From the NCBI GenBank assembly GCA_026398695.1, contig JAPLSJ010000030.1, positions 1 through 64,000 of the forward strand: a stretch of 64,000 bases of DNA, given 5' to 3'. Positions 1-64,000 of this stretch are shown here, one piece after another. The notes under the pieces are model-generated. The model did not search any database. It saw only the letters and a list, made by a program, of their open reading frames with translations, and was not told where the DNA came from. The position numbers and the translations under genes are program-made. Every line of letters starts with the position of its first letter. Position 1 is the stretch's first letter. The DNA is from Arenimonas sp. (GTDB taxonomy: Bacteria; Pseudomonadota; Gammaproteobacteria; Xanthomonadales; Xanthomonadaceae).

Positions 1-2
1 AC

Positions 3-395
3 ATCAACTCCACCATCGTCGACCCGAAGAACTTCGACCCGACCAGCTTCGTGGACGTGACGTCCGACGTTTGCATCATCCCGCCCAACTCGTTCGCGCT
101 GGCGCGCACGGTGGAGTTCTTCCGCATCCCGCGCGACACGCTGGTGGTGTGCCTGGGCAAGAGCACCTACGCGCGCTGCGGCATCATCGTCAACGTCACG
201 CCGCTCGAGCCGGAGTGGGAAGGCCACGTCACGCTGGAGTTCAGCAACACCACGCCGCTGCCGGCCAAGATCTACGCCGGCGAAGGCGTGGCGCAGATGC
301 TGTTCTTCCAGTCCGACGAAGTCTGCGAGACCTCGTACAAGGACCGCGGCGGCAAGTACCAGGGCCAGACCGGCGTGACGCTGCCGCGGACCTGA
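3..395 (+). CDS. dcd: dCTP deaminase, C-terminal part (5' truncated by window)
   Basis: Open frame from window edge; ...[53 protein letters not shown]... is typical Dcd. Confidence 0.93.
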
Positions 396-404
396 GCCGC
401 GGCG

Positions 405-566
405 CTAGCCTCGCTTCATCAGCAGGCTCACGCCCAGCGCGATCAGGGCCACCGGCCACCACTTGATCAGGGTGGACCAGATCCGGAACTCCGGGATGAG
501 GTTGTTGGCGAGCAGCAGTGCGCCCAGCGCGATCAGGATCAGGGCGGGGACCAGGTTGTTCTTCAT
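405..566 (-). CDS. Small membrane protein, LiaI/LiaF-like TM region
   Basis: 53 aa MKNNLVPALILIALGALLLANNLIPEFRIWSTLIKWWPVALIALGVSLLMKRG, two hydrophobic segments. Confidence 0.7.
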   Translation of the reverse strand: MKNNLVPALILIALGALLLANNLIPEFRIWSTLIKWWPVALIALGVSLLMKRG

Positions 567-568
567 GC

Positions 569-1012
569 TCACTCCGGGGTGCGGGGGGAGGCGCCAGTGA
601 TGGCGTCCAGGTGGTGGCGCAGGGACGATACCAGCGCCTCGCGGCGCTCCGCCACGTAGGGTACCCGGGCGCCGCTGCCCCAGACCGGGCCGGGCCAGGC
701 GGCGTCGCCTTCGCTGCGCGCCACCACGTGCACGTGCAGCTGGCGGACGATGTTGCCCAGGGCGCCGATGTTGATCTTGTGGGCCGGCCCGAGCGAACGC
801 AGCAGGCGTCCGGCCAGGTTCACCTCGGCCAGCAGCTGCCGCTGGGCGCCACCGTCGAGGTCGATCCATTCCTCGGCGCCGGCCACGCGCGGCACCAGCA
901 CCAGCCAGGGGAAACGGGCGTCGTCCATCAGCCGCAGCTGCGACAGCGGGCCGTCCGCGACCAGCACCGAGTCGGCCGCCAGCCGCGGGTCGGGCTCGAA
1001 GTGGCCGGCCAC
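569..1012 (-). CDS. HIT domain protein
   Basis: ...KINIGALGNIVRQLHVHVVARSEGD... with HVHVV histidine triad; GTG start inferred just after the DLH gene. Confidence 0.8.
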   Translation of the reverse strand: MAGHFEPDPRLAADSVLVADGPLSQLRLMDDARFPWLVLVPRVAGAEEWIDLDGGAQRQLLAEVNLAGRLLRSLGPAHKINIGALGNIVRQLHVHVVARSEGDAAWPGPVWGSGARVPYVAERREALVSSLRHHLDAITGASPRTPE

Positions 1013-1014
1013 GG

Positions 1015-1677
1015 TCAGCGCACGTGCTTTTGCAGGAAGGCCAGGGTGCGGTCGAGGGCCTCCTGGGAGGTCGCGGCGTGGTAGCCGTCGCGCTGGTCGC
1101 AGTTGAACCCATGGCCCACCCCCGGCCAGACGGCGATTTCGGCGTCGGGCAGGGCCAGGCGGTGCTTCTGGACGTCCTCGGGCGGGATCAGGGCGTCGTT
1201 CTCGGCGAAGTGCAGCAGCAGCGGCGCCTTCGGGTGTTCCTTGAGCAAGGGCACCGTCCGGCCGCCGTAATAGCTGACGGCGGGGATGCCGAGCCTGGCG
1301 TTGGCGTAGTAAGCCACGCTGCCGCCCCAGCAATAGCCCACGGCCGCGACCCGGTTGTCCGCTTCCAGAAGGTCGTAGGCGCCCCGCACGCCGTCCAGGG
1401 CGCCGTCGAAGCCCAGCTCATCGGCGATCTGGCGGCCGCGGGCGACCCCTGCCTCGTCGTAGCCCAGCTCGGTGCCCGGGTGCACCAGGTCGAACAGGGC
1501 GGGAGCGACGGCCAGGTAACCGTAGTTGGCGAAGCGCTCGGCGACCTGCCGGATGTGGGAGTTAACGCCGAAGATTTCCTGGATCACGATGATCGCGCCG
1601 CGCGGCTTGTCGTGCGGCATGGCCTGCCAGCCCGAAATGCGGCCGTGGCGGGTGCTGATCGAGATGGTCTGGCCCAT
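1015..1677 (-). CDS. Dienelactone hydrolase family protein
   Basis: [35 protein letters not shown]...[14 protein letters not shown] family motifs. Confidence 0.9.
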
Positions 1678-1771
1678 GGTTGGCTCCCCGTGCAGTGCCG
1701 GGTTCCAGCCTACACCGGGAGCAGACCCGGGGGAGCGCTATAATCCGCGCCCCGCCCAACTCCGGCCCGCC

Positions 1772-3106
1772 ATGTCCGCCAGCAACCCCAAGGTGGGCTT
1801 CGTCAGCCTCGGCTGCCCGAAAGCCCTCGTCGACTCAGAACGCATTTTGACCCAGCTCCGGGTCGAGGGCTACGAGATCGTCCCCAGCTATGACGCGGCC
1901 GACGTGGTGGTGGTCAACACCTGCGGCTTCATCGATTCGGCGGTGGAGGAAAGCCTCGACGCCATCGGCGAGGCCCTGGCCGAAAACGGCAAGGTCATCG
2001 TCACCGGCTGCCTGGGCAAGCGCCCCGAGCAGATCCGCGCGGCCCACCCGGGCGTGCTGTCCATCAGTGGCCCGCAGGACTACGGCAGCGTGATGAACGC
2101 GGTGCACGTGGCGCTGCCGCCGCGCCACGACCCGTTCATCAACCTGCTGCCCGACTACGGCCTCAAGCTCACGCCCAAGCACTACGCCTACCTCAAGATT
2201 TCCGAGGGCTGCAACCACCGCTGCACCTTCTGCATCATCCCCAGCATGCGCGGCGACCTGGTGTCGCGCCCGGTGGACGAAGTGCTGCGCGAGGCCGAGA
2301 AGCTGGCCCGCGGCGGCGTGCGCGAACTGCTGGTGGTGTCGCAGGACACCAGCGCCTACGGCGTGGACATGAAGTACGCCCCGCGCGACTGGAACGGCAA
2401 GAGCTACGAGACCCGCATGAAGGGCCTGTGCGAGGGCCTGTCGGAGCTCGGCATCTGGACCCGCCTGCACTACGTCTACCCGTACCCGCACGTGGACGAC
2501 ATCATCCCGCTGATGGCCGACGGCAAGATCCTGCCGTACCTGGACATCCCGTTCCAGCACGCCAGCCCGCGCATCCTCAAGCTGATGAAGCGCCCGGGCG
2601 CGGTGGACAAGACGCTCGAGCGCATCCAGCGCTGGCGGGAAATCTGCCCCGACATCACGATCCGCAGCACCTTCATCGTCGGCTTCCCGGGCGAGACCGA
2701 CGAGGACTTCGAGCAGCTGCTGTCGTTCCTGGACATGGCCGAGCTCGATCGCGTGGGCGCCTTCGCCTATTCGCCGGTGGACGGCGCCAGGGCCAACGAC
2801 CTGCCCGACGCCGTGCCCGAGGAAGTGAAGCAGGAGCGCCTGGCCCGCTTCATGGAGCTGCAGGCGCAGATCAGCGCCGAGAAGCTCGAGCGCAAGGTCG
2901 GCACGGTGCAGACGGTGATCATCGACGAGATCGACGGCGAGCTGGCCATCGGCCGCTCCAAGGCGGACGCGCCGGAAATCGACGGCCTGGTGCAGATCCA
3001 GGACGGTGCCGCCGCGGGCCTCAAGCCCGGCGACTTCTGCGAAGTGCGCATCATGGGCAGCGACGAACACGACCTGTTCGGCCTGGTCGGCCCCGACGAG
3101 GACTGA
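1772..3106 (+). CDS. rimO: Ribosomal protein S12 methylthiotransferase RimO
   Basis: [25 protein letters not shown]...[20 protein letters not shown] radical SAM motif. Confidence 0.97.
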
Positions 3107-3123
3107 CCCGGGGGCCTCGCCCC

Positions 3124-3157
3124 GTGGGAGGGCCATCGGGCCTGGAGGCGCTCCTAC
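3124..3157. repeat. REP-like short palindrome at rimO/greB junction
   Basis: GTGGGAG-ggccatcgggcctggaggcg-CTCCTAC; also CTCCTAC-ccctc-GTAGGAG at 3151-3169. Confidence 0.5.
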
Positions 3158-3657
3158 CCCTCGTAGGAGACGGCGAGGATGACGTAGCGCGCGGGGCCGG
3201 TGGGCAGCGCCACCTCGAACTCGTCGTCCACGCGCTTGCGCAGCGCCGAACGCGCCAGCGGTGAGTCGATGCTGATCCAGCCGGCGCGGGCGTCGGTTTC
3301 GTCCGGGCCGACGATGCGGTAGCGGGCGGGCTCCCCGCCGTCGGCCAGTTCAATCTCGAAGCAGGCTCCGAAGTAGATCGCGCCCGGGTCGGAGGGCTGG
3401 CCCTCGGCCACCTTCAGCGCCTCGAGCCGCTTGCTGAGGTAGCGCACGCGCCGGTCGATCTCGCCGAGCTGTTTCTTGCGGTAGGTGTACTCGGCGTTCT
3501 CGCTGCGGTCGCCTTCGGCGGCCGCTGCCGCAAGGGCCTTCACCACTTCGGGGCGCCGCACGCGCCACAGGTCGTCGAGCTCGGCGCGCAGGCGCTCGAA
3601 GCCGGCGCGCGTGATGATCGCCGTGGACCCTTCGGCCGGGGGACGCCAGCGGCCCAT
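3154..3657 (-). CDS. greB: Transcription elongation factor GreB
   Basis: [56 protein letters not shown]. Confidence 0.93.
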
Positions 3658-3665
3658 GCGCGGGG

Positions 3666-5213
3666 TCAGCCCGCCGTGGCTTCGTAGGTCAGGCCGGCCC
3701 CGGGGCCCAGCGGCAGGCCCAGCGCGATCCATCCCGCGAACAGCACCGTCCAGCCGATCAGGAATACGAACGAGTACGGCATCATCGTGGCGACCACCGT
3801 GCCGATGCCGGCCTTGGGTTCATAGCGCTGCAGGAAGGCGATGACCAGGGCGAAGTAGCTCATCATCGGGGAGATGATGTTGGTGACCGAGTCGCCGATG
3901 CGATACGCCGTCTGGGTGACTTCGGGCGAGTAGCCCAGCAGCATGAACATGGGGATGAACACCGGCGCCATCAGAGCCCACTTCGCCGAAGCGGAGCCCA
4001 TGACCAGGTTCACCAGGGCGGTGAGCAGGATGAAGCAGATCAGCAGCGGTATCTTCGGCAGCCCGATGGATTTCAGCACTCCCGCGCCCTCGACGGCGAG
4101 GATGAGTCCAATCTGCGTCCAGTTGAACAGGGCGACGAACTGCGCGGCGAAGAACACCAGCACCAGGTAGCTGGCCAGCGTGCCCATCGACTTGGACATG
4201 GCCGCGACGACGTCGGCATCGCTGCGGATGGTGCCGGCGCCGACGCCATAGGCGATGCCCACCAGCGCGCCCGCCACGAAAATGACGGCCACGATGCCGT
4301 TGAGGAAGGGCGCCAGCGACTTGAGCAGGTCGGGCTCGCCGGCAAGGCGCAGGGCGCCGCCTTCCGGCACGGTGGCCCACAGCAGCAGGGCGCTCAGCGC
4401 CAGCGTGCTGATGGCGGCGTAGGACAGCCCCTTCTTCTCGGCGGCGGACAGCGGCTCGATGCGTTCGTCGCCGCGGCCGTATTGCCCGTCGGGAAAGCGC
4501 TTGGCGACGATCTTCTCGGTGACCCACCAGCCCAGCAGCGTGATCAGCGGCGTCGAGGCCTGCATGAAGAACAGGTTGGCCGCCGGGCTCACGCTGTAGG
4601 TCGGGTCGACGATGCGCGCGGCCTCCTGCGACAGGCCCGACAGCAGGGGGTCGATGGTTCCCAGCAGCAGGTTGGCGGAGTAGCCGCCCGAAACGCCGGC
4701 GAACGCCGCGGCAATGCCCAGGATGGGGTGCCGGCCTGCCGCCACGTAAAGCAAACCCGCCAGCGGAACCAGCAGCACGTAGCCGATCTCGCTCGCCATG
4801 TTCGACATCACGCCGGCGAACACCACGATCGGCGTGAGCAGGAAGCGCGGGGCATTGAGCACCACGATGCGCAGGCAGGCCCCGATCAGGCCGCTGTGCT
4901 CGGCCACGCCGATGCCGATCAGCGCAACCAGCACCGTGCCCAACGGTGCGAAACCGGTGAAGTTGGTGACCAGGCCGGCCATGATCCGCTGCAGGCCGTC
5001 GGCACTCATCAGGTTCACCGGCGCCACCACCTCGCCCGTCCGGGGATGCAGCACTGAAAAATCGAACAGGCTGATGATTCCGCTCAACAGCACGATGGCC
5101 AGGGTGAGCAGGAAGAAGAGGGTGGCCGGATGCGGGAGGATGTTTCCGGCGCGTTCGACCACGTCCAGGAATCGTTCGACGGGGGTTTTACGCGCGCTCA
5201 GGGCTTCGGACAT
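3666..5213 (-). CDS. AbgT family transporter
   Basis: Multi-TM protein; [14 protein letters not shown]...[15 protein letters not shown]...[24 protein letters not shown] typical AbgT. Confidence 0.92.
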
Positions 5214-5368
5214 GGTCGGTTCCATGGAGGGTGGGGCGGAAGGGTCGCCGGCAGAGGGAAACTATAGCCGAGCCGCGGGCCCCGCCATCCGCTCCCGCGT
5301 TTTTCCGCGGCGGCCGCGCAGCCGCCCGGAATTGGATAATCTGGGCCGCCCCAAGCCTGGAAGCCGCC

Positions 5369-5920
5369 ATGACCCTGGTAATCGGCCTGCTGCTGCTCGC
5401 CCTCCTGGCCTGGGCCGTGTTCGCTTTCAATCGCCTGGTGCGCCTGCGCAACCAAGTGAAGGCCGGCTGGAGCGACATCGACGTGCAGCTGATGCGCCGG
5501 CACGACCTGGTGCCGCGCCTGGTGGAAGCGGTCCGCGCCTACGCCGGCCATGAAAAGGCCGTGCTTGAGCGCGTGACCGAACTGCGGGCCCAGGCCATGG
5601 CCACCACGTCGCCCGCGCGGCTGGCCAGCCTGGAGCAGGCCATCGAAAGCGACGTGGCCCGGCTGCTGGTGATCAAGGAGGCCTACCCCGAGCTCAAGGC
5701 CAGCGAGAATTTCCTCGCGCTGCAGCGCGACCTGGTGGACGTCGAGGACCACCTGCAGTACGCGCGCCGTTTCTACAACGGCGCGGTGCGCGAGCTCAAC
5801 GACGGCGTGCAGCGTTTCCCGGACCTGGTGCTGGCCCGCGCGCTGGGCTTTGCGGAGGCGGAGTTCTTCAAGGCCGGCGAAGAGGCCGGCGTGGCGCCCA
5901 GGCTGGAGCTGGGCCCGTGA
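5369..5920 (+). CDS. LemA family protein
   Basis: FNRLVRLRNQVKAGWSDIDVQLMRRHDLVPRLVEAVRAYAGHEKAVLERV. Confidence 0.92.
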   Translation: MTLVIGLLLLALLAWAVFAFNRLVRLRNQVKAGWSDIDVQLMRRHDLVPRLVEAVRAYAGHEKAVLERVTELRAQAMATTSPARLASLEQAIESDVARLLVIKEAYPELKASENFLALQRDLVDVEDHLQYARRFYNGAVRELNDGVQRFPDLVLARALGFAEAEFFKAGEEAGVAPRLELGP

Positions 5921-7656
5921 TCCGGCGCCTCGGGATCGCGGCGCTGGCGTGGCTGGCCCTGCTGTCGCCGGTGGCGGCGCAGGAACGCATCATCAGCTAC
6001 GACAGCGAGCTCAAGGTCAACGCCGACGGCAGCCTGGACGTGGTGGAAACCATCCGCGTGCGCGCCGAGGGCAACCAGATCCGTCGCGGCATCTATCGCG
6101 ATTTCCCCACCCGCTACCGCGACCAGTACGGCAACCGCATGGTGGTGGACTTCGAGCTGCGCGGCGTCGAGCGCGACGGCCGGCCCGAGCCGTACTTCAC
6201 CGAAGCCATGCCCAACGGCGTGCGCATCAATACCGGCAACGACGATTTCCTGCCCGTGCCGTCCGACATCACCTACACCCTGCGCTATCACACCACGCGG
6301 CAGCTGGGCTTCTTCGACGAGCACGACGAGATCTACTGGAACGTCACCGGCCTGGGCTGGGCCTTCCCGATCGACCAGGCGCAGGCGCGCGTGCAGCTGC
6401 CGGGGGCGGTGCCGCGGGTGCATATGCGCCTGGATGGCTACACCGGCTACGACGGCGAGAAGGGCACGGCCTTCGAGTCGGCCGCGCCGGCCGACGGGGT
6501 GGCCACCTTCCGCACCACCGCGCCGCTGGTGCCGCAGCAGGGCCTGACCATCGTGGTCGGTTTCCCCAAGGGGCTGGTGACGCCCCCGACGCGGCCGCAG
6601 CGCTGGGCCTGGTTCCTGCGTGACAACGGCGGCGTGCTGGTGGCGCTGGGCGGCCTGCTGGCGCTGGTGGCGTTCTACGCGTGGCGCTGGCACCGGCATG
6701 GCCGGGATCCGCAAGCGGGGCCGGTGTTCCCGCGCTACGCCCCGCCCGAAGGCTTCACCCCCGGCGAGCTGCGCATGCTGCGGCGCATGGGCCACGACCA
6801 CCTGTGCTTCGCCTCGGACGTGGTGGACATGGCGGTGCACGGCTGCCTCGAGATCCACGAGGGCGGCAGCGCCAAGGCCGACGGCTGGCGCCTGGTGCGG
6901 GTGCCGGGCGGCGATGCCGCGAGGCTGGGCGAAAGCCAGCGCGCGCTGTCGGCCAAGCTGTTCGCGGCCGGCGACCAGATCGTGCTCAAGAACACCGAGG
7001 CCTCGCGCGTGAGCGGCGCGATCATGGCCCAGGCAGTGGCGATGTCGAAGAAGCTCAAGCCGCGCTACTTCATTGGCAACGGCGGCAGCCTGCTGGTCGG
7101 CTTCCTGTTCTCGGTCGCGGTCGCGGCCGTGGCGCTGGCCGTTTCGGGCGGTGCGGGCGTGCTGGCGCTGGTCGTGCTGGCGGTGTTGGGCCTGGCCGCG
7201 CACATCACCTTCGCCTTCCTGCTCAAGGCGCCGACGACCGAGGGCCGCAAGCTGCTGGACGCGATCGAGGGCCTGCGCCTTTACCTGGGCGTGGCCGAAC
7301 GCGACGAGCTCCGGTCGATCAAGGGGCCCGCCGGCGAGGGCGCCGAGCCGGCGCTCGATGCCCGGCGCTACGAGGCCCTGCTGCCGTACGCGATGGCGCT
7401 GGAAGTGGAGGCCGCCTGGACCGGCAAGTTCGTCCGCGCGGTGGGCGAGGCGGCGGCGCGCGAAGCCTCCCCGACCTGGTACCACGGCCGCAGCCCGGTG
7501 GGCACGCTGGGCCTGGCCAGCATGGGCTCGTCGCTGGGGACCGCGCTGACGCGCGAAATCTCGTCGTCGTCCACGCCGCCCGGATCAAGTTCGGGCGGCG
7601 GTGGCGGCGGTTCGTCCGGTGGCGGCGGTGGCGGCGGCGGGGGTGGCAGCCGCTGA
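5917..7656 (+). CDS. DUF2207 domain-containing membrane protein with Gly/Ser-rich C-terminus
   Basis: GTG start overlaps lemA stop; ERIISYDSELKVNADGSLDVVETIRVRAEGNQIRRGIYRDFPTRY; ends SSGGGGGGSSGGGGGGGGGGSR. Confidence 0.88.
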   Translation: MIRRLGIAALAWLALLSPVAAQERIISYDSELKVNADGSLDVVETIRVRAEGNQIRRGIYRDFPTRYRDQYGNRMVVDFELRGVERDGRPEPYFTEAMPNGVRINTGNDDFLPVPSDITYTLRYHTTRQLGFFDEHDEIYWNVTGLGWAFPIDQAQARVQLPGAVPRVHMRLDGYTGYDGEKGTAFESAAPADGVATFRTTAPLVPQQGLTIVVGFPKGLVTPPTRPQRWAWFLRDNGGVLVALGGLLALVAFYAWRWHRHGRDPQAGPVFPRYAPPEGFTPGELRMLRRMGHDHLCFASDVVDMAVHGCLEIHEGGSAKADGWRLVRVPGGDAARLGESQRALSAKLFAAGDQIVLKNTEASRVSGAIMAQAVAMSKKLKPRYFIGNGGSLLVGFLFSVAVAAVALAVSGGAGVLALVVLAVLGLAAHITFAFLLKAPTTEGRKLLDAIEGLRLYLGVAERDELRSIKGPAGEGAEPALDARRYEALLPYAMALEVEAAWTGKFVRAVGEAAAREASPTWYHGRSPVGTLGLASMGSSLGTALTREISSSSTPPGSSSGGGGGGSSGGGGGGGGGGSR

Positions 7657-7670
7657 GGCCGCCCACGTCC

Positions 7671-9179
7671 TCAGCGTTTCTTGCCGCCCAGCAGGCTGCC
7701 CAGGATGCCGCGCAGCAGCTGCCGGCCCAGGCCGCTGGCCACGGTGCGGGTGGCTGACTTGGCCGCCGCTTCCACCGCGCCCTGGCGGCGCTTGTTGCCC
7801 CACAGGAATTCGTCGAGCTTCGACGGCGCGGCCGCGGGTTCGGCGGACTTGCCCGGTGCCGGTGCGTCCTTGCCGGCGCCAGGCGCGGGCGCCGGTGCCG
7901 TGGCCTGCTCGGCGCGCTTGGCCAGCATCTCGAACGCCGACTCACGGTTCACGGCGGTGTCGTACTTGTTGCCCACCGGGCTGCGGCCGCGCACGGCGGC
8001 GCGCTCGTCGGGAGTGATGGCGCCCATGCGGCAGCGCGGCGGCGCGATCAGCGCGCGCTCCACCGGCATCGGGATGCCCTTGTCGAGCAGCATGGACACC
8101 AGCGCCTCGCCCACGCCCAGTTCGCCGATGACTTTCGCGACGTCGAGCTTGGGGTTCTGCACGAAGGTTTCGGCGGCGGTGCGCACCGCCTTCTGGTCGC
8201 GCGGGGTGTAGGCGCGCAGCGCGTGCTGCACGCGGTTGCCCAGCTGGCCCAGCACGGTGTCGGGGATGTCGTCGGGGTTTTGCGAGCAGAAGTACACGCC
8301 CACGCCCTTCGAGCGGATCAGGCGCACCACCTGCTCGACGCGCTGCTGCAGCGCCGGCGGGCAATCGTCGAACAGCAGGTGCGCCTCGTCGAAGAAGAAC
8401 ACCAGCTTGGGCACGTCCAGGTCGCCCACTTCGGGCAGCGTCTCGAACAGCTCCGACAGCAGCCACAGCAGGAAGCTCGAATACAGCCGCGGCTTGAGGA
8501 TCAGCTGGTCGGCGGCCAGCAGGTTGATGACGCCGCGGCCCGACATGTCCTGGCGCATCAGGTCGGCCAGCTGCAGCGCCGGCTCGCCGAAGAACTGTTC
8601 GCCGCCGTCCTGTTCCAGCCGCAGCAGCGCGCGCTGGATCGCCGCCACCGACTGCGGGCTGACCAGGCCGTACTGCTTGCCGATTTCGGCCTTGTTCTCG
8701 CTGGTGAAGTTGAGCAGGGCGCGCAGGTCTTCCAGGTCCAGCAGCAGCAGGCCCTGGTCGTCGGCCAGCTTGAAGGCGATGTCCATCACGCCCGACTGCA
8801 CGTCGTTGAGCTCGAGCATGCGCGACATCAGCGCCGGCCCCACTTCCGACACCGTGGTGCGCACCGGGTGGCCCAGCTTGCCGTACAGGTCCCAGAACAC
8901 CACGGGGCTGGCTTCGTTGGCGTAGCCCTCGACGCCGATCTGCTGCACGCGCGCGGCGATCTTCTCGTTCGAGGTGCCGGCCATGGCCAGGCCGGCGATG
9001 TCGCCCTTCACGTCGGCCATGAATACCGGCACGCCCAGGCGGGAAAAGCCTTCGGCCATCACCATCAGGGTCACCGACTTGCCGGTGCCCGTGGCGCCGG
9101 CGACCAGGCCGTGGCGATTGCCGTATTTGCCCAGCAGGCGCACGGGCAGGTCGCCCTTGCCGATCAGGATGTCGCTCAT
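7671..9179 (-). CDS. DUF853/HerA-like P-loop ATPase (YjgR type)
   Basis: GKYGNRHGLVAGATGTGKSVTLMVMAEGFSRLGVPVFMADVKGDIAGLA. Confidence 0.93.
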   Translation of the reverse strand: MSDILIGKGDLPVRLLGKYGNRHGLVAGATGTGKSVTLMVMAEGFSRLGVPVFMADVKGDIAGLAMAGTSNEKIAARVQQIGVEGYANEASPVVFWDLYGKLGHPVRTTVSEVGPALMSRMLELNDVQSGVMDIAFKLADDQGLLLLDLEDLRALLNFTSENKAEIGKQYGLVSPQSVAAIQRALLRLEQDGGEQFFGEPALQLADLMRQDMSGRGVINLLAADQLILKPRLYSSFLLWLLSELFETLPEVGDLDVPKLVFFFDEAHLLFDDCPPALQQRVEQVVRLIRSKGVGVYFCSQNPDDIPDTVLGQLGNRVQHALRAYTPRDQKAVRTAAETFVQNPKLDVAKVIGELGVGEALVSMLLDKGIPMPVERALIAPPRCRMGAITPDERAAVRGRSPVGNKYDTAVNRESAFEMLAKRAEQATAPAPAPGAGKDAPAPGKSAEPAAAPSKLDEFLWGNKRRQGAVEAAAKSATRTVASGLGRQLLRGILGSLLGGKKR

Positions 9180-9283
9180 CAGGCACAGCTCCGTCGTGGA
9201 TTGTCCGGGCCGATTCTAGCCCGTGGCTTGCCGCGGCGGCGTCGTGGCCGCTAGGCTGCGCGCCTGCCGTCCGGAACCTGCCC

Positions 9284-10744
9284 ATGCGCGCGTCGTCCCT
9301 GCTTGTCCTGCTGTTTGGCGCCAGTACGCTGGTCTGTTCCCTTGGCGCCGAGGCGCGCCGCGTGCCGGCCAACGCCCAGAAGCTCTACGACACCCTCGGC
9401 CAGGCCAGCGAGCAGTACCGCGCCGGCGTGGACCTGCTGCGCAAGGGCGACACCGGCCCGGGCCGCGAGGCGATCCGGAAGGCCTCGGCCCAGCTGCTGG
9501 ACGCCGCCCGCCGCTGCGGCGACACCCGCGGCTGCGACACCGCGCGTTTCCTGGCGGCCTACGACGCCCTGGTGCAGCACGGCGCCGAGCTGGCCGCGGG
9601 CGGCGAAGGCTTCGCCGCCGGTGAGTCGGGCGTGCCGGGCAGCGGCGAGCGCTCGTGCGTGCTGGCCAACGTGCCCGAGGCGGGCCGTTCCATCGCCCTG
9701 CTCAAGGGCCGCGACCTGCGCGAGGTGATCGAACTCAACGAGCCGGTGAAGGCGGCCATGGCCGAGTGGCTCACCTGGATGCGCCCCAGCCTGATCACCA
9801 GCTGGGAGAACTACCAGCAGATGCGTTTCCTGATGTGGCCCGAGTACGAACAGGCGGGCCTGCCCGAAGCGCTGCTGTTCGGCATCCTGGCCAAGGAGTC
9901 CAACGGCCGCGTGCATGCGGTGTCGCGCGCCGGCGCCGCCGGCCCGATGCAGTTCATGCCGGCCACGGGCGCGCGCTTCGGCCTGGGCTGGCGCGACGGC
10001 TTCGACACCCGCTACGACCCGCAGCTGGCCGCGCGCGCCAGCGTGCTGTACTTCAACGAGCGCTTCGCCGAGCTCAACAACGACCTGGCCTTCGCGGTGG
10101 CGGCCTACAACGGCGGCGAAGGCCGCGCGCTCCGGCTCAAGCAGGCCTCCGGCGGCAAGGACTTCTGGGACCCGTCGGTGTATTCGCAGCTGCCGCCCGA
10201 GACGCGCGACTACGTGCCCTACGTGCTGGCCGCGGCCTGGCTGTTCCTGCATCCGGAGGACTACGGCCTGGAATTCCCGAAGGTGGACGGCGCGGCGACG
10301 GTGATGAAGCTGGCGGCGCCGGCGTCCATCTACCAGCTGGCGATCTGCCTGGGCGGGCCGCGCGAAGGCTTCTTCCGCCCGCTGCGCAACCTCAACCCGC
10401 GCCACGAGCCGCACACGCTGATGGCCGCGGGCACCGAGCTGCGCGTGCCGGTGGCCGTGCCGCCGCTGTACCGGGCGTCGTGCATCACCGGGCCACGCGC
10501 CGAACTGGCGGTGTCGCTGATGGCCGCCAGCAAGCCCACCGTGCCGGCCACGGCCACCCGCGCTCCGCAAAGCCCGGCGGTGGCCGGGCGCACCTACCGG
10601 GTGAAGTCGGGCGACACGCTCAGCTCCATCGCCCGTCGCCACGGCTGCGCCGGCCCGGACGAACTCGCCCGGTCCAACGGCCTGCGATCGCCCTACGTGA
10701 TCCGTTCCGGGCAGCGGCTGCAGCTCAAGGGCTGCAGGGGCTGA
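9284..10744 (+). CDS. Lytic transglycosylase with C-terminal LysM domain (MltD-like)
   Basis: LLFGILAKESNGRVHAVSRAGAAGPMQFMPATGARFGLG; C-term RTYRVKSGDTLSSIARRHG...IRSGQRLQLKG. Confidence 0.93.
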   Translation: MRASSLLVLLFGASTLVCSLGAEARRVPANAQKLYDTLGQASEQYRAGVDLLRKGDTGPGREAIRKASAQLLDAARRCGDTRGCDTARFLAAYDALVQHGAELAAGGEGFAAGESGVPGSGERSCVLANVPEAGRSIALLKGRDLREVIELNEPVKAAMAEWLTWMRPSLITSWENYQQMRFLMWPEYEQAGLPEALLFGILAKESNGRVHAVSRAGAAGPMQFMPATGARFGLGWRDGFDTRYDPQLAARASVLYFNERFAELNNDLAFAVAAYNGGEGRALRLKQASGGKDFWDPSVYSQLPPETRDYVPYVLAAAWLFLHPEDYGLEFPKVDGAATVMKLAAPASIYQLAICLGGPREGFFRPLRNLNPRHEPHTLMAAGTELRVPVAVPPLYRASCITGPRAELAVSLMAASKPTVPATATRAPQSPAVAGRTYRVKSGDTLSSIARRHGCAGPDELARSNGLRSPYVIRSGQRLQLKGCRG

Positions 10745-10747
10745 TCC

Positions 10748-12778
10748 TCACAGGCCGTCCCAGCCCGCGCGCGGCTTGAAGCGGCCGCCGTAGCGGTTGG
10801 CCAGCACGTCCAGGCGCGCCTTGAGCTTGTCGGCGCCCACGGCCTTGATGTGCTGCATCGGGCCGCCGCGGAACGGTGCGAAGCCGGTGCCGAAGATCAC
10901 GCCCGCGTCCAGCAGGTCGGCGTCGGCCACCACGCCGTCGTGCAGGCACGACACCGCTTCGTTGAGCAGCGGCAGGATCAGGCGGTCTTCGAGGTCTTCG
11001 GGCGCCTGGTAGTCCTTGGGCACCTCGGGCTTGATGGCGCGGCCGTTTTCCCACTTGTACAGGCCCTGGCCGTCCTTCTTGCCGCGCTTGCCTTCCTCGA
11101 CCTTGAACGCGTCGGGCAGGGCCTGGCCGTGGAAGTCGGCCATGATCTTGCCGACGCTGGCCGCGACGTCCAGGCCCACGGTGTCCACCAGCTCGATCGG
11201 GCCCATGGGCATGCCGAACTTCAGCGCCACCTTGTCGATCACCGGGCCGGGGATGCCTTCCGAGAACGCGATGATGGCTTCCTGCATGTACGGCGCCAGG
11301 ATGCGGTTGACCAGGAAGCCCGGCGTGCCGGCCACCGGCACCGGCAGCTTGTCGATGGATTTGCAGAACGCGGCGAGGCGGCGCTCGGTTTCCGGGTCCA
11401 GCTGGTCGTGGCGCACGATTTCCACCAGCGGCATCAGCGCCACCGGGTTGAAGTAGTGCAGGCCGGCGAAGCGCGACGGGTCCTTGCGGCCCGCGCGCAG
11501 GTCGGTGAGCGGGATGGACGAGGTGTTGGACACCAGGATCGCGCCCGGCTTGAGCGTCTGCTCGACCCGGGCGAACAGCGCCTGCTTGGCCTCGAGGTTT
11601 TCGAAGATGGCTTCGATCACCAGGTCGGCGTCGGCCACGCCGGCGCCCTCGACGTCGGCCGTGAGGCGGGCCGTCGTGGCGGCGCGCTTGGCCTCGTCCT
11701 TCACCTTCTTGGCAAACAGCGCGGTGGCCCGGTCCATGGCCGGCTGGATGTACTTCATCTCGCGGTCCTGCAGCGTGACCTCGAAGCCGCGCAGTGCACA
11801 CCACGCGGCGATGTCGCCGCCCATCACGCCGGCGCCGACCACGTGCACCTTCTTGATGCCGTGGTCTTTCCCGCCCAGGCCCTTGAGCCGGTCCATCAGG
11901 AAGAACACGCGCACCAGGTTGTGCGCGGTGGGCGTGCCGGCCAGCTTCACCACCGACTTGGCTTCGGCCTTGAGCGCGGCGTGCACCGGCAGGCCGCCGC
12001 TGCGGCGCCAGGTCTCGATCAGCACGAACGGCGCGGGGTAGTGTTCCTTGCGCGCCTTGCGGGCGACCTGCTTGGCCATCTGCGGCGCCAGCACGGCGCG
12101 CGCCAGGCCGGTGTTGGTGGCCCAGGCCAGGAAACGCTGCTTGAACGGGCGCTTCATTCCGCGCTGCGCCAGCTTCACGGCTTCCTCGAGCAGCACGTCG
12201 CGCTCGACCACGCGGTCCACCAGGCCCATCGCCTTGGCCGCCGAGGCCGACAGGCTGCGGCCGGTGAGCATCAGGTCCATCGCGGCGGGAGCGCCGACCA
12301 GGCGCGGCGCACGCACGCTGCCGCCCCAGCCCGGGTAGATGCCGAGCTTGATCTCGGGCAGGCCGATGCGGGTTTTTTCATCGCGGCTGGCGATGCGGTA
12401 GCGGCAGGCCAGGGCGATTTCGGTGCCGCCGCCCATGCAGTGGCCGTGGATCGCGGCCACGGTGGGGCAGCGCAGTTCGGCCAGCTTCTGGAAAGCGAGC
12501 TGGCCGCGGCGGATCCAGTCCTCGACCAGGCCCTTGGCGGCGATTTCCTCGAAGCCCTTGATGTCGGCGCCGGGGATGAAGCCCGCTTCCTTGCCGGAGC
12601 GGATGACGATGCCCTTGGGCAATTCCATGGCGATGCGCTCGATCATGGCTTCGAGCTCGTCGAGCACGCCGCGGGACAGGGCGTTCACGCCCTGGTCGGC
12701 GCGGTCCAGGGTCAGCACCAGGATGCCGTCGGGGCGGCGGTCGGCCTGCCAATGGGCGAGGCGAAGTCCGTCGAACAT
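10748..12778 (-). CDS. Multifunctional fatty acid oxidation protein (enoyl-CoA hydratase/3-hydroxyacyl-CoA dehydrogenase)
   Basis: N-term crotonase HGHCMGGGTEIALACRYRIAS, C-term KVHVVGAGVMGGDIAAWCALRG. Confidence 0.94.
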   Translation of the reverse strand: MFDGLRLAHWQADRRPDGILVLTLDRADQGVNALSRGVLDELEAMIERIAMELPKGIVIRSGKEAGFIPGADIKGFEEIAAKGLVEDWIRRGQLAFQKLAELRCPTVAAIHGHCMGGGTEIALACRYRIASRDEKTRIGLPEIKLGIYPGWGGSVRAPRLVGAPAAMDLMLTGRSLSASAAKAMGLVDRVVERDVLLEEAVKLAQRGMKRPFKQRFLAWATNTGLARAVLAPQMAKQVARKARKEHYPAPFVLIETWRRSGGLPVHAALKAEAKSVVKLAGTPTAHNLVRVFFLMDRLKGLGGKDHGIKKVHVVGAGVMGGDIAAWCALRGFEVTLQDREMKYIQPAMDRATALFAKKVKDEAKRAATTARLTADVEGAGVADADLVIEAIFENLEAKQALFARVEQTLKPGAILVSNTSSIPLTDLRAGRKDPSRFAGLHYFNPVALMPLVEIVRHDQLDPETERRLAAFCKSIDKLPVPVAGTPGFLVNRILAPYMQEAIIAFSEGIPGPVIDKVALKFGMPMGPIELVDTVGLDVAASVGKIMADFHGQALPDAFKVEEGKRGKKDGQGLYKWENGRAIKPEVPKDYQAPEDLEDRLILPLLNEAVSCLHDGVVADADLLDAGVIFGTGFAPFRGGPMQHIKAVGADKLKARLDVLANRYGGRFKPRAGWDGL

Positions 12779-12929
12779 GGCGGTCACCATACGTTGGGGT
12801 AGGGAAGGGAGGACGTATCATCGGGGCAGGACCCCGGGGGGTCAACGCCGGGATTTTCCGGCGAGTGAACTTTCCCCGGCGGCGGATGTCCATGTAGCGG
12901 CCCGGATGGCCGCAGGAGCAGCGGCCCGG

Positions 12930-13523
12930 ATGGGCGACGATCAACTGGACCTGGATCTGGTCAAGCGTGTGCAGGCTGGCGACAACTCGGCGTTCGACCT
13001 GCTGGTGCGAAAGTACCAGCACCGGATCGGCGCGGTGGTGTACCGGTTCGTGCCCGACCATGCCGAGAGCCAGGACGTCACCCAGGAAGCCTTCATCCGC
13101 GCGTACCGCGCGATGGGGAACTTCCGCGGGGATTCGCAGTTCTATACGTGGCTTTACCGGATCGCCGTGAACACCGCCAAGAACCACCTGGTCGCCATGA
13201 AGCGCCGCCCGCCCACGGCGGACATCGCCGCCGAAGACGCCGAGCACCACGCCGGGGCCGGGCGCCTTCACGACCACGACACGCCCGAGCACCAGCTGCT
13301 GCGCCAGGAAATCGAACGCACGGTCAGCGACACCGTCGCCGCCCTGCCCGAGGACCTGCGACAGGCCATCACCCTGCGCGAGGTGGACGGCCGCAGCTAC
13401 GAAGAGATCGCGCAGTTGATGCAGTGCCCGATCGGCACGGTGCGGTCGCGGATCTTCCGCGCCCGCGAGGCGATCGACCGGCAGCTGCGCCCCCTGATGG
13501 ACAACGAGCGAGTGCGACCATGA
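12930..13523 (+). CDS. rpoE: RNA polymerase sigma-E factor (ECF)
   Basis: LDLVKRVQAGDNSAFDLLVRKYQHRIGAVVYRFVPDHAESQDVTQEAFIRAYRAMGNFRGDSQFYTWLYRIAVNTAKNHL. Confidence 0.95.
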   Translation: MGDDQLDLDLVKRVQAGDNSAFDLLVRKYQHRIGAVVYRFVPDHAESQDVTQEAFIRAYRAMGNFRGDSQFYTWLYRIAVNTAKNHLVAMKRRPPTADIAAEDAEHHAGAGRLHDHDTPEHQLLRQEIERTVSDTVAALPEDLRQAITLREVDGRSYEEIAQLMQCPIGTVRSRIFRAREAIDRQLRPLMDNERVRP

Positions 13524-14137
13524 CCGCCATCGACCCCCAGCTCCTCGAGCAACTCAGCGCCTGGATGGACGGCGAACTGCCGGCCGACGAGGCGCGCTTC
13601 CTGCAGCGCCGCCTGCGCAACGACGTGGCCCTCCGCGAGCAGTGGGAGCGCTGGCAGCTGGCCTCCGCCTGCCTGCAGTCCACGCCCGTGCGCGTGATGG
13701 ACGCGGGCCTGGTGGGCCGGGTGTCCGCGGGCATCGCCCAGGCGGCCAACGATTCGCCGGCAGCGCGGCCCCGGTTCGCGTGGCTGGCCTCGGCCGCCGC
13801 GCTGGTGCTTGCGGTGGCGCTGCTGCCCAGGATGGTGGCGATGGACCCGGCGCGTCCGGTGGCGCCGCCTGCCGTGGCGTCGGCCCCGGCCTTGCCCCAG
13901 GTGTCGCCCACGCCCGACGTCGCGGCGCTGCCCGCTCCGCCGATGTCGCCGCTGCCGTCGGTGCGCGATTTCCCGCTTGTCGACAACGGCGGCAAGGCCT
14001 GGCCGCGTTCGCCGCTGCTGGCCGACCCGCTGGCGCGCGACGGGCTGCTGATCCGCAGCGGCGGGCCGCTGCTGCCGATGCGCGGCAGCGAGCCGGCGCC
14101 GCCGAGCGCGCGCGAAGGCGAAGCGGACGCCGAATGA
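13520..14137 (+). CDS. rseA: RseA-like anti-sigma-E factor
   Basis: LSAWMDGELPADEARFLQRRLRNDVALREQWERWQLASACLQS; single TM; ATGA overlap with rpoE. Confidence 0.85.
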   Translation: MTAIDPQLLEQLSAWMDGELPADEARFLQRRLRNDVALREQWERWQLASACLQSTPVRVMDAGLVGRVSAGIAQAANDSPAARPRFAWLASAAALVLAVALLPRMVAMDPARPVAPPAVASAPALPQVSPTPDVAALPAPPMSPLPSVRDFPLVDNGGKAWPRSPLLADPLARDGLLIRSGGPLLPMRGSEPAPPSAREGEADAE

Positions 14138-14173
14138 TGCACATCGCCATGCCGGCGCCCGCCGCGGGGCACC

Positions 14174-14626
14174 GTGGCTGAGCGCGACGTCGAAGTGAGC
14201 GCCAACGACGCCGGCCAGCTGCGCCTTCGCCTGTTGGGCAGCGCCTGCGACGGCTGCGCGGGCGGCTGCGCCGGTCGCTGCAACCTGTTCGCCACCGACC
14301 AGGCCGGTGAATTCGCCATGGCCGCGCCGCCGGGCCTGCCGGTAGTCCCTGGCGAGCGCCTGCGCCTTTGCCTTGACGATGCCAGCCTGCGCCGCGCCGC
14401 CTGGCGGGGTTACGGGCTCGCCTGGCTGGGCCTGCTGGCGGGCGCGGGCCTGGGCTTCGGAGTCGGCCAACTGTGGGGCCGCCATGGCGACGTGCTGACC
14501 CTGGTGGGCCTGCTGGCCGGAACCTTCGCGGCCGTGCAATCGTCCAAACGCCACTTGCCCGAATCGCGCCTGCAGCGGCCGGGCACCCCGTCTTCCACTG
14601 TCCCAAGCCCGAGTGATCGCCCATGA
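14174..14626 (+). CDS. SoxR-reducing system protein RseC-like
   Basis: N-terminal Cys cluster GSACDGCAGGCAGRCNLF followed by two TM segments. Confidence 0.75.
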   Translation: MAERDVEVSANDAGQLRLRLLGSACDGCAGGCAGRCNLFATDQAGEFAMAAPPGLPVVPGERLRLCLDDASLRRAAWRGYGLAWLGLLAGAGLGFGVGQLWGRHGDVLTLVGLLAGTFAAVQSSKRHLPESRLQRPGTPSSTVPSPSDRP

Positions 14627-16071
14627 CACCGACCTCCATCCGCGCCGCCGCCCTCGCCATCGCGCTGCTGGTGCCCGCCGTGCACGCGCAGGCGCCCTCG
14701 GTGGCGGAGGCCCCGCTGGTGAGCCTTCCCGACTTCACCCAGTTGGTGGAAAGAGCCGGGCCGGCCGTGGTCAACATCGAAGCCACCAGCGGCGCCCAGG
14801 TGGTGGCGGGCGACGAGCCGGCCCAGGGCGCCGAGCCACAGCCCGAGGAGGTGCCGGAGATCTTCCGCCGGTTCTTCGGCCAGCCGGGCCAGCCCGGCGG
14901 CCCCGGCCCGCGCGGCGGCGTGTCCCAGGGCACGGGCTTCCTGATTTCCCAGGATGGTTACGTGCTCACCAACCACCACGTGGTGGCGGGTGCGGACGAG
15001 ATCGTGGTGAAGCTCGACGACCGCAATGAACTCAAGGCCAGGCTGGTGGGCAGCGATCCGCTCTCGGACATCGCCCTGCTCAAGGTCGAAGGCAAGGGGC
15101 TGCCGGTGCTGCGCATCGGTGATTCACGCAACCTCAAGCCGGGCCAGTGGGTGGTGGCGATCGGCTCCCCGTTCGGCTTCGACCATTCGGTGACGGCGGG
15201 CGTGGTGAGCGGCGTGGGACGCCGCAGCCTCGACCCCAGCCAGCAGTACGTGCCCTTCATCCAGACCGACGTGGCCATCAACCGCGGCAACTCCGGCGGC
15301 CCGCTGCTCAATACCCGCGGCGAAGTGGTGGGCGTGAATTCGCAGATCTTCTCCAACTCCGGCGGCTACATGGGCGTGAGCTTCGCCATTCCGATCGAAG
15401 TGGCCATGAACGCGGTGCGCCAGCTGCGCGACACCGGCAAGGTCGTGCGCGGCCAGCTGGGCGTGCGCATCCAGGACGTGACGCGGGAGCGCCTGGCCGA
15501 GCTGGGGCTGGACCGCCCGGCCGGCGCCTTCGTGGACTCGGTGGAGAACGGCAGCGCCGCCGCGCGCGCCGGCATCCGCCCCGGCGACGTGATCACCGGC
15601 TTCAACGGCCGCGCCATCGGCCGCGCGGCCGACCTGCCGCCCCTGGTGGGCGTGATGCCGCCGGGCAGCCGCGCCACGGTCGGGCTCATCCGCAACCGCA
15701 AGCCGCTGGACGTGGTGGTCACCCTGTCCGCGCTGGATGCGGCGTCGCTGCAGGCCAACGGGCCTGCGGCGCCGGCCGCGCCTGCGGCGGGCAATCCGCT
15801 GGGCGTGGTGGTGGAACCCCTGGACGCCGCCGCCCGGGCCGAACGGGGCCTGCCGGCCGGCGAAGGCGTGCTGGTGAGCCGGGTGGTGGGCCTGGCCGCG
15901 CGCCGCGCCGGGCTGGCGCCGGGCGACGTCATCCTGCAGGTGGGCCGCGCCAGCGTGGGCTCGGTGGCCGGTTTCGACGCCGCCGTGGCCGGGTTCAAGC
16001 CCGGTGACGAGGTGCGCCTGCTGGTGCGCAACGCCCGCAGCACGGGCTTCGTGACCTTCACGCTGCGCTGA
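14623..16071 (+). CDS. Periplasmic Do-family serine protease (DegP/MucD-like)
   Basis: GTGFLISQDGYVLTNHHVV, INRGNSGGPLLN; two PDZ-like regions. Confidence 0.95.
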   Translation: MTPTSIRAAALAIALLVPAVHAQAPSVAEAPLVSLPDFTQLVERAGPAVVNIEATSGAQVVAGDEPAQGAEPQPEEVPEIFRRFFGQPGQPGGPGPRGGVSQGTGFLISQDGYVLTNHHVVAGADEIVVKLDDRNELKARLVGSDPLSDIALLKVEGKGLPVLRIGDSRNLKPGQWVVAIGSPFGFDHSVTAGVVSGVGRRSLDPSQQYVPFIQTDVAINRGNSGGPLLNTRGEVVGVNSQIFSNSGGYMGVSFAIPIEVAMNAVRQLRDTGKVVRGQLGVRIQDVTRERLAELGLDRPAGAFVDSVENGSAAARAGIRPGDVITGFNGRAIGRAADLPPLVGVMPPGSRATVGLIRNRKPLDVVVTLSALDAASLQANGPAAPAAPAAGNPLGVVVEPLDAAARAERGLPAGEGVLVSRVVGLAARRAGLAPGDVILQVGRASVGSVAGFDAAVAGFKPGDEVRLLVRNARSTGFVTFTLR

Positions 16072-16159
16072 GGCGCCCGCGGGCATCGCCCGCCCCGGTT
16101 CGTCGATGACGGGCCGGGGCAGGGGGGCTGTGCGATAATCGACGGTTTACAGCTTCGCA

Positions 16160-17971
<1,812 letters not shown>

Positions 17972-18000
17972 GCGGCCCCCGCCGCGAGGACTCCGTACGC

Positions 18001-18819
18001 GTGAAAATCGATCTTGCCCTCATCCTGACTGCACTGGCCGCTCTCACCGGCCTGGTCTGGCTGCTCGACAGCCTGCTGTTCGCCCGCAAGCGCAAGCTGA
18101 TGCAGGGGGAGGGCGAAGACGTGGTGGACCCGGTGGTCGTGGAGTACGCCAAGTCGCTCTTCCCCATCATCTTCCTGGTGCTGGGCCTGCGCAGCTTCGT
18201 CGCCGAGCCCTTCCGCATCCCGTCGTCCTCGATGATGCCGACCCTGCTGGTGGGCGACTTCATCCTGGTCAACAAGTTCAGCTACGGCCTGCGGCTGCCG
18301 GTGCTCAACAACAAGGTCGTGTCGCTGGGTGAGCCCGAGCGTGGCGACGTGGTGGTGTTCCGCTACCCGGGCATGGGCAGCGAAGACCCGCTCAAGGGCC
18401 AGGACTACATCAAGCGCGTGGTTGGCCTGCCGGGCGACCGGATCTCGTTCTCCAACCAGACGCTGTACATCAACGACGAAGCCGTGGCCAAGCGCCCGGT
18501 GGGTGCCTATGTCGGGACCGGCAAGGGGCGGGAAATGACCGGCGCCACGCTGCTGGAGAACCAGCTGCCCGGCCAGGCCCACCAGATCCTGCAGGCCTCG
18601 CCCTACGGCGACATGAAGCTGCAGGGCAACTGGACGGTGCCCGAGGGCAGCTATTTCGTGATGGGCGACAACCGGGACCACAGTTCCGACAGCCGCGTCT
18701 GGGGCTTCGTGCCCGAGGACGCCCTGGTGGGCAAGGCGTTCCTGGTCTGGCTCAACTGCGAGGGCTGGTTCTGCAGCGGGGCGTTTGACTACACCCGGAT
18801 TGGCGATACCATCCGCTGA
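18001..18819 (+). CDS. lepB: Signal peptidase I
   Basis: GTG start; FVAEPFRIPSSSMMPTLLVGDFILVNKFSYG; GDNRDHSSDSRVWGFVP. Confidence 0.97.
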   Translation: MKIDLALILTALAALTGLVWLLDSLLFARKRKLMQGEGEDVVDPVVVEYAKSLFPIIFLVLGLRSFVAEPFRIPSSSMMPTLLVGDFILVNKFSYGLRLPVLNNKVVSLGEPERGDVVVFRYPGMGSEDPLKGQDYIKRVVGLPGDRISFSNQTLYINDEAVAKRPVGAYVGTGKGREMTGATLLENQLPGQAHQILQASPYGDMKLQGNWTVPEGSYFVMGDNRDHSSDSRVWGFVPEDALVGKAFLVWLNCEGWFCSGAFDYTRIGDTIR

Positions 18820-18843
18820 ACGTTCAACCAAGGGGAAAAGGCA

Positions 18844-19224
18844 ATGGAACGCAAGCAGAAAGGCATCACGCTGATGAGTTTCCTCATCGTGCTGGTCGTC
18901 CTGGGCTTTTTCGCCCTGATGGCGATGAAGCTCTTCCCGATGTACAGCGAGTACAACAACCTCAAGGGCGCGATGAATGAATTCGCCGCCACGCCCAACG
19001 CCGCCAGCATGACCCCGCAGCAGATCTTCGCCAGCCTCGAGAGGCGGTTCGACGTCGCCTATGTCTCGAGCGTCGGCAAGGAACACATCAAGGTGATCCG
19101 CGCGGGTCGCGGCGCCCAGCTCAACGTGACCTACGAGGTCCGTCGCGAGCTGTTCGCCAACCTCGACGTCGTCGGCAAGTTCAACTACACCGTCGAGCTC
19201 AACGGCACGGCTTCGGGTGGCTGA
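18844..19224 (+). CDS. DUF4845 domain-containing protein
   Basis: [44 protein letters not shown]; located between lepB and rnc. Confidence 0.88.
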
Positions 19225-19873
19225 CAGGATCGCGCACCGTTTCGGGACGCCTGAACTGCTGCGCACTGCCCTCAGGCACCGCAGCGCCGGGACGCCCAAC
19301 AACGAGCGACTGGAATTCCTTGGCGACGCACTGGTCAACCTGGTCGTCGCCGAGGCGCTGCACGAACGCTGGCCCAAGGCCGACGAAGGCACGCTGACCC
19401 GGGCCCGCGCCAGCCTGGTGCGGGAATCCGCGCTGGCCGAGCTGGCGCGCCAGCTGGAGCTGGGCCCCCGCATCGAATTGGGGCCGGGCGAAATGAAGAG
19501 CGGCGGCCACCGCCGCGACTCCATCCTCGCCGACGCGCTTGAAGCGGTCGTGGCCGCCATCCACCTCGACGCCGGCTTTGAAACCTGCCGCAGCGTGGTG
19601 ATGCCCTGGTTCGAGCCGATGATCGCCGAGCTGCCGACCGGCAAGGCCGACAAGGACCCCAAGACCCGCCTGCAGGAATGGCTGCAGGGCCGCCAGCTGC
19701 CGCGGCCCACCTATCGCCTGGTCGAATCGCGCGGCGACGACCATGCCCGCATCTTCCTGGTCAGCTGCGAGACCACCGACCCCATCCACGCCGAGCTGGC
19801 CGAGGCCGCCTCGCTGCGCGTCGCCGAACAGCTGGCGGCCGAACGCCTGCTGGCGAAACTGGAGAAGAAGTGA
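19217..19873 (+). CDS. rnc: Ribonuclease III
   Basis: [41 protein letters not shown] signature. Confidence 0.97.
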
Positions 19874-20781
19874 ACACCGTTCCCCCGACCGACCCCGCGT
19901 TCCGCGCCGGCACCATTGCCGTGCTTGGCCGCCCGAACGTGGGCAAGTCCACCCTGATCAATGCGCTGGTGGGCGCCAAGGTGAGCATCGTCTCGCCGCG
20001 GCCGCAGACCACCCGCCACCGCCTGCTCGGCATCGCCAGCTTCCCCGAAGGGCAGCTGCTGCTGGTGGACACGCCCGGCATCCACGGCCAGCAGAAGCGC
20101 GCGATGAACCGCATGATGAACCGCGCCGCCCGCGGCGCCGTCGAAGGCGTGGACGCCGCGATGCTGGTGATCGAGGCGGGCCGCTGGACCGACGACGACG
20201 CCCTGGCGTACCAGGCCCTGAAGAACTCCGGCGTGCCGTGCGTGCTGGTGATCAACAAGGTGGACAAGTTCCCGGACAAGGGTGCGCTGCTGCCGTTCAT
20301 GGCCGAAGTGACCAAGGACCGCGAATTCACCTCGGTCTACCCGCTGTCGGCGCTGAAGAAGCGCGGCCTCGACGGCCTGGTGAAGACGCTGATGAAGCTG
20401 GTGCCGGAAGCCGAGGCGATGTACCCCGACGACGAGATCACCGACCGCAGCGAGCGCTTCCTGGCCGGCGAGCTGGTGCGCGAGCAGCTGATGACCCGCC
20501 TGGGCGAAGAGCTGCCGTACTCGGCCACGGTGGAGATCGAGAAGTTCGAACTCGACGGCGAGATGCTGCGCATCGCGGCCGTGGTGTGGGTGGAGCGCGA
20601 GGGGCAGAAGCCGATCGTGATCGGCAAGGGCGGCGAGCGGCTCAAGGCCATCAGCACCGGTGCCCGCATCGGCATGGAGAAGCTGTTCGGCCGCAAGGTC
20701 TTCCTGGAAACCTGGTGCCGCGTGCGCGAGGGCTGGTCGGACGACGAGGCCGCGCTGCGCCGTTTCGGCTATTCGGACTGA
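19870..20781 (+). CDS. era: GTPase Era
   Basis: [41 protein letters not shown]-terminus. Confidence 0.98.
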
Positions 20782-20821
20782 CGTGGGCCTGCGCCAGCCG
20801 GTGCGCGCGGGCTGACCCGGC

Positions 20822-21535
20822 GTGCGTATCGAAGCCCAGCCGGCGTTCGTGCTGCATGCGCGGCCCTGGCGCGAGACCAGCCTGATCGTGGAGCTGTTGA
20901 CGCGTGACCACGGCCGCGTGGCCGTGATCGCGCGCGGCGTGCAGGGCGCCAAGCGCCACCCTCTGCGCGCCGCGCTGCAGCCGCTGCAGTGGCTGCGCGT
21001 GGACTTCCTGCCGCGCGGCGAGCTGGCCCGGCTGATCCAGGCCGAGGCGCTGGACGCCGCGCCGATGCTGCAGGGCGAGGCGCTGATGGCCGCCTTCTAC
21101 CTCAACGAACTGCTGCTGCGGCTGCTGCCCCGGCAGGACCCCGCGCCCGCGCTGTTCGAGCGCTATGCCCAAGTGCGGCAGGCCCTGGCCGAGCCCGGGC
21201 CGCTGGCCTGGACGCTGCGCCGCTTCGAGCGCGACCTGCTGGAGCTGCTGGGCTACGGCCTGCCGCTCGACCAGGGCGAAGATGGCGTCCGGCTGGACCC
21301 GGCGGGACGCTACCGGCTCGACCCCGAGCTGGGGCCGGTGCGCGACCGTGCGCACGATGCCGGGTCCACCAGCGGCGCGGCGCTGCTGGCGCTGGCCGAC
21401 GACCGCCTGCCGCCGCCCGAGCAGCTGGCCGAGCTGCGCGCGGCGCTGCGCGGCGTGCTGCAAAGCCACCTGGGCCCGCAGAAGCTCAAGTCATGGGGCC
21501 TGCTGTCGGAGCTGGCCCGCATCAGCAAGCCCTGA
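20822..21535 (+). CDS. recO: DNA repair protein RecO
   Basis: QPAFVLHARPWRETSLIVELLTRDHGRVAVIARGVQGAKR. Confidence 0.94.
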   Translation: MRIEAQPAFVLHARPWRETSLIVELLTRDHGRVAVIARGVQGAKRHPLRAALQPLQWLRVDFLPRGELARLIQAEALDAAPMLQGEALMAAFYLNELLLRLLPRQDPAPALFERYAQVRQALAEPGPLAWTLRRFERDLLELLGYGLPLDQGEDGVRLDPAGRYRLDPELGPVRDRAHDAGSTSGAALLALADDRLPPPEQLAELRAALRGVLQSHLGPQKLKSWGLLSELARISKP

Positions 21536-22198
21536 CCCGCCCACCAGCGCCCGGGCCTGCGACTGGAAGGCCGCCTGGGCGGCCACGTCCTGTGGCCCGC
21601 GCGACAGCGCGTGCACGGCCTGCAGCAGCGCCGGCGCGCCGACGAAGCCGCAGCTGGCCTTGAGCCGGTGCAGCTGCGACTGGGCCCGCGCCAGGTCGCC
21701 CCGTGCGATGGCGCTGGCGATGTCGCCCGCCTGGTCCGGGAGCTCGGCCAGGAACAGCGTGCCCAGGGCATCCACGGCCGGCTGGCTGCCGCCCAGCGCG
21801 GTGAGCGCCGCGGCGTCATCCCAGGCCTGCGCCGGAGGCAGCCATTCCCGAACGGCGCGCTGCAGCTCCGCCGCCGTCACCGGCTTGGCCAGCACGCGCA
21901 GGAAGCCGGCGCGGCGCAGCCTCTCGAGTGCCTCGGGCTGGTCACCGGCCGTCAGCGCCAGGGCGGGAACGTCGAGCCCGCGCCGGCGAAGCTCCTGCAG
22001 CAGCTCGCCGCCGTTGCCGTCGGGCAGCTGGGCATCGAACAGCCAGAGCGCCTGGCCCGCGTCCGCCAGCCGGCGGGCGGCCGCGAGCGTGCCGGCGTGC
22101 ACCACCTCGGCCGGCAGGCCAAGCAAGGCCTGGCGCAGGAACACGGCGCTCACCGGGTCGTCCTCGAGCAGCAGCAAGCGCGGGTTCATCGCGGCCAT
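21491..22198 (-). CDS. Response regulator receiver plus Hpt phosphotransfer domain
   Basis: MAAMNPRLLLLEDDPVSAVFLRQ...LWLFDAQLPDGNGGEL; C-term HRLKASCGFVGAPAL Hpt-like. Confidence 0.85.
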   Translation of the reverse strand: MAAMNPRLLLLEDDPVSAVFLRQALLGLPAEVVHAGTLAAARRLADAGQALWLFDAQLPDGNGGELLQELRRRGLDVPALALTAGDQPEALERLRRAGFLRVLAKPVTAAELQRAVREWLPPAQAWDDAAALTALGGSQPAVDALGTLFLAELPDQAGDIASAIARGDLARAQSQLHRLKASCGFVGAPALLQAVHALSRGPQDVAAQAAFQSQARALVGGSGLADAGQLRQQAP

Positions 22199-22237
22199 CG
22201 TTCCATCGGTCCCACCAAAAACACCTATGCTGGCAGC

Positions 22238-24265
22238 ATGCGGCGACCCGCCACGCTCGGCAAGATCCTCCTCCCCGCACTGCTGGTGCTTGCGGCGCTG
22301 CCCGCGCACGGCCGCACGCTGCGCGCGCAGGTGGAGTCGGTGCGCACCGGCGTGGGCTCGCTGCAGCAGGTGGAGATGGTGCTTTCGTGGCCCGATGGCG
22401 CCAGTGCCGGCACCTTTGAAATGCGCGTCGCGCAGCTCGACATGCCGCTGCTGTCGCATCGCTCGCGCAACCTGGCCTGGCGCTGCCCGATGCAGCGAAC
22501 CGCCGACGGCGGCTGGACCTGCAGCGGCCCGCTGAAGGCCACCGGTGCGGCACCTTCGCAGCTGTCGCTGGCCGTGCTGCCTACGATGACGCGCGCCGAA
22601 CTCGCCGTCGGCAAGCAGCGTCTTTCCTACGAATCCTCGGCCGCATCGCCCGACCTGTCGCGCATCGGCCTGCAGCAGATTCCCGTCGCCTGGCTCAAGG
22701 CCTACCTCGCCTCGCTGTGGGCCGAGGGCCAGTGGACGCAGGGCACGCTGGGCGGCCAGCTGGACGTGATCGCACCGCAGGCGGGTCCGTTCCAGGTGCA
22801 GGCGCGGCTCAAGCTCGACGACGTGGGTTTGGAAACGCCCGACGGCTGGCTCGCCGCCGCGGGCCTGTCCGCCGGCCTCGACCTGGACTACCTCGAGCGC
22901 GGCGCCGACACCCGCGTGCAGGTGGACCTGGTGGCGCGCGGCGGCGAATTCCTCGCCCAGGGCCTTTACGCGCAGCTTCCGGCCACGCCGGTGACCGTGC
23001 GCGTCACCGCCGAGCAGCGCGGCGACGGGCCGTGGCGCCTCCCGGCCTTTTCCTGGCAGGACGCCGGCGTGCTGGACGCCAAGGGCAGCGCCGAACTCGA
23101 TGCCGCCGCGTCGGTGCGGTCGCTGGTGCTCGACCTGGGCCTGGGCGACCTTGCCGTGGCGCGCGACCGCTACCTGAGCGGCTTCCTCGCGCCGGCCGGC
23201 TTCGCCGACCTCGTGTTGTCGGGCAAGGCGCAGGCCCACCTTTCGCTGCGCGAGGGCAAGCTGCAGGCCATGGCGCTGGACGTCGCCCAGGCCACCGCGG
23301 TGGATCCGCGCCAGCGCTTCGTGCTGGCCGGGCTCGACGGCGGCCTGCGCTGGAGCGCAGGCACGCAGGCCGTGGCCAGCCGGCTCGGCTGGGCCAGCGG
23401 CGCGCTGTATGGCATCGGCCTGGGCGCCGCGCAGTTTGAATTCACCAGCGCCGGCGGCGAGCTGCGGCTGGTGCGGCCAAGCCGCATCGCCGTGCTCGAG
23501 GGCAACATCAGCCTCGACGACCTGCGCTGGCAGCCTCCCGAGGGCGAGCGCGGCACGCGCTTCCAGTTGGGCGCCACGCTGGCCGCGCTCGACCTGGGCA
23601 GCCTGTCGCAGCGACTGGGCTGGCCGCCGTTCACGGGCAGCCTGGGCGGCCGCATTCCGGCCGCACGCTACGAGGGCGGCGTGCTGACGCTCGACGGTGG
23701 CCTGGCCATGCAGGTGTTCGGCGGCAGCGTTTCGCTGTCGGAGCTGGTGATGGAGCGGCCCTTTGGCGTGGCGCCGACGCTGTCGGCCGACATCGCCATC
23801 GAAGACATCGACATGGAGCCGATGACCGCGGCGTTCGGCTTCGGTTCGATCACCGGCCGCATGGACGGCCGCATCGCCAGGCTGCGCATGGTGGACTGGT
23901 CGCCGGTGGCCTTCGACGCGCGCCTGCGCACCGACGACGCCTGGACCGGCCGCCGGCGCATCAGCCAGCGCGCCGTCGAGGACATTTCCAAGGTGGGCGG
24001 CGCCGGCCTCGTGGCCGGGCTGCAGACGCAGGTACTCAAGCTGTTCGACGACTTCGGCTATGCCCGCATCGGGCTGGCGTGCCGGCTGCGCGACAACGTC
24101 TGTGCGATGGACGGCGTCGGTTCAGCCGGCGATGGCTATACCATCGTGGAAGGCTCGGGCCTGCCGCGCATCCAGGTGGTGGGTTTCAGGCGGCGCGTAG
24201 ATTGGCCAACCCTCGTGGCTCGCCTGGTGGCGGCCACCGAAGGGCAGGCTCCGGTAATCCAATGA
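22238..24265 (+). CDS. YdbH/AsmA-like large envelope protein
   Basis: Signal peptide, long beta-rich sequence, C-term RISQRAVEDISKVGGAGLVAGLQTQVLKLFDDFGYARIGLACRLRDNVCAMDG as in YdbH-family proteins. Confidence 0.75.
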   Translation: MRRPATLGKILLPALLVLAALPAHGRTLRAQVESVRTGVGSLQQVEMVLSWPDGASAGTFEMRVAQLDMPLLSHRSRNLAWRCPMQRTADGGWTCSGPLKATGAAPSQLSLAVLPTMTRAELAVGKQRLSYESSAASPDLSRIGLQQIPVAWLKAYLASLWAEGQWTQGTLGGQLDVIAPQAGPFQVQARLKLDDVGLETPDGWLAAAGLSAGLDLDYLERGADTRVQVDLVARGGEFLAQGLYAQLPATPVTVRVTAEQRGDGPWRLPAFSWQDAGVLDAKGSAELDAAASVRSLVLDLGLGDLAVARDRYLSGFLAPAGFADLVLSGKAQAHLSLREGKLQAMALDVAQATAVDPRQRFVLAGLDGGLRWSAGTQAVASRLGWASGALYGIGLGAAQFEFTSAGGELRLVRPSRIAVLEGNISLDDLRWQPPEGERGTRFQLGATLAALDLGSLSQRLGWPPFTGSLGGRIPAARYEGGVLTLDGGLAMQVFGGSVSLSELVMERPFGVAPTLSADIAIEDIDMEPMTAAFGFGSITGRMDGRIARLRMVDWSPVAFDARLRTDDAWTGRRRISQRAVEDISKVGGAGLVAGLQTQVLKLFDDFGYARIGLACRLRDNVCAMDGVGSAGDGYTIVEGSGLPRIQVVGFRRRVDWPTLVARLVAATEGQAPVIQ

Positions 24266-24891
24266 AGGAGTTCACCATGGGCTTGAAGAAACCGTCGTAC
24301 CTTTCCTCGTCGCTGCTGTTGGCGGGCGTGCTGGCGCTGGGCGCCTGCGTCACGATCAACGTTTACTTCCCGGCGGCCGAAGCCCAGGAAGCGGCCGAGG
24401 AATTCGTCGAGAAGGTGCTGGGCGACGAGGCCGCGGACGCCGCGCCCGACGCCGGCAATCCCCAGTCCTTCCAGGCGCCGGCGCGGCCGTCGTTCGACTT
24501 TGCGTCGCTGTTCATCAGCTCCGCGCAGGCCCAGGACGCCGACATCACCATCCGCACGCCGGCCATCCAGGCCATCCAGGACCGCATGGCCGAGCGCTTC
24601 CAGAACAGCCTCGAGGCGCACTTCACCTCGGGCGCGCTGGGCTTCGGCAAGGACGGCCGCGTGGTGCTGCGTGATGCCACCAAGGTGGGACTCAAGGATC
24701 GCGTCGCCGTGACCCAGCTGGTGGCCGAGGAAAACCGCGACCGCGACGCCGTCTACCGCGAAATCGCCGTCGCCAACGGCCATGCCGAATGGGAAGGCCA
24801 GATCCGCGAAACCTTCGCCAGGCAGTGGGTGGCCAGCGCCCGCGCGGGCTGGTGGTACCAGGCGGCCGACGGCGGCTGGAAGCAGAAGTAA
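24262..24891 (+). CDS. DUF1318/YdbL-family lipoprotein-like protein
   Basis: Lipobox-like LALGAC followed by VTINVYFPAAEAQEAAEEFV; C-term LVAEENRDRDAVYREIAVANG...WWYQAADGGWKQK. Confidence 0.82.
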   Translation: MKEFTMGLKKPSYLSSSLLLAGVLALGACVTINVYFPAAEAQEAAEEFVEKVLGDEAADAAPDAGNPQSFQAPARPSFDFASLFISSAQAQDADITIRTPAIQAIQDRMAERFQNSLEAHFTSGALGFGKDGRVVLRDATKVGLKDRVAVTQLVAEENRDRDAVYREIAVANGHAEWEGQIRETFARQWVASARAGWWYQAADGGWKQK

Positions 24892-24930
24892 GCCAACGGG
24901 CGTCCCCGGGCCGGGGACGCATAGCCAGGC

Positions 24931-24966
24931 GGGGCGGGGATTTGCGAAAATCCCCGCCCCGTTTTC
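24931..24966 (+). terminator. Intrinsic terminator-like hairpin after ydbL-like gene
   Basis: GGGGCGGGGATTT-GCGA-AAATCCCCGCCCC-GTTTTC, perfect 13-bp stem; a second hairpin GCGTCCCC-gggcc-GGGGACGC at 24900-24920. Confidence 0.75.
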
Positions 24967-24981
24967 ATTCTGGTCCCGGCC

Positions 24982-26301
24982 GTGGCCCGATCCCGTTCCA
25001 AGATCCACCAGGTGTTCGAGCTCCCGATCGACGGCCTGACCCACGACGGCCGCGGCGTGGGCCGCCGGGAGGGCAAGGCGGTGTTCGTCGCCGGCGCCCT
25101 GGCCGGTGAAATCGTCCGCGCCGAACAGACCGGCCGCAACCGCCACTACGACGAGGCCCGCACGCTGGAAGTGGTGCAGGCCTCGCCCGACCGCGTGCCG
25201 CCGCGCTGCCCGCACTTCGGCACCTGCGCCGGCTGCGTGCTGCAGCACCTGGAAGAGTCGCGGCAGATCGAAGCCAAGCAGCAGGCGCTGCTCGAAAACC
25301 TGCAGCGCATCGGCCACGTCGCCGCCGAGCGCACGCTGGCGCCGCTGGTGGACGCCGCCTGGGGCTACCGCCGCAAGGGCCGCTTCTCGGTGCGCTACGT
25401 CGAGAAGAAGGGCAAGGTGCTGGTGGGCTTCCGCGAAACCGACCCGCGCTACGTCGCCGATCTGTCGGTGTGCCACACCGTGGTGCCCGAGATCGGCCTG
25501 CGCATCCAGGAAATCGCGGCGCTGGTGGACAGCCTCGACGGCAAGCGCACGCTGCCGCAGATCGAGTTCATCGCCGGCGACGACGCAGTGGCGCTGGTGT
25601 TCCGGCACCTCGAGCCGCTGTCGGCGGACGACCTGGCGCGCCTCACGGCGTTCGCGAAGTCCTCGGGCCTGGCGGTGTTCCTGCAGCCAGGCGGCGTGGA
25701 CACGGTGCATGCGCTGTGGCCCGACGAGGTGCCGCTGGCGTTCTCGATCCAGGGCCACGGGCTGACGCTGGCGTTCCGGCCGCTGGACTTCATCCAGGTC
25801 AATGCCGGCATCAACGGCAAGATGATCGACTCGGCGCTGGACCTGCTCGACCCCTTGCCCGGCGACCGCGTGCTGGACCTGTTCTGCGGCCTGGGCAACT
25901 TCACGCTGCCGCTGGCGGGCCGCGCCGGCCAGGTGGTGGGCGTGGAGGGCGATGCCGGCCTGGTGGCCCGCGCCCGCGACAACGCCGTGCGCAACGGGCT
26001 GGCCAACGTGCAGTTCCACGCCGCCGACCTGGCCAAGGACCTGTCGGACGAGCCGTGGATGCGGGCCGGGTTCGACAAGCTGCTGCTGGACCCGCCGCGC
26101 GCCGGCGCCGCCGAAGTGCTGGCGCAGCTGCCGCTGGACGGCATCCGCCGCATCGTCTACGTGTCCTGCCACCCGGCGTCGCTGGCCCGCGACGCCGGCT
26201 TCCTGGTCCGGGAGCGCGGCTACACGCTCAAGGCCGCCGGCGCGATGGACATGTTCCCCCAGACGGCCCACGTGGAATCGATTGCGCTGTTCGAGAAGTA
26301 G
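24982..26301 (+). CDS. rlmD: 23S rRNA (uracil-5-)-methyltransferase RlmD
   Basis: Cys motif CPHFGTCAGCVLQHL; VLDLFCGLGNFTLPLA; GTG start. Confidence 0.95.
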   Translation: MARSRSKIHQVFELPIDGLTHDGRGVGRREGKAVFVAGALAGEIVRAEQTGRNRHYDEARTLEVVQASPDRVPPRCPHFGTCAGCVLQHLEESRQIEAKQQALLENLQRIGHVAAERTLAPLVDAAWGYRRKGRFSVRYVEKKGKVLVGFRETDPRYVADLSVCHTVVPEIGLRIQEIAALVDSLDGKRTLPQIEFIAGDDAVALVFRHLEPLSADDLARLTAFAKSSGLAVFLQPGGVDTVHALWPDEVPLAFSIQGHGLTLAFRPLDFIQVNAGINGKMIDSALDLLDPLPGDRVLDLFCGLGNFTLPLAGRAGQVVGVEGDAGLVARARDNAVRNGLANVQFHAADLAKDLSDEPWMRAGFDKLLLDPPRAGAAEVLAQLPLDGIRRIVYVSCHPASLARDAGFLVRERGYTLKAAGAMDMFPQTAHVESIALFEK

Positions 26302-26352
26302 CCCGCGGCCCGGGCGGCGGGGCTTACAATTGCAGGCCTTGGGCACGATGGG

Positions 26353-26865
26353 ATGGACGCGGTGGCAATCGAGATCGAGCGCAAGTTCCGGGTGGTGGGC
26401 GAGGGCTGGCGCCCGCACGTGGTGAAGTCGGTGCGCATGGCGCAGGGCTACATCAACGACATGGCCGCGCTGCGCGATGCGCGGCAGAACGCCTCGGTGC
26501 GCGTGCGCATCGCCGGCGACCAGGCCTTCCTCAACCTCAAGTCGCGCGAACCGGGCCCCAGCCGGCAGGAGTTCGACTATCCCATCCCCGTGGTCGACGC
26601 CGAGGCGCTGCTGCGGCTGTGCGTGGGCGGGCTGATCGACAAGGTGCGCCACTACATCCCGCAGGACGGCCTGACCTGGGAAGTGGATCAATTCGGCGGC
26701 GACAACGCCGGGCTGGTGGTGGCCGAGCTGGAGCTGCCGGCCGTGGACACCGTCTTCGCCCGCCCGGACTGGCTGGGCCGGGAAGTGACCGACGAACAGC
26801 GTTTCTACAACCTCGCGCTCGCCGAGCGCCCGTATTCGCGCTGGAGCGCGGTGGAGCAAGCCTGA
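26353..26865 (+). CDS. CYTH domain protein
   Basis: IEIERKFRVVGEGW...LGREVTDEQRFYNLALAERPYSRW. Confidence 0.9.
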   Translation: MDAVAIEIERKFRVVGEGWRPHVVKSVRMAQGYINDMAALRDARQNASVRVRIAGDQAFLNLKSREPGPSRQEFDYPIPVVDAEALLRLCVGGLIDKVRHYIPQDGLTWEVDQFGGDNAGLVVAELELPAVDTVFARPDWLGREVTDEQRFYNLALAERPYSRWSAVEQA

Positions 26866-27875
26866 TGTTGGTGATCGGAATCAGCGGCCATGAACTGGCG
26901 GCGCGCGAGCGCGAGTGGCTGCAGCATTCGTCGGTGGCGGGCGTGATCCTGTTCAGCCGCAACTTCGCCTCGAAGGCGCAGGTGGCCGAGCTCACCGCGG
27001 CCATCCGTGAAGTCGCGCCGCGGCCGCAGCTGGTCTGCGTGGACCAGGAGGGCGGCCGCGTGCAGCGCTTCCGCGAAGGCTTCCACGCGCTGCCGTCGCT
27101 GGACGGGTTCGGGCGCCTGTACGCGCGCGATCCCGAAGCGGCCATCGCGCTCGCGCACGAACACGCCTGGCTGATGGCCAGCGAGATCCGCGCCACCGGC
27201 GTGGACCTGAGTTTCGCGCCGGTGGTGGACCTGGGCCGTGGCAACCTGGCCATCGGCAACCGCGCGTTCGACGCCGATCCCGCGATCGTGGCGGAGTTCA
27301 CCCGCGCCTACGTGGCGGGCATGCACGAGGCCGGCATGGCCGCCACGCTCAAGCACTTCCCGGGCCACGGCTCGGTTCTCGAGGACACGCATTTCGACGA
27401 CGCCACCGACCCGCGCCCGCTGGACGAGCTGCGCGCCAACGACCTGGTGCCGTTCGTGGCCGGCATCGGGGCGGGCGCCGACGCGGTGATGATGGGCCAC
27501 GTGAAGTACCCGGCGGTGTCGCCGGAGAAGGCCGGCTATTCGTCGCTGTGGATCAACCACATCCTGCGCGGCGAGATGGGCTTCCGCGGCGTGGTGTTCT
27601 CCGACGACATCGGCATGGCTGCGGCGGAATCGGCCGGCGGCGTGAAGTCGCGCATCGACGCCCACCTGGATGCCGGCTGCGACGTGGTGCTGGTGTGCGC
27701 GCCGGCGCTGGTCGAGGATTCGCTGGTGGCGATGGATTCGCGCCCGCTGTCCAACACCGCCGCGATCTCGGCGCTGCTGGGCCGCGGCCCGGCGGGCTGG
27801 GACGGGCTGCTGGCCGATCCACGCCATGATGGCGCCATTGCCCGCCTGTCCGGGCTCGACGCGGGAGTCGCCTGA
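26865..27875 (+). CDS. nagZ: Beta-N-acetylhexosaminidase NagZ
   Basis: GVILFSRNF...VCVDQEGGRVQRFREGF...KHFPGHG. Confidence 0.96.
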   Translation: MLVIGISGHELAAREREWLQHSSVAGVILFSRNFASKAQVAELTAAIREVAPRPQLVCVDQEGGRVQRFREGFHALPSLDGFGRLYARDPEAAIALAHEHAWLMASEIRATGVDLSFAPVVDLGRGNLAIGNRAFDADPAIVAEFTRAYVAGMHEAGMAATLKHFPGHGSVLEDTHFDDATDPRPLDELRANDLVPFVAGIGAGADAVMMGHVKYPAVSPEKAGYSSLWINHILRGEMGFRGVVFSDDIGMAAAESAGGVKSRIDAHLDAGCDVVLVCAPALVEDSLVAMDSRPLSNTAAISALLGRGPAGWDGLLADPRHDGAIARLSGLDAGVA

Positions 27876-27876
27876 C

Positions 27877-28422
27877 ATGCCCAACGACCTGGCTTCGGCC
27901 CTGGCCAACTCCGACCAGCTGTTCGACAGCGACGCCATCGACGTGCAGGTGCGCCGCATCGCCGCCGACATCGATGCCGACTACGCCGGCGGCCCGCGGC
28001 CGGTGTACCTGACGATCATGCACGGCGGCATGCTGTTCGCGTCGCGCCTGGCGCTGGCGCTGCGCACGGACCTGGAGTTCGACTACCTGCACGCCACCCG
28101 CTACCGCGGCGCCACCACGGGCTCCGGCCTGGCCTGGCTGCACCGTCCGGCCACGCCGCTGCGCGGCCGCCGCGTGCTGCTGGCCGACGACATCCTGGAC
28201 GAAGGCCACACGCTCAAGGCGGTCAAGCGCTGGTGCGAAGACGAGGGCGCCGCCGACGTGCGCATCGCAGTGATGACCGTGAAGCAGCACGACCGCCGCG
28301 TTGACGGCATCCACGCCGATTACATCGCCCTGGAAGTGCCCGACCGCTACGTCTACGGCTACGGCATGGACTACCACGAGCAGGGCCGCAACCTGCCCGG
28401 CATCTACGCGCTGGGCGCCTGA
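27877..28422 (+). CDS. Hypoxanthine-guanine phosphoribosyltransferase
   Basis: TIMHGGMLFASRLALAL...RRVLLADDILDEGHTLKAV. Confidence 0.92.
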   Translation: MPNDLASALANSDQLFDSDAIDVQVRRIAADIDADYAGGPRPVYLTIMHGGMLFASRLALALRTDLEFDYLHATRYRGATTGSGLAWLHRPATPLRGRRVLLADDILDEGHTLKAVKRWCEDEGAADVRIAVMTVKQHDRRVDGIHADYIALEVPDRYVYGYGMDYHEQGRNLPGIYALGA

Positions 28423-28423
28423 C

Positions 28424-29167
28424 ATGGCCGACATCGACCTGGCGATCATCGGCGGCACCGGTGTGTATCGGCTGGCGTCGCTGGAAGGGTCCGAAGCGGT
28501 GCAGGGCGACACCCCGTACGGCGCGCCCTCGGGGCCCGTGCGCGTGGGCCGCCTGGCCGGGCGCCGCGTGGCCTTCCTCGCGCGCCACGGCGAAGGCCAT
28601 TCGCTGCCGCCGCACCGGGTGAACTACCGCGCCAACCTCTGGCAGCTCAAGGCGCTCGGCGCGCAGCGCGTGCTGGCGATCAACACCGTGGGCGGCATCA
28701 CCGAGCGCTTCGGCCCGCGCGTGCTGGCCTTGCCCGACCAGCTCATCGACTACACCTGGGGCCGCGCCTCGAGCTTCTGGGACGGCGAGGGCGGCGAAGT
28801 GCTGCACGTGGACTTCGGCGATCCGTACACGCCTTCGCTGCGGCAGGCCGTACGCGAAGCGGCGGCGCGCTCGGGCACCGCGCTGGTGGACGGCGGCTGC
28901 TACGGCGCCACCCAGGGGCCGCGGCTGGAAACGCGCGCCGAGATCGCCCGCATGCTCCGCGACGGCTGCGACCTGGTCGGCATGACCGGCATGCCCGAGG
29001 CAGGCCTGGCGCGCGAGCTGGGCCTGGACTACGCCTGCCTGGCGGTGGTGGCCAACTGGGCCGCCGGCTGCGGCGACGATGCCGAGATCACCCTGGCCGA
29101 AGTGCTGGCCAACGTCGAAGCGGCGAGCGTGGGCTTGCCGCGCCTGCTCGACGCCCTGCTTGGCTGA
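28424..29167 (+). CDS. S-methyl-5'-thioinosine phosphorylase / MTAP family
   Basis: MADIDLAIIGGTGVYRL...ARHGEGHSLPPHRVNYRANLWQLK. Confidence 0.9.
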   Translation: MADIDLAIIGGTGVYRLASLEGSEAVQGDTPYGAPSGPVRVGRLAGRRVAFLARHGEGHSLPPHRVNYRANLWQLKALGAQRVLAINTVGGITERFGPRVLALPDQLIDYTWGRASSFWDGEGGEVLHVDFGDPYTPSLRQAVREAAARSGTALVDGGCYGATQGPRLETRAEIARMLRDGCDLVGMTGMPEAGLARELGLDYACLAVVANWAAGCGDDAEITLAEVLANVEAASVGLPRLLDALLG

Positions 29168-29173
29168 CGCACG

Positions 29174-30385
29174 TTGAAGATCGCGATCGTCGGTTATGGC
29201 ACCGGAGGCCAGGCGGCGGCGCTGGCGCTGTCGCGCGACGGGCATGCGGTCGAGGTGTTTGAACAGGCGGAACAGCTGCGGCCGATCGGCGCCGGTTTCC
29301 TGCTGCAGCCCACGGGGCTGGCGGTGCTCTGGGAGCTTGGCCTGCTGGACCAGGCGCTGGCCCAGGGGCGTCGCATCCATCGCCTGCACGGCGAGAACGC
29401 CGCCGGCCGGTGCGTGATGGACATGCGGTACGAAGGGCTGGACGCGCGGCTGTTCGGGCTGGGCATGCAGCGTTCGTCGCTGTTCGAGATCCTGCGCGAT
29501 GCGTGGGAGGGCCACGCGGACGTGCACACGGGCACGCGCATCGTCGCCATCGAGGACGAGGGCCGGCGCCTGCGCGACGCGGCGGGCGCCACGCACGGGC
29601 CGTTCGACCTGGTGGTGGTGGCCGACGGCGCGGCGTCGAAGCTGCGTGCCGCGGTGGGTGAGCCGCGGTTGGACAGGCCGTATCCCTGGGGTGCGCTCTG
29701 GTGCCTGTTGCCCGAAGGGCAATGGCCCTGGCCCGGCGAACTGCGCCAGCGCTACCGGCAGGCGCGGCAGATGGCGGGGTTCCTGCCGGTGGGCGGCCGC
29801 CCGGGCGACCCGACGCCGATGCTGAGTTTCTTCTGGAGCCTGCCGGCGGCGGAGCTCGGGCAGTGGGACGTGGAAGGGCTGCCCGCGTGGCAGGCCCGTG
29901 TCAGCGCGCTGTGGCCGCAGTGCGCGCCCTGGGTCCAGGGCATCACCGAAGCGGGACAGCTGGCGCGCGCGGTCTATCGCGATGCCATTCCCGCGGCGTG
30001 GTCACGCGGGCGGGTGGCGCTGCTGGGTGATGCCGCCCACGCCATGAGCCCGCAGCTGGGGCAGGGCGTGAACATGGCCTTGATGGATGCGCTGGCGCTG
30101 CGTGACGCGCTGCGCGCCCACGACGACCTGGGGCTGGCCCTGGCCGACTATGGCCGCGGCCGTCGCGCGCACGTGGCGGTGTACCAGTTCTGGAGCCGTT
30201 GGCTGACGCCGCTGTTCCAGTCCCGCCTGGACGCGGTGGCGGGATTGCGCGACCTCACCTTCCTGCCGCTGGGCACGATGCCCGGCGGGCGCGGCCAGAT
30301 GCTTCGCGTCCTCACCGGCACGCAGCGCGGCTGGTTCGGCCGCCTCGCACTCCCCCCCGCCTTCCTCACCCGCTTGCAGGGATAA
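29174..30385 (+). CDS. FAD-dependent monooxygenase
   Basis: TTG start; KIAIVGYGTGGQAAALALSRDGHAVEVFE; GRVALLGDAAHAMSPQLGQGVNMALMDA. Confidence 0.9.
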   Translation: MKIAIVGYGTGGQAAALALSRDGHAVEVFEQAEQLRPIGAGFLLQPTGLAVLWELGLLDQALAQGRRIHRLHGENAAGRCVMDMRYEGLDARLFGLGMQRSSLFEILRDAWEGHADVHTGTRIVAIEDEGRRLRDAAGATHGPFDLVVVADGAASKLRAAVGEPRLDRPYPWGALWCLLPEGQWPWPGELRQRYRQARQMAGFLPVGGRPGDPTPMLSFFWSLPAAELGQWDVEGLPAWQARVSALWPQCAPWVQGITEAGQLARAVYRDAIPAAWSRGRVALLGDAAHAMSPQLGQGVNMALMDALALRDALRAHDDLGLALADYGRGRRAHVAVYQFWSRWLTPLFQSRLDAVAGLRDLTFLPLGTMPGGRGQMLRVLTGTQRGWFGRLALPPAFLTRLQG

Positions 30386-30452
30386 CGTACCAGGTACATT
30401 TTCATCGTCGATGAGACTGCGTCTCAGCGACGATGAAAATGTACCTGGTACG
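30386..30452. repeat. 25-bp perfect inverted repeat with nested central and terminal palindromes
   Basis: CGTACCAGGTACATTTTCATCGTCG (30386-30410), 17-nt centre ATGAGACTGCGTCTCAG, CGACGATGAAAATGTACCTGGTACG (30428-30452). Confidence 0.95.
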
Positions 30453-30463
30453 AATTCACGGAT

Positions 30464-32221
30464 TCAGTGGTTGAACTGGAGGCGGGCGAGTTCGGCGTAG
30501 AGGCCGCCCTGGGCCAACAGCTCGGCGTGCGTGCCCTGGGCGACGATGCGGCCCTTGTCCATCACCACGATGCGGTCGGCCTGCAGCACGGTGGCCAGGC
30601 GGTGGGCGATCACCAGCGTGGTGCGGCCGTGCATCAGCCGTTCCAGCGCCTGCTGCACGGCACGTTCGCTTTGCGCGTCCAGTGCGCTGGTGGCTTCGTC
30701 GAGCAGCAGCACCGGTGCGTCCTTGAGCAATGCGCGGGCAATGGCCAGGCGCTGCTGCTGGCCGCCGGAAAGGCGGGCGCCGCGTTCGCCCAGCTCGCTG
30801 TCGTAGCCCTGCGGCAGGTCCACCAGGAACTCATGCGCCTCGGCGCTGCGCGCGGCGGCTTCGATCTGCGCGGCGTCGGCCTCCAGGCGGCCGTAGCGGA
30901 TGTTCTCGCGCGCGGTGGCGCCGAAGATCACCGGGTCCTGCGGCACCAGCGCCACCTGGCGGCGCAGCGCCTCGGGATCGAGCTGGCGCAGGTCCACGCC
31001 GTCCAGCGTGACCTGGCCGGCCTCGGGGTCGTGGAAGCGCAGCAGCAGCTGGAACACCGTGCTCTTGCCGGCACCCGAGGGCCCGACCAGCGCCACCGTT
31101 TCACCCGGCTCCACCGTCAGGCTGAAATCGTCCAGCGCCGCCGTGTCGGGCCGCGTGGGGTAATGGAAGCGCACGCCCTGCATGGCGATGCGCCCCTGCA
31201 GCGGCACCGGCAGCGCGGCCGGCTGCGCCGGGATCGCCAGCACCGAGCGCTCCTGCAGCAGTTCGTTGATGCGCGACATGCCGCCCGCCGCGCGCTGCAC
31301 TTCGGCCCAGACTTCGGTGAGCGCACCGACCGAGCCCGCGCCCAGCATCGCGTACAGCAGGAACTGCCCCAGCGTGCCGGCCGTGAGTTCGCCCGAGACG
31401 ACGTTCTTCGCGCCCACCCACAGCACCGCCGTGATCGAGCCGAACACCAGCACCACCACGATGGCCGTGAGCATCGCCTGCAGGCGGATGCGCTTGCGCG
31501 CCGTGCCCAGCGCGACAATGACGGCGTCGCCGAAACGTTCGCGCTCGTAGTCCTCGCGTGCGTAGCTTTGCACCGTATGCATGGCGCCCAGGGTTTCGCC
31601 GGCGCGCGCGTTGGCGTCGGCCACGCGGTCCTGGCTGTCCTTGGCCACGCCGCGCACGCGGCGGCCCGACAGCACCATCGGCAGCACCACCAGCGGGATG
31701 CCCAGCAGGGCATACAGCGCCAGGCGCGGGCTGGTGACCGCCAGCATCACCGCGCTGCCCACCACCGTGATGCCGCTGCGCAGCGCCACCGACATGCTCG
31801 ACCCCACCACGCTGCGCAGCAGCTCGGTGTCGGCCGACAGCCGCGACAGCAGCTCGCCCGTGCGCGTCCTTTCGAAGAAGGCCTGGTCGAGCGACAGCAG
31901 GTGGCCGTAGAGCTTGCGCCGCAGGTCGGCGATCACGCGCTCGCCCAGCAGCGATACGAAATAGAAACGCGCCGCCGTCGCCAGCGCCAGCACCACGGCC
32001 ACCACCAGCATCAGCGCGAACCACTTGTCGACCGAATTGCCGGCCGCGAAGCCCTCGTCGATCATGTATTTCACCGCCACCGGCAGCGTCAGCGTGGCGC
32101 CCGACGACAGCGCCAGCGCGGCCAGCCAGCTGGCCAGCAGCGGACGGTGCGGACGCAGGAAGGGCAGCAGGCCGCGCAGCGAATTGACCGGCGGTTTGGA
32201 GGCGGCGGCGTCGTCGCTCAT
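30464..32221 (-). CDS. ABC exporter, fused permease/ATPase
   Basis: TM domain plus GPSGAGKSTVFQLLLRF Walker A and LSGGQQQRLAIARALL signature. Confidence 0.95.
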   Translation of the reverse strand: MSDDAAASKPPVNSLRGLLPFLRPHRPLLASWLAALALSSGATLTLPVAVKYMIDEGFAAGNSVDKWFALMLVVAVVLALATAARFYFVSLLGERVIADLRRKLYGHLLSLDQAFFERTRTGELLSRLSADTELLRSVVGSSMSVALRSGITVVGSAVMLAVTSPRLALYALLGIPLVVLPMVLSGRRVRGVAKDSQDRVADANARAGETLGAMHTVQSYAREDYERERFGDAVIVALGTARKRIRLQAMLTAIVVVLVFGSITAVLWVGAKNVVSGELTAGTLGQFLLYAMLGAGSVGALTEVWAEVQRAAGGMSRINELLQERSVLAIPAQPAALPVPLQGRIAMQGVRFHYPTRPDTAALDDFSLTVEPGETVALVGPSGAGKSTVFQLLLRFHDPEAGQVTLDGVDLRQLDPEALRRQVALVPQDPVIFGATARENIRYGRLEADAAQIEAAARSAEAHEFLVDLPQGYDSELGERGARLSGGQQQRLAIARALLKDAPVLLLDEATSALDAQSERAVQQALERLMHGRTTLVIAHRLATVLQADRIVVMDKGRIVAQGTHAELLAQGGLYAELARLQFNH

Positions 32222-32820
32222 TCGGGGTTTTTCTCGAGGGAATGCAGGCTGGCGGCGCCGCGGCTCAGGTCACGCAGCCGGTCCGCCAGTCCAGCATAGC
32301 TGGAGGCGGGCAGGCGCAAACGCAAGTGCAGCCCGTGCTCGTCGAAGGATACGCCGAGCTTTTGCGCGCCCGTGCTGTCCAGCAATCCGTGCACCGCGCC
32401 CGACAGCGCGAAGTCGCAGGCCAGCGTGGCTTCCCGCCAATCCACCAGCTCCCGGCGCGCCGCGGTGCGCAGGCATTCGGCCGCCGCGCCGCCATAGGCC
32501 CGCACCAGGCCGCCGACGCCCAGGTTGGTGCCGCCGTACCAGCGGGTCACCACCACCACCACCTGGTCGACGCCCTGGCCTTCGATGGCGGCCAGGATGG
32601 GGCGGCCGGCGCTGCCGCCCGGCTCGCCGTCGTCGCTGGAGCGGTACTGGGCGCCGATGCGGTAAGCCCAGCAGTTGTGCGTGGCGTCGGCGTCGGACAC
32701 CTGCTGCAGCCATGCCATCGCGGCATCGGGGCTTTCGATGGGGCAGGCGCGGGCGAGGAACCGGCTCTTGCGCGCCTCGAGCGCAAACTGCGCCGGGCCG
32801 GCCAGCGTTTCCAGCGCCAT
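32218..32820 (-). CDS. YigZ/IMPACT family protein
   Basis: SRFLARACPIESPDAAMAWLQQVSDADATHNCWAYRIG...SDDGEPGGSAGRPIL. Confidence 0.93.
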   Translation of the reverse strand: MALETLAGPAQFALEARKSRFLARACPIESPDAAMAWLQQVSDADATHNCWAYRIGAQYRSSDDGEPGGSAGRPILAAIEGQGVDQVVVVVTRWYGGTNLGVGGLVRAYGGAAAECLRTAARRELVDWREATLACDFALSGAVHGLLDSTGAQKLGVSFDEHGLHLRLRLPASSYAGLADRLRDLSRGAASLHSLEKNPE

Positions 32821-33821
32821 CAGCGCAACGAGGCCAGGTCGCTGGGGATCGGCGCGTCGGGATGGGCCTTGAGGAACAGGCGCAGGCTGGTGCGCGCACC
32901 CGCGGCGTCGCCCTGGCGACGGCGTTCGCGCACGCGATCGAGCCAGGCGTCGGGCGCGAGCCTGGCGTCATCGGCCACGGGCGGGAGGATGGCGGCTTGC
33001 CCGACCATGTCGGCCATGGCCTCGGCGCTGGCCGGTGCGGCAGGCGCAGGCGCAGGCGCAGGCGCCGCCATCGCCGCAGGCGCCACGGGTGCCGACTCAT
33101 TGAGGGCGCCCGATGCCGCCGCAGCGCCGCTGGCCGCGGATTCCTCGCGGGCCTGCGCCTGCGCCGAGGCCTTGGCCTGCGCGCGCCGTGCGAAGGCTTC
33201 CTGGTGCATGCGACGCGCCTGGTCGTTGTCTTCGCTGCGCAGGCGGCTTTCGCTTTCTTCGACGACGGCCGCGGGGGCGACGGCGTCCATGGTGACGCCC
33301 GGGACGGCCATTTCAGCGGCCGGCTCGGGTGCCGGTGCGGCGGCCTGCGGTACGGGGAACGCTTCGGGCTCGCGCGGCGGCGGCGGTGCCGGCGGCGGCG
33401 GGGGCGCCGGCACGCCACGCGCGGGGCGCTGCAGCGACGGTGGCGGGGCGGCCGGCGGCGGCACGGCCTGGTCGGGTTCGACCAGGTCCACGCTCAGGCG
33501 CTCGCGCGCCGGCGGCAGGGGTTTGGCGGCTTCGGCGGCCGAGGCCGGCGCCGACTCCGGCTGCAGCGGCGGGCGCAGCTGCACGCCGATGCCCACGGCC
33601 AGCACCGCCGCGGCGGCGGTGCCGATGGCCCAGGTGGGCAGCCAGCGCAGGCCCGCGGGCGGCTTGCGCCGTCCCGGGGCCACCGCGTCGGTTGCGGCGC
33701 GCAGGATCGCGGCGTCCATGCTGGCTGGGGGCTCACCGGCCGGCAGGGCGCGCAATACCCGGGCCAGGGCGATCTCGTCGTCCTGGAGCGGGTGCTTGCG
33801 CGGGTCCTGCGGCTGGGTCAC
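32820..33821 (-). CDS. Single-TM Pro/Ala-rich protein, possible anti-sigma-type partner of ECF/VWA cluster
   Basis: N-term cytoplasmic segment, one TM, long Pro/Ala-rich tail; adjacent to VWA and ECF genes. Confidence 0.6.
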   Translation of the reverse strand: MTQPQDPRKHPLQDDEIALARVLRALPAGEPPASMDAAILRAATDAVAPGRRKPPAGLRWLPTWAIGTAAAAVLAVGIGVQLRPPLQPESAPASAAEAAKPLPPARERLSVDLVEPDQAVPPPAAPPPSLQRPARGVPAPPPPPAPPPPREPEAFPVPQAAAPAPEPAAEMAVPGVTMDAVAPAAVVEESESRLRSEDNDQARRMHQEAFARRAQAKASAQAQAREESAASGAAAASGALNESAPVAPAAMAAPAPAPAPAAPASAEAMADMVGQAAILPPVADDARLAPDAWLDRVRERRRQGDAAGARTSLRLFLKAHPDAPIPSDLASLR

Positions 33822-33831
33822 GTCGATGGCT

Positions 33832-35565
33832 TCACTGTTGGCTGATCACGACCGCGGGGTCGTGCGTGGGGTCGAGGCTGCGGGCCTGCGCCACCAGCTG
33901 CAGGAACTCGCCGCGGTAGCCCCAAGTGTCCTCGCCGCGGGCGCCGCGCGCCAGCGCTTCCACCTGGTCCCAGGTGTAACCGTTGGTGTTGGCGCCGCCG
34001 CGCAGCAGGTCCGCGTAGGCCGCCACCGCCGCCGCGAAGCGCAGGCTTTCGCCCGCCTCGGCGCGGATGTCGCGGCGCGTCACCGGGCGCTCCATCAGCA
34101 CGCTGCGGGGATGGCCGGGCAGCTTGTAGCGCAGCTTGAGGTGCGCCAGTTCGGCGCCCGCGCCGGGCATCGGCTGCGTGCCGGCGTAGCGCAGTGGATC
34201 GGAGGCCTCGCCGCCCGAGCCCACCAGGCTGATCTCGTAGATCGCGGTGACGTCGTGGCCGGCGCCGATGTCGCCCGCGTCCACCTGGTCGTTGTTGAAG
34301 TCCTCGCGCGCCAGCTGGCGGTTTTCGTAGCCGATCAACCGGTATTCGGCCACCGTGGCGGGATTGAACTCGACCTGGATCTTCACGTCGCTGGCAATGG
34401 TGAGCAGGGTGGAGGTCATTTCCTCGACCAGCACCTTGCGGCCTTCCATCAGGTTGTCGATGTAGGCGTGGTTGCCGTCGCCCAGGTCGGCCAGCTGTTC
34501 GGCCATGGCCTCGTTGTAGTTGCCCTGGCCAAAGCCCAGCGTGGTGAGCGCGATGCCGGCCTCGCGGCCCTGCTCGACCTTGGTCTCGAGCGCGCGCTGG
34601 TCGTACACGCCCACGTTGAAGTCGCCGTCGGTGGCCATCACCACGCGGTTCACGCCGCCGTCGATGTAGGCCTGTCGGGCCATGGCGTAGGCGAGGTCGA
34701 TGCCTTCGCCGCCGTTGGTGGAGCCGCCGGCCTCGAGCCGGCCCAGCGCGTCGAGGATTTCGCCGTGGCGGTCGCCCGGGGTGGGCGGCAACACCAGGCC
34801 GGCGCTGCCGGCGTACACCACGATGCTCACGCGGTCCTGAGCGCGCAGGCGCGGCACCAGCTGGCGGAAGCTTTCCTTGAGCAGCGGCAGCTTGTCGGCG
34901 TCGGCCATCGAGCCAGACGTGTCGATCAGGAACACCAGGTTGGATGCCGGGATCTCGCTGCGCTCCACGTCATAACCCTGGATGCCGACCTGCAGCAGCA
35001 GGCGCTTGGCATTCCAGGGCGCCGGCGCCAGCGCGGTGGTGACCTCGAAGGGCTGGCGGCGGTTGGCCGGACCGGCGAACCCGTAGTCGAAGTAATTGAC
35101 CATTTCCTCGACCCGCACCGCATCCTTGGGCGGCAGCTGGCCCTGGGCCAGCATGCGGCGCACGTTGCTGTAGCTGCCGGTGTCGACGTCGATGGAGAAG
35201 GTGGACACCGGCTGCTCGGCGGTTCGGACGATGCCGTTGTCCTCGAACTCGGCGTAACGCTCGGTGTTGGCCTCCTGCGCGGGCACGCTGGCGGGTGCGA
35301 CCAGCCGGGCCTGCGGCACGGACGAGGGTTCGTAGGCGGCCATCGGCGCCGGCGGCGGGGGAGGCGCGATCAATGGCACGACGCTGCTTGCCTCTGCGCG
35401 GATGCGCTGGGCAACGGCTTCATCGGCAATGGCCTGGTGGGCGCCGACGGCATCGGCGGCGACATCCGTTTCGGCCGTGGCCGGGACGGGCTTGGTTTCT
35501 TCGGCCTGGCGGGCACAGCCGGCGGCGACGGCGAGGGCAAGGCAGCTGATCAGCAACGGACGCAT
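33832..35565 (-). CDS. VWA domain lipoprotein (YfbK-like)
   Basis: Lipobox VAAGC; TFSIDVDTGSYSNVRRML; NLVFLIDTSGSMADADKLPLLKESF. Confidence 0.93.
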   Translation of the reverse strand: MRPLLISCLALAVAAGCARQAEETKPVPATAETDVAADAVGAHQAIADEAVAQRIRAEASSVVPLIAPPPPPAPMAAYEPSSVPQARLVAPASVPAQEANTERYAEFEDNGIVRTAEQPVSTFSIDVDTGSYSNVRRMLAQGQLPPKDAVRVEEMVNYFDYGFAGPANRRQPFEVTTALAPAPWNAKRLLLQVGIQGYDVERSEIPASNLVFLIDTSGSMADADKLPLLKESFRQLVPRLRAQDRVSIVVYAGSAGLVLPPTPGDRHGEILDALGRLEAGGSTNGGEGIDLAYAMARQAYIDGGVNRVVMATDGDFNVGVYDQRALETKVEQGREAGIALTTLGFGQGNYNEAMAEQLADLGDGNHAYIDNLMEGRKVLVEEMTSTLLTIASDVKIQVEFNPATVAEYRLIGYENRQLAREDFNNDQVDAGDIGAGHDVTAIYEISLVGSGGEASDPLRYAGTQPMPGAGAELAHLKLRYKLPGHPRSVLMERPVTRRDIRAEAGESLRFAAAVAAYADLLRGGANTNGYTWDQVEALARGARGEDTWGYRGEFLQLVAQARSLDPTHDPAVVISQQ

Positions 35566-35630
35566 GGGGTGGCTCCTGTTGGGGGTGGCCACTCCTTCAA
35601 CGCGCCGGTCCGCGGAACGGGGTTGGCCGA

Positions 35631-36179
35631 TCATGGCCGCAGCCTCGCGCGCAGCTTGTCCATGGCGTAGCGCAGCCGGGACTTGACGGTTTCGCGGCCC
35701 ACGCCGGTGATTTCACCGATCTCCTCCAGGCTCAGCTCCTGCTCCAGCCGCAGCAGCACCACCTCCCGCTGGTCGTCGGGCAGTACCTCCAGCGCCAGCT
35801 GCAGGCGGCGGCGCTCTTCGAAGGCCGACAGCGTGCGCTCGGGCGTCTCCGGGTCGGGCACGCGCTCGGCCAGTTCGGCGGCGTCGTCGGGCGCGCTGGG
35901 GCGGTGCTGCCTGGCCCGCCAGTGGTCGGTCACCCGGTTGTGGGCGATCTGGTAGAGCCAGGTCGCGAACTTCGCCTCGGGGCGGTAGCGGTCACGCGCG
36001 GTGATCACCCGTTGCCAGGTGTCCTGGAAAAACTCCTCGGCCAGGCCCTGGTCGCGCAGCTGGCGCTGGAGGTGGCGGAACAGCGGGCCACGATGGCGGG
36101 CGTAAAGCACCTGGAACGCGGTGGCGTCGCCGGCCCCGTAGGCCAGCATCAATTCCTCGTCGGTGGGCTCCGCCTGCAT
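35631..36179 (-). CDS. ECF-family RNA polymerase sigma factor
   Basis: DEELMLAYGAGDATAFQVLYARHRGPLFRHLQRQL...GEITGVGRETVKSRLRYAMDKLR. Confidence 0.93.
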   Translation of the reverse strand: MQAEPTDEELMLAYGAGDATAFQVLYARHRGPLFRHLQRQLRDQGLAEEFFQDTWQRVITARDRYRPEAKFATWLYQIAHNRVTDHWRARQHRPSAPDDAAELAERVPDPETPERTLSAFEERRRLQLALEVLPDDQREVVLLRLEQELSLEEIGEITGVGRETVKSRLRYAMDKLRARLRP

Positions 36180-36264
36180 GCCCGGAAGCCTACGGGCTTT
36201 CAAGGTGGCGGTGAAGCCAAGCCCGCTCATCTCCGGGTGGGGGTTGGGGGTGTAAATTGCCGCG

Positions 36265-37713
36265 ATGCCCCAGCCCGCCCTCCGTATGCCGCTCCAAGCC
36301 AGCTCGCGGCCCCTGCGCGCAGGCGGTTGGCTGCGTCCGGGGCCGCATCTGCTGGCGGGCCTGGTGGTGCTGGCGCTGGGTATCTACTTCAGCATCAATG
36401 CCGGCAACCTCGAGCATCGCCGCGAACTGAGCGAACAGCGGCTCGAGGTGCAGGGGCAGCTTTCGGATTTCCGGGCCCGCTTCGAGCGCGACATCTATGC
36501 CAGCGAGGCCCTGGTGCGTGGCCTGGCGGTGCAGGTGGTGCTGCGCGAGGGCCTGTCGAGCGGCGAGTTCGAGGCCATTGCCGAAGAACTGCTGCGTGGC
36601 CAGACGCAGTTCCTCAGCCTGTCGCTGGCGCCGGGCTTCGTCATCCGCGACATCTACCCGCGGCGCGGCAACGAAGCCGCGATCGGGCTGCACCTGCTGG
36701 AGCAACCCGGGCAGAAGGACGCCATGCTGCGCGCCATCAGCGAGGACGGCCCCGTGCTGGCCGGCCCCTACGAGCCCGTGCAGGGCGGCAGCGCGCTGGC
36801 CGTGCGCATTCCGCTCTGGGTGGACGTGGACGGCGTGCCGCGTTACTGGGGCGCCGTGAGCATCGCGCTCGACTACGACCAAATGCTCGAGCGTGCCGGC
36901 GTGCGGCGGCTGGAAAAAGCGCTGAAGTTCGACGTGGTCGGCAAGGACGCCACCGGGCCGGGCGGCGGCATCATCCGCGGTCCGCGCATCCCGGCGTCGG
37001 AGCGGCCGGTGAAGATGCCGGTGTTCCTGCCCGGCGGCAGCTGGCTGATCTCGGCGATGCCGGTCGAAGGCTGGGCCAGCCGCGACTGGTGGCAGTCGCC
37101 GGCGTTCCTGTTCCGCGCGCTGCTGAGCCTGCTCGCTGCGCTGGCCACCGCGCGCATCCTGCATGATCGCTCGCGCATCCGCGTGCTGGCCGGCATCGAC
37201 GCGCTCACCAACCTGCCCAACCGCCGCTGGGCGCTGCAGCAACTGGCGCGCATGATCGGCCGCGGACGCCGGGGTGCCGGCCGTTTCGCGCTGATGTCGT
37301 TCGACCTCGACGGCTTCAAGCCGGTGAACGACACCTACGGCCACGCCGCGGGCGACGCGCTGCTCGAGCGGATCGGCCATCGCCTGATGGAGGCGGTGCG
37401 CCCCGGCGACCTCGTGGCGCGCATGGGCGGCGACGAATTCCTGGTGATGCTGCCGATCGACGCCAAGGCCGACGACGACTGGCTGCGCGCCGCAGCGCTG
37501 CGCGTGCAGGCCGAGATCAGCCGGCCGGTGGCCATCGAGGGCCACTGGGTGGTGGTGGGCGCCAGCATCGGCGTGGCGCGTTTCCCGGAGGACGGCGACG
37601 AGGCCGAAGTGCTGCTGCGCAAGGCCGACGAAGCCATGTACCGGGCCAAGAACGGCGAAAGCCACGGCATCGCCTTCGCTGCCCGGTCGCTGCTGGCCCA
37701 GGCGGAGGCCTAG
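36265..37713 (+). CDS. Membrane CHASE-type sensor diguanylate cyclase
   Basis: Two TMs around periplasmic domain; IDALTNLPNRRWALQQL...RMGGDEFLVML. Confidence 0.9.
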   Translation: MPQPALRMPLQASSRPLRAGGWLRPGPHLLAGLVVLALGIYFSINAGNLEHRRELSEQRLEVQGQLSDFRARFERDIYASEALVRGLAVQVVLREGLSSGEFEAIAEELLRGQTQFLSLSLAPGFVIRDIYPRRGNEAAIGLHLLEQPGQKDAMLRAISEDGPVLAGPYEPVQGGSALAVRIPLWVDVDGVPRYWGAVSIALDYDQMLERAGVRRLEKALKFDVVGKDATGPGGGIIRGPRIPASERPVKMPVFLPGGSWLISAMPVEGWASRDWWQSPAFLFRALLSLLAALATARILHDRSRIRVLAGIDALTNLPNRRWALQQLARMIGRGRRGAGRFALMSFDLDGFKPVNDTYGHAAGDALLERIGHRLMEAVRPGDLVARMGGDEFLVMLPIDAKADDDWLRAAALRVQAEISRPVAIEGHWVVVGASIGVARFPEDGDEAEVLLRKADEAMYRAKNGESHGIAFAARSLLAQAEA

Positions 37714-37720
37714 GCCGGGT

Positions 37721-39070
37721 TCATTCCTGGCTGTCTTCGACCCGCAGGAGCAGGGTGCCGGCCGCCAGCCTTGCGCGCAGCCGCTCGCCAACGGCGGTGT
37801 CGGCCGGGCCACGCACCACGCCACCGTCGGTCTCGCGCTGCACGATGGCATAGCCGCGCGCCAGCGTGGCCAGCGGGCTGACGCCGGAGAGCGCACGCGC
37901 CAGGCCCTGCAGCTGCAGGCGCCGTTGCGCCAGGACGCGGGGCGGCGCCGCCTGCAGCCGCTGCACGAGCAGCTGAAGGCGATGGCGATGGTCCTGCAGT
38001 CGACGGCGCGGATGCACCTGGTCGAGGCGGCGCAGCAGCTTGCCGCTGCGTTCGGCGGCGATGGCCAAGGGCTGGGCCATCGCCATGTCCAGGCGCCGGC
38101 GCAGCGCGGCCAGGCGGCCGCGGCCGCGCTCGAGCCGCAGCTGCGGGCGCAGGGCCTGCAGCTTCAGGAACGCCTGGTCGGCGCGCTGGGCGCGGGCGGT
38201 GTTCATGCGGGCCAGCAGCGCCTGCAGCTGGCGGTGGCGTTGCTCGAGCCGCGCGGCAAGTTCGCCGCGTTCGGGCACCAGCAGTTCGGCGGCCGCCGAT
38301 GGCGTCGGCGCGCGCAGGTCGGCGGCGAAATCGGTCAGGCTGGAGTCGATCTCGTGGCCCACGGCCGACACCACCGGCACCGGGCAGGCCGCCACCGCGC
38401 GCGCCAGGGCCTCGTCGTTGAAGGCCCAGAGGTCTTCCAGCGAACCGCCGCCGCGCGTGAGCAGCAGCACGTCGTAGCGGCCGCTCGAGGCGGCGCGTCG
38501 CAGCATGTCCAGGATCTGGGCCGCGGCGCCGTAGCCCTGCACCGGCACCGGCAGCACGTCCACCGGCAGCAGCGGGAAACGCCGGCCCAGCACGCTCAGC
38601 ACGTCGCGCACGGCGGCGCCGCGCGGCGAGGTGATGACGCCCAGCCGGCGCGGGAACGCCGGCAGCGGCCGCTTGCGGGCGGGATCGAACAGGCCCTCGG
38701 CGGCCAGCCGGGCCTTGAGCTGTTCGAAGGCCCGGCGCAGCGCGCCTTCGCCGGCTTCCTCCATGTGCTCGAGCACCAGCTGGTAGTCGCCGCGCGCCTC
38801 GTACAGGGTGAGGCGGCCGCGGGCCAGCACCTGCAGCCCGTCGCGGGGCAGGAACCGCAGGGCCTGGGCCTTGGGCTTGAACAGGGCGCAGCGCACCTGG
38901 GCGCGTTCGTCCTTGAGCGTGAAGTAGGCGTGGCCGGACGCGGGCCGCGAGAAGTTGCTGATCTCGCCTTCGACCCAGACCTGCGCGAAGCTGCCCTCCA
39001 GCAGGTCGCGCGCCAGCGCATTGAGCTGGGACGGGCGCAGGACCTGGCGTTCACGGACGAGCTGGGACAT
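37721..39070 (-). CDS. xseA: Exodeoxyribonuclease VII large subunit
   Basis: [55 protein letters not shown]. Confidence 0.96.
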
Positions 39071-39175
39071 GGGCGGTGCCGGGGACGGCCTGACAGGATA
39101 GCGCGACGCGTTTGCCCTGGGGGGTAGGGGATGGCGCCCGCCCGGTCTAAACTGTCCAAGCCACGAGGACACACG

Positions 39176-40825
39176 ATGAGCGATAGCTACAAGAGGCTGG
39201 GCGAAGACTTGCCGACCACGACCCAAGGCGCGGGCGCGTTCGTCGCCGATCCGCGCAAGGTCAAGGCCTGGGTCGCGGCCCTGCCGCGCGCCAACGCGCT
39301 GGCCACCGAACAGGAACTCTCGCGTGCGCTGGAAAGCCTGGTGGGCCAGAAGCTGTCGGGTACCCAGCGGCTGGGTGCGCTGGAGGAAGTCCGCGCCGTC
39401 GTCGTCGAATCGGTGAACCTGCTCGAGCGCCAGTTCGCCACCAACCCCCTGCCGCTGCCGCCCGACAAGGCGCGCGCCGCTGCGGTGGCCGAGGCCTTCC
39501 ACCTGATGCTGGCGCATGGCTACCGCCGCGCCGCGCACGACATCTGCGCGCCCTCGGGCGCGGTGCCGTTCCTGAAGGGCGGCGGCGTGCTGCAGTCGCT
39601 CGAGCGCGCGGCCTGGCACTATTCGCGCGCCCTGGCGCTGGCCTGGCGCGTGTATCGCCCGCCGGGCGCGGGCGCCTGGCAGGGCCTGCACCGCGTGCAC
39701 CGCTTCGCGGCCGCGCTCAAGCTCGACCGCAAGCTGGTGGACGACGCCGTGGCGGGCGCGGGCCAGGACATCAACACCCTCTACGTGCAGACCCTGCTGC
39801 TGGCGGCGGTGAACCCGTATGCCTTCGGCCAGTCCGAACAGGACACCCTGTGGCCGATCACGCGCGGCTACGCGTCGCGCTGCGGCCTGAGCGAGCAGCC
39901 GCCCGACGGCCTGGCGCCGGTGGTGCCCGAGGACGCCGACCGCGGCCCGGGTCCGGGCGCCGGCGAGGAATCCCATTCGCTCTGGCTGGACCTGCGCGCC
40001 TTCGCCGACGACGTCGATCGCGCGCTGGGCCGCGTCCGCGACGGCCAGTCCGATCTGCACCCGGGCCCGGGCGCCGGCGTTCGCGTCGGCAACGACCTGC
40101 TGATCCGCCTGCGCCGCGCCTTCGGCCAGATCGCCGCGCGCGGCCTGGTGCGGCTGCCGGCCGGCCATCGCCTGGACACGGTGCTGGGGCTGAGCGGCCT
40201 GCATTATTTCCTCGCCGGGCAGCGTGACTTCGACACCTTCATGCGGCAGTCGGCGCAGGGCACCGTGCACGTGATCGCCGGCGCGGCCTGGACCCAGGGC
40301 GCGGCCGGCATGACCAAGGTGGCGCGCTTCACCGGCAAGGTGCTCGACCAGAGCCTGGGCGGCTACCGCATGGCCTGGGAAAGCGCCGACCAGGCGCGCG
40401 CGCGCGTGGGCGAACTGGTGGGCCTGAACTTCGGCGACGAAGGCGAAGAGCAGGAATGGATGGTCGGCGTGATGCGCTGGCTGCGCTACGAGGACGACGG
40501 CAGCCTGTCGGCCGGCGTCGAACTGCTTTCCCGCCGCGCCAGTGCCGTGGCGCTGCGCGTGGTGAGCGCCGACGGCGGCAGCCGCCAGCTCAGCCGCGCG
40601 GTCGAGATCTTCCCCATCGACGGCACGCGTGGCCGCTGCTTCATCTCCAACGCCAACATCGAATCCGGAAGCCGAATCGAAGTGATCCACGACATCACCA
40701 GCCATTTCCCCGAGATCGCGCCGCGCGGCCCCGACCTGCTGCCCGAGGTCGAAGTGCTGCTCAACGCCGGCGACTACGTACTGCTGGGCGAGCGCCAGGA
40801 AGTGGCCGCCGGGGAGGCCGCGTGA
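39176..40825 (+). CDS. Conserved protein, candidate C-terminal PilZ-like domain
   Basis: Long intact [45 protein letters not shown] PilZ-like spacing. Confidence 0.7.
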
Positions 40826-42057
40826 GCGACGCCACCGCAAACCCGCGCCGCGCCACCCGCGCGGTCGCCGTGGACAAGGTGCTGATCGGCGGCGGTGCGC
40901 CGGTGGTGGTGCAGTCCATGACCAACACCGACACCGCCGACGTCGCCGCTACGGTGAAGCAGGTGGCCGACCTGTGGCGCGCCGGCTCCGAGCTGGTGCG
41001 CATCACGGTGAACAACCCCGAATCGGCCGCCGCCGTGCCGCGCATCCGCGAAAAGCTCGACATGATGTCGGTGCCGGTGCCGCTGGTGGGCGACTTCCAC
41101 TACAACGGCCACCAGCTGCTGGCCGACGAGCCGGCCTGCGCCATCGCGCTGGCCAAGTACCGCATCAACCCCGGCAACGTCGGCTTCGGCAAGAAGAAGG
41201 ACAGCCAGTTCGGCGCCATCATCGAAACCGCCGCCCGCTACGGCAAGCCGGTGCGCATCGGCGTCAACTGGGGCTCGCTGGACCAGTCGCTGGCGGCCCG
41301 CCTGATGGACGAAAACGCCGCCCGCGCCCAGCCCTGGGACGCGGCGCGGGTGCTGCGCGAGGCGCTGGTGGTGTCGGCGCTGGAGTCGGCGGAAAAGGCC
41401 GTTGAAATCGGCCTGCCGCGCGACCGCATCATCCTCTCGGCCAAGGTCAGCGGCGTGCAGGAACTCATTGCCGTGTACCGCGAGCTGGCCCAGCGTTCGG
41501 ACTTCCCGCTGCACCTGGGCCTCACCGAGGCCGGCATGGGCAGCAAGGGCATGGTGGCGTCCAGCGCCGCGCTGGCGGTGCTGATGCAGGAAGGCATCGG
41601 CGACACCATCCGCATCTCGCTCACCCCCGAGCCCGGCGCCGCGCGCACGCTCGAAGTGGTGGTGGCGCAGGAGCTGCTGCAGACCATGGGCCTGCGTGCG
41701 TTCACCCCGCTGGTGACGGCCTGCCCGGGCTGTGGCCGCACCACCTCGGAGTTCTTCCAGGTGCTGGCGCAGCGGGTGCAGGAACACGTTCGTGGCCAGA
41801 TGCCGGTCTGGAAGCTCAAGTACCCCGGCGTCGAAAACCTCTCGCTCGCCGTCATGGGCTGCGTGGTGAACGGCCCCGGCGAATCCCGCCACGCCGACAT
41901 CGGCATCTCGCTGCCGGGCACCGGCGAGGCACCCTCGGCCCCGGTGTTCATCGACGGCCAGAAGGCGATGACCCTGCGCGGCGAAAACATCGCCGACGAG
42001 TTCGTGGGCGTGATCGACGCCTACGTACTCCAGCGCTACGGCCGGCCATCCGGCTGA
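40822..42057 (+). CDS. ispG: 4-hydroxy-3-methylbut-2-en-1-yl diphosphate synthase
   Basis: [45 protein letters not shown] start overlapping upstream stop. Confidence 0.97.
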
Positions 42058-42150
42058 GGCCGTGCGCCGGGTCGATCCCGGCGGGGGGGCATGGACGAAA
42101 GGGGGGCGGCCGTTCCAGAATCAAGCCTTCACCACCCACCAAGGACCACC

Positions 42151-42621
42151 ATGCGCCAGAACGCCCGCTTCCTCGCCGTGCCGATGCTGCTTCTGGGCCT
42201 CGTACTGTCCCCCGTTGCTTCCGCCGACGCGTCGGTGGCCACCCGTCTCGATGCCCGCGGCATCAAGTACGAGGTCGATGGCGACGGCGACTACAAGGTC
42301 ACCTATTCGTACAAGTCCGAAGGCCGCACCCAGCTGGTGTTCGTGTCCGGCGGCACCGAATCCGTCGGCGGCTTCAAGGTGCGTGAAGTGTTCGCACCGG
42401 CGGCGAAGGACGGCATCAACGGCGCCAAGGCGATCGAGCTGATGGGCGAGAGCCGCACCAACAAGATCGGCAGCTGGGAGCTGCAGGGCGACGTGCTGTA
42501 CTTCGTCATCAAGCTGCCCGATTCGGTCAATGCGTCCGAGCTGGAGTCGGCGATGGACATCGCCGCGCAGACCGCCGACAACATGGAAATCGAGCTGTCG
42601 GGCGACGAAGACGCGCTCTGA
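42151..42621 (+). CDS. Secreted conserved hypothetical protein
   Basis: Signal peptide MRQNARFLAVPMLLLGLVLSPVASADA; acidic C-terminus. Confidence 0.7.
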   Translation: MRQNARFLAVPMLLLGLVLSPVASADASVATRLDARGIKYEVDGDGDYKVTYSYKSEGRTQLVFVSGGTESVGGFKVREVFAPAAKDGINGAKAIELMGESRTNKIGSWELQGDVLYFVIKLPDSVNASELESAMDIAAQTADNMEIELSGDEDAL

Positions 42622-42660
42622 GCCTGCACCACCGCGCGGGCGGGCGCCGGCCGGTGCCCG

Positions 42661-43590
42661 TCAGCGCGGCGACGGCGTCTCGGGATTGATCTCGGGGTCG
42701 GTAACCGCCTGGCGCGCCAGCCGCGCCTCGCGGCGCGCGATGTAGACGTTGGACCCGAAGATGATCGCCGCGCCCAGCACGGTCCAGCGGTCCAGCGCCT
42801 CGTCGAACAGGAAGTAGCCGAACACGGCCACCACCAGTATCTGCATGAAGCTGATCGGCGTGAGCATCGAGGCGTCGGCCAGCTTCAGCGCGCGCGTCCA
42901 GCACATGTGCGCCGTGGTGCCCAGCAGCCCCGCCAGCACGATCCACAGCCAGGTGATGCCCACCGGCATTTCCCACACGAACAGCGCCGGCACCAGCGAC
43001 ATCGGCACCCACAGCATGGTGGTGTAGAGCACGATCGCGTCGGGATGTTCGGTGCGCGACAGGAACTTGATGCTGATCGCCACGCTGGCGCTGGCCACCG
43101 CCGCCATCAGCGCCACCAGGCTGCCCGCGGTGAAGTCGGCGCTGCCCGGCCGCACGATCAGCACCACGCCCAGGAAGCCCACCAGCACGGCGGTCCAGCG
43201 CCGCGCGCGCACCACTTCGCCCAGCACCAGCACCGCGCCGATGGTCACGAACAGCGGCGTCGAGTACGACAGTGCGATCGCCTGCGCCAGCGGCAGGTTC
43301 ACGATGGCCCAGAAACCCGCCAGCATCGACACGATGCCGATCAGGCAGCGCACCAGGTACAGCGGCAGCCGGTGCGTTTTCAGCAGCGAGGGCCCGTGCC
43401 GCACCAGTATCGGCAGGATGAAGATGAAGCCGAAGAAATTGCGGAAGAAGGCGATTTCGAACGGATGCAGCTGCGCCGACGCCAGCCGGATGCACACCGC
43501 CATGCAGCCGAAGATGACCGTGCTTGCGGTCATCAGCAGCACCGCGCGCTTGACGTCGGCGGCCCGCGAAACGGGCGCGACCACGCTCAA
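42661..43590 (-). CDS. DMT/EamA family transporter
   Basis: ~10 TM; KRAVLLMTASTVIFGCMAVCIRLAS...HPFEIAFFRNFFGF; TTG start inferred overlapping murB stop. Confidence 0.87.
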   Translation of the reverse strand: MSVVAPVSRAADVKRAVLLMTASTVIFGCMAVCIRLASAQLHPFEIAFFRNFFGFIFILPILVRHGPSLLKTHRLPLYLVRCLIGIVSMLAGFWAIVNLPLAQAIALSYSTPLFVTIGAVLVLGEVVRARRWTAVLVGFLGVVLIVRPGSADFTAGSLVALMAAVASASVAISIKFLSRTEHPDAIVLYTTMLWVPMSLVPALFVWEMPVGITWLWIVLAGLLGTTAHMCWTRALKLADASMLTPISFMQILVVAVFGYFLFDEALDRWTVLGAAIIFGSNVYIARREARLARQAVTDPEINPETPSPR

Positions 43591-44636
43591 GCCGCGGTGT
43601 CGTCGAAGCGCGCGCCGATGATGCGCGGCTCCGGCTCCAGCGCCACGCCGAAGCGCTCGCGCACCGAGGCGGCGATGCGGCGCGCCAGCGCCAGCAGCTG
43701 CGGGCCGGTGGCGTGGCCGTGGTTCACCAGCACCAGCGCGTGCTGCTCGGCCACGCCGGCGTCGCCGTCGCGGAAGCCCTTCCAGCCGCAGGCCTCGATC
43801 AGCCACGCCGCCGACAGCTTGCGGTGGCCATCGGGGCCCGGGAAGACGGGCAGGGTGGCATGGCCGGCCTTGAGGGCATCGGCCAGCGCAACCGGCACCA
43901 CCGGATTCTTGAAGAAGCTGCCGGCGTTGCCCAGCACCGCCGGGTTGGGCAGCTTGCTGGTGCGGATGCGGCTGATGGCCTCGGCCACGTGCACGGCGCG
44001 CGGCGCGTCCACGCCCATCACCGCGAGTTCTTCCTTCACGCCGGCGTAATCGAGCCGCAGCTCGCGCCGGCGCGGCAGGCGCAGTTCCACCGCCGTCACC
44101 ACCCAGCGCTCGGGCTCGCGCTTGAACAGGCTGTCGCGGTAGCCGAACGCGCAGTCGTCGCGCCCCAGGCGCTTCACCTGCCCGGTGTCGCGCTGGAAGG
44201 CTTCCACGGTTTCGATGAACTCGCCGACCTCCGCGCCGTAGGCGCCGATGTTCTGGATCGGCGAGGCGCCGACGGTGCCCGGGATCAGGGCCATGTTCTC
44301 CAGCCCCACCAGGCCGCGCGCCAGCGTCCACGACACCAGGTCGTTCCAGTTCATGCCGGCCTCGGCGCGCACCAGGGCGGTGTCGCCGTCGTCCTGGGTG
44401 ATGCGCACGCCGGCCATGGTCAGGCAGATGGCGACGCCGGGGAAATCGGCCGCGAACAGCAGGTTGCTGCCTTCGCCCAGCACCAGCACCGGGCCGTCGC
44501 GCAGCGAGGCGAACTCGAACAGTTCGGCCAGCGCATCGGCGCGCGACACGTCGGCCATCATCGCCGCGCGCGCCGGCACGCGGAAGGTGTTGCGGCCGGC
44601 GAGGGAAACATCCTGCGCCAGCTGGTAGCCACTCAT
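43587..44636 (-). CDS. murB: UDP-N-acetylmuramate dehydrogenase
   Basis: [15 protein letters not shown]...[11 protein letters not shown]...[20 protein letters not shown]. Confidence 0.96.
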
Positions 44637-45670
44637 GCCGGGCCGCCCTCGCGGCGTCGGCGGATCGCGTCGACGCACTCGCCCACCAGGTCGGGGCCGC
44701 GGTAGATCAGGCCAGTGTAGAACTGCACCAGCTGTGCGCCGGCGGTGATCTTGCCGGCCGCGTCGGCGCCGCTGAGGATGCCGCCCACGCCGATCACCGG
44801 GATGCTGTCGTCGAGCCGCGCGCGCAGGCGGCGCAGCACGGCCGTGGACTTGCCGTACAGCGGTGCGCCCGACAGGCCGCCGGCCTCGCGGGCCAGGCGG
44901 TGGTGTTCGATCGGCAGGCGGTCGGTGGTGGTGTTGGTGGCCACCACGCCGTCCACCTGGAGGTCGCTGAGCACGCGCGCGCAGGCGTCGATGTCGTCGT
45001 CGGACAGGTCGGGCGAAATCTTCACCAGCATCGGCACGCGCTTGCCGTGCTGCGCGCCCAGCTTTTCCTGGGCCTCGCGCAGCGTGCCCACCAGCTGGCG
45101 CAGCTGCTGTTCTTCCTGCAGCTCGCGCAGGCCGGCGGTGTTGGGCGAGGAGATGTTGACGGTGATGTAGTCGGCCAGCGGATAGACGCGCTCGAGGCAG
45201 AACAGGTAGTCGTCCGCGGCGTCCTCGTTGGGCGTGTCCTTGTTCTTGCCGAGGTTGATGCCGAGCAGGCCGCCGCGGCGCCGGGCCTTGCCGACGTTGC
45301 GCACCAGCGCGTCCACGCCCTCGTTGTTGAAGCCCAGGCGGTTGATGACCGCGTTGCTCTCGGGCAGGCGGAACATTCGCGGCTTGGGGTTGCCTTCCTG
45401 CGGCCGCGGCGTGGTGGTGCCGACTTCCACGAAGCCGAAGCCCAGCGCCAGCAGTGCGTCCACGTGGGCGCCGTTCTTGTCCAGGCCCGCCGCGCAGCCC
45501 ACCGGGTTGGGGAAGGTCAGGCCGAAGGCCTTGGTCACCAGCGGCTTGGGGCGGCGGCCGAGCAGCGGGTTGAGCCCGGTGCGATAGGCCAGCTCCAGCG
45601 ACTTCAGGCCGAGGCCGTGCGCGCGCTCGGCATCGAGGTGGAACAGGAAGGGGCGGGCAAGGGAATACAT
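44633..45670 (-). CDS. pyrD: Dihydroorotate dehydrogenase (quinone)
   Basis: [49 protein letters not shown]. Confidence 0.97.
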
Positions 45671-45682
45671 CGTGTCAGGAAC

Positions 45683-46036
45683 TCAGAACTGGCCGCTCAT
45701 GCCGAGCGCGCCCAGCAGGACCGCCAGGCCGCCGAAGAACAGCACCACGGCCAGGATCGAAAGCACGGTGATGACCACCAGCGACCAGCCCAGCACGAGG
45801 CCGGCGATGGCCAGGCCGTCGCCTTCCATCGTGGCCGCGTTGCGCCGGATCTCGGCGCGCGCCATGTGGCCGCAGATGATGGCGCCCAGGCTGCCCAGCA
45901 AGGGCAGCAGGGTCCATCCCAGCACGCCCAGCACCAGGCTGACGATGGCCATAGCGCTGGTCTGGCGCAGGACGGGGGCAGGCGCCGGGGGCGGCGCCTG
46001 GACGGGGGGAGCGGGCGGCAGGAGGGGCTCGGACAT
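45683..46036 (-). CDS. DUF4190 domain-containing membrane protein
   Basis: Two TM segments; SLVLGVLGWTLLPLLGSLGAIICGHMARAEIRR. Confidence 0.85.
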   Translation of the reverse strand: MSEPLLPPAPPVQAPPPAPAPVLRQTSAMAIVSLVLGVLGWTLLPLLGSLGAIICGHMARAEIRRNAATMEGDGLAIAGLVLGWSLVVITVLSILAVVLFFGGLAVLLGALGMSGQF

Positions 46037-46045
46037 CGTGGTTCC

Positions 46046-47578
46046 TCAGAGGTCGAACTTGATGCCCTGCGCCAGCGGCAGCGCATTGGAATAGTTGATG
46101 GTGTTGGTCTGGCGCCGCATGTAGACCTTCCACGCGTCGGAGCCCGACTCGCGGCCACCGCCGGTTTCCTTCTCGCCGCCGAACGCACCGCCGATCTCGG
46201 CGCCGGAGGTGCCGATGTTGACGTTGGCGATGCCGCAGTCCGAGCCGGCCGAGGCCAGGAACTGCTCGGCCGCACGCAGGTCGGTGGTGAAGATGGAGGA
46301 GGACAGGCCCTGCGGCACCGCGTTCTGCAGCTCGATGGCCTGGTCCAGGGTCTGGTAGGACATCACGTACAGGATCGGCGCGAAGGTTTCGGTCTGCACC
46401 ACTTCGGCGCTGTTGTGCAGGCCGGTGACGAGGGTGGGCAGCACGAAGTTGCCCGGGCGGTCGATGCGCGCGCCGCCGGTTTCGACGGTGCCGCCGGCGG
46501 CCTTGGCCTTCGCGACGGCGTCCAGGTAGGCGTCCACGGCGTCGGAGCTGTTGAGCGGGCCCATCAGGTTGGCCGAATCGGTGGGGTCGCCGATCTTCTT
46601 CTCGACCTGCTTGTACGCGGCCACCAGCTTGGCCAGCACGTCGGCGTAGATGGACTCGTGCACGAACAGGCGGCGCGTGGTGGTGCAGCGCTGGCCGGCC
46701 GTGCCCACCGCGCCGAAGGCGATGGCCGGGATGGCCAGCTTCAGGTCCGCGGTGGGATCGACGATGATCGCGTTGTTGCCGCCCAGCTCCAGCAGCGAGC
46801 GGCCCATGCGGCGCGCCACGCGCTCGCCGACCATGCGGCCGACCTTGGTGGAGCCGGTGAAGCTGATCAGCGGGATGCGCTTGTCGTCGACGAAGGCCGA
46901 GGCCAGGTCGGTGCCGCCGTCGTTGAACAGGAAGAAGATATCCGGGAAGCCGGCGCTGCGCAGGGCTTCGTTGCAGATCTTCATCGAGGCGATGGCCGAC
47001 AGCGGGGTCTTGGGCGACGGCTTCCAGATGCAGATGTCGCCGCAGACGCCGGCCAGGAACGAGTTCCAGGCCCACACCGCGACCGGGAAGTTGAAGGCGC
47101 TGATGATGCCGACGATGCCCAGCGGCTGGTACTGCTCGTACATGCGGTGGCCCGGGCGCTCGCTGTGCATGGTGAGGCCGTAGAGCTGGCGCGACAGACC
47201 GACGGCGAACTCGCCGATGTCGATCATTTCCTGCACTTCGCCGTCGCCCTCGGGCTTGGACTTGCCCATCTCCAGCGCCACCAGCGAACCCAGGGCGTCC
47301 TTGTGCGTGCGCAGCGCGTCGGCGCACAGGCGGATGGCTTCGCCGCGCTTGGGCGCCGGGGTGGTGCGCCAGACCTTGAAGGCGGCCTGGGCGCGCTCGA
47401 GGATCAGGTCGTAGTCGGCCTGGGACGAGGCGTACACGCGGCCCAGCACTTCGCCGCTGCTCGGGTTGACGGGCTCGATGACGCCGGCGTCGCGGGTCTT
47501 GGACCACTCGCCATGGCCGAGGTAGGTGCCCGATTCGTTGTCGGACAGGCCGAGGGCGGTGAGGACGGGATGGGTCAT
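46046..47578 (-). CDS. Aldehyde dehydrogenase, ALDH7-like
   Basis: [61 protein letters not shown]. Confidence 0.92.
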
Positions 47579-47622
47579 TGCGGGCTCCAGGGTGCGGTTG
47601 GCCGAAAAGCGGCCGAGAAAAA

Positions 47623-47699
47623 TGGCGGCCCCGATACGATTCGAACGTACGACCTTCCCCTTAGGAGGGGGACGCTCTATCCAGCTGAGCTACGGGGCC
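47623..47699 (-). tRNA. tRNA-Arg (anticodon CCU), CCA encoded
   Basis: GGCCCCGTAGCTCAGCTGGATAGAGCGTCCCCCTCCTAAGGGGAAGGTCGTACGTTCGAATCGTATCGGGGCCGCCA folds as cloverleaf, anticodon loop CTCCTAA. Confidence 0.96.
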
Positions 47700-47710
47700 A
47701 AGCCCCGGGA

Positions 47711-49030
47711 TTATCGCAGAAACCCCGCCCCGGGTTCCGTGCCCCGGCGCAGCACGCCGGCCAGTGCCGCCTCGTCCGCCGCCAGCGGCGCGGCCTGGCT
47801 GGGCCGGGCCAGCATGGCCGCGAGGGCCGCGGGCAGGGGCACGGCGGTGCCCACCAGCGGCTCCACCACCTCGGGGAACTTGGCCGGATGGGCCGTGGCG
47901 ACGAGGCAGGCGTCCCCCGCCAGGCCCTGGGCGCGCAGCCGCTGAAGCAGCCGGACGGCCGTGGCGGTGTGGGGGCACGGGGTTTCACCCAGGCGCCGGT
48001 GCGCGTCGCGCACGCAGGCCTCGATGTCCGCATCGGCCACCGAGCCGGCGAGCACGGCGCCGCGCCGCGCCGCGGGCTCGGGGTACAGCCACGCGAGCCG
48101 TTCGTAGTTGCTGGGCGCGCCCACGTCCATCGCGTTGGCCAGCGTGGCCACGCTGGCCCGGGGCCGGTAGTCGCCGCCGGCGAAGAAGGCGGGCAGCACG
48201 TCGTTGGCGTTGCTGGCCAGGGCGATGTCGGCGATCGGCAGGCCCATGCGCCGCGCCAGCAGGCAGGCCAGGCCGTTGCCGAGGTTGCCGGTGGGCACCA
48301 CGAACGACAGTGGCCGTGCGTGCCGGCGCCAGTGCTGCAGGCTGGCGAAGGCGTAGTACGCCATCTGCGGCAGCAGCCGTCCCAGGCTGATGCTGTTGGC
48401 TGAACTCAGCGGCACGTCGGCGCGCAGGCCAGCGTCGCCCAGCGCGGCCTTGGCCATCCGCTGGCAGTCGTCGAAGCTGCCCTGCACGCGCAGCGCCTGC
48501 ACGTTGTCGCCGAAGCAGCCCAGCTGGTGCGCCTGCCGCGGCGACACGCGGCCGTCGGGGTACAGGATCACCACCCGGAAGCCCGGCCGGCGATGGAATG
48601 CCGCCGCCACCGCGGCGCCGGTGTCGCCCGAGGTCGCCACCAGGATCGTCAGCGGTGGCCCGGCTTGCGCCTGCGCGGCCAGGCAGGCGGCGAGGAAGCG
48701 CGCGCCATAGTCCTTGAACGCCGCGGTGGGACCATGGAACAGCTCCAGCACGTAGTCGCCAGGCGCTCCGAACGGCCGCAGCGGCGGCGCGACGTCGAAG
48801 GCCTCGCGGCAGATCGCCGGCAGCGCCGGCGCCAGCGGATCGCCTTCGAAGAAGGGCTGCAGCAAGCGCGCCGCGACCGACGGCAGGTCGTCCAGGCCCT
48901 CGAAATCGCGCGGCGAAAATTCCGGAAGCGCGTCCGGCACGTACAGCCCGCCATCGGGCGCCAGGCCTGCGGCCAGCGCCTCGCCCAGGCGGGCCGGTGG
49001 CGCCAGGCCACGCGTGCTGGCGAACCTCAC
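47711..49030 (-). CDS. thrC: Threonine synthase
   Basis: [49 protein letters not shown]. Confidence 0.95.
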
Positions 49031-49956
49031 GGCAGCAGCTCCGCGCGCGGGCCGGCCACTGCCGACACGTGCGGGTCGCTGCCCAGGCCCGCGGCGGCGA
49101 ACGCCGCCACCATCGCCGCGGCGGCGGCCACGGCCGGGTCGCGCTGTTCGAACCAGGCGAAGACGCTGGGGCCTGCGCCGGAAATGCTGGCCCCCATCGC
49201 GCCGGCGGCCAGCGCCGCCTGCTTCACGCCCGCGAAGCCCGGGATCAGCGGCGCGCGGCGGGGTTCCACCAGGTGGTCGTGCAGGCCGGCGCGCACGAGG
49301 GCGGCGTCGCCGCGCTCGCAGCCCAGCAGCACCTGCGCCAGCGCGGCGCTCTGCACCACGAAGTCATGCAGCGCGAACGGTGCCGCCAGCGCCGCGCGCG
49401 CCACCCGGGTCTCCAGCGCGAAGTGCGGACGCACCACGGCGCAGTGCCAGTGCGCAGGCACGGCGATCGGCACCAGGCGCTCCGCCGTGGCCAACACCAG
49501 CCCGCCCACCAGCATCGGCCCGACGTTGTCGCCGTGCAGGCCGCCGCTGGCGACCGCTTCGCCCGCCATGGCGAACGGGTACAGCGCCTCGCGCGGCAGC
49601 GGCGCGTCCAGCAGCGCATTCGCCGCCACCAGGGCGGCCACGCACGAGGCCGCCGAGCCGCCCAGGCCCGACCCCAGTGCGATGCCCTTGTCGAGTTCGA
49701 TTTCGAAGCCGTACTCCAGGCCCAGCGCCTCGCGCAGCGCGATCAGCGCGGCGCCGGCGGTATTGGCCGCGGCCGCCATCGGCAGGCCCTCGACGCCGCC
49801 GCGGATCGCGGCGATGCGCACCACGGGGGCGGCGATGCGGCGAACGGTGGCCGTATCGCCCGGGCCGGCCAGGCTGTGGCCCAGGATGTCGAAGCCCACG
49901 CCGACGTTGCCGACCGAAGCGGGGGAAAACGCGCGTGCGCTGGCAGGCGGGCTCAC
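49027..49956 (-). CDS. thrB: Homoserine kinase
   Basis: [44 protein letters not shown]. Confidence 0.95.
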
Positions 49957-52448
49957 AGCCGCGCCCCGAGCGCCGACGCCAGCCGCAGCAGGTCGGAGAA
50001 CACGCCGGCCGCCGTCACTTCGGGGCCGGCGCCGGGGCCCTGCACGATCAGCGGGTTGTCGCGGTAGCGGCGGGTGGTGAATTGCACGATGTTGTCCGTC
50101 AGTCGAAGGTGGGCGAAGGCGTGGTCGCGCGGCAGTTCCACCAGCGCGACGCTGGCCTGGCCATCGTGCCCGAGCCGCGCCACGTAGCGAAGCACCTGTC
50201 CGCGCGCGGTGGCGTCGGCGAGCCGCTGCGCCATCGGTGCGTCCAAGTCCTGCAGCGACGCCATGAAGCCTTCGCGAGAGGCGGCGCGCAGGGCGTCGGG
50301 CACCAGGCCTTCGACCCGCACGTCGTCGAGCGACAGCGCGATGCCCGCCTCGCGCGCCAGGATCACCAGCTTTCGGGCCACGTCCATGCCCGACAGGTCT
50401 TCGCGCGGGTCGGGCTCGGTGTAGCCCAGCGCGTGCGCTTCGCGCACCAGCAACGAGAAGGGCTGGCTGCCGTCGTAGCGGTTAAACAGCCAGGCCAGCG
50501 TGCCCGACAGGATGCCTTCGACTGCGACCAGTTCGTCGCCGGTGTCGAGCAGGTCGCGCAGGGTCTGGATCACCGGCAGGCCGGCGCCCACGGTCGCCTC
50601 GTAGCGCAGGCGGGCGCCGCTGGCTTCGCTGGCCGCGTGGATGGCCTGGCGCCGCGCGAGCGGGCCGGCCACGGCGTGCTTGTTCGGCGTGATCACGTGG
50701 ATGCCCGCCGCCAGCCAGCCCGCGTAACGGTTGGCGATGGCGTCGCTGGCGCTGCAGTCCACGATCACGGCATGCGGCAGGTGGGCGCCCAGCAGGTGCG
50801 GCGCCAGCGCGTCCAGGTCGCCGTCGGTGGCGCTGGCCAGGTGGTCGCGCCACGCGCCGGGCGCGCCGTGTTCGCCCAGCCACAGCCTGCGGCTGTCGGC
50901 CAGTGCGCGCAGGCGCAGGTCCAGGCCCGCGCCTTCGCGCAGGCGCGGCATGGCCGCTTCCACCTGGTCGAGCAGTGCGGCACCGACCTTGCCGGGGCCG
51001 ATCACCGCCAGCGCCACCGTCTGCGGTGACAGCCAGAAGCTGGCGTGCGCGGCGCGCAGCGCGCGGGTGGCGTCCTCGGCGGCGACCGCCACGGAAATAT
51101 TTCGCTCGGACGCGCCCTGGGCGATGGCGCGGATGTTCACCCGCGCCCGCGCCAGCGCGCCGAACAGCCGCGCCGCCACGCCCGGCGTGCCAGCCATGCC
51201 GTCACCCACCGCCGCCAGCACGCTGACGCCGTCGGTGAGCTGCACGCCCTGCACCTGGCCGGCGGCCAGTTCGCGGTCGAAGGCGCGCAGCAGCGCGGCG
51301 CGCGCCTGGGCCGCTTCGCCGCTGCGCACCACGCAGCAGATCGAATGTTCGGACGAGCCCTGGGAAATCATCACCACCGAGATGCGCGCCGCGTGCAGCG
51401 CAGCGAACACGCGCTCGGCCGTGCCCGGCACGCCGATCAGGCCCGCGCCCTCCAGGCTCACCAAGGCCAGGTCGCTGCTCAGCGTCAGCCCCTTCACCGG
51501 GCCGCCCGGCCCGCCGTCGAGTGCGATGCGCGTGCCCGGCACCTGCGGGCGGAACGTGTTGCGGATCAGCACCGGCATGTTGCGGGCAATGGCCGGCGTG
51601 AGCGTCTGCGGATGGATCACCTTGGCGCCGAAGTAGGCCAGTTCGCAGGCCTCGCGGTAGCTCAGCGCCGGCAGCGGCACGGCTTCGGGCACCAGCCGAG
51701 GGTCGGCCGACAGCACGCCGTCCACGTCGGTCCAGATGTGCAGTTCATCGGCTTCGAACAGCGCCGCGAAGATGGCGCCGGAGTAGTCGCTGCCGTTGCG
51801 CCCGAGCACCGTGGGCAGGCCGTCTTCGCCGCTGGCGACGAAGCCGGTGGCCACCACGCGCGGCGACGGGTTGGCCGCGCGCCAGCGCTTGAGGTTGTCG
51901 CGGCTGGCCGGCCAGTCCACGGCCACGCCCAGCTCTTCATGCCGCACGCGCAGCACCTCGCGGGCATCGAGCAGGGCGCAGTCGGCGCCGCGCGAACGCA
52001 GGTGCGCCCACAGCAGCCGTGCCGACCACACTTCGCCGAGCCCCTGGATGCGTTCGAAGGCCGGCCGGCCCGGGGCGCCGAGCACGGACGTGGCCTGCAG
52101 CAGCCCGGCCAACTGTTCGACCTGGGCTTTCAGCCAGGCCTGCAGGTCGTCGGCGTCGTCGCCCAGCAGGGCGCGGGCGGCCTCGGTGTGGCGCTGGCGC
52201 AGGGCGAGCAGGGCAGGGCGCCAGTCGCGCGCGGAGGTGGCCGCCTCTGCCAGGCCGATCAATGCGTCGGTGACGCCCTGCATCGCGGACACCACGGTGA
52301 TCTGCCCGGGTTCGTCGGCCGCCAGCAGCAGGTCGGCGACATGGCGTATGCGCGAGGCGTCGGCGAGCGAGCTGCCGCCGAACTTGTGCGCGCGGGTGCG
52401 CAGGGCGACCGGTGAGGCGGGTTTTTCTTCAAGCAGCGACGCGTTCAT
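49953..52448 (-). CDS. thrA: Bifunctional aspartokinase/homoserine dehydrogenase I
   Basis: [24 protein letters not shown] region; [24 protein letters not shown]. Confidence 0.97.
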
Positions 52449-52452
52449 GCAA

Positions 52453-52465
52453 CCTCCGGGGGAGG
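52453..52465 (-). promoter_or_regulatory. Hairpin overlapping thrA Shine-Dalgarno
   Basis: Minus strand CCTCC-CCC-GGAGG then TTGC-ATG; GGAGG is the apparent SD. Confidence 0.55.
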
Positions 52466-52535
52466 CCGCGCAACGGTTCAGGGGAGGGTGATGCCGGCCC
52501 GCCTCTGTCGAGGTGCGGGGCCGTGGGTGGATTTG

Positions 52536-52610
52536 TTATCCAGGCAAGACCGACCGCACCACCGCGAGGGTAGTGGTGGTAATGGTCGTGGTGGTGGTGT
52601 GCCTAGACAT
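52536..52610 (-). CDS. thrL: thr operon leader peptide
   Basis: ATG..TAA encodes MSRHTTTTTITTTTLAVVRSVLPG (9 Thr + 1 Ile in a 10-codon run), 87 bp upstream of thrA; too short for the ORF track. Confidence 0.9.
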   Translation of the reverse strand: MSRHTTTTTITTTTLAVVRSVLPG

Positions 52611-52616
52611 GACCCG

Positions 52617-52646
52617 ACTGTGCCGGCCGGCCGGGCCGCCTGTCAA
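52617..52646 (-). promoter_or_regulatory. Candidate thr operon promoter
   Basis: Minus strand TTGACA (52646-52641), 18-bp spacer, CACAGT (weak -10), just before thrL ATG. Confidence 0.45.
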
Positions 52647-52695
52647 CCGGGGGCGGTGGTGTCCTTGCACGACGAGGCATCCGGCGCCGTCGACA

Positions 52696-52767
52696 CCGCG
52701 GAAGCGAGGGGCACGTCCTGCTCAGTGAGGCCTTTTATTTCGCAGGACGTGCCCCTCGCTTCCGCGG
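52696..52767. repeat. Terminal hairpin of left copy
   Basis: 26-bp perfect arms CCGCGGAAGCGAGGGGCACGTCCTGC around 20-nt loop TCAGTGAGGCCTTTTATTTC. Confidence 0.97.
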
Positions 52768-53463
52768 CGCCGCCGGTGCATTCCGGCTTGGGCGCCTAAC
52801 GGAGGGCGGGTGAGCCCGCGCTCTGATGCTTACGCGTGTGGATCCGGACCAAGGCGGGGCATCTTTCTTGCAGATCGGGCCCGGCTAACCCGGCCTCGGC
52901 TCGAACGCTGTCCTGGCACATCGCGGCGCGTCCCTTCGGACACTTGTCGCGGCCTCGGCGCGATCGGGGAAGACGGCCAGCCCGATGGTCCTATCCGCCC
53001 GGCGGCGGGTGTGGGTTCGACGCGCGCACGACGTCACTCCCTGCGTTCGAAAGAGCGCACAGGCGATCACCGGCTGATCGAAAAACGGCTGACCCATTCG
53101 ATCCGTCGACCACTCAGGAATCCACGCACCGCCCTGGCGTAGTGGTGCTTTTTCCAATGCCGGCGTGCCGGCGGATCAGTTCCGACAAGGGATGCCACGG
53201 TGTGCGCGCCAGGAACCTACACCCGCCGCCGGGCGGATAGGACCATCGGGCTGGCCACCTTCCATGCTGGCCCTGCCGCCGCATCAAGTGTCCGAAGGGA
53301 CGCGCCGCGATGGGCGAGGAGCAAGAATTTGCCGGACGCGGGTTAGCCCGACCCGATCTGCAAGAAAGATGCCCCGCCTTGGTCCGGATCCACACGCGCA
53401 AGCATCGAAGCGAATCGCCACGGGCCTTCCGTCAAGCCAACAAGAAGATCCGTACCGGCGGCG

Positions 53464-53535
53464 CCGCGAAGGCGAGGGTCGCTTCCTGCGAAATAAAAGG
53501 CTTCACTGAGCAGGAAGCGCCCCTCGCCTTCGCGG
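53464..53535. repeat. Terminal hairpin of right copy (inverted)
   Basis: 26-bp arms with one mismatch (CCGCGAAGGCGAGGGTCGCTTCCTGC / GCAGGAAGCGCCCCTCGCCTTCGCGG), loop GAAATAAAAGGCTTCACTGA is reverse complement of left loop but for 1 nt. Confidence 0.97.
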
Positions 53536-53548
53536 TGCGGCCGGCGCC

Positions 53549-54346
53549 TCAGAGGAGCTCGAAGCGATCAGCGTCCAGCTGGGCGGGGAAGCGTTCGCGG
53601 TGGGCGGCCAGGGCTTGCGCCGAAAAGACCACGGTGGCCACGCGCACCTGGTCGTCGAGCTCCACCAGCGGCTGGCCCAGGAAATCCAGGGCGACGCTGT
53701 CGCCGCTGTAGGCGTGGCCATTGCCGTCGGTGCCCACGCGGTTCACGCCGACCACGTTGCACAGGTTTTCGATGGCGCGTGCGCGCAGCAGGGTCTGCCA
53801 GGCGTAGCGGCGCGGGCTGGGCCAGTTGGCGACGAACAGCAGCAGGTCGTAGTCGAACCTGTCCGGCGCTTCGACCCCGAAACGGTTGCGGATGAACACC
53901 GGGAAGCGCAGGTCGTAGCAGACCAGCGGGCACACGCGCCAACCCTTCAGCAGCACCGTGAGGCGGTCGCGGCCGGCGGCGTAGCGCTCGTGCTCGCGCG
54001 CCATGCGGAACAGGTGGCGCTTGTCGTAGGTATGCAGCTCGCCGTCGGGCGTGGCCCACAGAAGGCGGTTGTAGACGCCCTCGCCTTCCCGGATCTGCAC
54101 GCTGCCGGTGACCACGGCGCCGAGCTTCGCGGCCTGTTCGCGGATCCAGGCCACGGTGGGGCCGTCCATGCCTTCGGCGTTGGCCAGGGCGTCGTTGCTG
54201 AAGCCCGAAGTGAAGGTTTCCGGCAGCACCACCAGGTCGGTCTGGCCGGCCAGCGGCGCGATCAGTGCGCCGTAGCGCTCGCGGTTGGCGGCCGGGTCGT
54301 GCCAGGCGGTGTCGCCCTGCACCAGCGAAATGCGCAGGTCGTCCAT
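53549..54346 (-). CDS. Carbon-nitrogen hydrolase, omega-amidase YafV/Nit2-like
   Basis: LRISLVQGDTAWHDPAANRERY; DLVVLPETFTSGFS; VCPLVCYDLRFPVFIRN. Confidence 0.92.
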   Translation of the reverse strand: MDDLRISLVQGDTAWHDPAANRERYGALIAPLAGQTDLVVLPETFTSGFSNDALANAEGMDGPTVAWIREQAAKLGAVVTGSVQIREGEGVYNRLLWATPDGELHTYDKRHLFRMAREHERYAAGRDRLTVLLKGWRVCPLVCYDLRFPVFIRNRFGVEAPDRFDYDLLLFVANWPSPRRYAWQTLLRARAIENLCNVVGVNRVGTDGNGHAYSGDSVALDFLGQPLVELDDQVRVATVVFSAQALAAHRERFPAQLDADRFELL

Positions 54347-55494
54347 CAGATTTTCGCCAGGCGCTCGATGGCGGCGTCCAGGGTGGGTTCGACCTTGGCG
54401 AAGCACAGGCGCGCCAGGCGCTGCCCGGCCGGCGGCGCGGCGTAGAACGGCGACAGCGGGATCGCCGCCACGCCCTTCTCGATCGTCAGCCAGCGACAGA
54501 AGGCCGCGTCGTCCAGGTCGCTCACCGCCGAATAGTCCACCAGCTGGAAATAGCCGCCCGGCACGTCCAGCGGCACCAGGCGCGTGCCCAGCAGCTGCTG
54601 GCGGAAGCGGTCGCGCTTGGCCTGATAGAAAGCGCCGAGGCCGTCGTAGTGTTCCGGCTCGTGTTCGATCATGGCCGCGAACGCCCACTGCGCCGGGGCG
54701 AACGTGCAGAAGGTGTTGTACTGGTGGACCTTGCGGAACTCGGCGCTCAGCGCCGGCGGCGCGATGGCGTAGCCGATCTTCCAGCCGGTGCAGTGGTAGG
54801 TCTTGCCGAAGCTGGAAACCACGAACGAACGCGCGGCGAGCTCCGGGTAGCGCAGCACGCTTTCGTGGCGGCGGCCGTCGAAGATGATGTGCTCGTACAC
54901 CTCGTCCGACAGCAGCACGATGTCGGTGTCGCGCAGGAGGTCGGCCAGGGTGGCCATGTCCTGCGCCGTCATCATGGCGCCCGAGGGATTGTGCGGCGAG
55001 TTGATCATCAGCATGCGCGTGCGCGGGCCGATGGCGTCGCGCACCTTCTGCCAGTCCACCGAAAAATCGGCCGGGTCCAGCGGCACGTGCACGGCGATGC
55101 CGCCGGCCAGGTCGATCGCCGGTTCGTAGCAGTCGTAGCAGGGGTCGAGCACGATCACTTCCTCGCCCGGGCGCACCACCGCCAGCACGGCGTCGAAGAT
55201 GGCCTCGCTGGCGCCGCTGGTGACGGTGACCTCGGCGTCCGCGTCCACCGCGCGGCCGTAGCAGCGCAGCGTCTTGGCGGCGATGGCCTGGCGCAGCGCC
55301 GGGATGCCGTTGGCGGGGGCGTACTGGTTCTTGCCCTCGGCCATGGCGCGCGCCAGTTCGTCCACCAGGCGCTGGGGCACGGGGAAATCGGGGAAGCCCT
55401 GCCCCAGGTTCACGGCCTGGTGCTCGACGGCCAACTGGGACATCACGGTGAAGATCGTGGTGCCGACCTTCGGGAGCTTGGTCTGGATCTGCAT
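54346..55494 (-). CDS. PLP-dependent aminotransferase, YbdL/methionine aminotransferase-like
   Basis: LPKVGTTIFTVMSQLAVEHQAVNLGQGFPDF; SSFGKTYHCTGWKIGY. Confidence 0.92.
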   Translation of the reverse strand: MQIQTKLPKVGTTIFTVMSQLAVEHQAVNLGQGFPDFPVPQRLVDELARAMAEGKNQYAPANGIPALRQAIAAKTLRCYGRAVDADAEVTVTSGASEAIFDAVLAVVRPGEEVIVLDPCYDCYEPAIDLAGGIAVHVPLDPADFSVDWQKVRDAIGPRTRMLMINSPHNPSGAMMTAQDMATLADLLRDTDIVLLSDEVYEHIIFDGRRHESVLRYPELAARSFVVSSFGKTYHCTGWKIGYAIAPPALSAEFRKVHQYNTFCTFAPAQWAFAAMIEHEPEHYDGLGAFYQAKRDRFRQQLLGTRLVPLDVPGGYFQLVDYSAVSDLDDAAFCRWLTIEKGVAAIPLSPFYAAPPAGQRLARLCFAKVEPTLDAAIERLAKI

Positions 55495-55544
55495 GGCCTG
55501 CCGGAGTTGGTTCGCGGCCCCCGATTATGCGGGCTGCCGCCCTC

Positions 55545-55611
55545 CTGTAGGAGGGCCTTCAGGCCCGACGTTCCTGGCGGAAGCGTCGGGCCTGAAGGCC
55601 CTCACCTACAG
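55545..55611. repeat. REP-like inverted repeat / terminator-like structure
   Basis: CTGTAG-G-AGGGCCTTCAGGCCCGACG, loop TTCCTGGCGGAAG, CGTCGGGCCTGAAGGCCCT-CAC-CTACAG. Confidence 0.9.
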
Positions 55612-55619
55612 GGCGGGGC

Positions 55620-58600
55620 TTAGAGGCAGTTCTTGCGCTGCGACAGCAGGCTGACGGGGCGCTCCTGCGCCCAGTCGCCGACCAGTGCGCCACCGAAACT
55701 GGAATACACCGCCATGCTGGTCACGTTGTTGGTCGCCAGCGCGCGGCTGCCGGTGCCGGCCGGCGTGCCGATCAGGCCGACCGGCGCCGCCAGCGGCGAG
55801 AAGCCGGAGAACCACTGCAGCGCAAAGTTGGTGGTACCCGCGGCGAAGTTCTTCTGGCCGTAAAGCCAGCGCGGGAAACCCTGCCCGTCGTAAATGTACG
55901 GGATGAATACTTCCTGCGGATTGGCGCCACCCGTGGCCAGGTAGGTGTAGCCGAAGCCCGACAGGCTGGGCGCGAACCAGTGGCCGCTGACGTCGAGGTT
56001 CTGCCCGTTGAACGACGGGCAGTTGCCGCCACCCACGCGGACCATGGGCTCGAAGCCGCTCTTGCCATCGATATTGAAGTTGAAGGTCATCGACTGCGTG
56101 CCCGTCGGCGTGATGATCACGTCACCCACGTCCACCGCATGGGTGTTGCCGCCATCCCACACCACGCGGAAGAGTTCCGCCTTCCAGATGCCGGCCGCGG
56201 TGGGCGCGGCGCCCTGCGAGTAGTACCAGGTGGGCGTGCCGTCCTCGAGGTAGGTGTACCAGACGGTCACCCACTGGTCGGGGTTGCCCTGCGGTCCGGC
56301 GAAGTCCACGAAGATGCCGTGGCCGTCGCGCGCCACGTTCACGTACTGGCCCGACAGGAAGCCCGGGCTGGCGCCCTGCGCGGTAACGGTGGCAGTGACC
56401 TGGGCGTCCACCGTGACGCCAAGCAGGTTCACCGGCACCACGTACCAGCGCCCCGGCGCGAGGTTGGCGCCGGAAAGCGTCACGGTCTCGTTGCCGCTGG
56501 CGGTGGCGGAGCGCAGCGCGGCATTGTTGTCCCAGTTGGGCGCGGCGGCGATCGTCGGGCCGGTCGGGGACGCGACCCGCGCCACGTAAAGGTCGATGTT
56601 GCCCGTGCTGCCGGTGGTGGTGAACTGCACCGACGTGGCGTGCGGCGGCACGTCGAAGTACAGGCCCCGGTGGTCGCTTGCCGCCGGCAGCGTCACCGCG
56701 CGCGGCACGCCGTTGGCCAGCGCGAAGGGCTCGACGCTGCCGCCGCCGCGCGTCAGGCGCACGGGCACCTCGATGGCCGTGTTGCCCTGGCTGGGCTGCA
56801 CCAGCAGATAACCGACGCGAACGGCGGCGTTGATCATCGACGGATCGTCGTAGGCCACGCGCACCTTGAACGCTTCGCCGGACGCGGTGCGCCCCGGGCC
56901 CGTCGCTACCATGTTGCTGCCGGGCATCGCCTGCAGGGCCACCACGAACGACTCGATGGTGGGGGTGATGCTGGCGGCCGACTGGTTCTGCACGCTGATC
57001 CAATAGTTCACCGGGGCCGCTTCGCTCATCACTTCGAACTGGCAGGTCTCGATGGCGTAGGACGAAAATGATCCGCAGGCTTCTTCGTTGATGTCGGGTT
57101 GGCCGTCGCCGTCGCTGTCGCGACCCACGGCCAGCTGCAGGCCATCGGTGGCCGCGACCGAACTGGCGCGCAGGCGGTACTTCACCGGCTGGCCGCCAGC
57201 CGGCGTGGCCGGCACGGTGACCAGGCGCACCTGTCTGGCGTTCGCGGCGATGGCCTGGCTGGTGATCACCGGCGCCACCAGCGGCGTGGCGACGAACCGG
57301 GCGCTGGGCAGCGGCACCACGTCGCTGACGTCGATGTCGAAGTAGTCGCGCTCGCGGGAAACACTGCGCGTCACGCCCGCCAGCGCGTCCTGTGCCGCCT
57401 GGGTGGCGAACGCAGAGACATACACCGACACCGGCAGCACGAGGTTGGGCCGCCCGTCACCGGAGGTGTTGGTGAGCGTGACGCGGCCATGCACCCACTT
57501 GCCCACCAGCGCAGGCGAATCGACGTTGGCGGTGAACACCACGGCCTGCCCGCCCGCGCTGGAAGTGAAGGCATTGACGTTGTGCTGCAGCTGCGCACCG
57601 GCGGAGTCCATCGAAGCGCTGATGGTGTAGCTGGCCGTGCCGGCGCCCGGCATCAGCTTGAAGGTGCGGGTGATCACGCAGCTGCGGAAGCAGGCGCCGT
57701 GGGCCAGGCTGGGAAGGTTCAGTCCCTGGGCACCGCCCGTGTAGGGGCTGACCACGGGCAGGGCGAACGCGCCCGGCGCCACGTCCAGGTACATGCCGGC
57801 CCTCACGGCCTTGGCCACGTCCACCATGCCGGCGCCCTGTTCGTGCGGCGTGGTGGCGCTGCCGCCCTCGGTGACCGAGCTGCGCGCGGTGAGCATCAGC
57901 GCCGACACCACGGCGCTGGCGTTCGCCGAGGGGTTGACCGAAATCACCAGCGCCGCGGCGCCGGCGACGTGCGGCGTCGCGGTGGACGTGCCGCTGAAGG
58001 TGGCGACGCTGACCGGATCGCCCACGGTGCGGCCGGCGGCGATGATGGACACGCCAGGCGCGGTGAGGTCGGGCTTGGTCACGCCCAGCGGCACCACGGG
58101 GCCGCGCCCGCTGAAGGAGTCCAGCCGGTCGCCCGCACCGCCGCGGTCGTGCGTCGCGGCGGCGACGGCCAGCACCCAGGGCGCGTTGCCCGGCGTGCCG
58201 TGCGTGGCCGCTGACGGGCCTTCGTCACCCGCGGCGGCGGCCACCACGATGCCGGCCTCGCGCGCGGCCAGGAAGGCTTCACTGTCGTCGTTGATGGCGC
58301 CGCCCACGGCCAGCCAGGGATCGACCGGCGGACCGCTGATGGAATAGTTGATCACGTCAACGCCGTCCGCCACCGCCTGGTTGATCGCGGCGACCAGCGC
58401 GCTGCCCTCGCACACCGTGTCGGGGCAGGCCTTGTACATGATCAGGTTGGCGCGCGGCGCCACGCCGCTGTAGGTCACCGCCGAACGCACGAAGGTGTTG
58501 CCCACGGCGGTGCTGGCGATGTGCGTGCCGTGCCCGTCGGCGTCCACCGGGTCGGTGGTGTTGCCGGCCCCGGCGATGGTGAAGTCCCACAGGCCCACCA

Positions 58601-59270
58601 GCTTGGCGTTGCAGGCGGCGGGCGTGGCCACGCAATAGCCGCGGAAACCGCCCAGCGGATTGGTGATGCCGGTGCCCGCGAACGCCGAATGCGCGCGGTT
58701 GATGCCGCTGTCGATCACGCCCACCACCACGCCTTCACCGCGGTTCGGGGTGCCGGTGGCGGTGCCGCTCCAGACCTGGTCGGCCTTGATCCACTGCGGG
58801 CCGCGGTCGGTCTGCAGGAATCGTTTGAAATCGGGCGTCACGCTGCGCACGCCGGGCACCGTGGCCAGCTTCGCCGCTTCGGCCCGGGTCAGGTCCAGCG
58901 CCATGCCGTTGAGCGCGTGGGTGTAGGTGTAGCGCGGCGCCAGCGGCCGGCCCAGGAGCACCTGCGCCTGCGCCAGGCGCCGCTGGCGCAGGTCGTCGAG
59001 GTAGGCCACGTAGGCCTGGGCCTCCACGCTGCGCGACTGGTACTTGCGGGCGCCGGTGGCCACCGCGCTGGTGGCGGCCAGCCTGGGCCGCTGCTTGTCG
59101 CTGGCCGCGAATCCGCGGAAGCGCGCCGCTGCCGGTTCGTCGAACGCGATGATGTAGGTGCCGGCCGCCAGGGCACTCGCCTCGGCGTCGCGCGGGGAAG
59201 CGGCGTGCACGCTGCCGGCGGAGATGCCAAGGCCGATCGTGACGGCCAGTGCCAGGGTAACGAACCGCAT
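55620..59270 (-). CDS. Secreted S8 family serine peptidase (copy 1)
   Basis: Signal peptide, I9-like propeptide, GVIDSGINRAHSAF / DADGHGTHIASTAVG / SGTSTATPHVAGAAAL triad. Confidence 0.95.
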   Translation of the reverse strand: MRFVTLALAVTIGLGISAGSVHAASPRDAEASALAAGTYIIAFDEPAAARFRGFAASDKQRPRLAATSAVATGARKYQSRSVEAQAYVAYLDDLRQRRLAQAQVLLGRPLAPRYTYTHALNGMALDLTRAEAAKLATVPGVRSVTPDFKRFLQTDRGPQWIKADQVWSGTATGTPNRGEGVVVGVIDSGINRAHSAFAGTGITNPLGGFRGYCVATPAACNAKLVGLWDFTIAGAGNTTDPVDADGHGTHIASTAVGNTFVRSAVTYSGVAPRANLIMYKACPDTVCEGSALVAAINQAVADGVDVINYSISGPPVDPWLAVGGAINDDSEAFLAAREAGIVVAAAAGDEGPSAATHGTPGNAPWVLAVAAATHDRGGAGDRLDSFSGRGPVVPLGVTKPDLTAPGVSIIAAGRTVGDPVSVATFSGTSTATPHVAGAAALVISVNPSANASAVVSALMLTARSSVTEGGSATTPHEQGAGMVDVAKAVRAGMYLDVAPGAFALPVVSPYTGGAQGLNLPSLAHGACFRSCVITRTFKLMPGAGTASYTISASMDSAGAQLQHNVNAFTSSAGGQAVVFTANVDSPALVGKWVHGRVTLTNTSGDGRPNLVLPVSVYVSAFATQAAQDALAGVTRSVSRERDYFDIDVSDVVPLPSARFVATPLVAPVITSQAIAANARQVRLVTVPATPAGGQPVKYRLRASSVAATDGLQLAVGRDSDGDGQPDINEEACGSFSSYAIETCQFEVMSEAAPVNYWISVQNQSAASITPTIESFVVALQAMPGSNMVATGPGRTASGEAFKVRVAYDDPSMINAAVRVGYLLVQPSQGNTAIEVPVRLTRGGGSVEPFALANGVPRAVTLPAASDHRGLYFDVPPHATSVQFTTTGSTGNIDLYVARVASPTGPTIAAAPNWDNNAALRSATASGNETVTLSGANLAPGRWYVVPVNLLGVTVDAQVTATVTAQGASPGFLSGQYVNVARDGHGIFVDFAGPQGNPDQWVTVWYTYLEDGTPTWYYSQGAAPTAAGIWKAELFRVVWDGGNTHAVDVGDVIITPTGTQSMTFNFNIDGKSGFEPMVRVGGGNCPSFNGQNLDVSGHWFAPSLSGFGYTYLATGGANPQEVFIPYIYDGQGFPRWLYGQKNFAAGTTNFALQWFSGFSPLAAPVGLIGTPAGTGSRALATNNVTSMAVYSSFGGALVGDWAQERPVSLLSQRKNCL

Positions 59271-59302
59271 GCTGAATTCCTGCCGGGGGGGTGGGCTGCT
59301 CG

Positions 59303-59331
59303 ATTCTCACGCAGGCGCCGGGGAATGACAA
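59303..59331 (-). promoter_or_regulatory. Candidate sigma70-type promoter of S8 copy 1
   Basis: Minus strand TTGTCA-N17-GAGAAT, same as before copy 2. Confidence 0.6.
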
Positions 59332-59356
59332 CGAAGGAAAACGCCAACTCCGTCAC

Positions 59357-59385
59357 AAAAAAAAGGGGCCCCGGAGGGCCCCTTT
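59357..59385 (-). terminator. Intrinsic terminator downstream of S8 copy 2
   Basis: Minus strand AAAGGGGCCC-TCCG-GGGCCCCTTT followed by T run. Confidence 0.93.
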
Positions 59386-59403
59386 CTTCACGCGCGTAGC
59401 AAC

Positions 59404-62400
59404 TTACTGGCAGTTCTTGCGCTGCGACAGCAGGCTCACGGCCCGGTTCTGCGCCCAGTTACCGGTCAGGGCGCCGCCGAAGCTGCTGTTCACCGACATG
59501 TTGGTCACGTCGTTGGTGGCCAGCGTGCGGGTGCCGGTGCCGGCCGCGGTGCCGGTCAGGCCCACCGGGGCCGCCAGCGGCGAGAAGCCCGAGAACCACT
59601 GCAGGTTGAAGCTGCCGTTGGCGCCGTCGAAGTTCTTCTGGCCATACAGCCAGCGCGGGAAGCCGGCGCCGTCGTACACGTACGGGATGAACACTTCCTG
59701 CGGGTTGGAGCCGCCGGTGGCCAGGTAGGTGTAGCCGAAGCCCGACAGGCTGGGCGAGAACCAATGGCCGCTGGCGTCCAGGGTGGCCGAGTTGAACGAC
59801 GGGCAATTGCCGCCGCCCACCCGCGCCATGTTCTCCGAGCCGCTCTTGCTGTCGAGGTTGAAGTCGAAGGTCATCGACTGCGCGCCGGTCTCGGTGATGA
59901 TCACGTCGCCCACGTCCACCGCATGGGTGGAATCACCGTCCCAGGTGACGCGGAACAGTTCGGCCTTCCAGATACCGGCGGCGGCGGGTACCGCGCCCTG
60001 CGAGTAGTACCAGGTGGGCGTGTTGTCCTCGAGGTAGGTGTACCAGACGGTCACCCACTGGTCGCCCGCGAAGTCGACGAAGATGCCGTGGCCGTCGCGC
60101 GCGACGTTCACGTACTGGCCGGACAGGAAGCCCGGGCGGGCACCCTGCGCGGTGACCGTGGCGGTCACCGTGGCCGACGCGGTGGCGCCGCTGTTGTTCA
60201 CGGGCACCACGTACCAGCGGCCCGGGGCCAGGTTGGCACCCGACACCGTGACGGTTTCGTTGCCCGAGGCGGTGAACGAGCGCAGCGCCGCGTTGTTGGC
60301 GTCGGCCGGGGCGGCGGCGATGGCCGGACCGGTGGGCGACGCCACGCGCGCCACGTACAGGTCGACGTTGCCGCTGCTGCCGGTGGTCTTGAACTCCACC
60401 GAGGTGGCATGCGGCGGCACCGTGAAATACAGGCGCTCGTGCTTGGTGCCGGTGGGCAGCGTGACGGCGCGGCCGGCGCCATTGGCCAGGGCGAAGGCCT
60501 CGAAGGTGGAGCCCGTGCGGTTGAGCGTCACAGGCACCAGCACCGCGGCGTTGTCGCCGGCTGCCGCCTTGATGAATATGTAGCCAAAGCGCTGGGTGCC
60601 GTTGACCATGGACGGATCGTCGTAGGCCACGCGGATCTTGAACGGCGCACCTTCGGCAACGCTGCCCGGGCCGGTGGCGACCAGCGAACGATTGTCCACC
60701 GCCTGCAGGGGCACCGCCAGGGAGTCCACCTTCACGCCCGTGCCGGCGCCGCTGAAGTTCTGCACCATGACCCAGTACTGCGTCGCCAGCGTCTCGCTGA
60801 AGACCGTCAGCTCGCAAACCTCGTTCGAACCGCCCGACAGCGACGTGCACTGCTGCTCACCCTCGCTGGGCTGGCCGTTGACGTTTGAATCCCTGCCAAC
60901 GAAAAGATCGATGTCAGGCGCCGCGGCGGTGGTTGTGGCGCGGATGCGGTACTTCACCGGTTGGCCGCCGAACGGAGTGGCCGGGATGGTGAGCAGGCGG
61001 ATGAAGTTGGAGTTGACGTTGTCGTAGGCGTCGCTCGGGGTCGGATCGACGGTGATCGTCTGGGTCGTGCTGGTGGGCACCACCAGCCCGGTGGTCGCGA
61101 ACTGGGCGCTGGGCAGCGGCACGAGGCCCGAAACGTCCAGATCGAAGCTGTCGCGCTCGCGAGTGACCGACCGGGTGACGGCGGACAGGGCGGTCGCGGC
61201 TGCCTCGCCGTTGAACGGCGTGGCGAAGATCGCCAGCGGCAGCTTCAGGTTCGGGCGGCCGTCGCCGGCGTTGTTGACCAGGGTGACCGAGCCGTAGATC
61301 CACTGGCCGGCGGCCAACGGCGTGTCCACGTTCACCGTGAAGTTGATGGCCTGGCCAGCGGCGCTGCTGTTGAACGACGTGACGCTGGGCGTGACCGTGG
61401 TGCCGGCCGGCACCGAAACCTGCACCGTGTAGTTGGCGCCTGCGGGCGCGCCGGGCATCTGCTTGAAGGTGCGGGTGATGACGCAGCTGCGGAAGCAAGC
61501 GGCGTGGCCCAGCGTGGGCAGGTTGAGGTTTTGTGCGCCGCCGCTGAAGGGGTTCGAGCGCGGGGCATCGAACCCGCCGGCCGGCACGTCCAGGAACAAG
61601 CCAGCCTTCACCGCAAGCGACACGTCCACCGTGCCGGCACCCGAAGCATGCGGATTGGTGAGCACGCCGGCCTCGGTGACCGATGCGCGCGCGGTGAGGG
61701 TCAGCGCGGAGATGATTTCGTCGGCGTTCAACGCCGGGTTGGCCGCTTTCACAAGCGCCGCGGCGCCCGCCACGTGCGGTGCGGACATCGACGTGCCGCT
61801 CAGCGTCGCGGTGCTGCTGGAACCACTAATGCCGGCGGCGACGATACTGACGCCCGGCGCGGTGACGTCGGGCTTGATGACGCCCAGCGGAACCACCGGG
61901 CCGCGGCCGCTGAAGCTGGCCAATCGGTCGCCCGCGCCGCTGCCGTTGTGGGTGGCGGCCGCAACCGACATCACCCACGGCGCATTGGAGGGGTTGCCGA
62001 CCGTGCCTTCGAGCGGGCCGTCATTGCCGGCCGAGACGGCCACGACGATACCGGCCTCGCGCGCGGCCAGGAAGGCCTCGGCGTCGTCGGTGCCGGCCAC
62101 GCCCACCGCGAGCCAGGGGTCTTCCGGGCCACTGCCGATGGAATAGTTGATGACGTCCACGCCGTCCACGACCGCCTGGTTGATCGAGGCGATCAGCGCG
62201 CTGCCGGTGCAGGAGTCGCCCGGGCACGCCTTGTAGGCAATGATGTTGGCGCGCGGCGCGACGCCGCTGTAGATGCTGAAGGGCGCGCCGGCAGCCGTGC
62301 TGGCGGTGTGCGTGCCGTGGCCATCGGTGTCGGTCGGGTCGGCGAGACCGTTGCTGGGCGCACTGGTGAAGTCATACAAGCCGATGAGCTTGGTGTTGCA

Positions 62401-63060
62401 GGCCGAGGGCGTGCTGATGCAGTAGCCGCGGAAGCTGCCGAGCGGATTGCTGACGCTGGTGCCGACGAACGAGCTGTGGGTGCGGTTGATGCCGCTGTCG
62501 ATCACGCCGACGATCACGCCCTCGCCACGGTTCTGCACGCCGGTGGCGGTGCCGTTCCAGACCAGGTTGGCCTTGATCCACGTCGGGCCGACGTTGGTCT
62601 GCAGGTAGCGCAGGAACTCGGGCGCCACGGCCTTCACGCCCGGCATCGCGGCGATGGACTCCGCTTCGGCCGCGGTCAGCTTGAGCGCCATGCCGTTCAT
62701 GGCGTGCTCGTAGACGGACATCGGCACCAGCGGGCGGCCGACGCGCAGCGAGGCATCGTTGAGGCGCACGCGGCGCAGGTCGGACAGGTAGTCGACGTAG
62801 GCCACGGCTTCGGGGCTGCGCGCGTCGTACTTGCGCTTGCCGGTGGCGGCGGCGCTGCTGGCGGCCAGGCGCGGGCGGGTCTTGTCCGTGGCGGCAAAGC
62901 CACGGAAGCGGGCCGCGGCGGGTTCGTCGAACACCACGATGTAGGTGTTGAGGGCTTCAGACTTGCGCACCGTGTCGGGCGACAATGTGGCGGCCTCGGC
63001 ACCCATGGCAGGAACGCCAAGTCCAAGGGCAATGGCAAGCATCAACGGGGTTGCACGCAT
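59404..63060 (-). CDS. Secreted S8 family serine peptidase (copy 2, tandem paralog)
   Basis: GVIDSGINRTHSSF / DTDGHGTHTASTAAG / SGTSMSAPHVAGAAAL; collinear with copy 1 to SLLSQRKNC terminus. Confidence 0.95.
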   Translation of the reverse strand: MRATPLMLAIALGLGVPAMGAEAATLSPDTVRKSEALNTYIVVFDEPAAARFRGFAATDKTRPRLAASSAAATGKRKYDARSPEAVAYVDYLSDLRRVRLNDASLRVGRPLVPMSVYEHAMNGMALKLTAAEAESIAAMPGVKAVAPEFLRYLQTNVGPTWIKANLVWNGTATGVQNRGEGVIVGVIDSGINRTHSSFVGTSVSNPLGSFRGYCISTPSACNTKLIGLYDFTSAPSNGLADPTDTDGHGTHTASTAAGAPFSIYSGVAPRANIIAYKACPGDSCTGSALIASINQAVVDGVDVINYSIGSGPEDPWLAVGVAGTDDAEAFLAAREAGIVVAVSAGNDGPLEGTVGNPSNAPWVMSVAAATHNGSGAGDRLASFSGRGPVVPLGVIKPDVTAPGVSIVAAGISGSSSTATLSGTSMSAPHVAGAAALVKAANPALNADEIISALTLTARASVTEAGVLTNPHASGAGTVDVSLAVKAGLFLDVPAGGFDAPRSNPFSGGAQNLNLPTLGHAACFRSCVITRTFKQMPGAPAGANYTVQVSVPAGTTVTPSVTSFNSSAAGQAINFTVNVDTPLAAGQWIYGSVTLVNNAGDGRPNLKLPLAIFATPFNGEAAATALSAVTRSVTRERDSFDLDVSGLVPLPSAQFATTGLVVPTSTTQTITVDPTPSDAYDNVNSNFIRLLTIPATPFGGQPVKYRIRATTTAAAPDIDLFVGRDSNVNGQPSEGEQQCTSLSGGSNEVCELTVFSETLATQYWVMVQNFSGAGTGVKVDSLAVPLQAVDNRSLVATGPGSVAEGAPFKIRVAYDDPSMVNGTQRFGYIFIKAAAGDNAAVLVPVTLNRTGSTFEAFALANGAGRAVTLPTGTKHERLYFTVPPHATSVEFKTTGSSGNVDLYVARVASPTGPAIAAAPADANNAALRSFTASGNETVTVSGANLAPGRWYVVPVNNSGATASATVTATVTAQGARPGFLSGQYVNVARDGHGIFVDFAGDQWVTVWYTYLEDNTPTWYYSQGAVPAAAGIWKAELFRVTWDGDSTHAVDVGDVIITETGAQSMTFDFNLDSKSGSENMARVGGGNCPSFNSATLDASGHWFSPSLSGFGYTYLATGGSNPQEVFIPYVYDGAGFPRWLYGQKNFDGANGSFNLQWFSGFSPLAAPVGLTGTAAGTGTRTLATNDVTNMSVNSSFGGALTGNWAQNRAVSLLSQRKNCQ

Positions 63061-63095
63061 GACTGGGCGTTCCTGACGGGAAAGTTAGCCGGCGG

Positions 63096-63124
63096 ATTCT
63101 CACGCACATGGCCGGCAATGACAA
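63096..63124 (-). promoter_or_regulatory. Candidate sigma70-type promoter of S8 copy 2
   Basis: Minus strand TTGTCA-N17-GAGAAT, ~30 nt upstream of predicted 5'UTR/ATG. Confidence 0.6.
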
Positions 63125-63262
63125 CGTTACTGTGACTTGCCGCACGGTTTGGTTTTGTGAACTCGGTCCGCGTTTTTCCAATGCCAGCGATAGTTGCGCC
63201 GTTAGTGAAAAATTGGGGCCGCGTGGACGCTTCGCGGTGTCACTAGGTAGCATGGCGGCCTG

Positions 63263-63913
63263 ATGACCTCCCCTCCCGCCCCCGAAGCACCGCTGCTGCA
63301 GGCCCGCGGGCTGGGCTTTTCACGCAATGAGGAGCCGATCTTCGGCCCCCTAGACTTCCGCCTGTGCCCCGGCGAGGCCTTGCTGGTGCTGGGCGGCAAC
63401 GGGTCCGGCAAGACCACCCTGCTTCGGGTCCTGGCGGGCCTGCTGGAGGCCACCACGGGTGAAGTGGAGCTGATGGGCCGGCCGGTGGACCGCCACCACC
63501 TGGCCCGCGGCAGCGCCTACCTGGGCCATCTTCACGGCCACAAGGCCGACCTGGGCGCCCTGGAAAACCTCGCGTTCAGCCAGGCCATCCAGGGCGGACG
63601 CGGCCCGGGCACCGAAGCCGCGCTGGCCGAAGTGGGCCTGGCCGGTTACGAGGACACCCCGGCCAGGCGCCTGTCCGCCGGCCAGAACAAGCGCCTGGCC
63701 CTGGCCCGGCTGCGGCTGCAGGGCGCCCCGCTGTGGCTGCTGGACGAGCCCTACGCCAACCTCGACCTGGACGGCATCGCCCTGGTGAACCGCCTGATCC
63801 AGGGCCACGTGGCCGAAGGCGGCTCGGTGCTGTTGACCACCCACGGCGCCTACGCCGCGCCGCCGGTGCCGGTGCGCACGCTCACGCTCGCCGCCGGGCG
63901 GGGGCCCGCATGA
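63263..63913 (+). CDS. ccmA: Heme exporter ATP-binding protein CcmA
   Basis: [36 protein letters not shown]; followed by ccmB start. Confidence 0.92.
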
Positions 63914-64000
63914 GCGCCCCGTCGCTGCTGGCCGCCGCCCGCGCCCAGGCCCAGCGCGACCTGCGCCTGGTCTGGCGCCGGCGCGGGGACGCCGCGCAGC
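63910..64000 (+). CDS. ccmB: Heme exporter protein CcmB, N-terminal fragment (cut by window)
   Basis: ATGA overlap with ccm[31 protein letters not shown]. Confidence 0.8.

Follow-up and report, generated by a model that had tools for sequence, protein, structure and literature searches.

For REPs, the palindrome measures 20–40 bp with a stem of 5–13 bp, carries a GTAG or CGTC tag, and usually has its partner 20–100 bp away (PMC3733652). The repeat described here, found in a window that is the whole 64,000-nucleotide stretch of Arenimonas DNA analysed, resembles REPs and REPINs (PMC3116915, PMC3733652) in several respects: each unit is made of two inverted hairpins, as seen in 24 of 24 complete pairs, the sequences are non-coding, intergenic and dispersed, single hairpins occur as remnants, the full-length unit is able to fold as a single long hairpin, and a RAYT gene is present in the genus. 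It differs from the REP palindrome and tag in having a 96-bp hairpin with a stem of 26–38 bp, GGCGCC at its ends and a GGTTCTTCTCCC-like terminus outside, and from REPINs in being several times longer, with a conserved 20-nt loop and ~450–670 bp between the hairpins. In addition, at most ~11 sites per genome were seen, as opposed to tens to thousands for REPs, and the Arenimonas RAYT is not flanked by element hairpins in six genomes.

Recognition of subterminal hairpins as single-stranded DNA, as in IS200/IS605 (Y1 HUH) elements, would explain a DNA hairpin with a conserved loop. The ends of IS200/IS605 elements are not inverted copies of each other, whereas those of the Arenimonas unit are, and no Y1 transposase lies between the hairpin ends in any copy read. 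MITEs and foldback elements are similar in being non-autonomous, with long terminal inverted repeats, several copies per genome and no coding capacity; in contrast to them, each end of the Arenimonas unit is itself a covarying hairpin, and no parent insertion sequence with the same ends appeared among the matches listed. Bacterial stem-loop sequence families, reported from a set of 40 genomes, are by their general description likewise dispersed intergenic sequences folding into stem-loops, and as so described they differ from the Arenimonas unit with its fixed two-hairpin, two-arm layout (PMC2267715). The best reading is that the repeat is functionally most like a REPIN or a MITE, while failing as a REP on size, tag, spacing and RAYT linkage. 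We consider a hairpin-ended, non-autonomous mobile DNA element of the genus Arenimonas to be the most probable explanation, with a probability of roughly 0.6.

Structure of the inverted repeat in the window

An earlier note on this DNA had described two arms facing each other, with positions x and 106231−x pairing without gaps over 52696–53030. Its hand count of 267 identical columns out of 335 was reproduced exactly, as were the poorly matching block at 52901–52910 (1 of 10 identical) and the loss of similarity toward the centre, identity being at background level inside ~53033. A repeat search within the window extended the arms to 52683–53034 on the plus strand and 53197–53548 on the minus strand, the match consisting of two gap-free segments on a shared axis, 52683–52892/53339–53548 (210 nt, 81%) and 52911–53034/53197–53320 (124 nt, 84%). 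The inverted repeat is not a product of chance, since the right arm, an inverted copy of the left, is 80% identical to it with E = 3.6e-86, and the fold of the 866 bases stands at z = −33.9 relative to shuffles. Homologues of the left arm occur in 10 other Arenimonas genomes.

Each arm begins at its outer end with a 96-bp hairpin, followed by a linker and then by core motifs. The left terminal hairpin (52684–52779, plus strand, 38-nt arms) is matched by the covariance model R1 at 52683–52781 (E 1.4e-22), has a covarying stem, and carries the conserved loop TCAGTGAGGCCTTTTATTTC at 52722–52741; the right one (53455–53544, minus strand, 35-nt arms) is matched at 53450–53548 (E 4.8e-22), with the loop TCAGTGAAGCCTTTTATTTC at 53490–53509, read on the minus strand. 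Both loops are near-invariant across the aligned copies. On the plus strand of the left arm, the first core block (52833–52879) comprises 47 bases that are the same in both arms and includes two motifs, GCGCGTG and ATCTTTC, that almost every arm has kept, the second (52919–52946) contains GCGCGTCCCTTCGGAC and forms a small local hairpin in most other arms, and the third (52975–53012, CCGCCCGGCGGCGGGTG) is conserved within the species group of the window. The centre of the element (53035–53196) is unpaired and non-conserved, has no inverted-repeat match, and varies among copies. A putative outermost left terminus of ~25 bp (52658–52682, plus strand), proposed after comparison of the outer flanks of ~60 ends, is weak and degenerate in the window copy, while other copies have a GGTTCTTCTCCCAAGT-like sequence there.

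The length constraint proposed for the element stands for the two arms in the window and fails for the family, whose total lengths spread over ~650–870 bp with indels between the arms of different copies. Even in the window, a gapped alignment admits small compensating gaps near 52890–52930, at a score of 347 versus 344 ungapped. The blocky pattern of identity is real; it reflects motifs conserved in all arms and possibly arm-to-arm conversion rather than a constraint on arm–arm pairing. The few changes common to both arms of the window copy are also a hint at conversion.

The two-ended unit

Among the matches listed, all 24 complete copies are plus-then-minus pairs with the hairpins outermost, and none is tandem or reversed; 10 of these pairs are in the single-contig genome G003. 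The unit is ~0.65–0.9 kb long, with ~450–670 bp between the hairpins, and nearly all of 44 arms contain the hairpin with its loop, TGCTTGCGCGTG, ATCTTTC.TGC and GG.TAA. Two end types, A and B, were distinguished within a species among the aligned arms; in subfamily 1 of A. daejeonensis (G003, name inferred) the likeness is 0.87 between A ends and 0.88 between B ends, compared to 0.64 between A and B. Because A-type and B-type ends are each conserved across the copies of a genome, the sequence comparison indicates that the pair is the unit that spreads and that its two ends are distinguishable. The notion of 420-bp arms as independent elements that had come to face each other by chance was accordingly given up, as every complete copy is a pair with two end types.

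Outside the GGCGCC start there is another common stretch of ~25 bp, abutting the T-run of a terminator, which reads GGTTCTTCTCCCAAGT... in several species and TTCTTGCTCGCGG...GGATCT in G003 and G004. The true ends of the element would lie in this outer stretch. Coding potential was rejected, as the frames common to both arms end early in other copies and the open reading frames of the element have no family match in Pfam or NCBIfam.

Covariation of the terminal hairpin

Across 34 aligned hairpins, 25 of the 34 stem pairs show compensating double changes and 97.5% of the cells pair, and none of 500 shuffles, nor any slid control, comes close to this covariation. The terminal stem, of 26–38 bp around a near-fixed loop of 20 nt, is strongly covarying. 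In the stem cells, G-T occurs in only 2 of 884 and A-C, which is the wobble of the other strand, in 15. Since G-U would be tolerated in an RNA helix, the scarcity of G-T in this covarying stem argues for a DNA hairpin rather than an RNA one, and the complementarity would be kept at the DNA level, either by strand copying or by selection on the DNA hairpin.

A covarying structure across the whole arm was also sought and rejected, the terminal hairpin and one short stem being the only helices with good support. The A arm and B arm of the same element pair no better than arms taken from different elements, with 14 of 120, 214 of 720 and 22 of 24 permutations reaching the observed value, and selection for arm–arm pairing was discarded on the ground that same-element arms are no more alike. 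As the arms do not co-vary, the long palindrome is a by-product of two homologous ends, not a maintained structure.

These results bear on the second option of the earlier note, a structured RNA, in which the 420-bp arm would be the RNA and the locus a single non-coding RNA gene or two such genes facing each other. Its conserved blocks, stable folding and covarying hairpin are what such a gene would show, yet the support is confined to the terminal hairpin, where the scarcity of G-T points to DNA, and covariation supports no helix well beyond that hairpin and one small stem. Wobble pairs are nearly absent whichever strand is read, and no promoter-like site was found. A known RNA family was rejected as well, since Rfam gives no match at the gathering score within the element and only a tRNA elsewhere in the window; a permissive search returned mostly microRNA families, well below their cut-offs. 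We regard an RNA gene as highly improbable.

Distribution within Arenimonas

The draft genome of the window contains further copies: inverted pairs lie on C12 and C132, C117 has a copy truncated by the contig edge, and C24 carries a solo hairpin. A DNA search of this genome and its relatives recovered multiple copies per genome with differing flanks. Close copies were identified in 11 of 28 Arenimonas genomes and a diverged version in a twelfth (G013). The R1 model of the terminal hairpin, run at a threshold of E ≤ 0.001, matched 13 of the 28, comprising the 11 genomes with close copies, G013, and G018 with one weak match. No R1 match was obtained in 53 other genera of the family, the DNA search of relatives outside Arenimonas gave nothing beyond very short weak matches, and the plasmids, phages and viral contigs searched were free of the element. 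A scan for the loop pattern in one genome per bacterial or archaeal species found carriers in Arenimonas daejeonensis, A. terrae, A. metalli and A. malthae. The repeat is restricted to the genus Arenimonas and was previously unlisted: it matches no Rfam family at the gathering score, and no name for it, either as an Arenimonas repeat or as a matching bacterial element, appears in the open-access literature searched (subscription literature being outside the scope).

The loop pattern was also present in two metagenome bins labelled Rhizobium (L083) and Burkholderiales (L094). These labels look like mis-binning, as the Rhizobium-labelled bin is probably G023, which a genome search places within Arenimonas.

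Draft contigs often start or stop inside or beside a terminal hairpin (e.g. G002:C41, G002:C20, G010:C432 and G023:C196), and the copy numbers obtained from draft genomes are therefore underestimates.

At the exonuclease/TonB-receptor site, the unit of G013 combines terminal hairpins with an inner inverted repeat (97%), and little sequence beyond the loop is shared. The diverged units of this genome (L245:1015–1755 and L244:971–1471) keep the layout of hairpin plus inner inverted repeat while having next to no identity with the window element outside the loop, and in this one genome the layout outlives the sequence.

Genomic placement

Where the open reading frame calls were backed by recognisable genes, ~15 copies lie between convergent genes, 8 between co-directional genes and none between divergent ones, a departure from 1:2:1 with p ~5e-5 and 1e-3. 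An intrinsic terminator pointing inward was found no more than 110 bp from 25 of 65 ends, as compared to 1.6% of random stretches, mostly at a distance of 18–45 bp from the hairpin. Orthologous sites that lack the element were found at two loci. Behind rhlE, at its 3' end, G003 and G004 carry the element, whereas G024, G027, G000 and G002 do not; at suhB/secF it is present in G003, G004 and G021, a solo hairpin occupies the site in G024, and nothing is there in G020, G022 and G019. These filled and empty sites come from species too diverged for precise insertion boundaries or a target-site duplication to be read from them. At suhB/secF, the copy of G021 clusters with other G021 copies and not with those of G003 and G004, which points to strong within-genome turnover or conversion.

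Two side observations were made around these loci. On contig G010:C6, beside secF (L180), a run of ~70 G starts immediately behind the stop codon of secF and closes the contig, which is likely an artefact of sequencing or assembly. In G003, G004 and G019, a different hairpin lies downstream of the exonuclease gene (L291:2409–2522, L271:2304–2419 and L281:1213–1350); it has a stem of 31–38 bp and a loop of 52–62 nt containing a GGATGGATTCACGGC motif, the loop being inverted between G003 and G004.

Several sites, such as suhB/secF and the exonuclease/TonB site, are common to distant species, and against the mobile reading it may be said that these would be as compatible with long-established or selected residents as with mobile elements. 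It is conceivable that the repeat is a domesticated 3'-end element, possibly stemming from a mobile one, whose hairpins, as RNA or DNA, insulate neighbouring genes from each other in both directions by stopping or protecting transcripts, and which is kept at gene ends by selection. The marked preference for convergent gene ends and for sites right behind terminators, the lack of copies between divergent genes, the sites filled in several diverged species, and the position of the window copy and of the C12 element of G000 directly after stop codons without a terminator of their own would all suit such a function. However, the neighbours often have terminators already, which would make the element redundant there, orthologous sites are often empty in relatives, the stems, unlike RNA helices, are almost devoid of G-T pairs, and the hairpin in the window is not followed by a T-tract; the same placement would also result if the element simply avoided promoters. 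An insulator is an unlikely explanation. The mobile-element option of the earlier note is the better supported of its two, given the many copies with unrelated flanks, the species-specific subfamilies, the empty orthologous sites, the fixed two-ended architecture and the absence of coding content.

Recombination and the junction in the window

The solo hairpins of G024 are hybrids of the outer arms of the two ends, which is what recombination between the paired hairpins would produce. The suhB/secF copies of A. daejeonensis (G003) and A. terrae (G004, name inferred) have interiors in opposite orientations, while the outermost linker is not inverted.

The window copy lies between the thr leader and an amidohydrolase gene, the flanking genes being on the minus strand. 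On one side are thrA (49953–52448), encoding bifunctional aspartate kinase/homoserine dehydrogenase I (NCBIfam NF006959, 978 bits against a cut-off of 726), and the thr leader peptide MSRHTTTTTITTTTLAVVRSVLPG (52536–52610), which was read from the sequence and coincides with a sub-threshold Rfam Thr_leader match at 52500–52612. On the other is the omega-amidase-like gene (53549–54346; NF007757, 267 bits against 249), and, as had been remarked before, the outer end of the element at 53548 abuts its stop codon (TCA at 53549–53551). Neither the neighbour downstream of the omega-amidase gene nor that upstream of thrA is common to relatives, and the expected outer terminus is absent on the omega-amidase side. 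An ordinary insertion between conserved neighbours was rejected for this site because neither neighbour is conserved in relatives. With the neighbours unshared and the terminus missing, the window copy probably marks a rearrangement junction and not a simple insertion; alternatively, a mis-assembly of the draft may have created the omega-amidase/element/thr junction. The solo hairpins, the inverted interior and the break in synteny at the window copy are marks of recombination.

Candidate mobilising enzymes

No transposase gene lies inside the element in any copy read. In the DNA and model searches of the genus and family, every match among those listed was either a non-coding unit or a solo hairpin; none was an autonomous copy carrying a transposase between ends of this kind, in drafts that break at repeats. 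The one transposase examined was a RAYT orthologue (NCBIfam REP_Tyr_transpos; REP-associated tyrosine transposase), at least 71% identical, which occurs in each of the 11 close-copy genomes and also in 3 of the 17 others (G012, G017 and G022). RAYT as a linked partner was rejected, as no element hairpin was seen beside the gene within the flanks read in six genomes. RAYT may be considered a candidate mobiliser only, since common ancestry explains its distribution equally well.

A related proposal is that the repeat is a greatly enlarged member of the REPIN/REP class moved by the RAYT of the genus. Two inverted hairpins forming a non-coding unit, solo remnants, and a RAYT orthologue in 11 of 11 close-copy genomes speak for it. 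On the other hand, the repeat lacks a GTAG or CGTC tag, has a stem of 26–38 bp rather than 5–13 and an interior of ~450–670 bp rather than 20–100 (REP figures from PMC3733652), the RAYT genes of six genomes are without flanking element hairpins, and the ordinary GTAGGAGCGCC..GGCGCTCCTAC palindromes of the genus are likelier RAYT partners. The proposal seems improbable.

Other palindromes were observed in the vicinity of RAYT genes. Near the orthologue of G021 (L353:4010–4092) there is a perfect 24-bp GTAG-type palindrome, GTAGGAGCGCCTTCAGGCGCGAAT / ATTCGCGCCTGAAGGCGCTCCTAC, which probably represents the genus's ordinary REP. At 30386–30452 of the window, a 32-bp hairpin that is almost perfect (CGTACCAGGTACATTTTCATCGTCGATGAGAC, 3-nt loop) has a relative (GAAAATATACCAGGTACATTTTCA / TGAAAATGTACCTGGTACATTTTC) near the RAYT orthologue of the same genome (L351:769–823), and the two possibly form a separate repeat family.

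Proposed mechanism and implications

For the non-autonomous mobile element that we favour, it is plausible that the gene for the enzyme that moves the unit lies elsewhere and that this enzyme recognises the core motifs together with the hairpin, the latter in single-stranded DNA form, perhaps in the manner in which Y1/HUH transposases recognise IS200/IS605 ends or REPs. Insertion would take place near the T-run of terminators, and the stems would stay complementary either via strand-on-strand copying (template switching or gene conversion) or by selection on the DNA hairpin. Later recombination between arms may delete the interior and leave solo hairpins, flip the interior, or join distant loci, the last being the most likely source of the omega-amidase/thr junction. 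A more speculative view, which we hold only tentatively and consider rather unlikely, is that the repeat represents a distinct class of hairpin-addressed elements that insert right behind intrinsic terminators and are long kept at orthologous gene ends, with DNA-level copying of the hairpin keeping the stems complementary during sequence turnover, so that in G013 only the loop and the layout would be recognisable.

If the favoured reading is right, the REPIN or MITE type of non-autonomous DNA would extend to units that are several times as large and whose covarying DNA hairpin is far bigger, and the tail of an intrinsic terminator would be a possible landing place from which such units could spread with little harm. 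The scarcity of G-T in a strongly covarying stem offers a test case for maintenance of a hairpin at the DNA level versus selection on RNA. For Arenimonas itself, the element explains assembly breaks and probably at least one change of gene order in the genomes of this genus.
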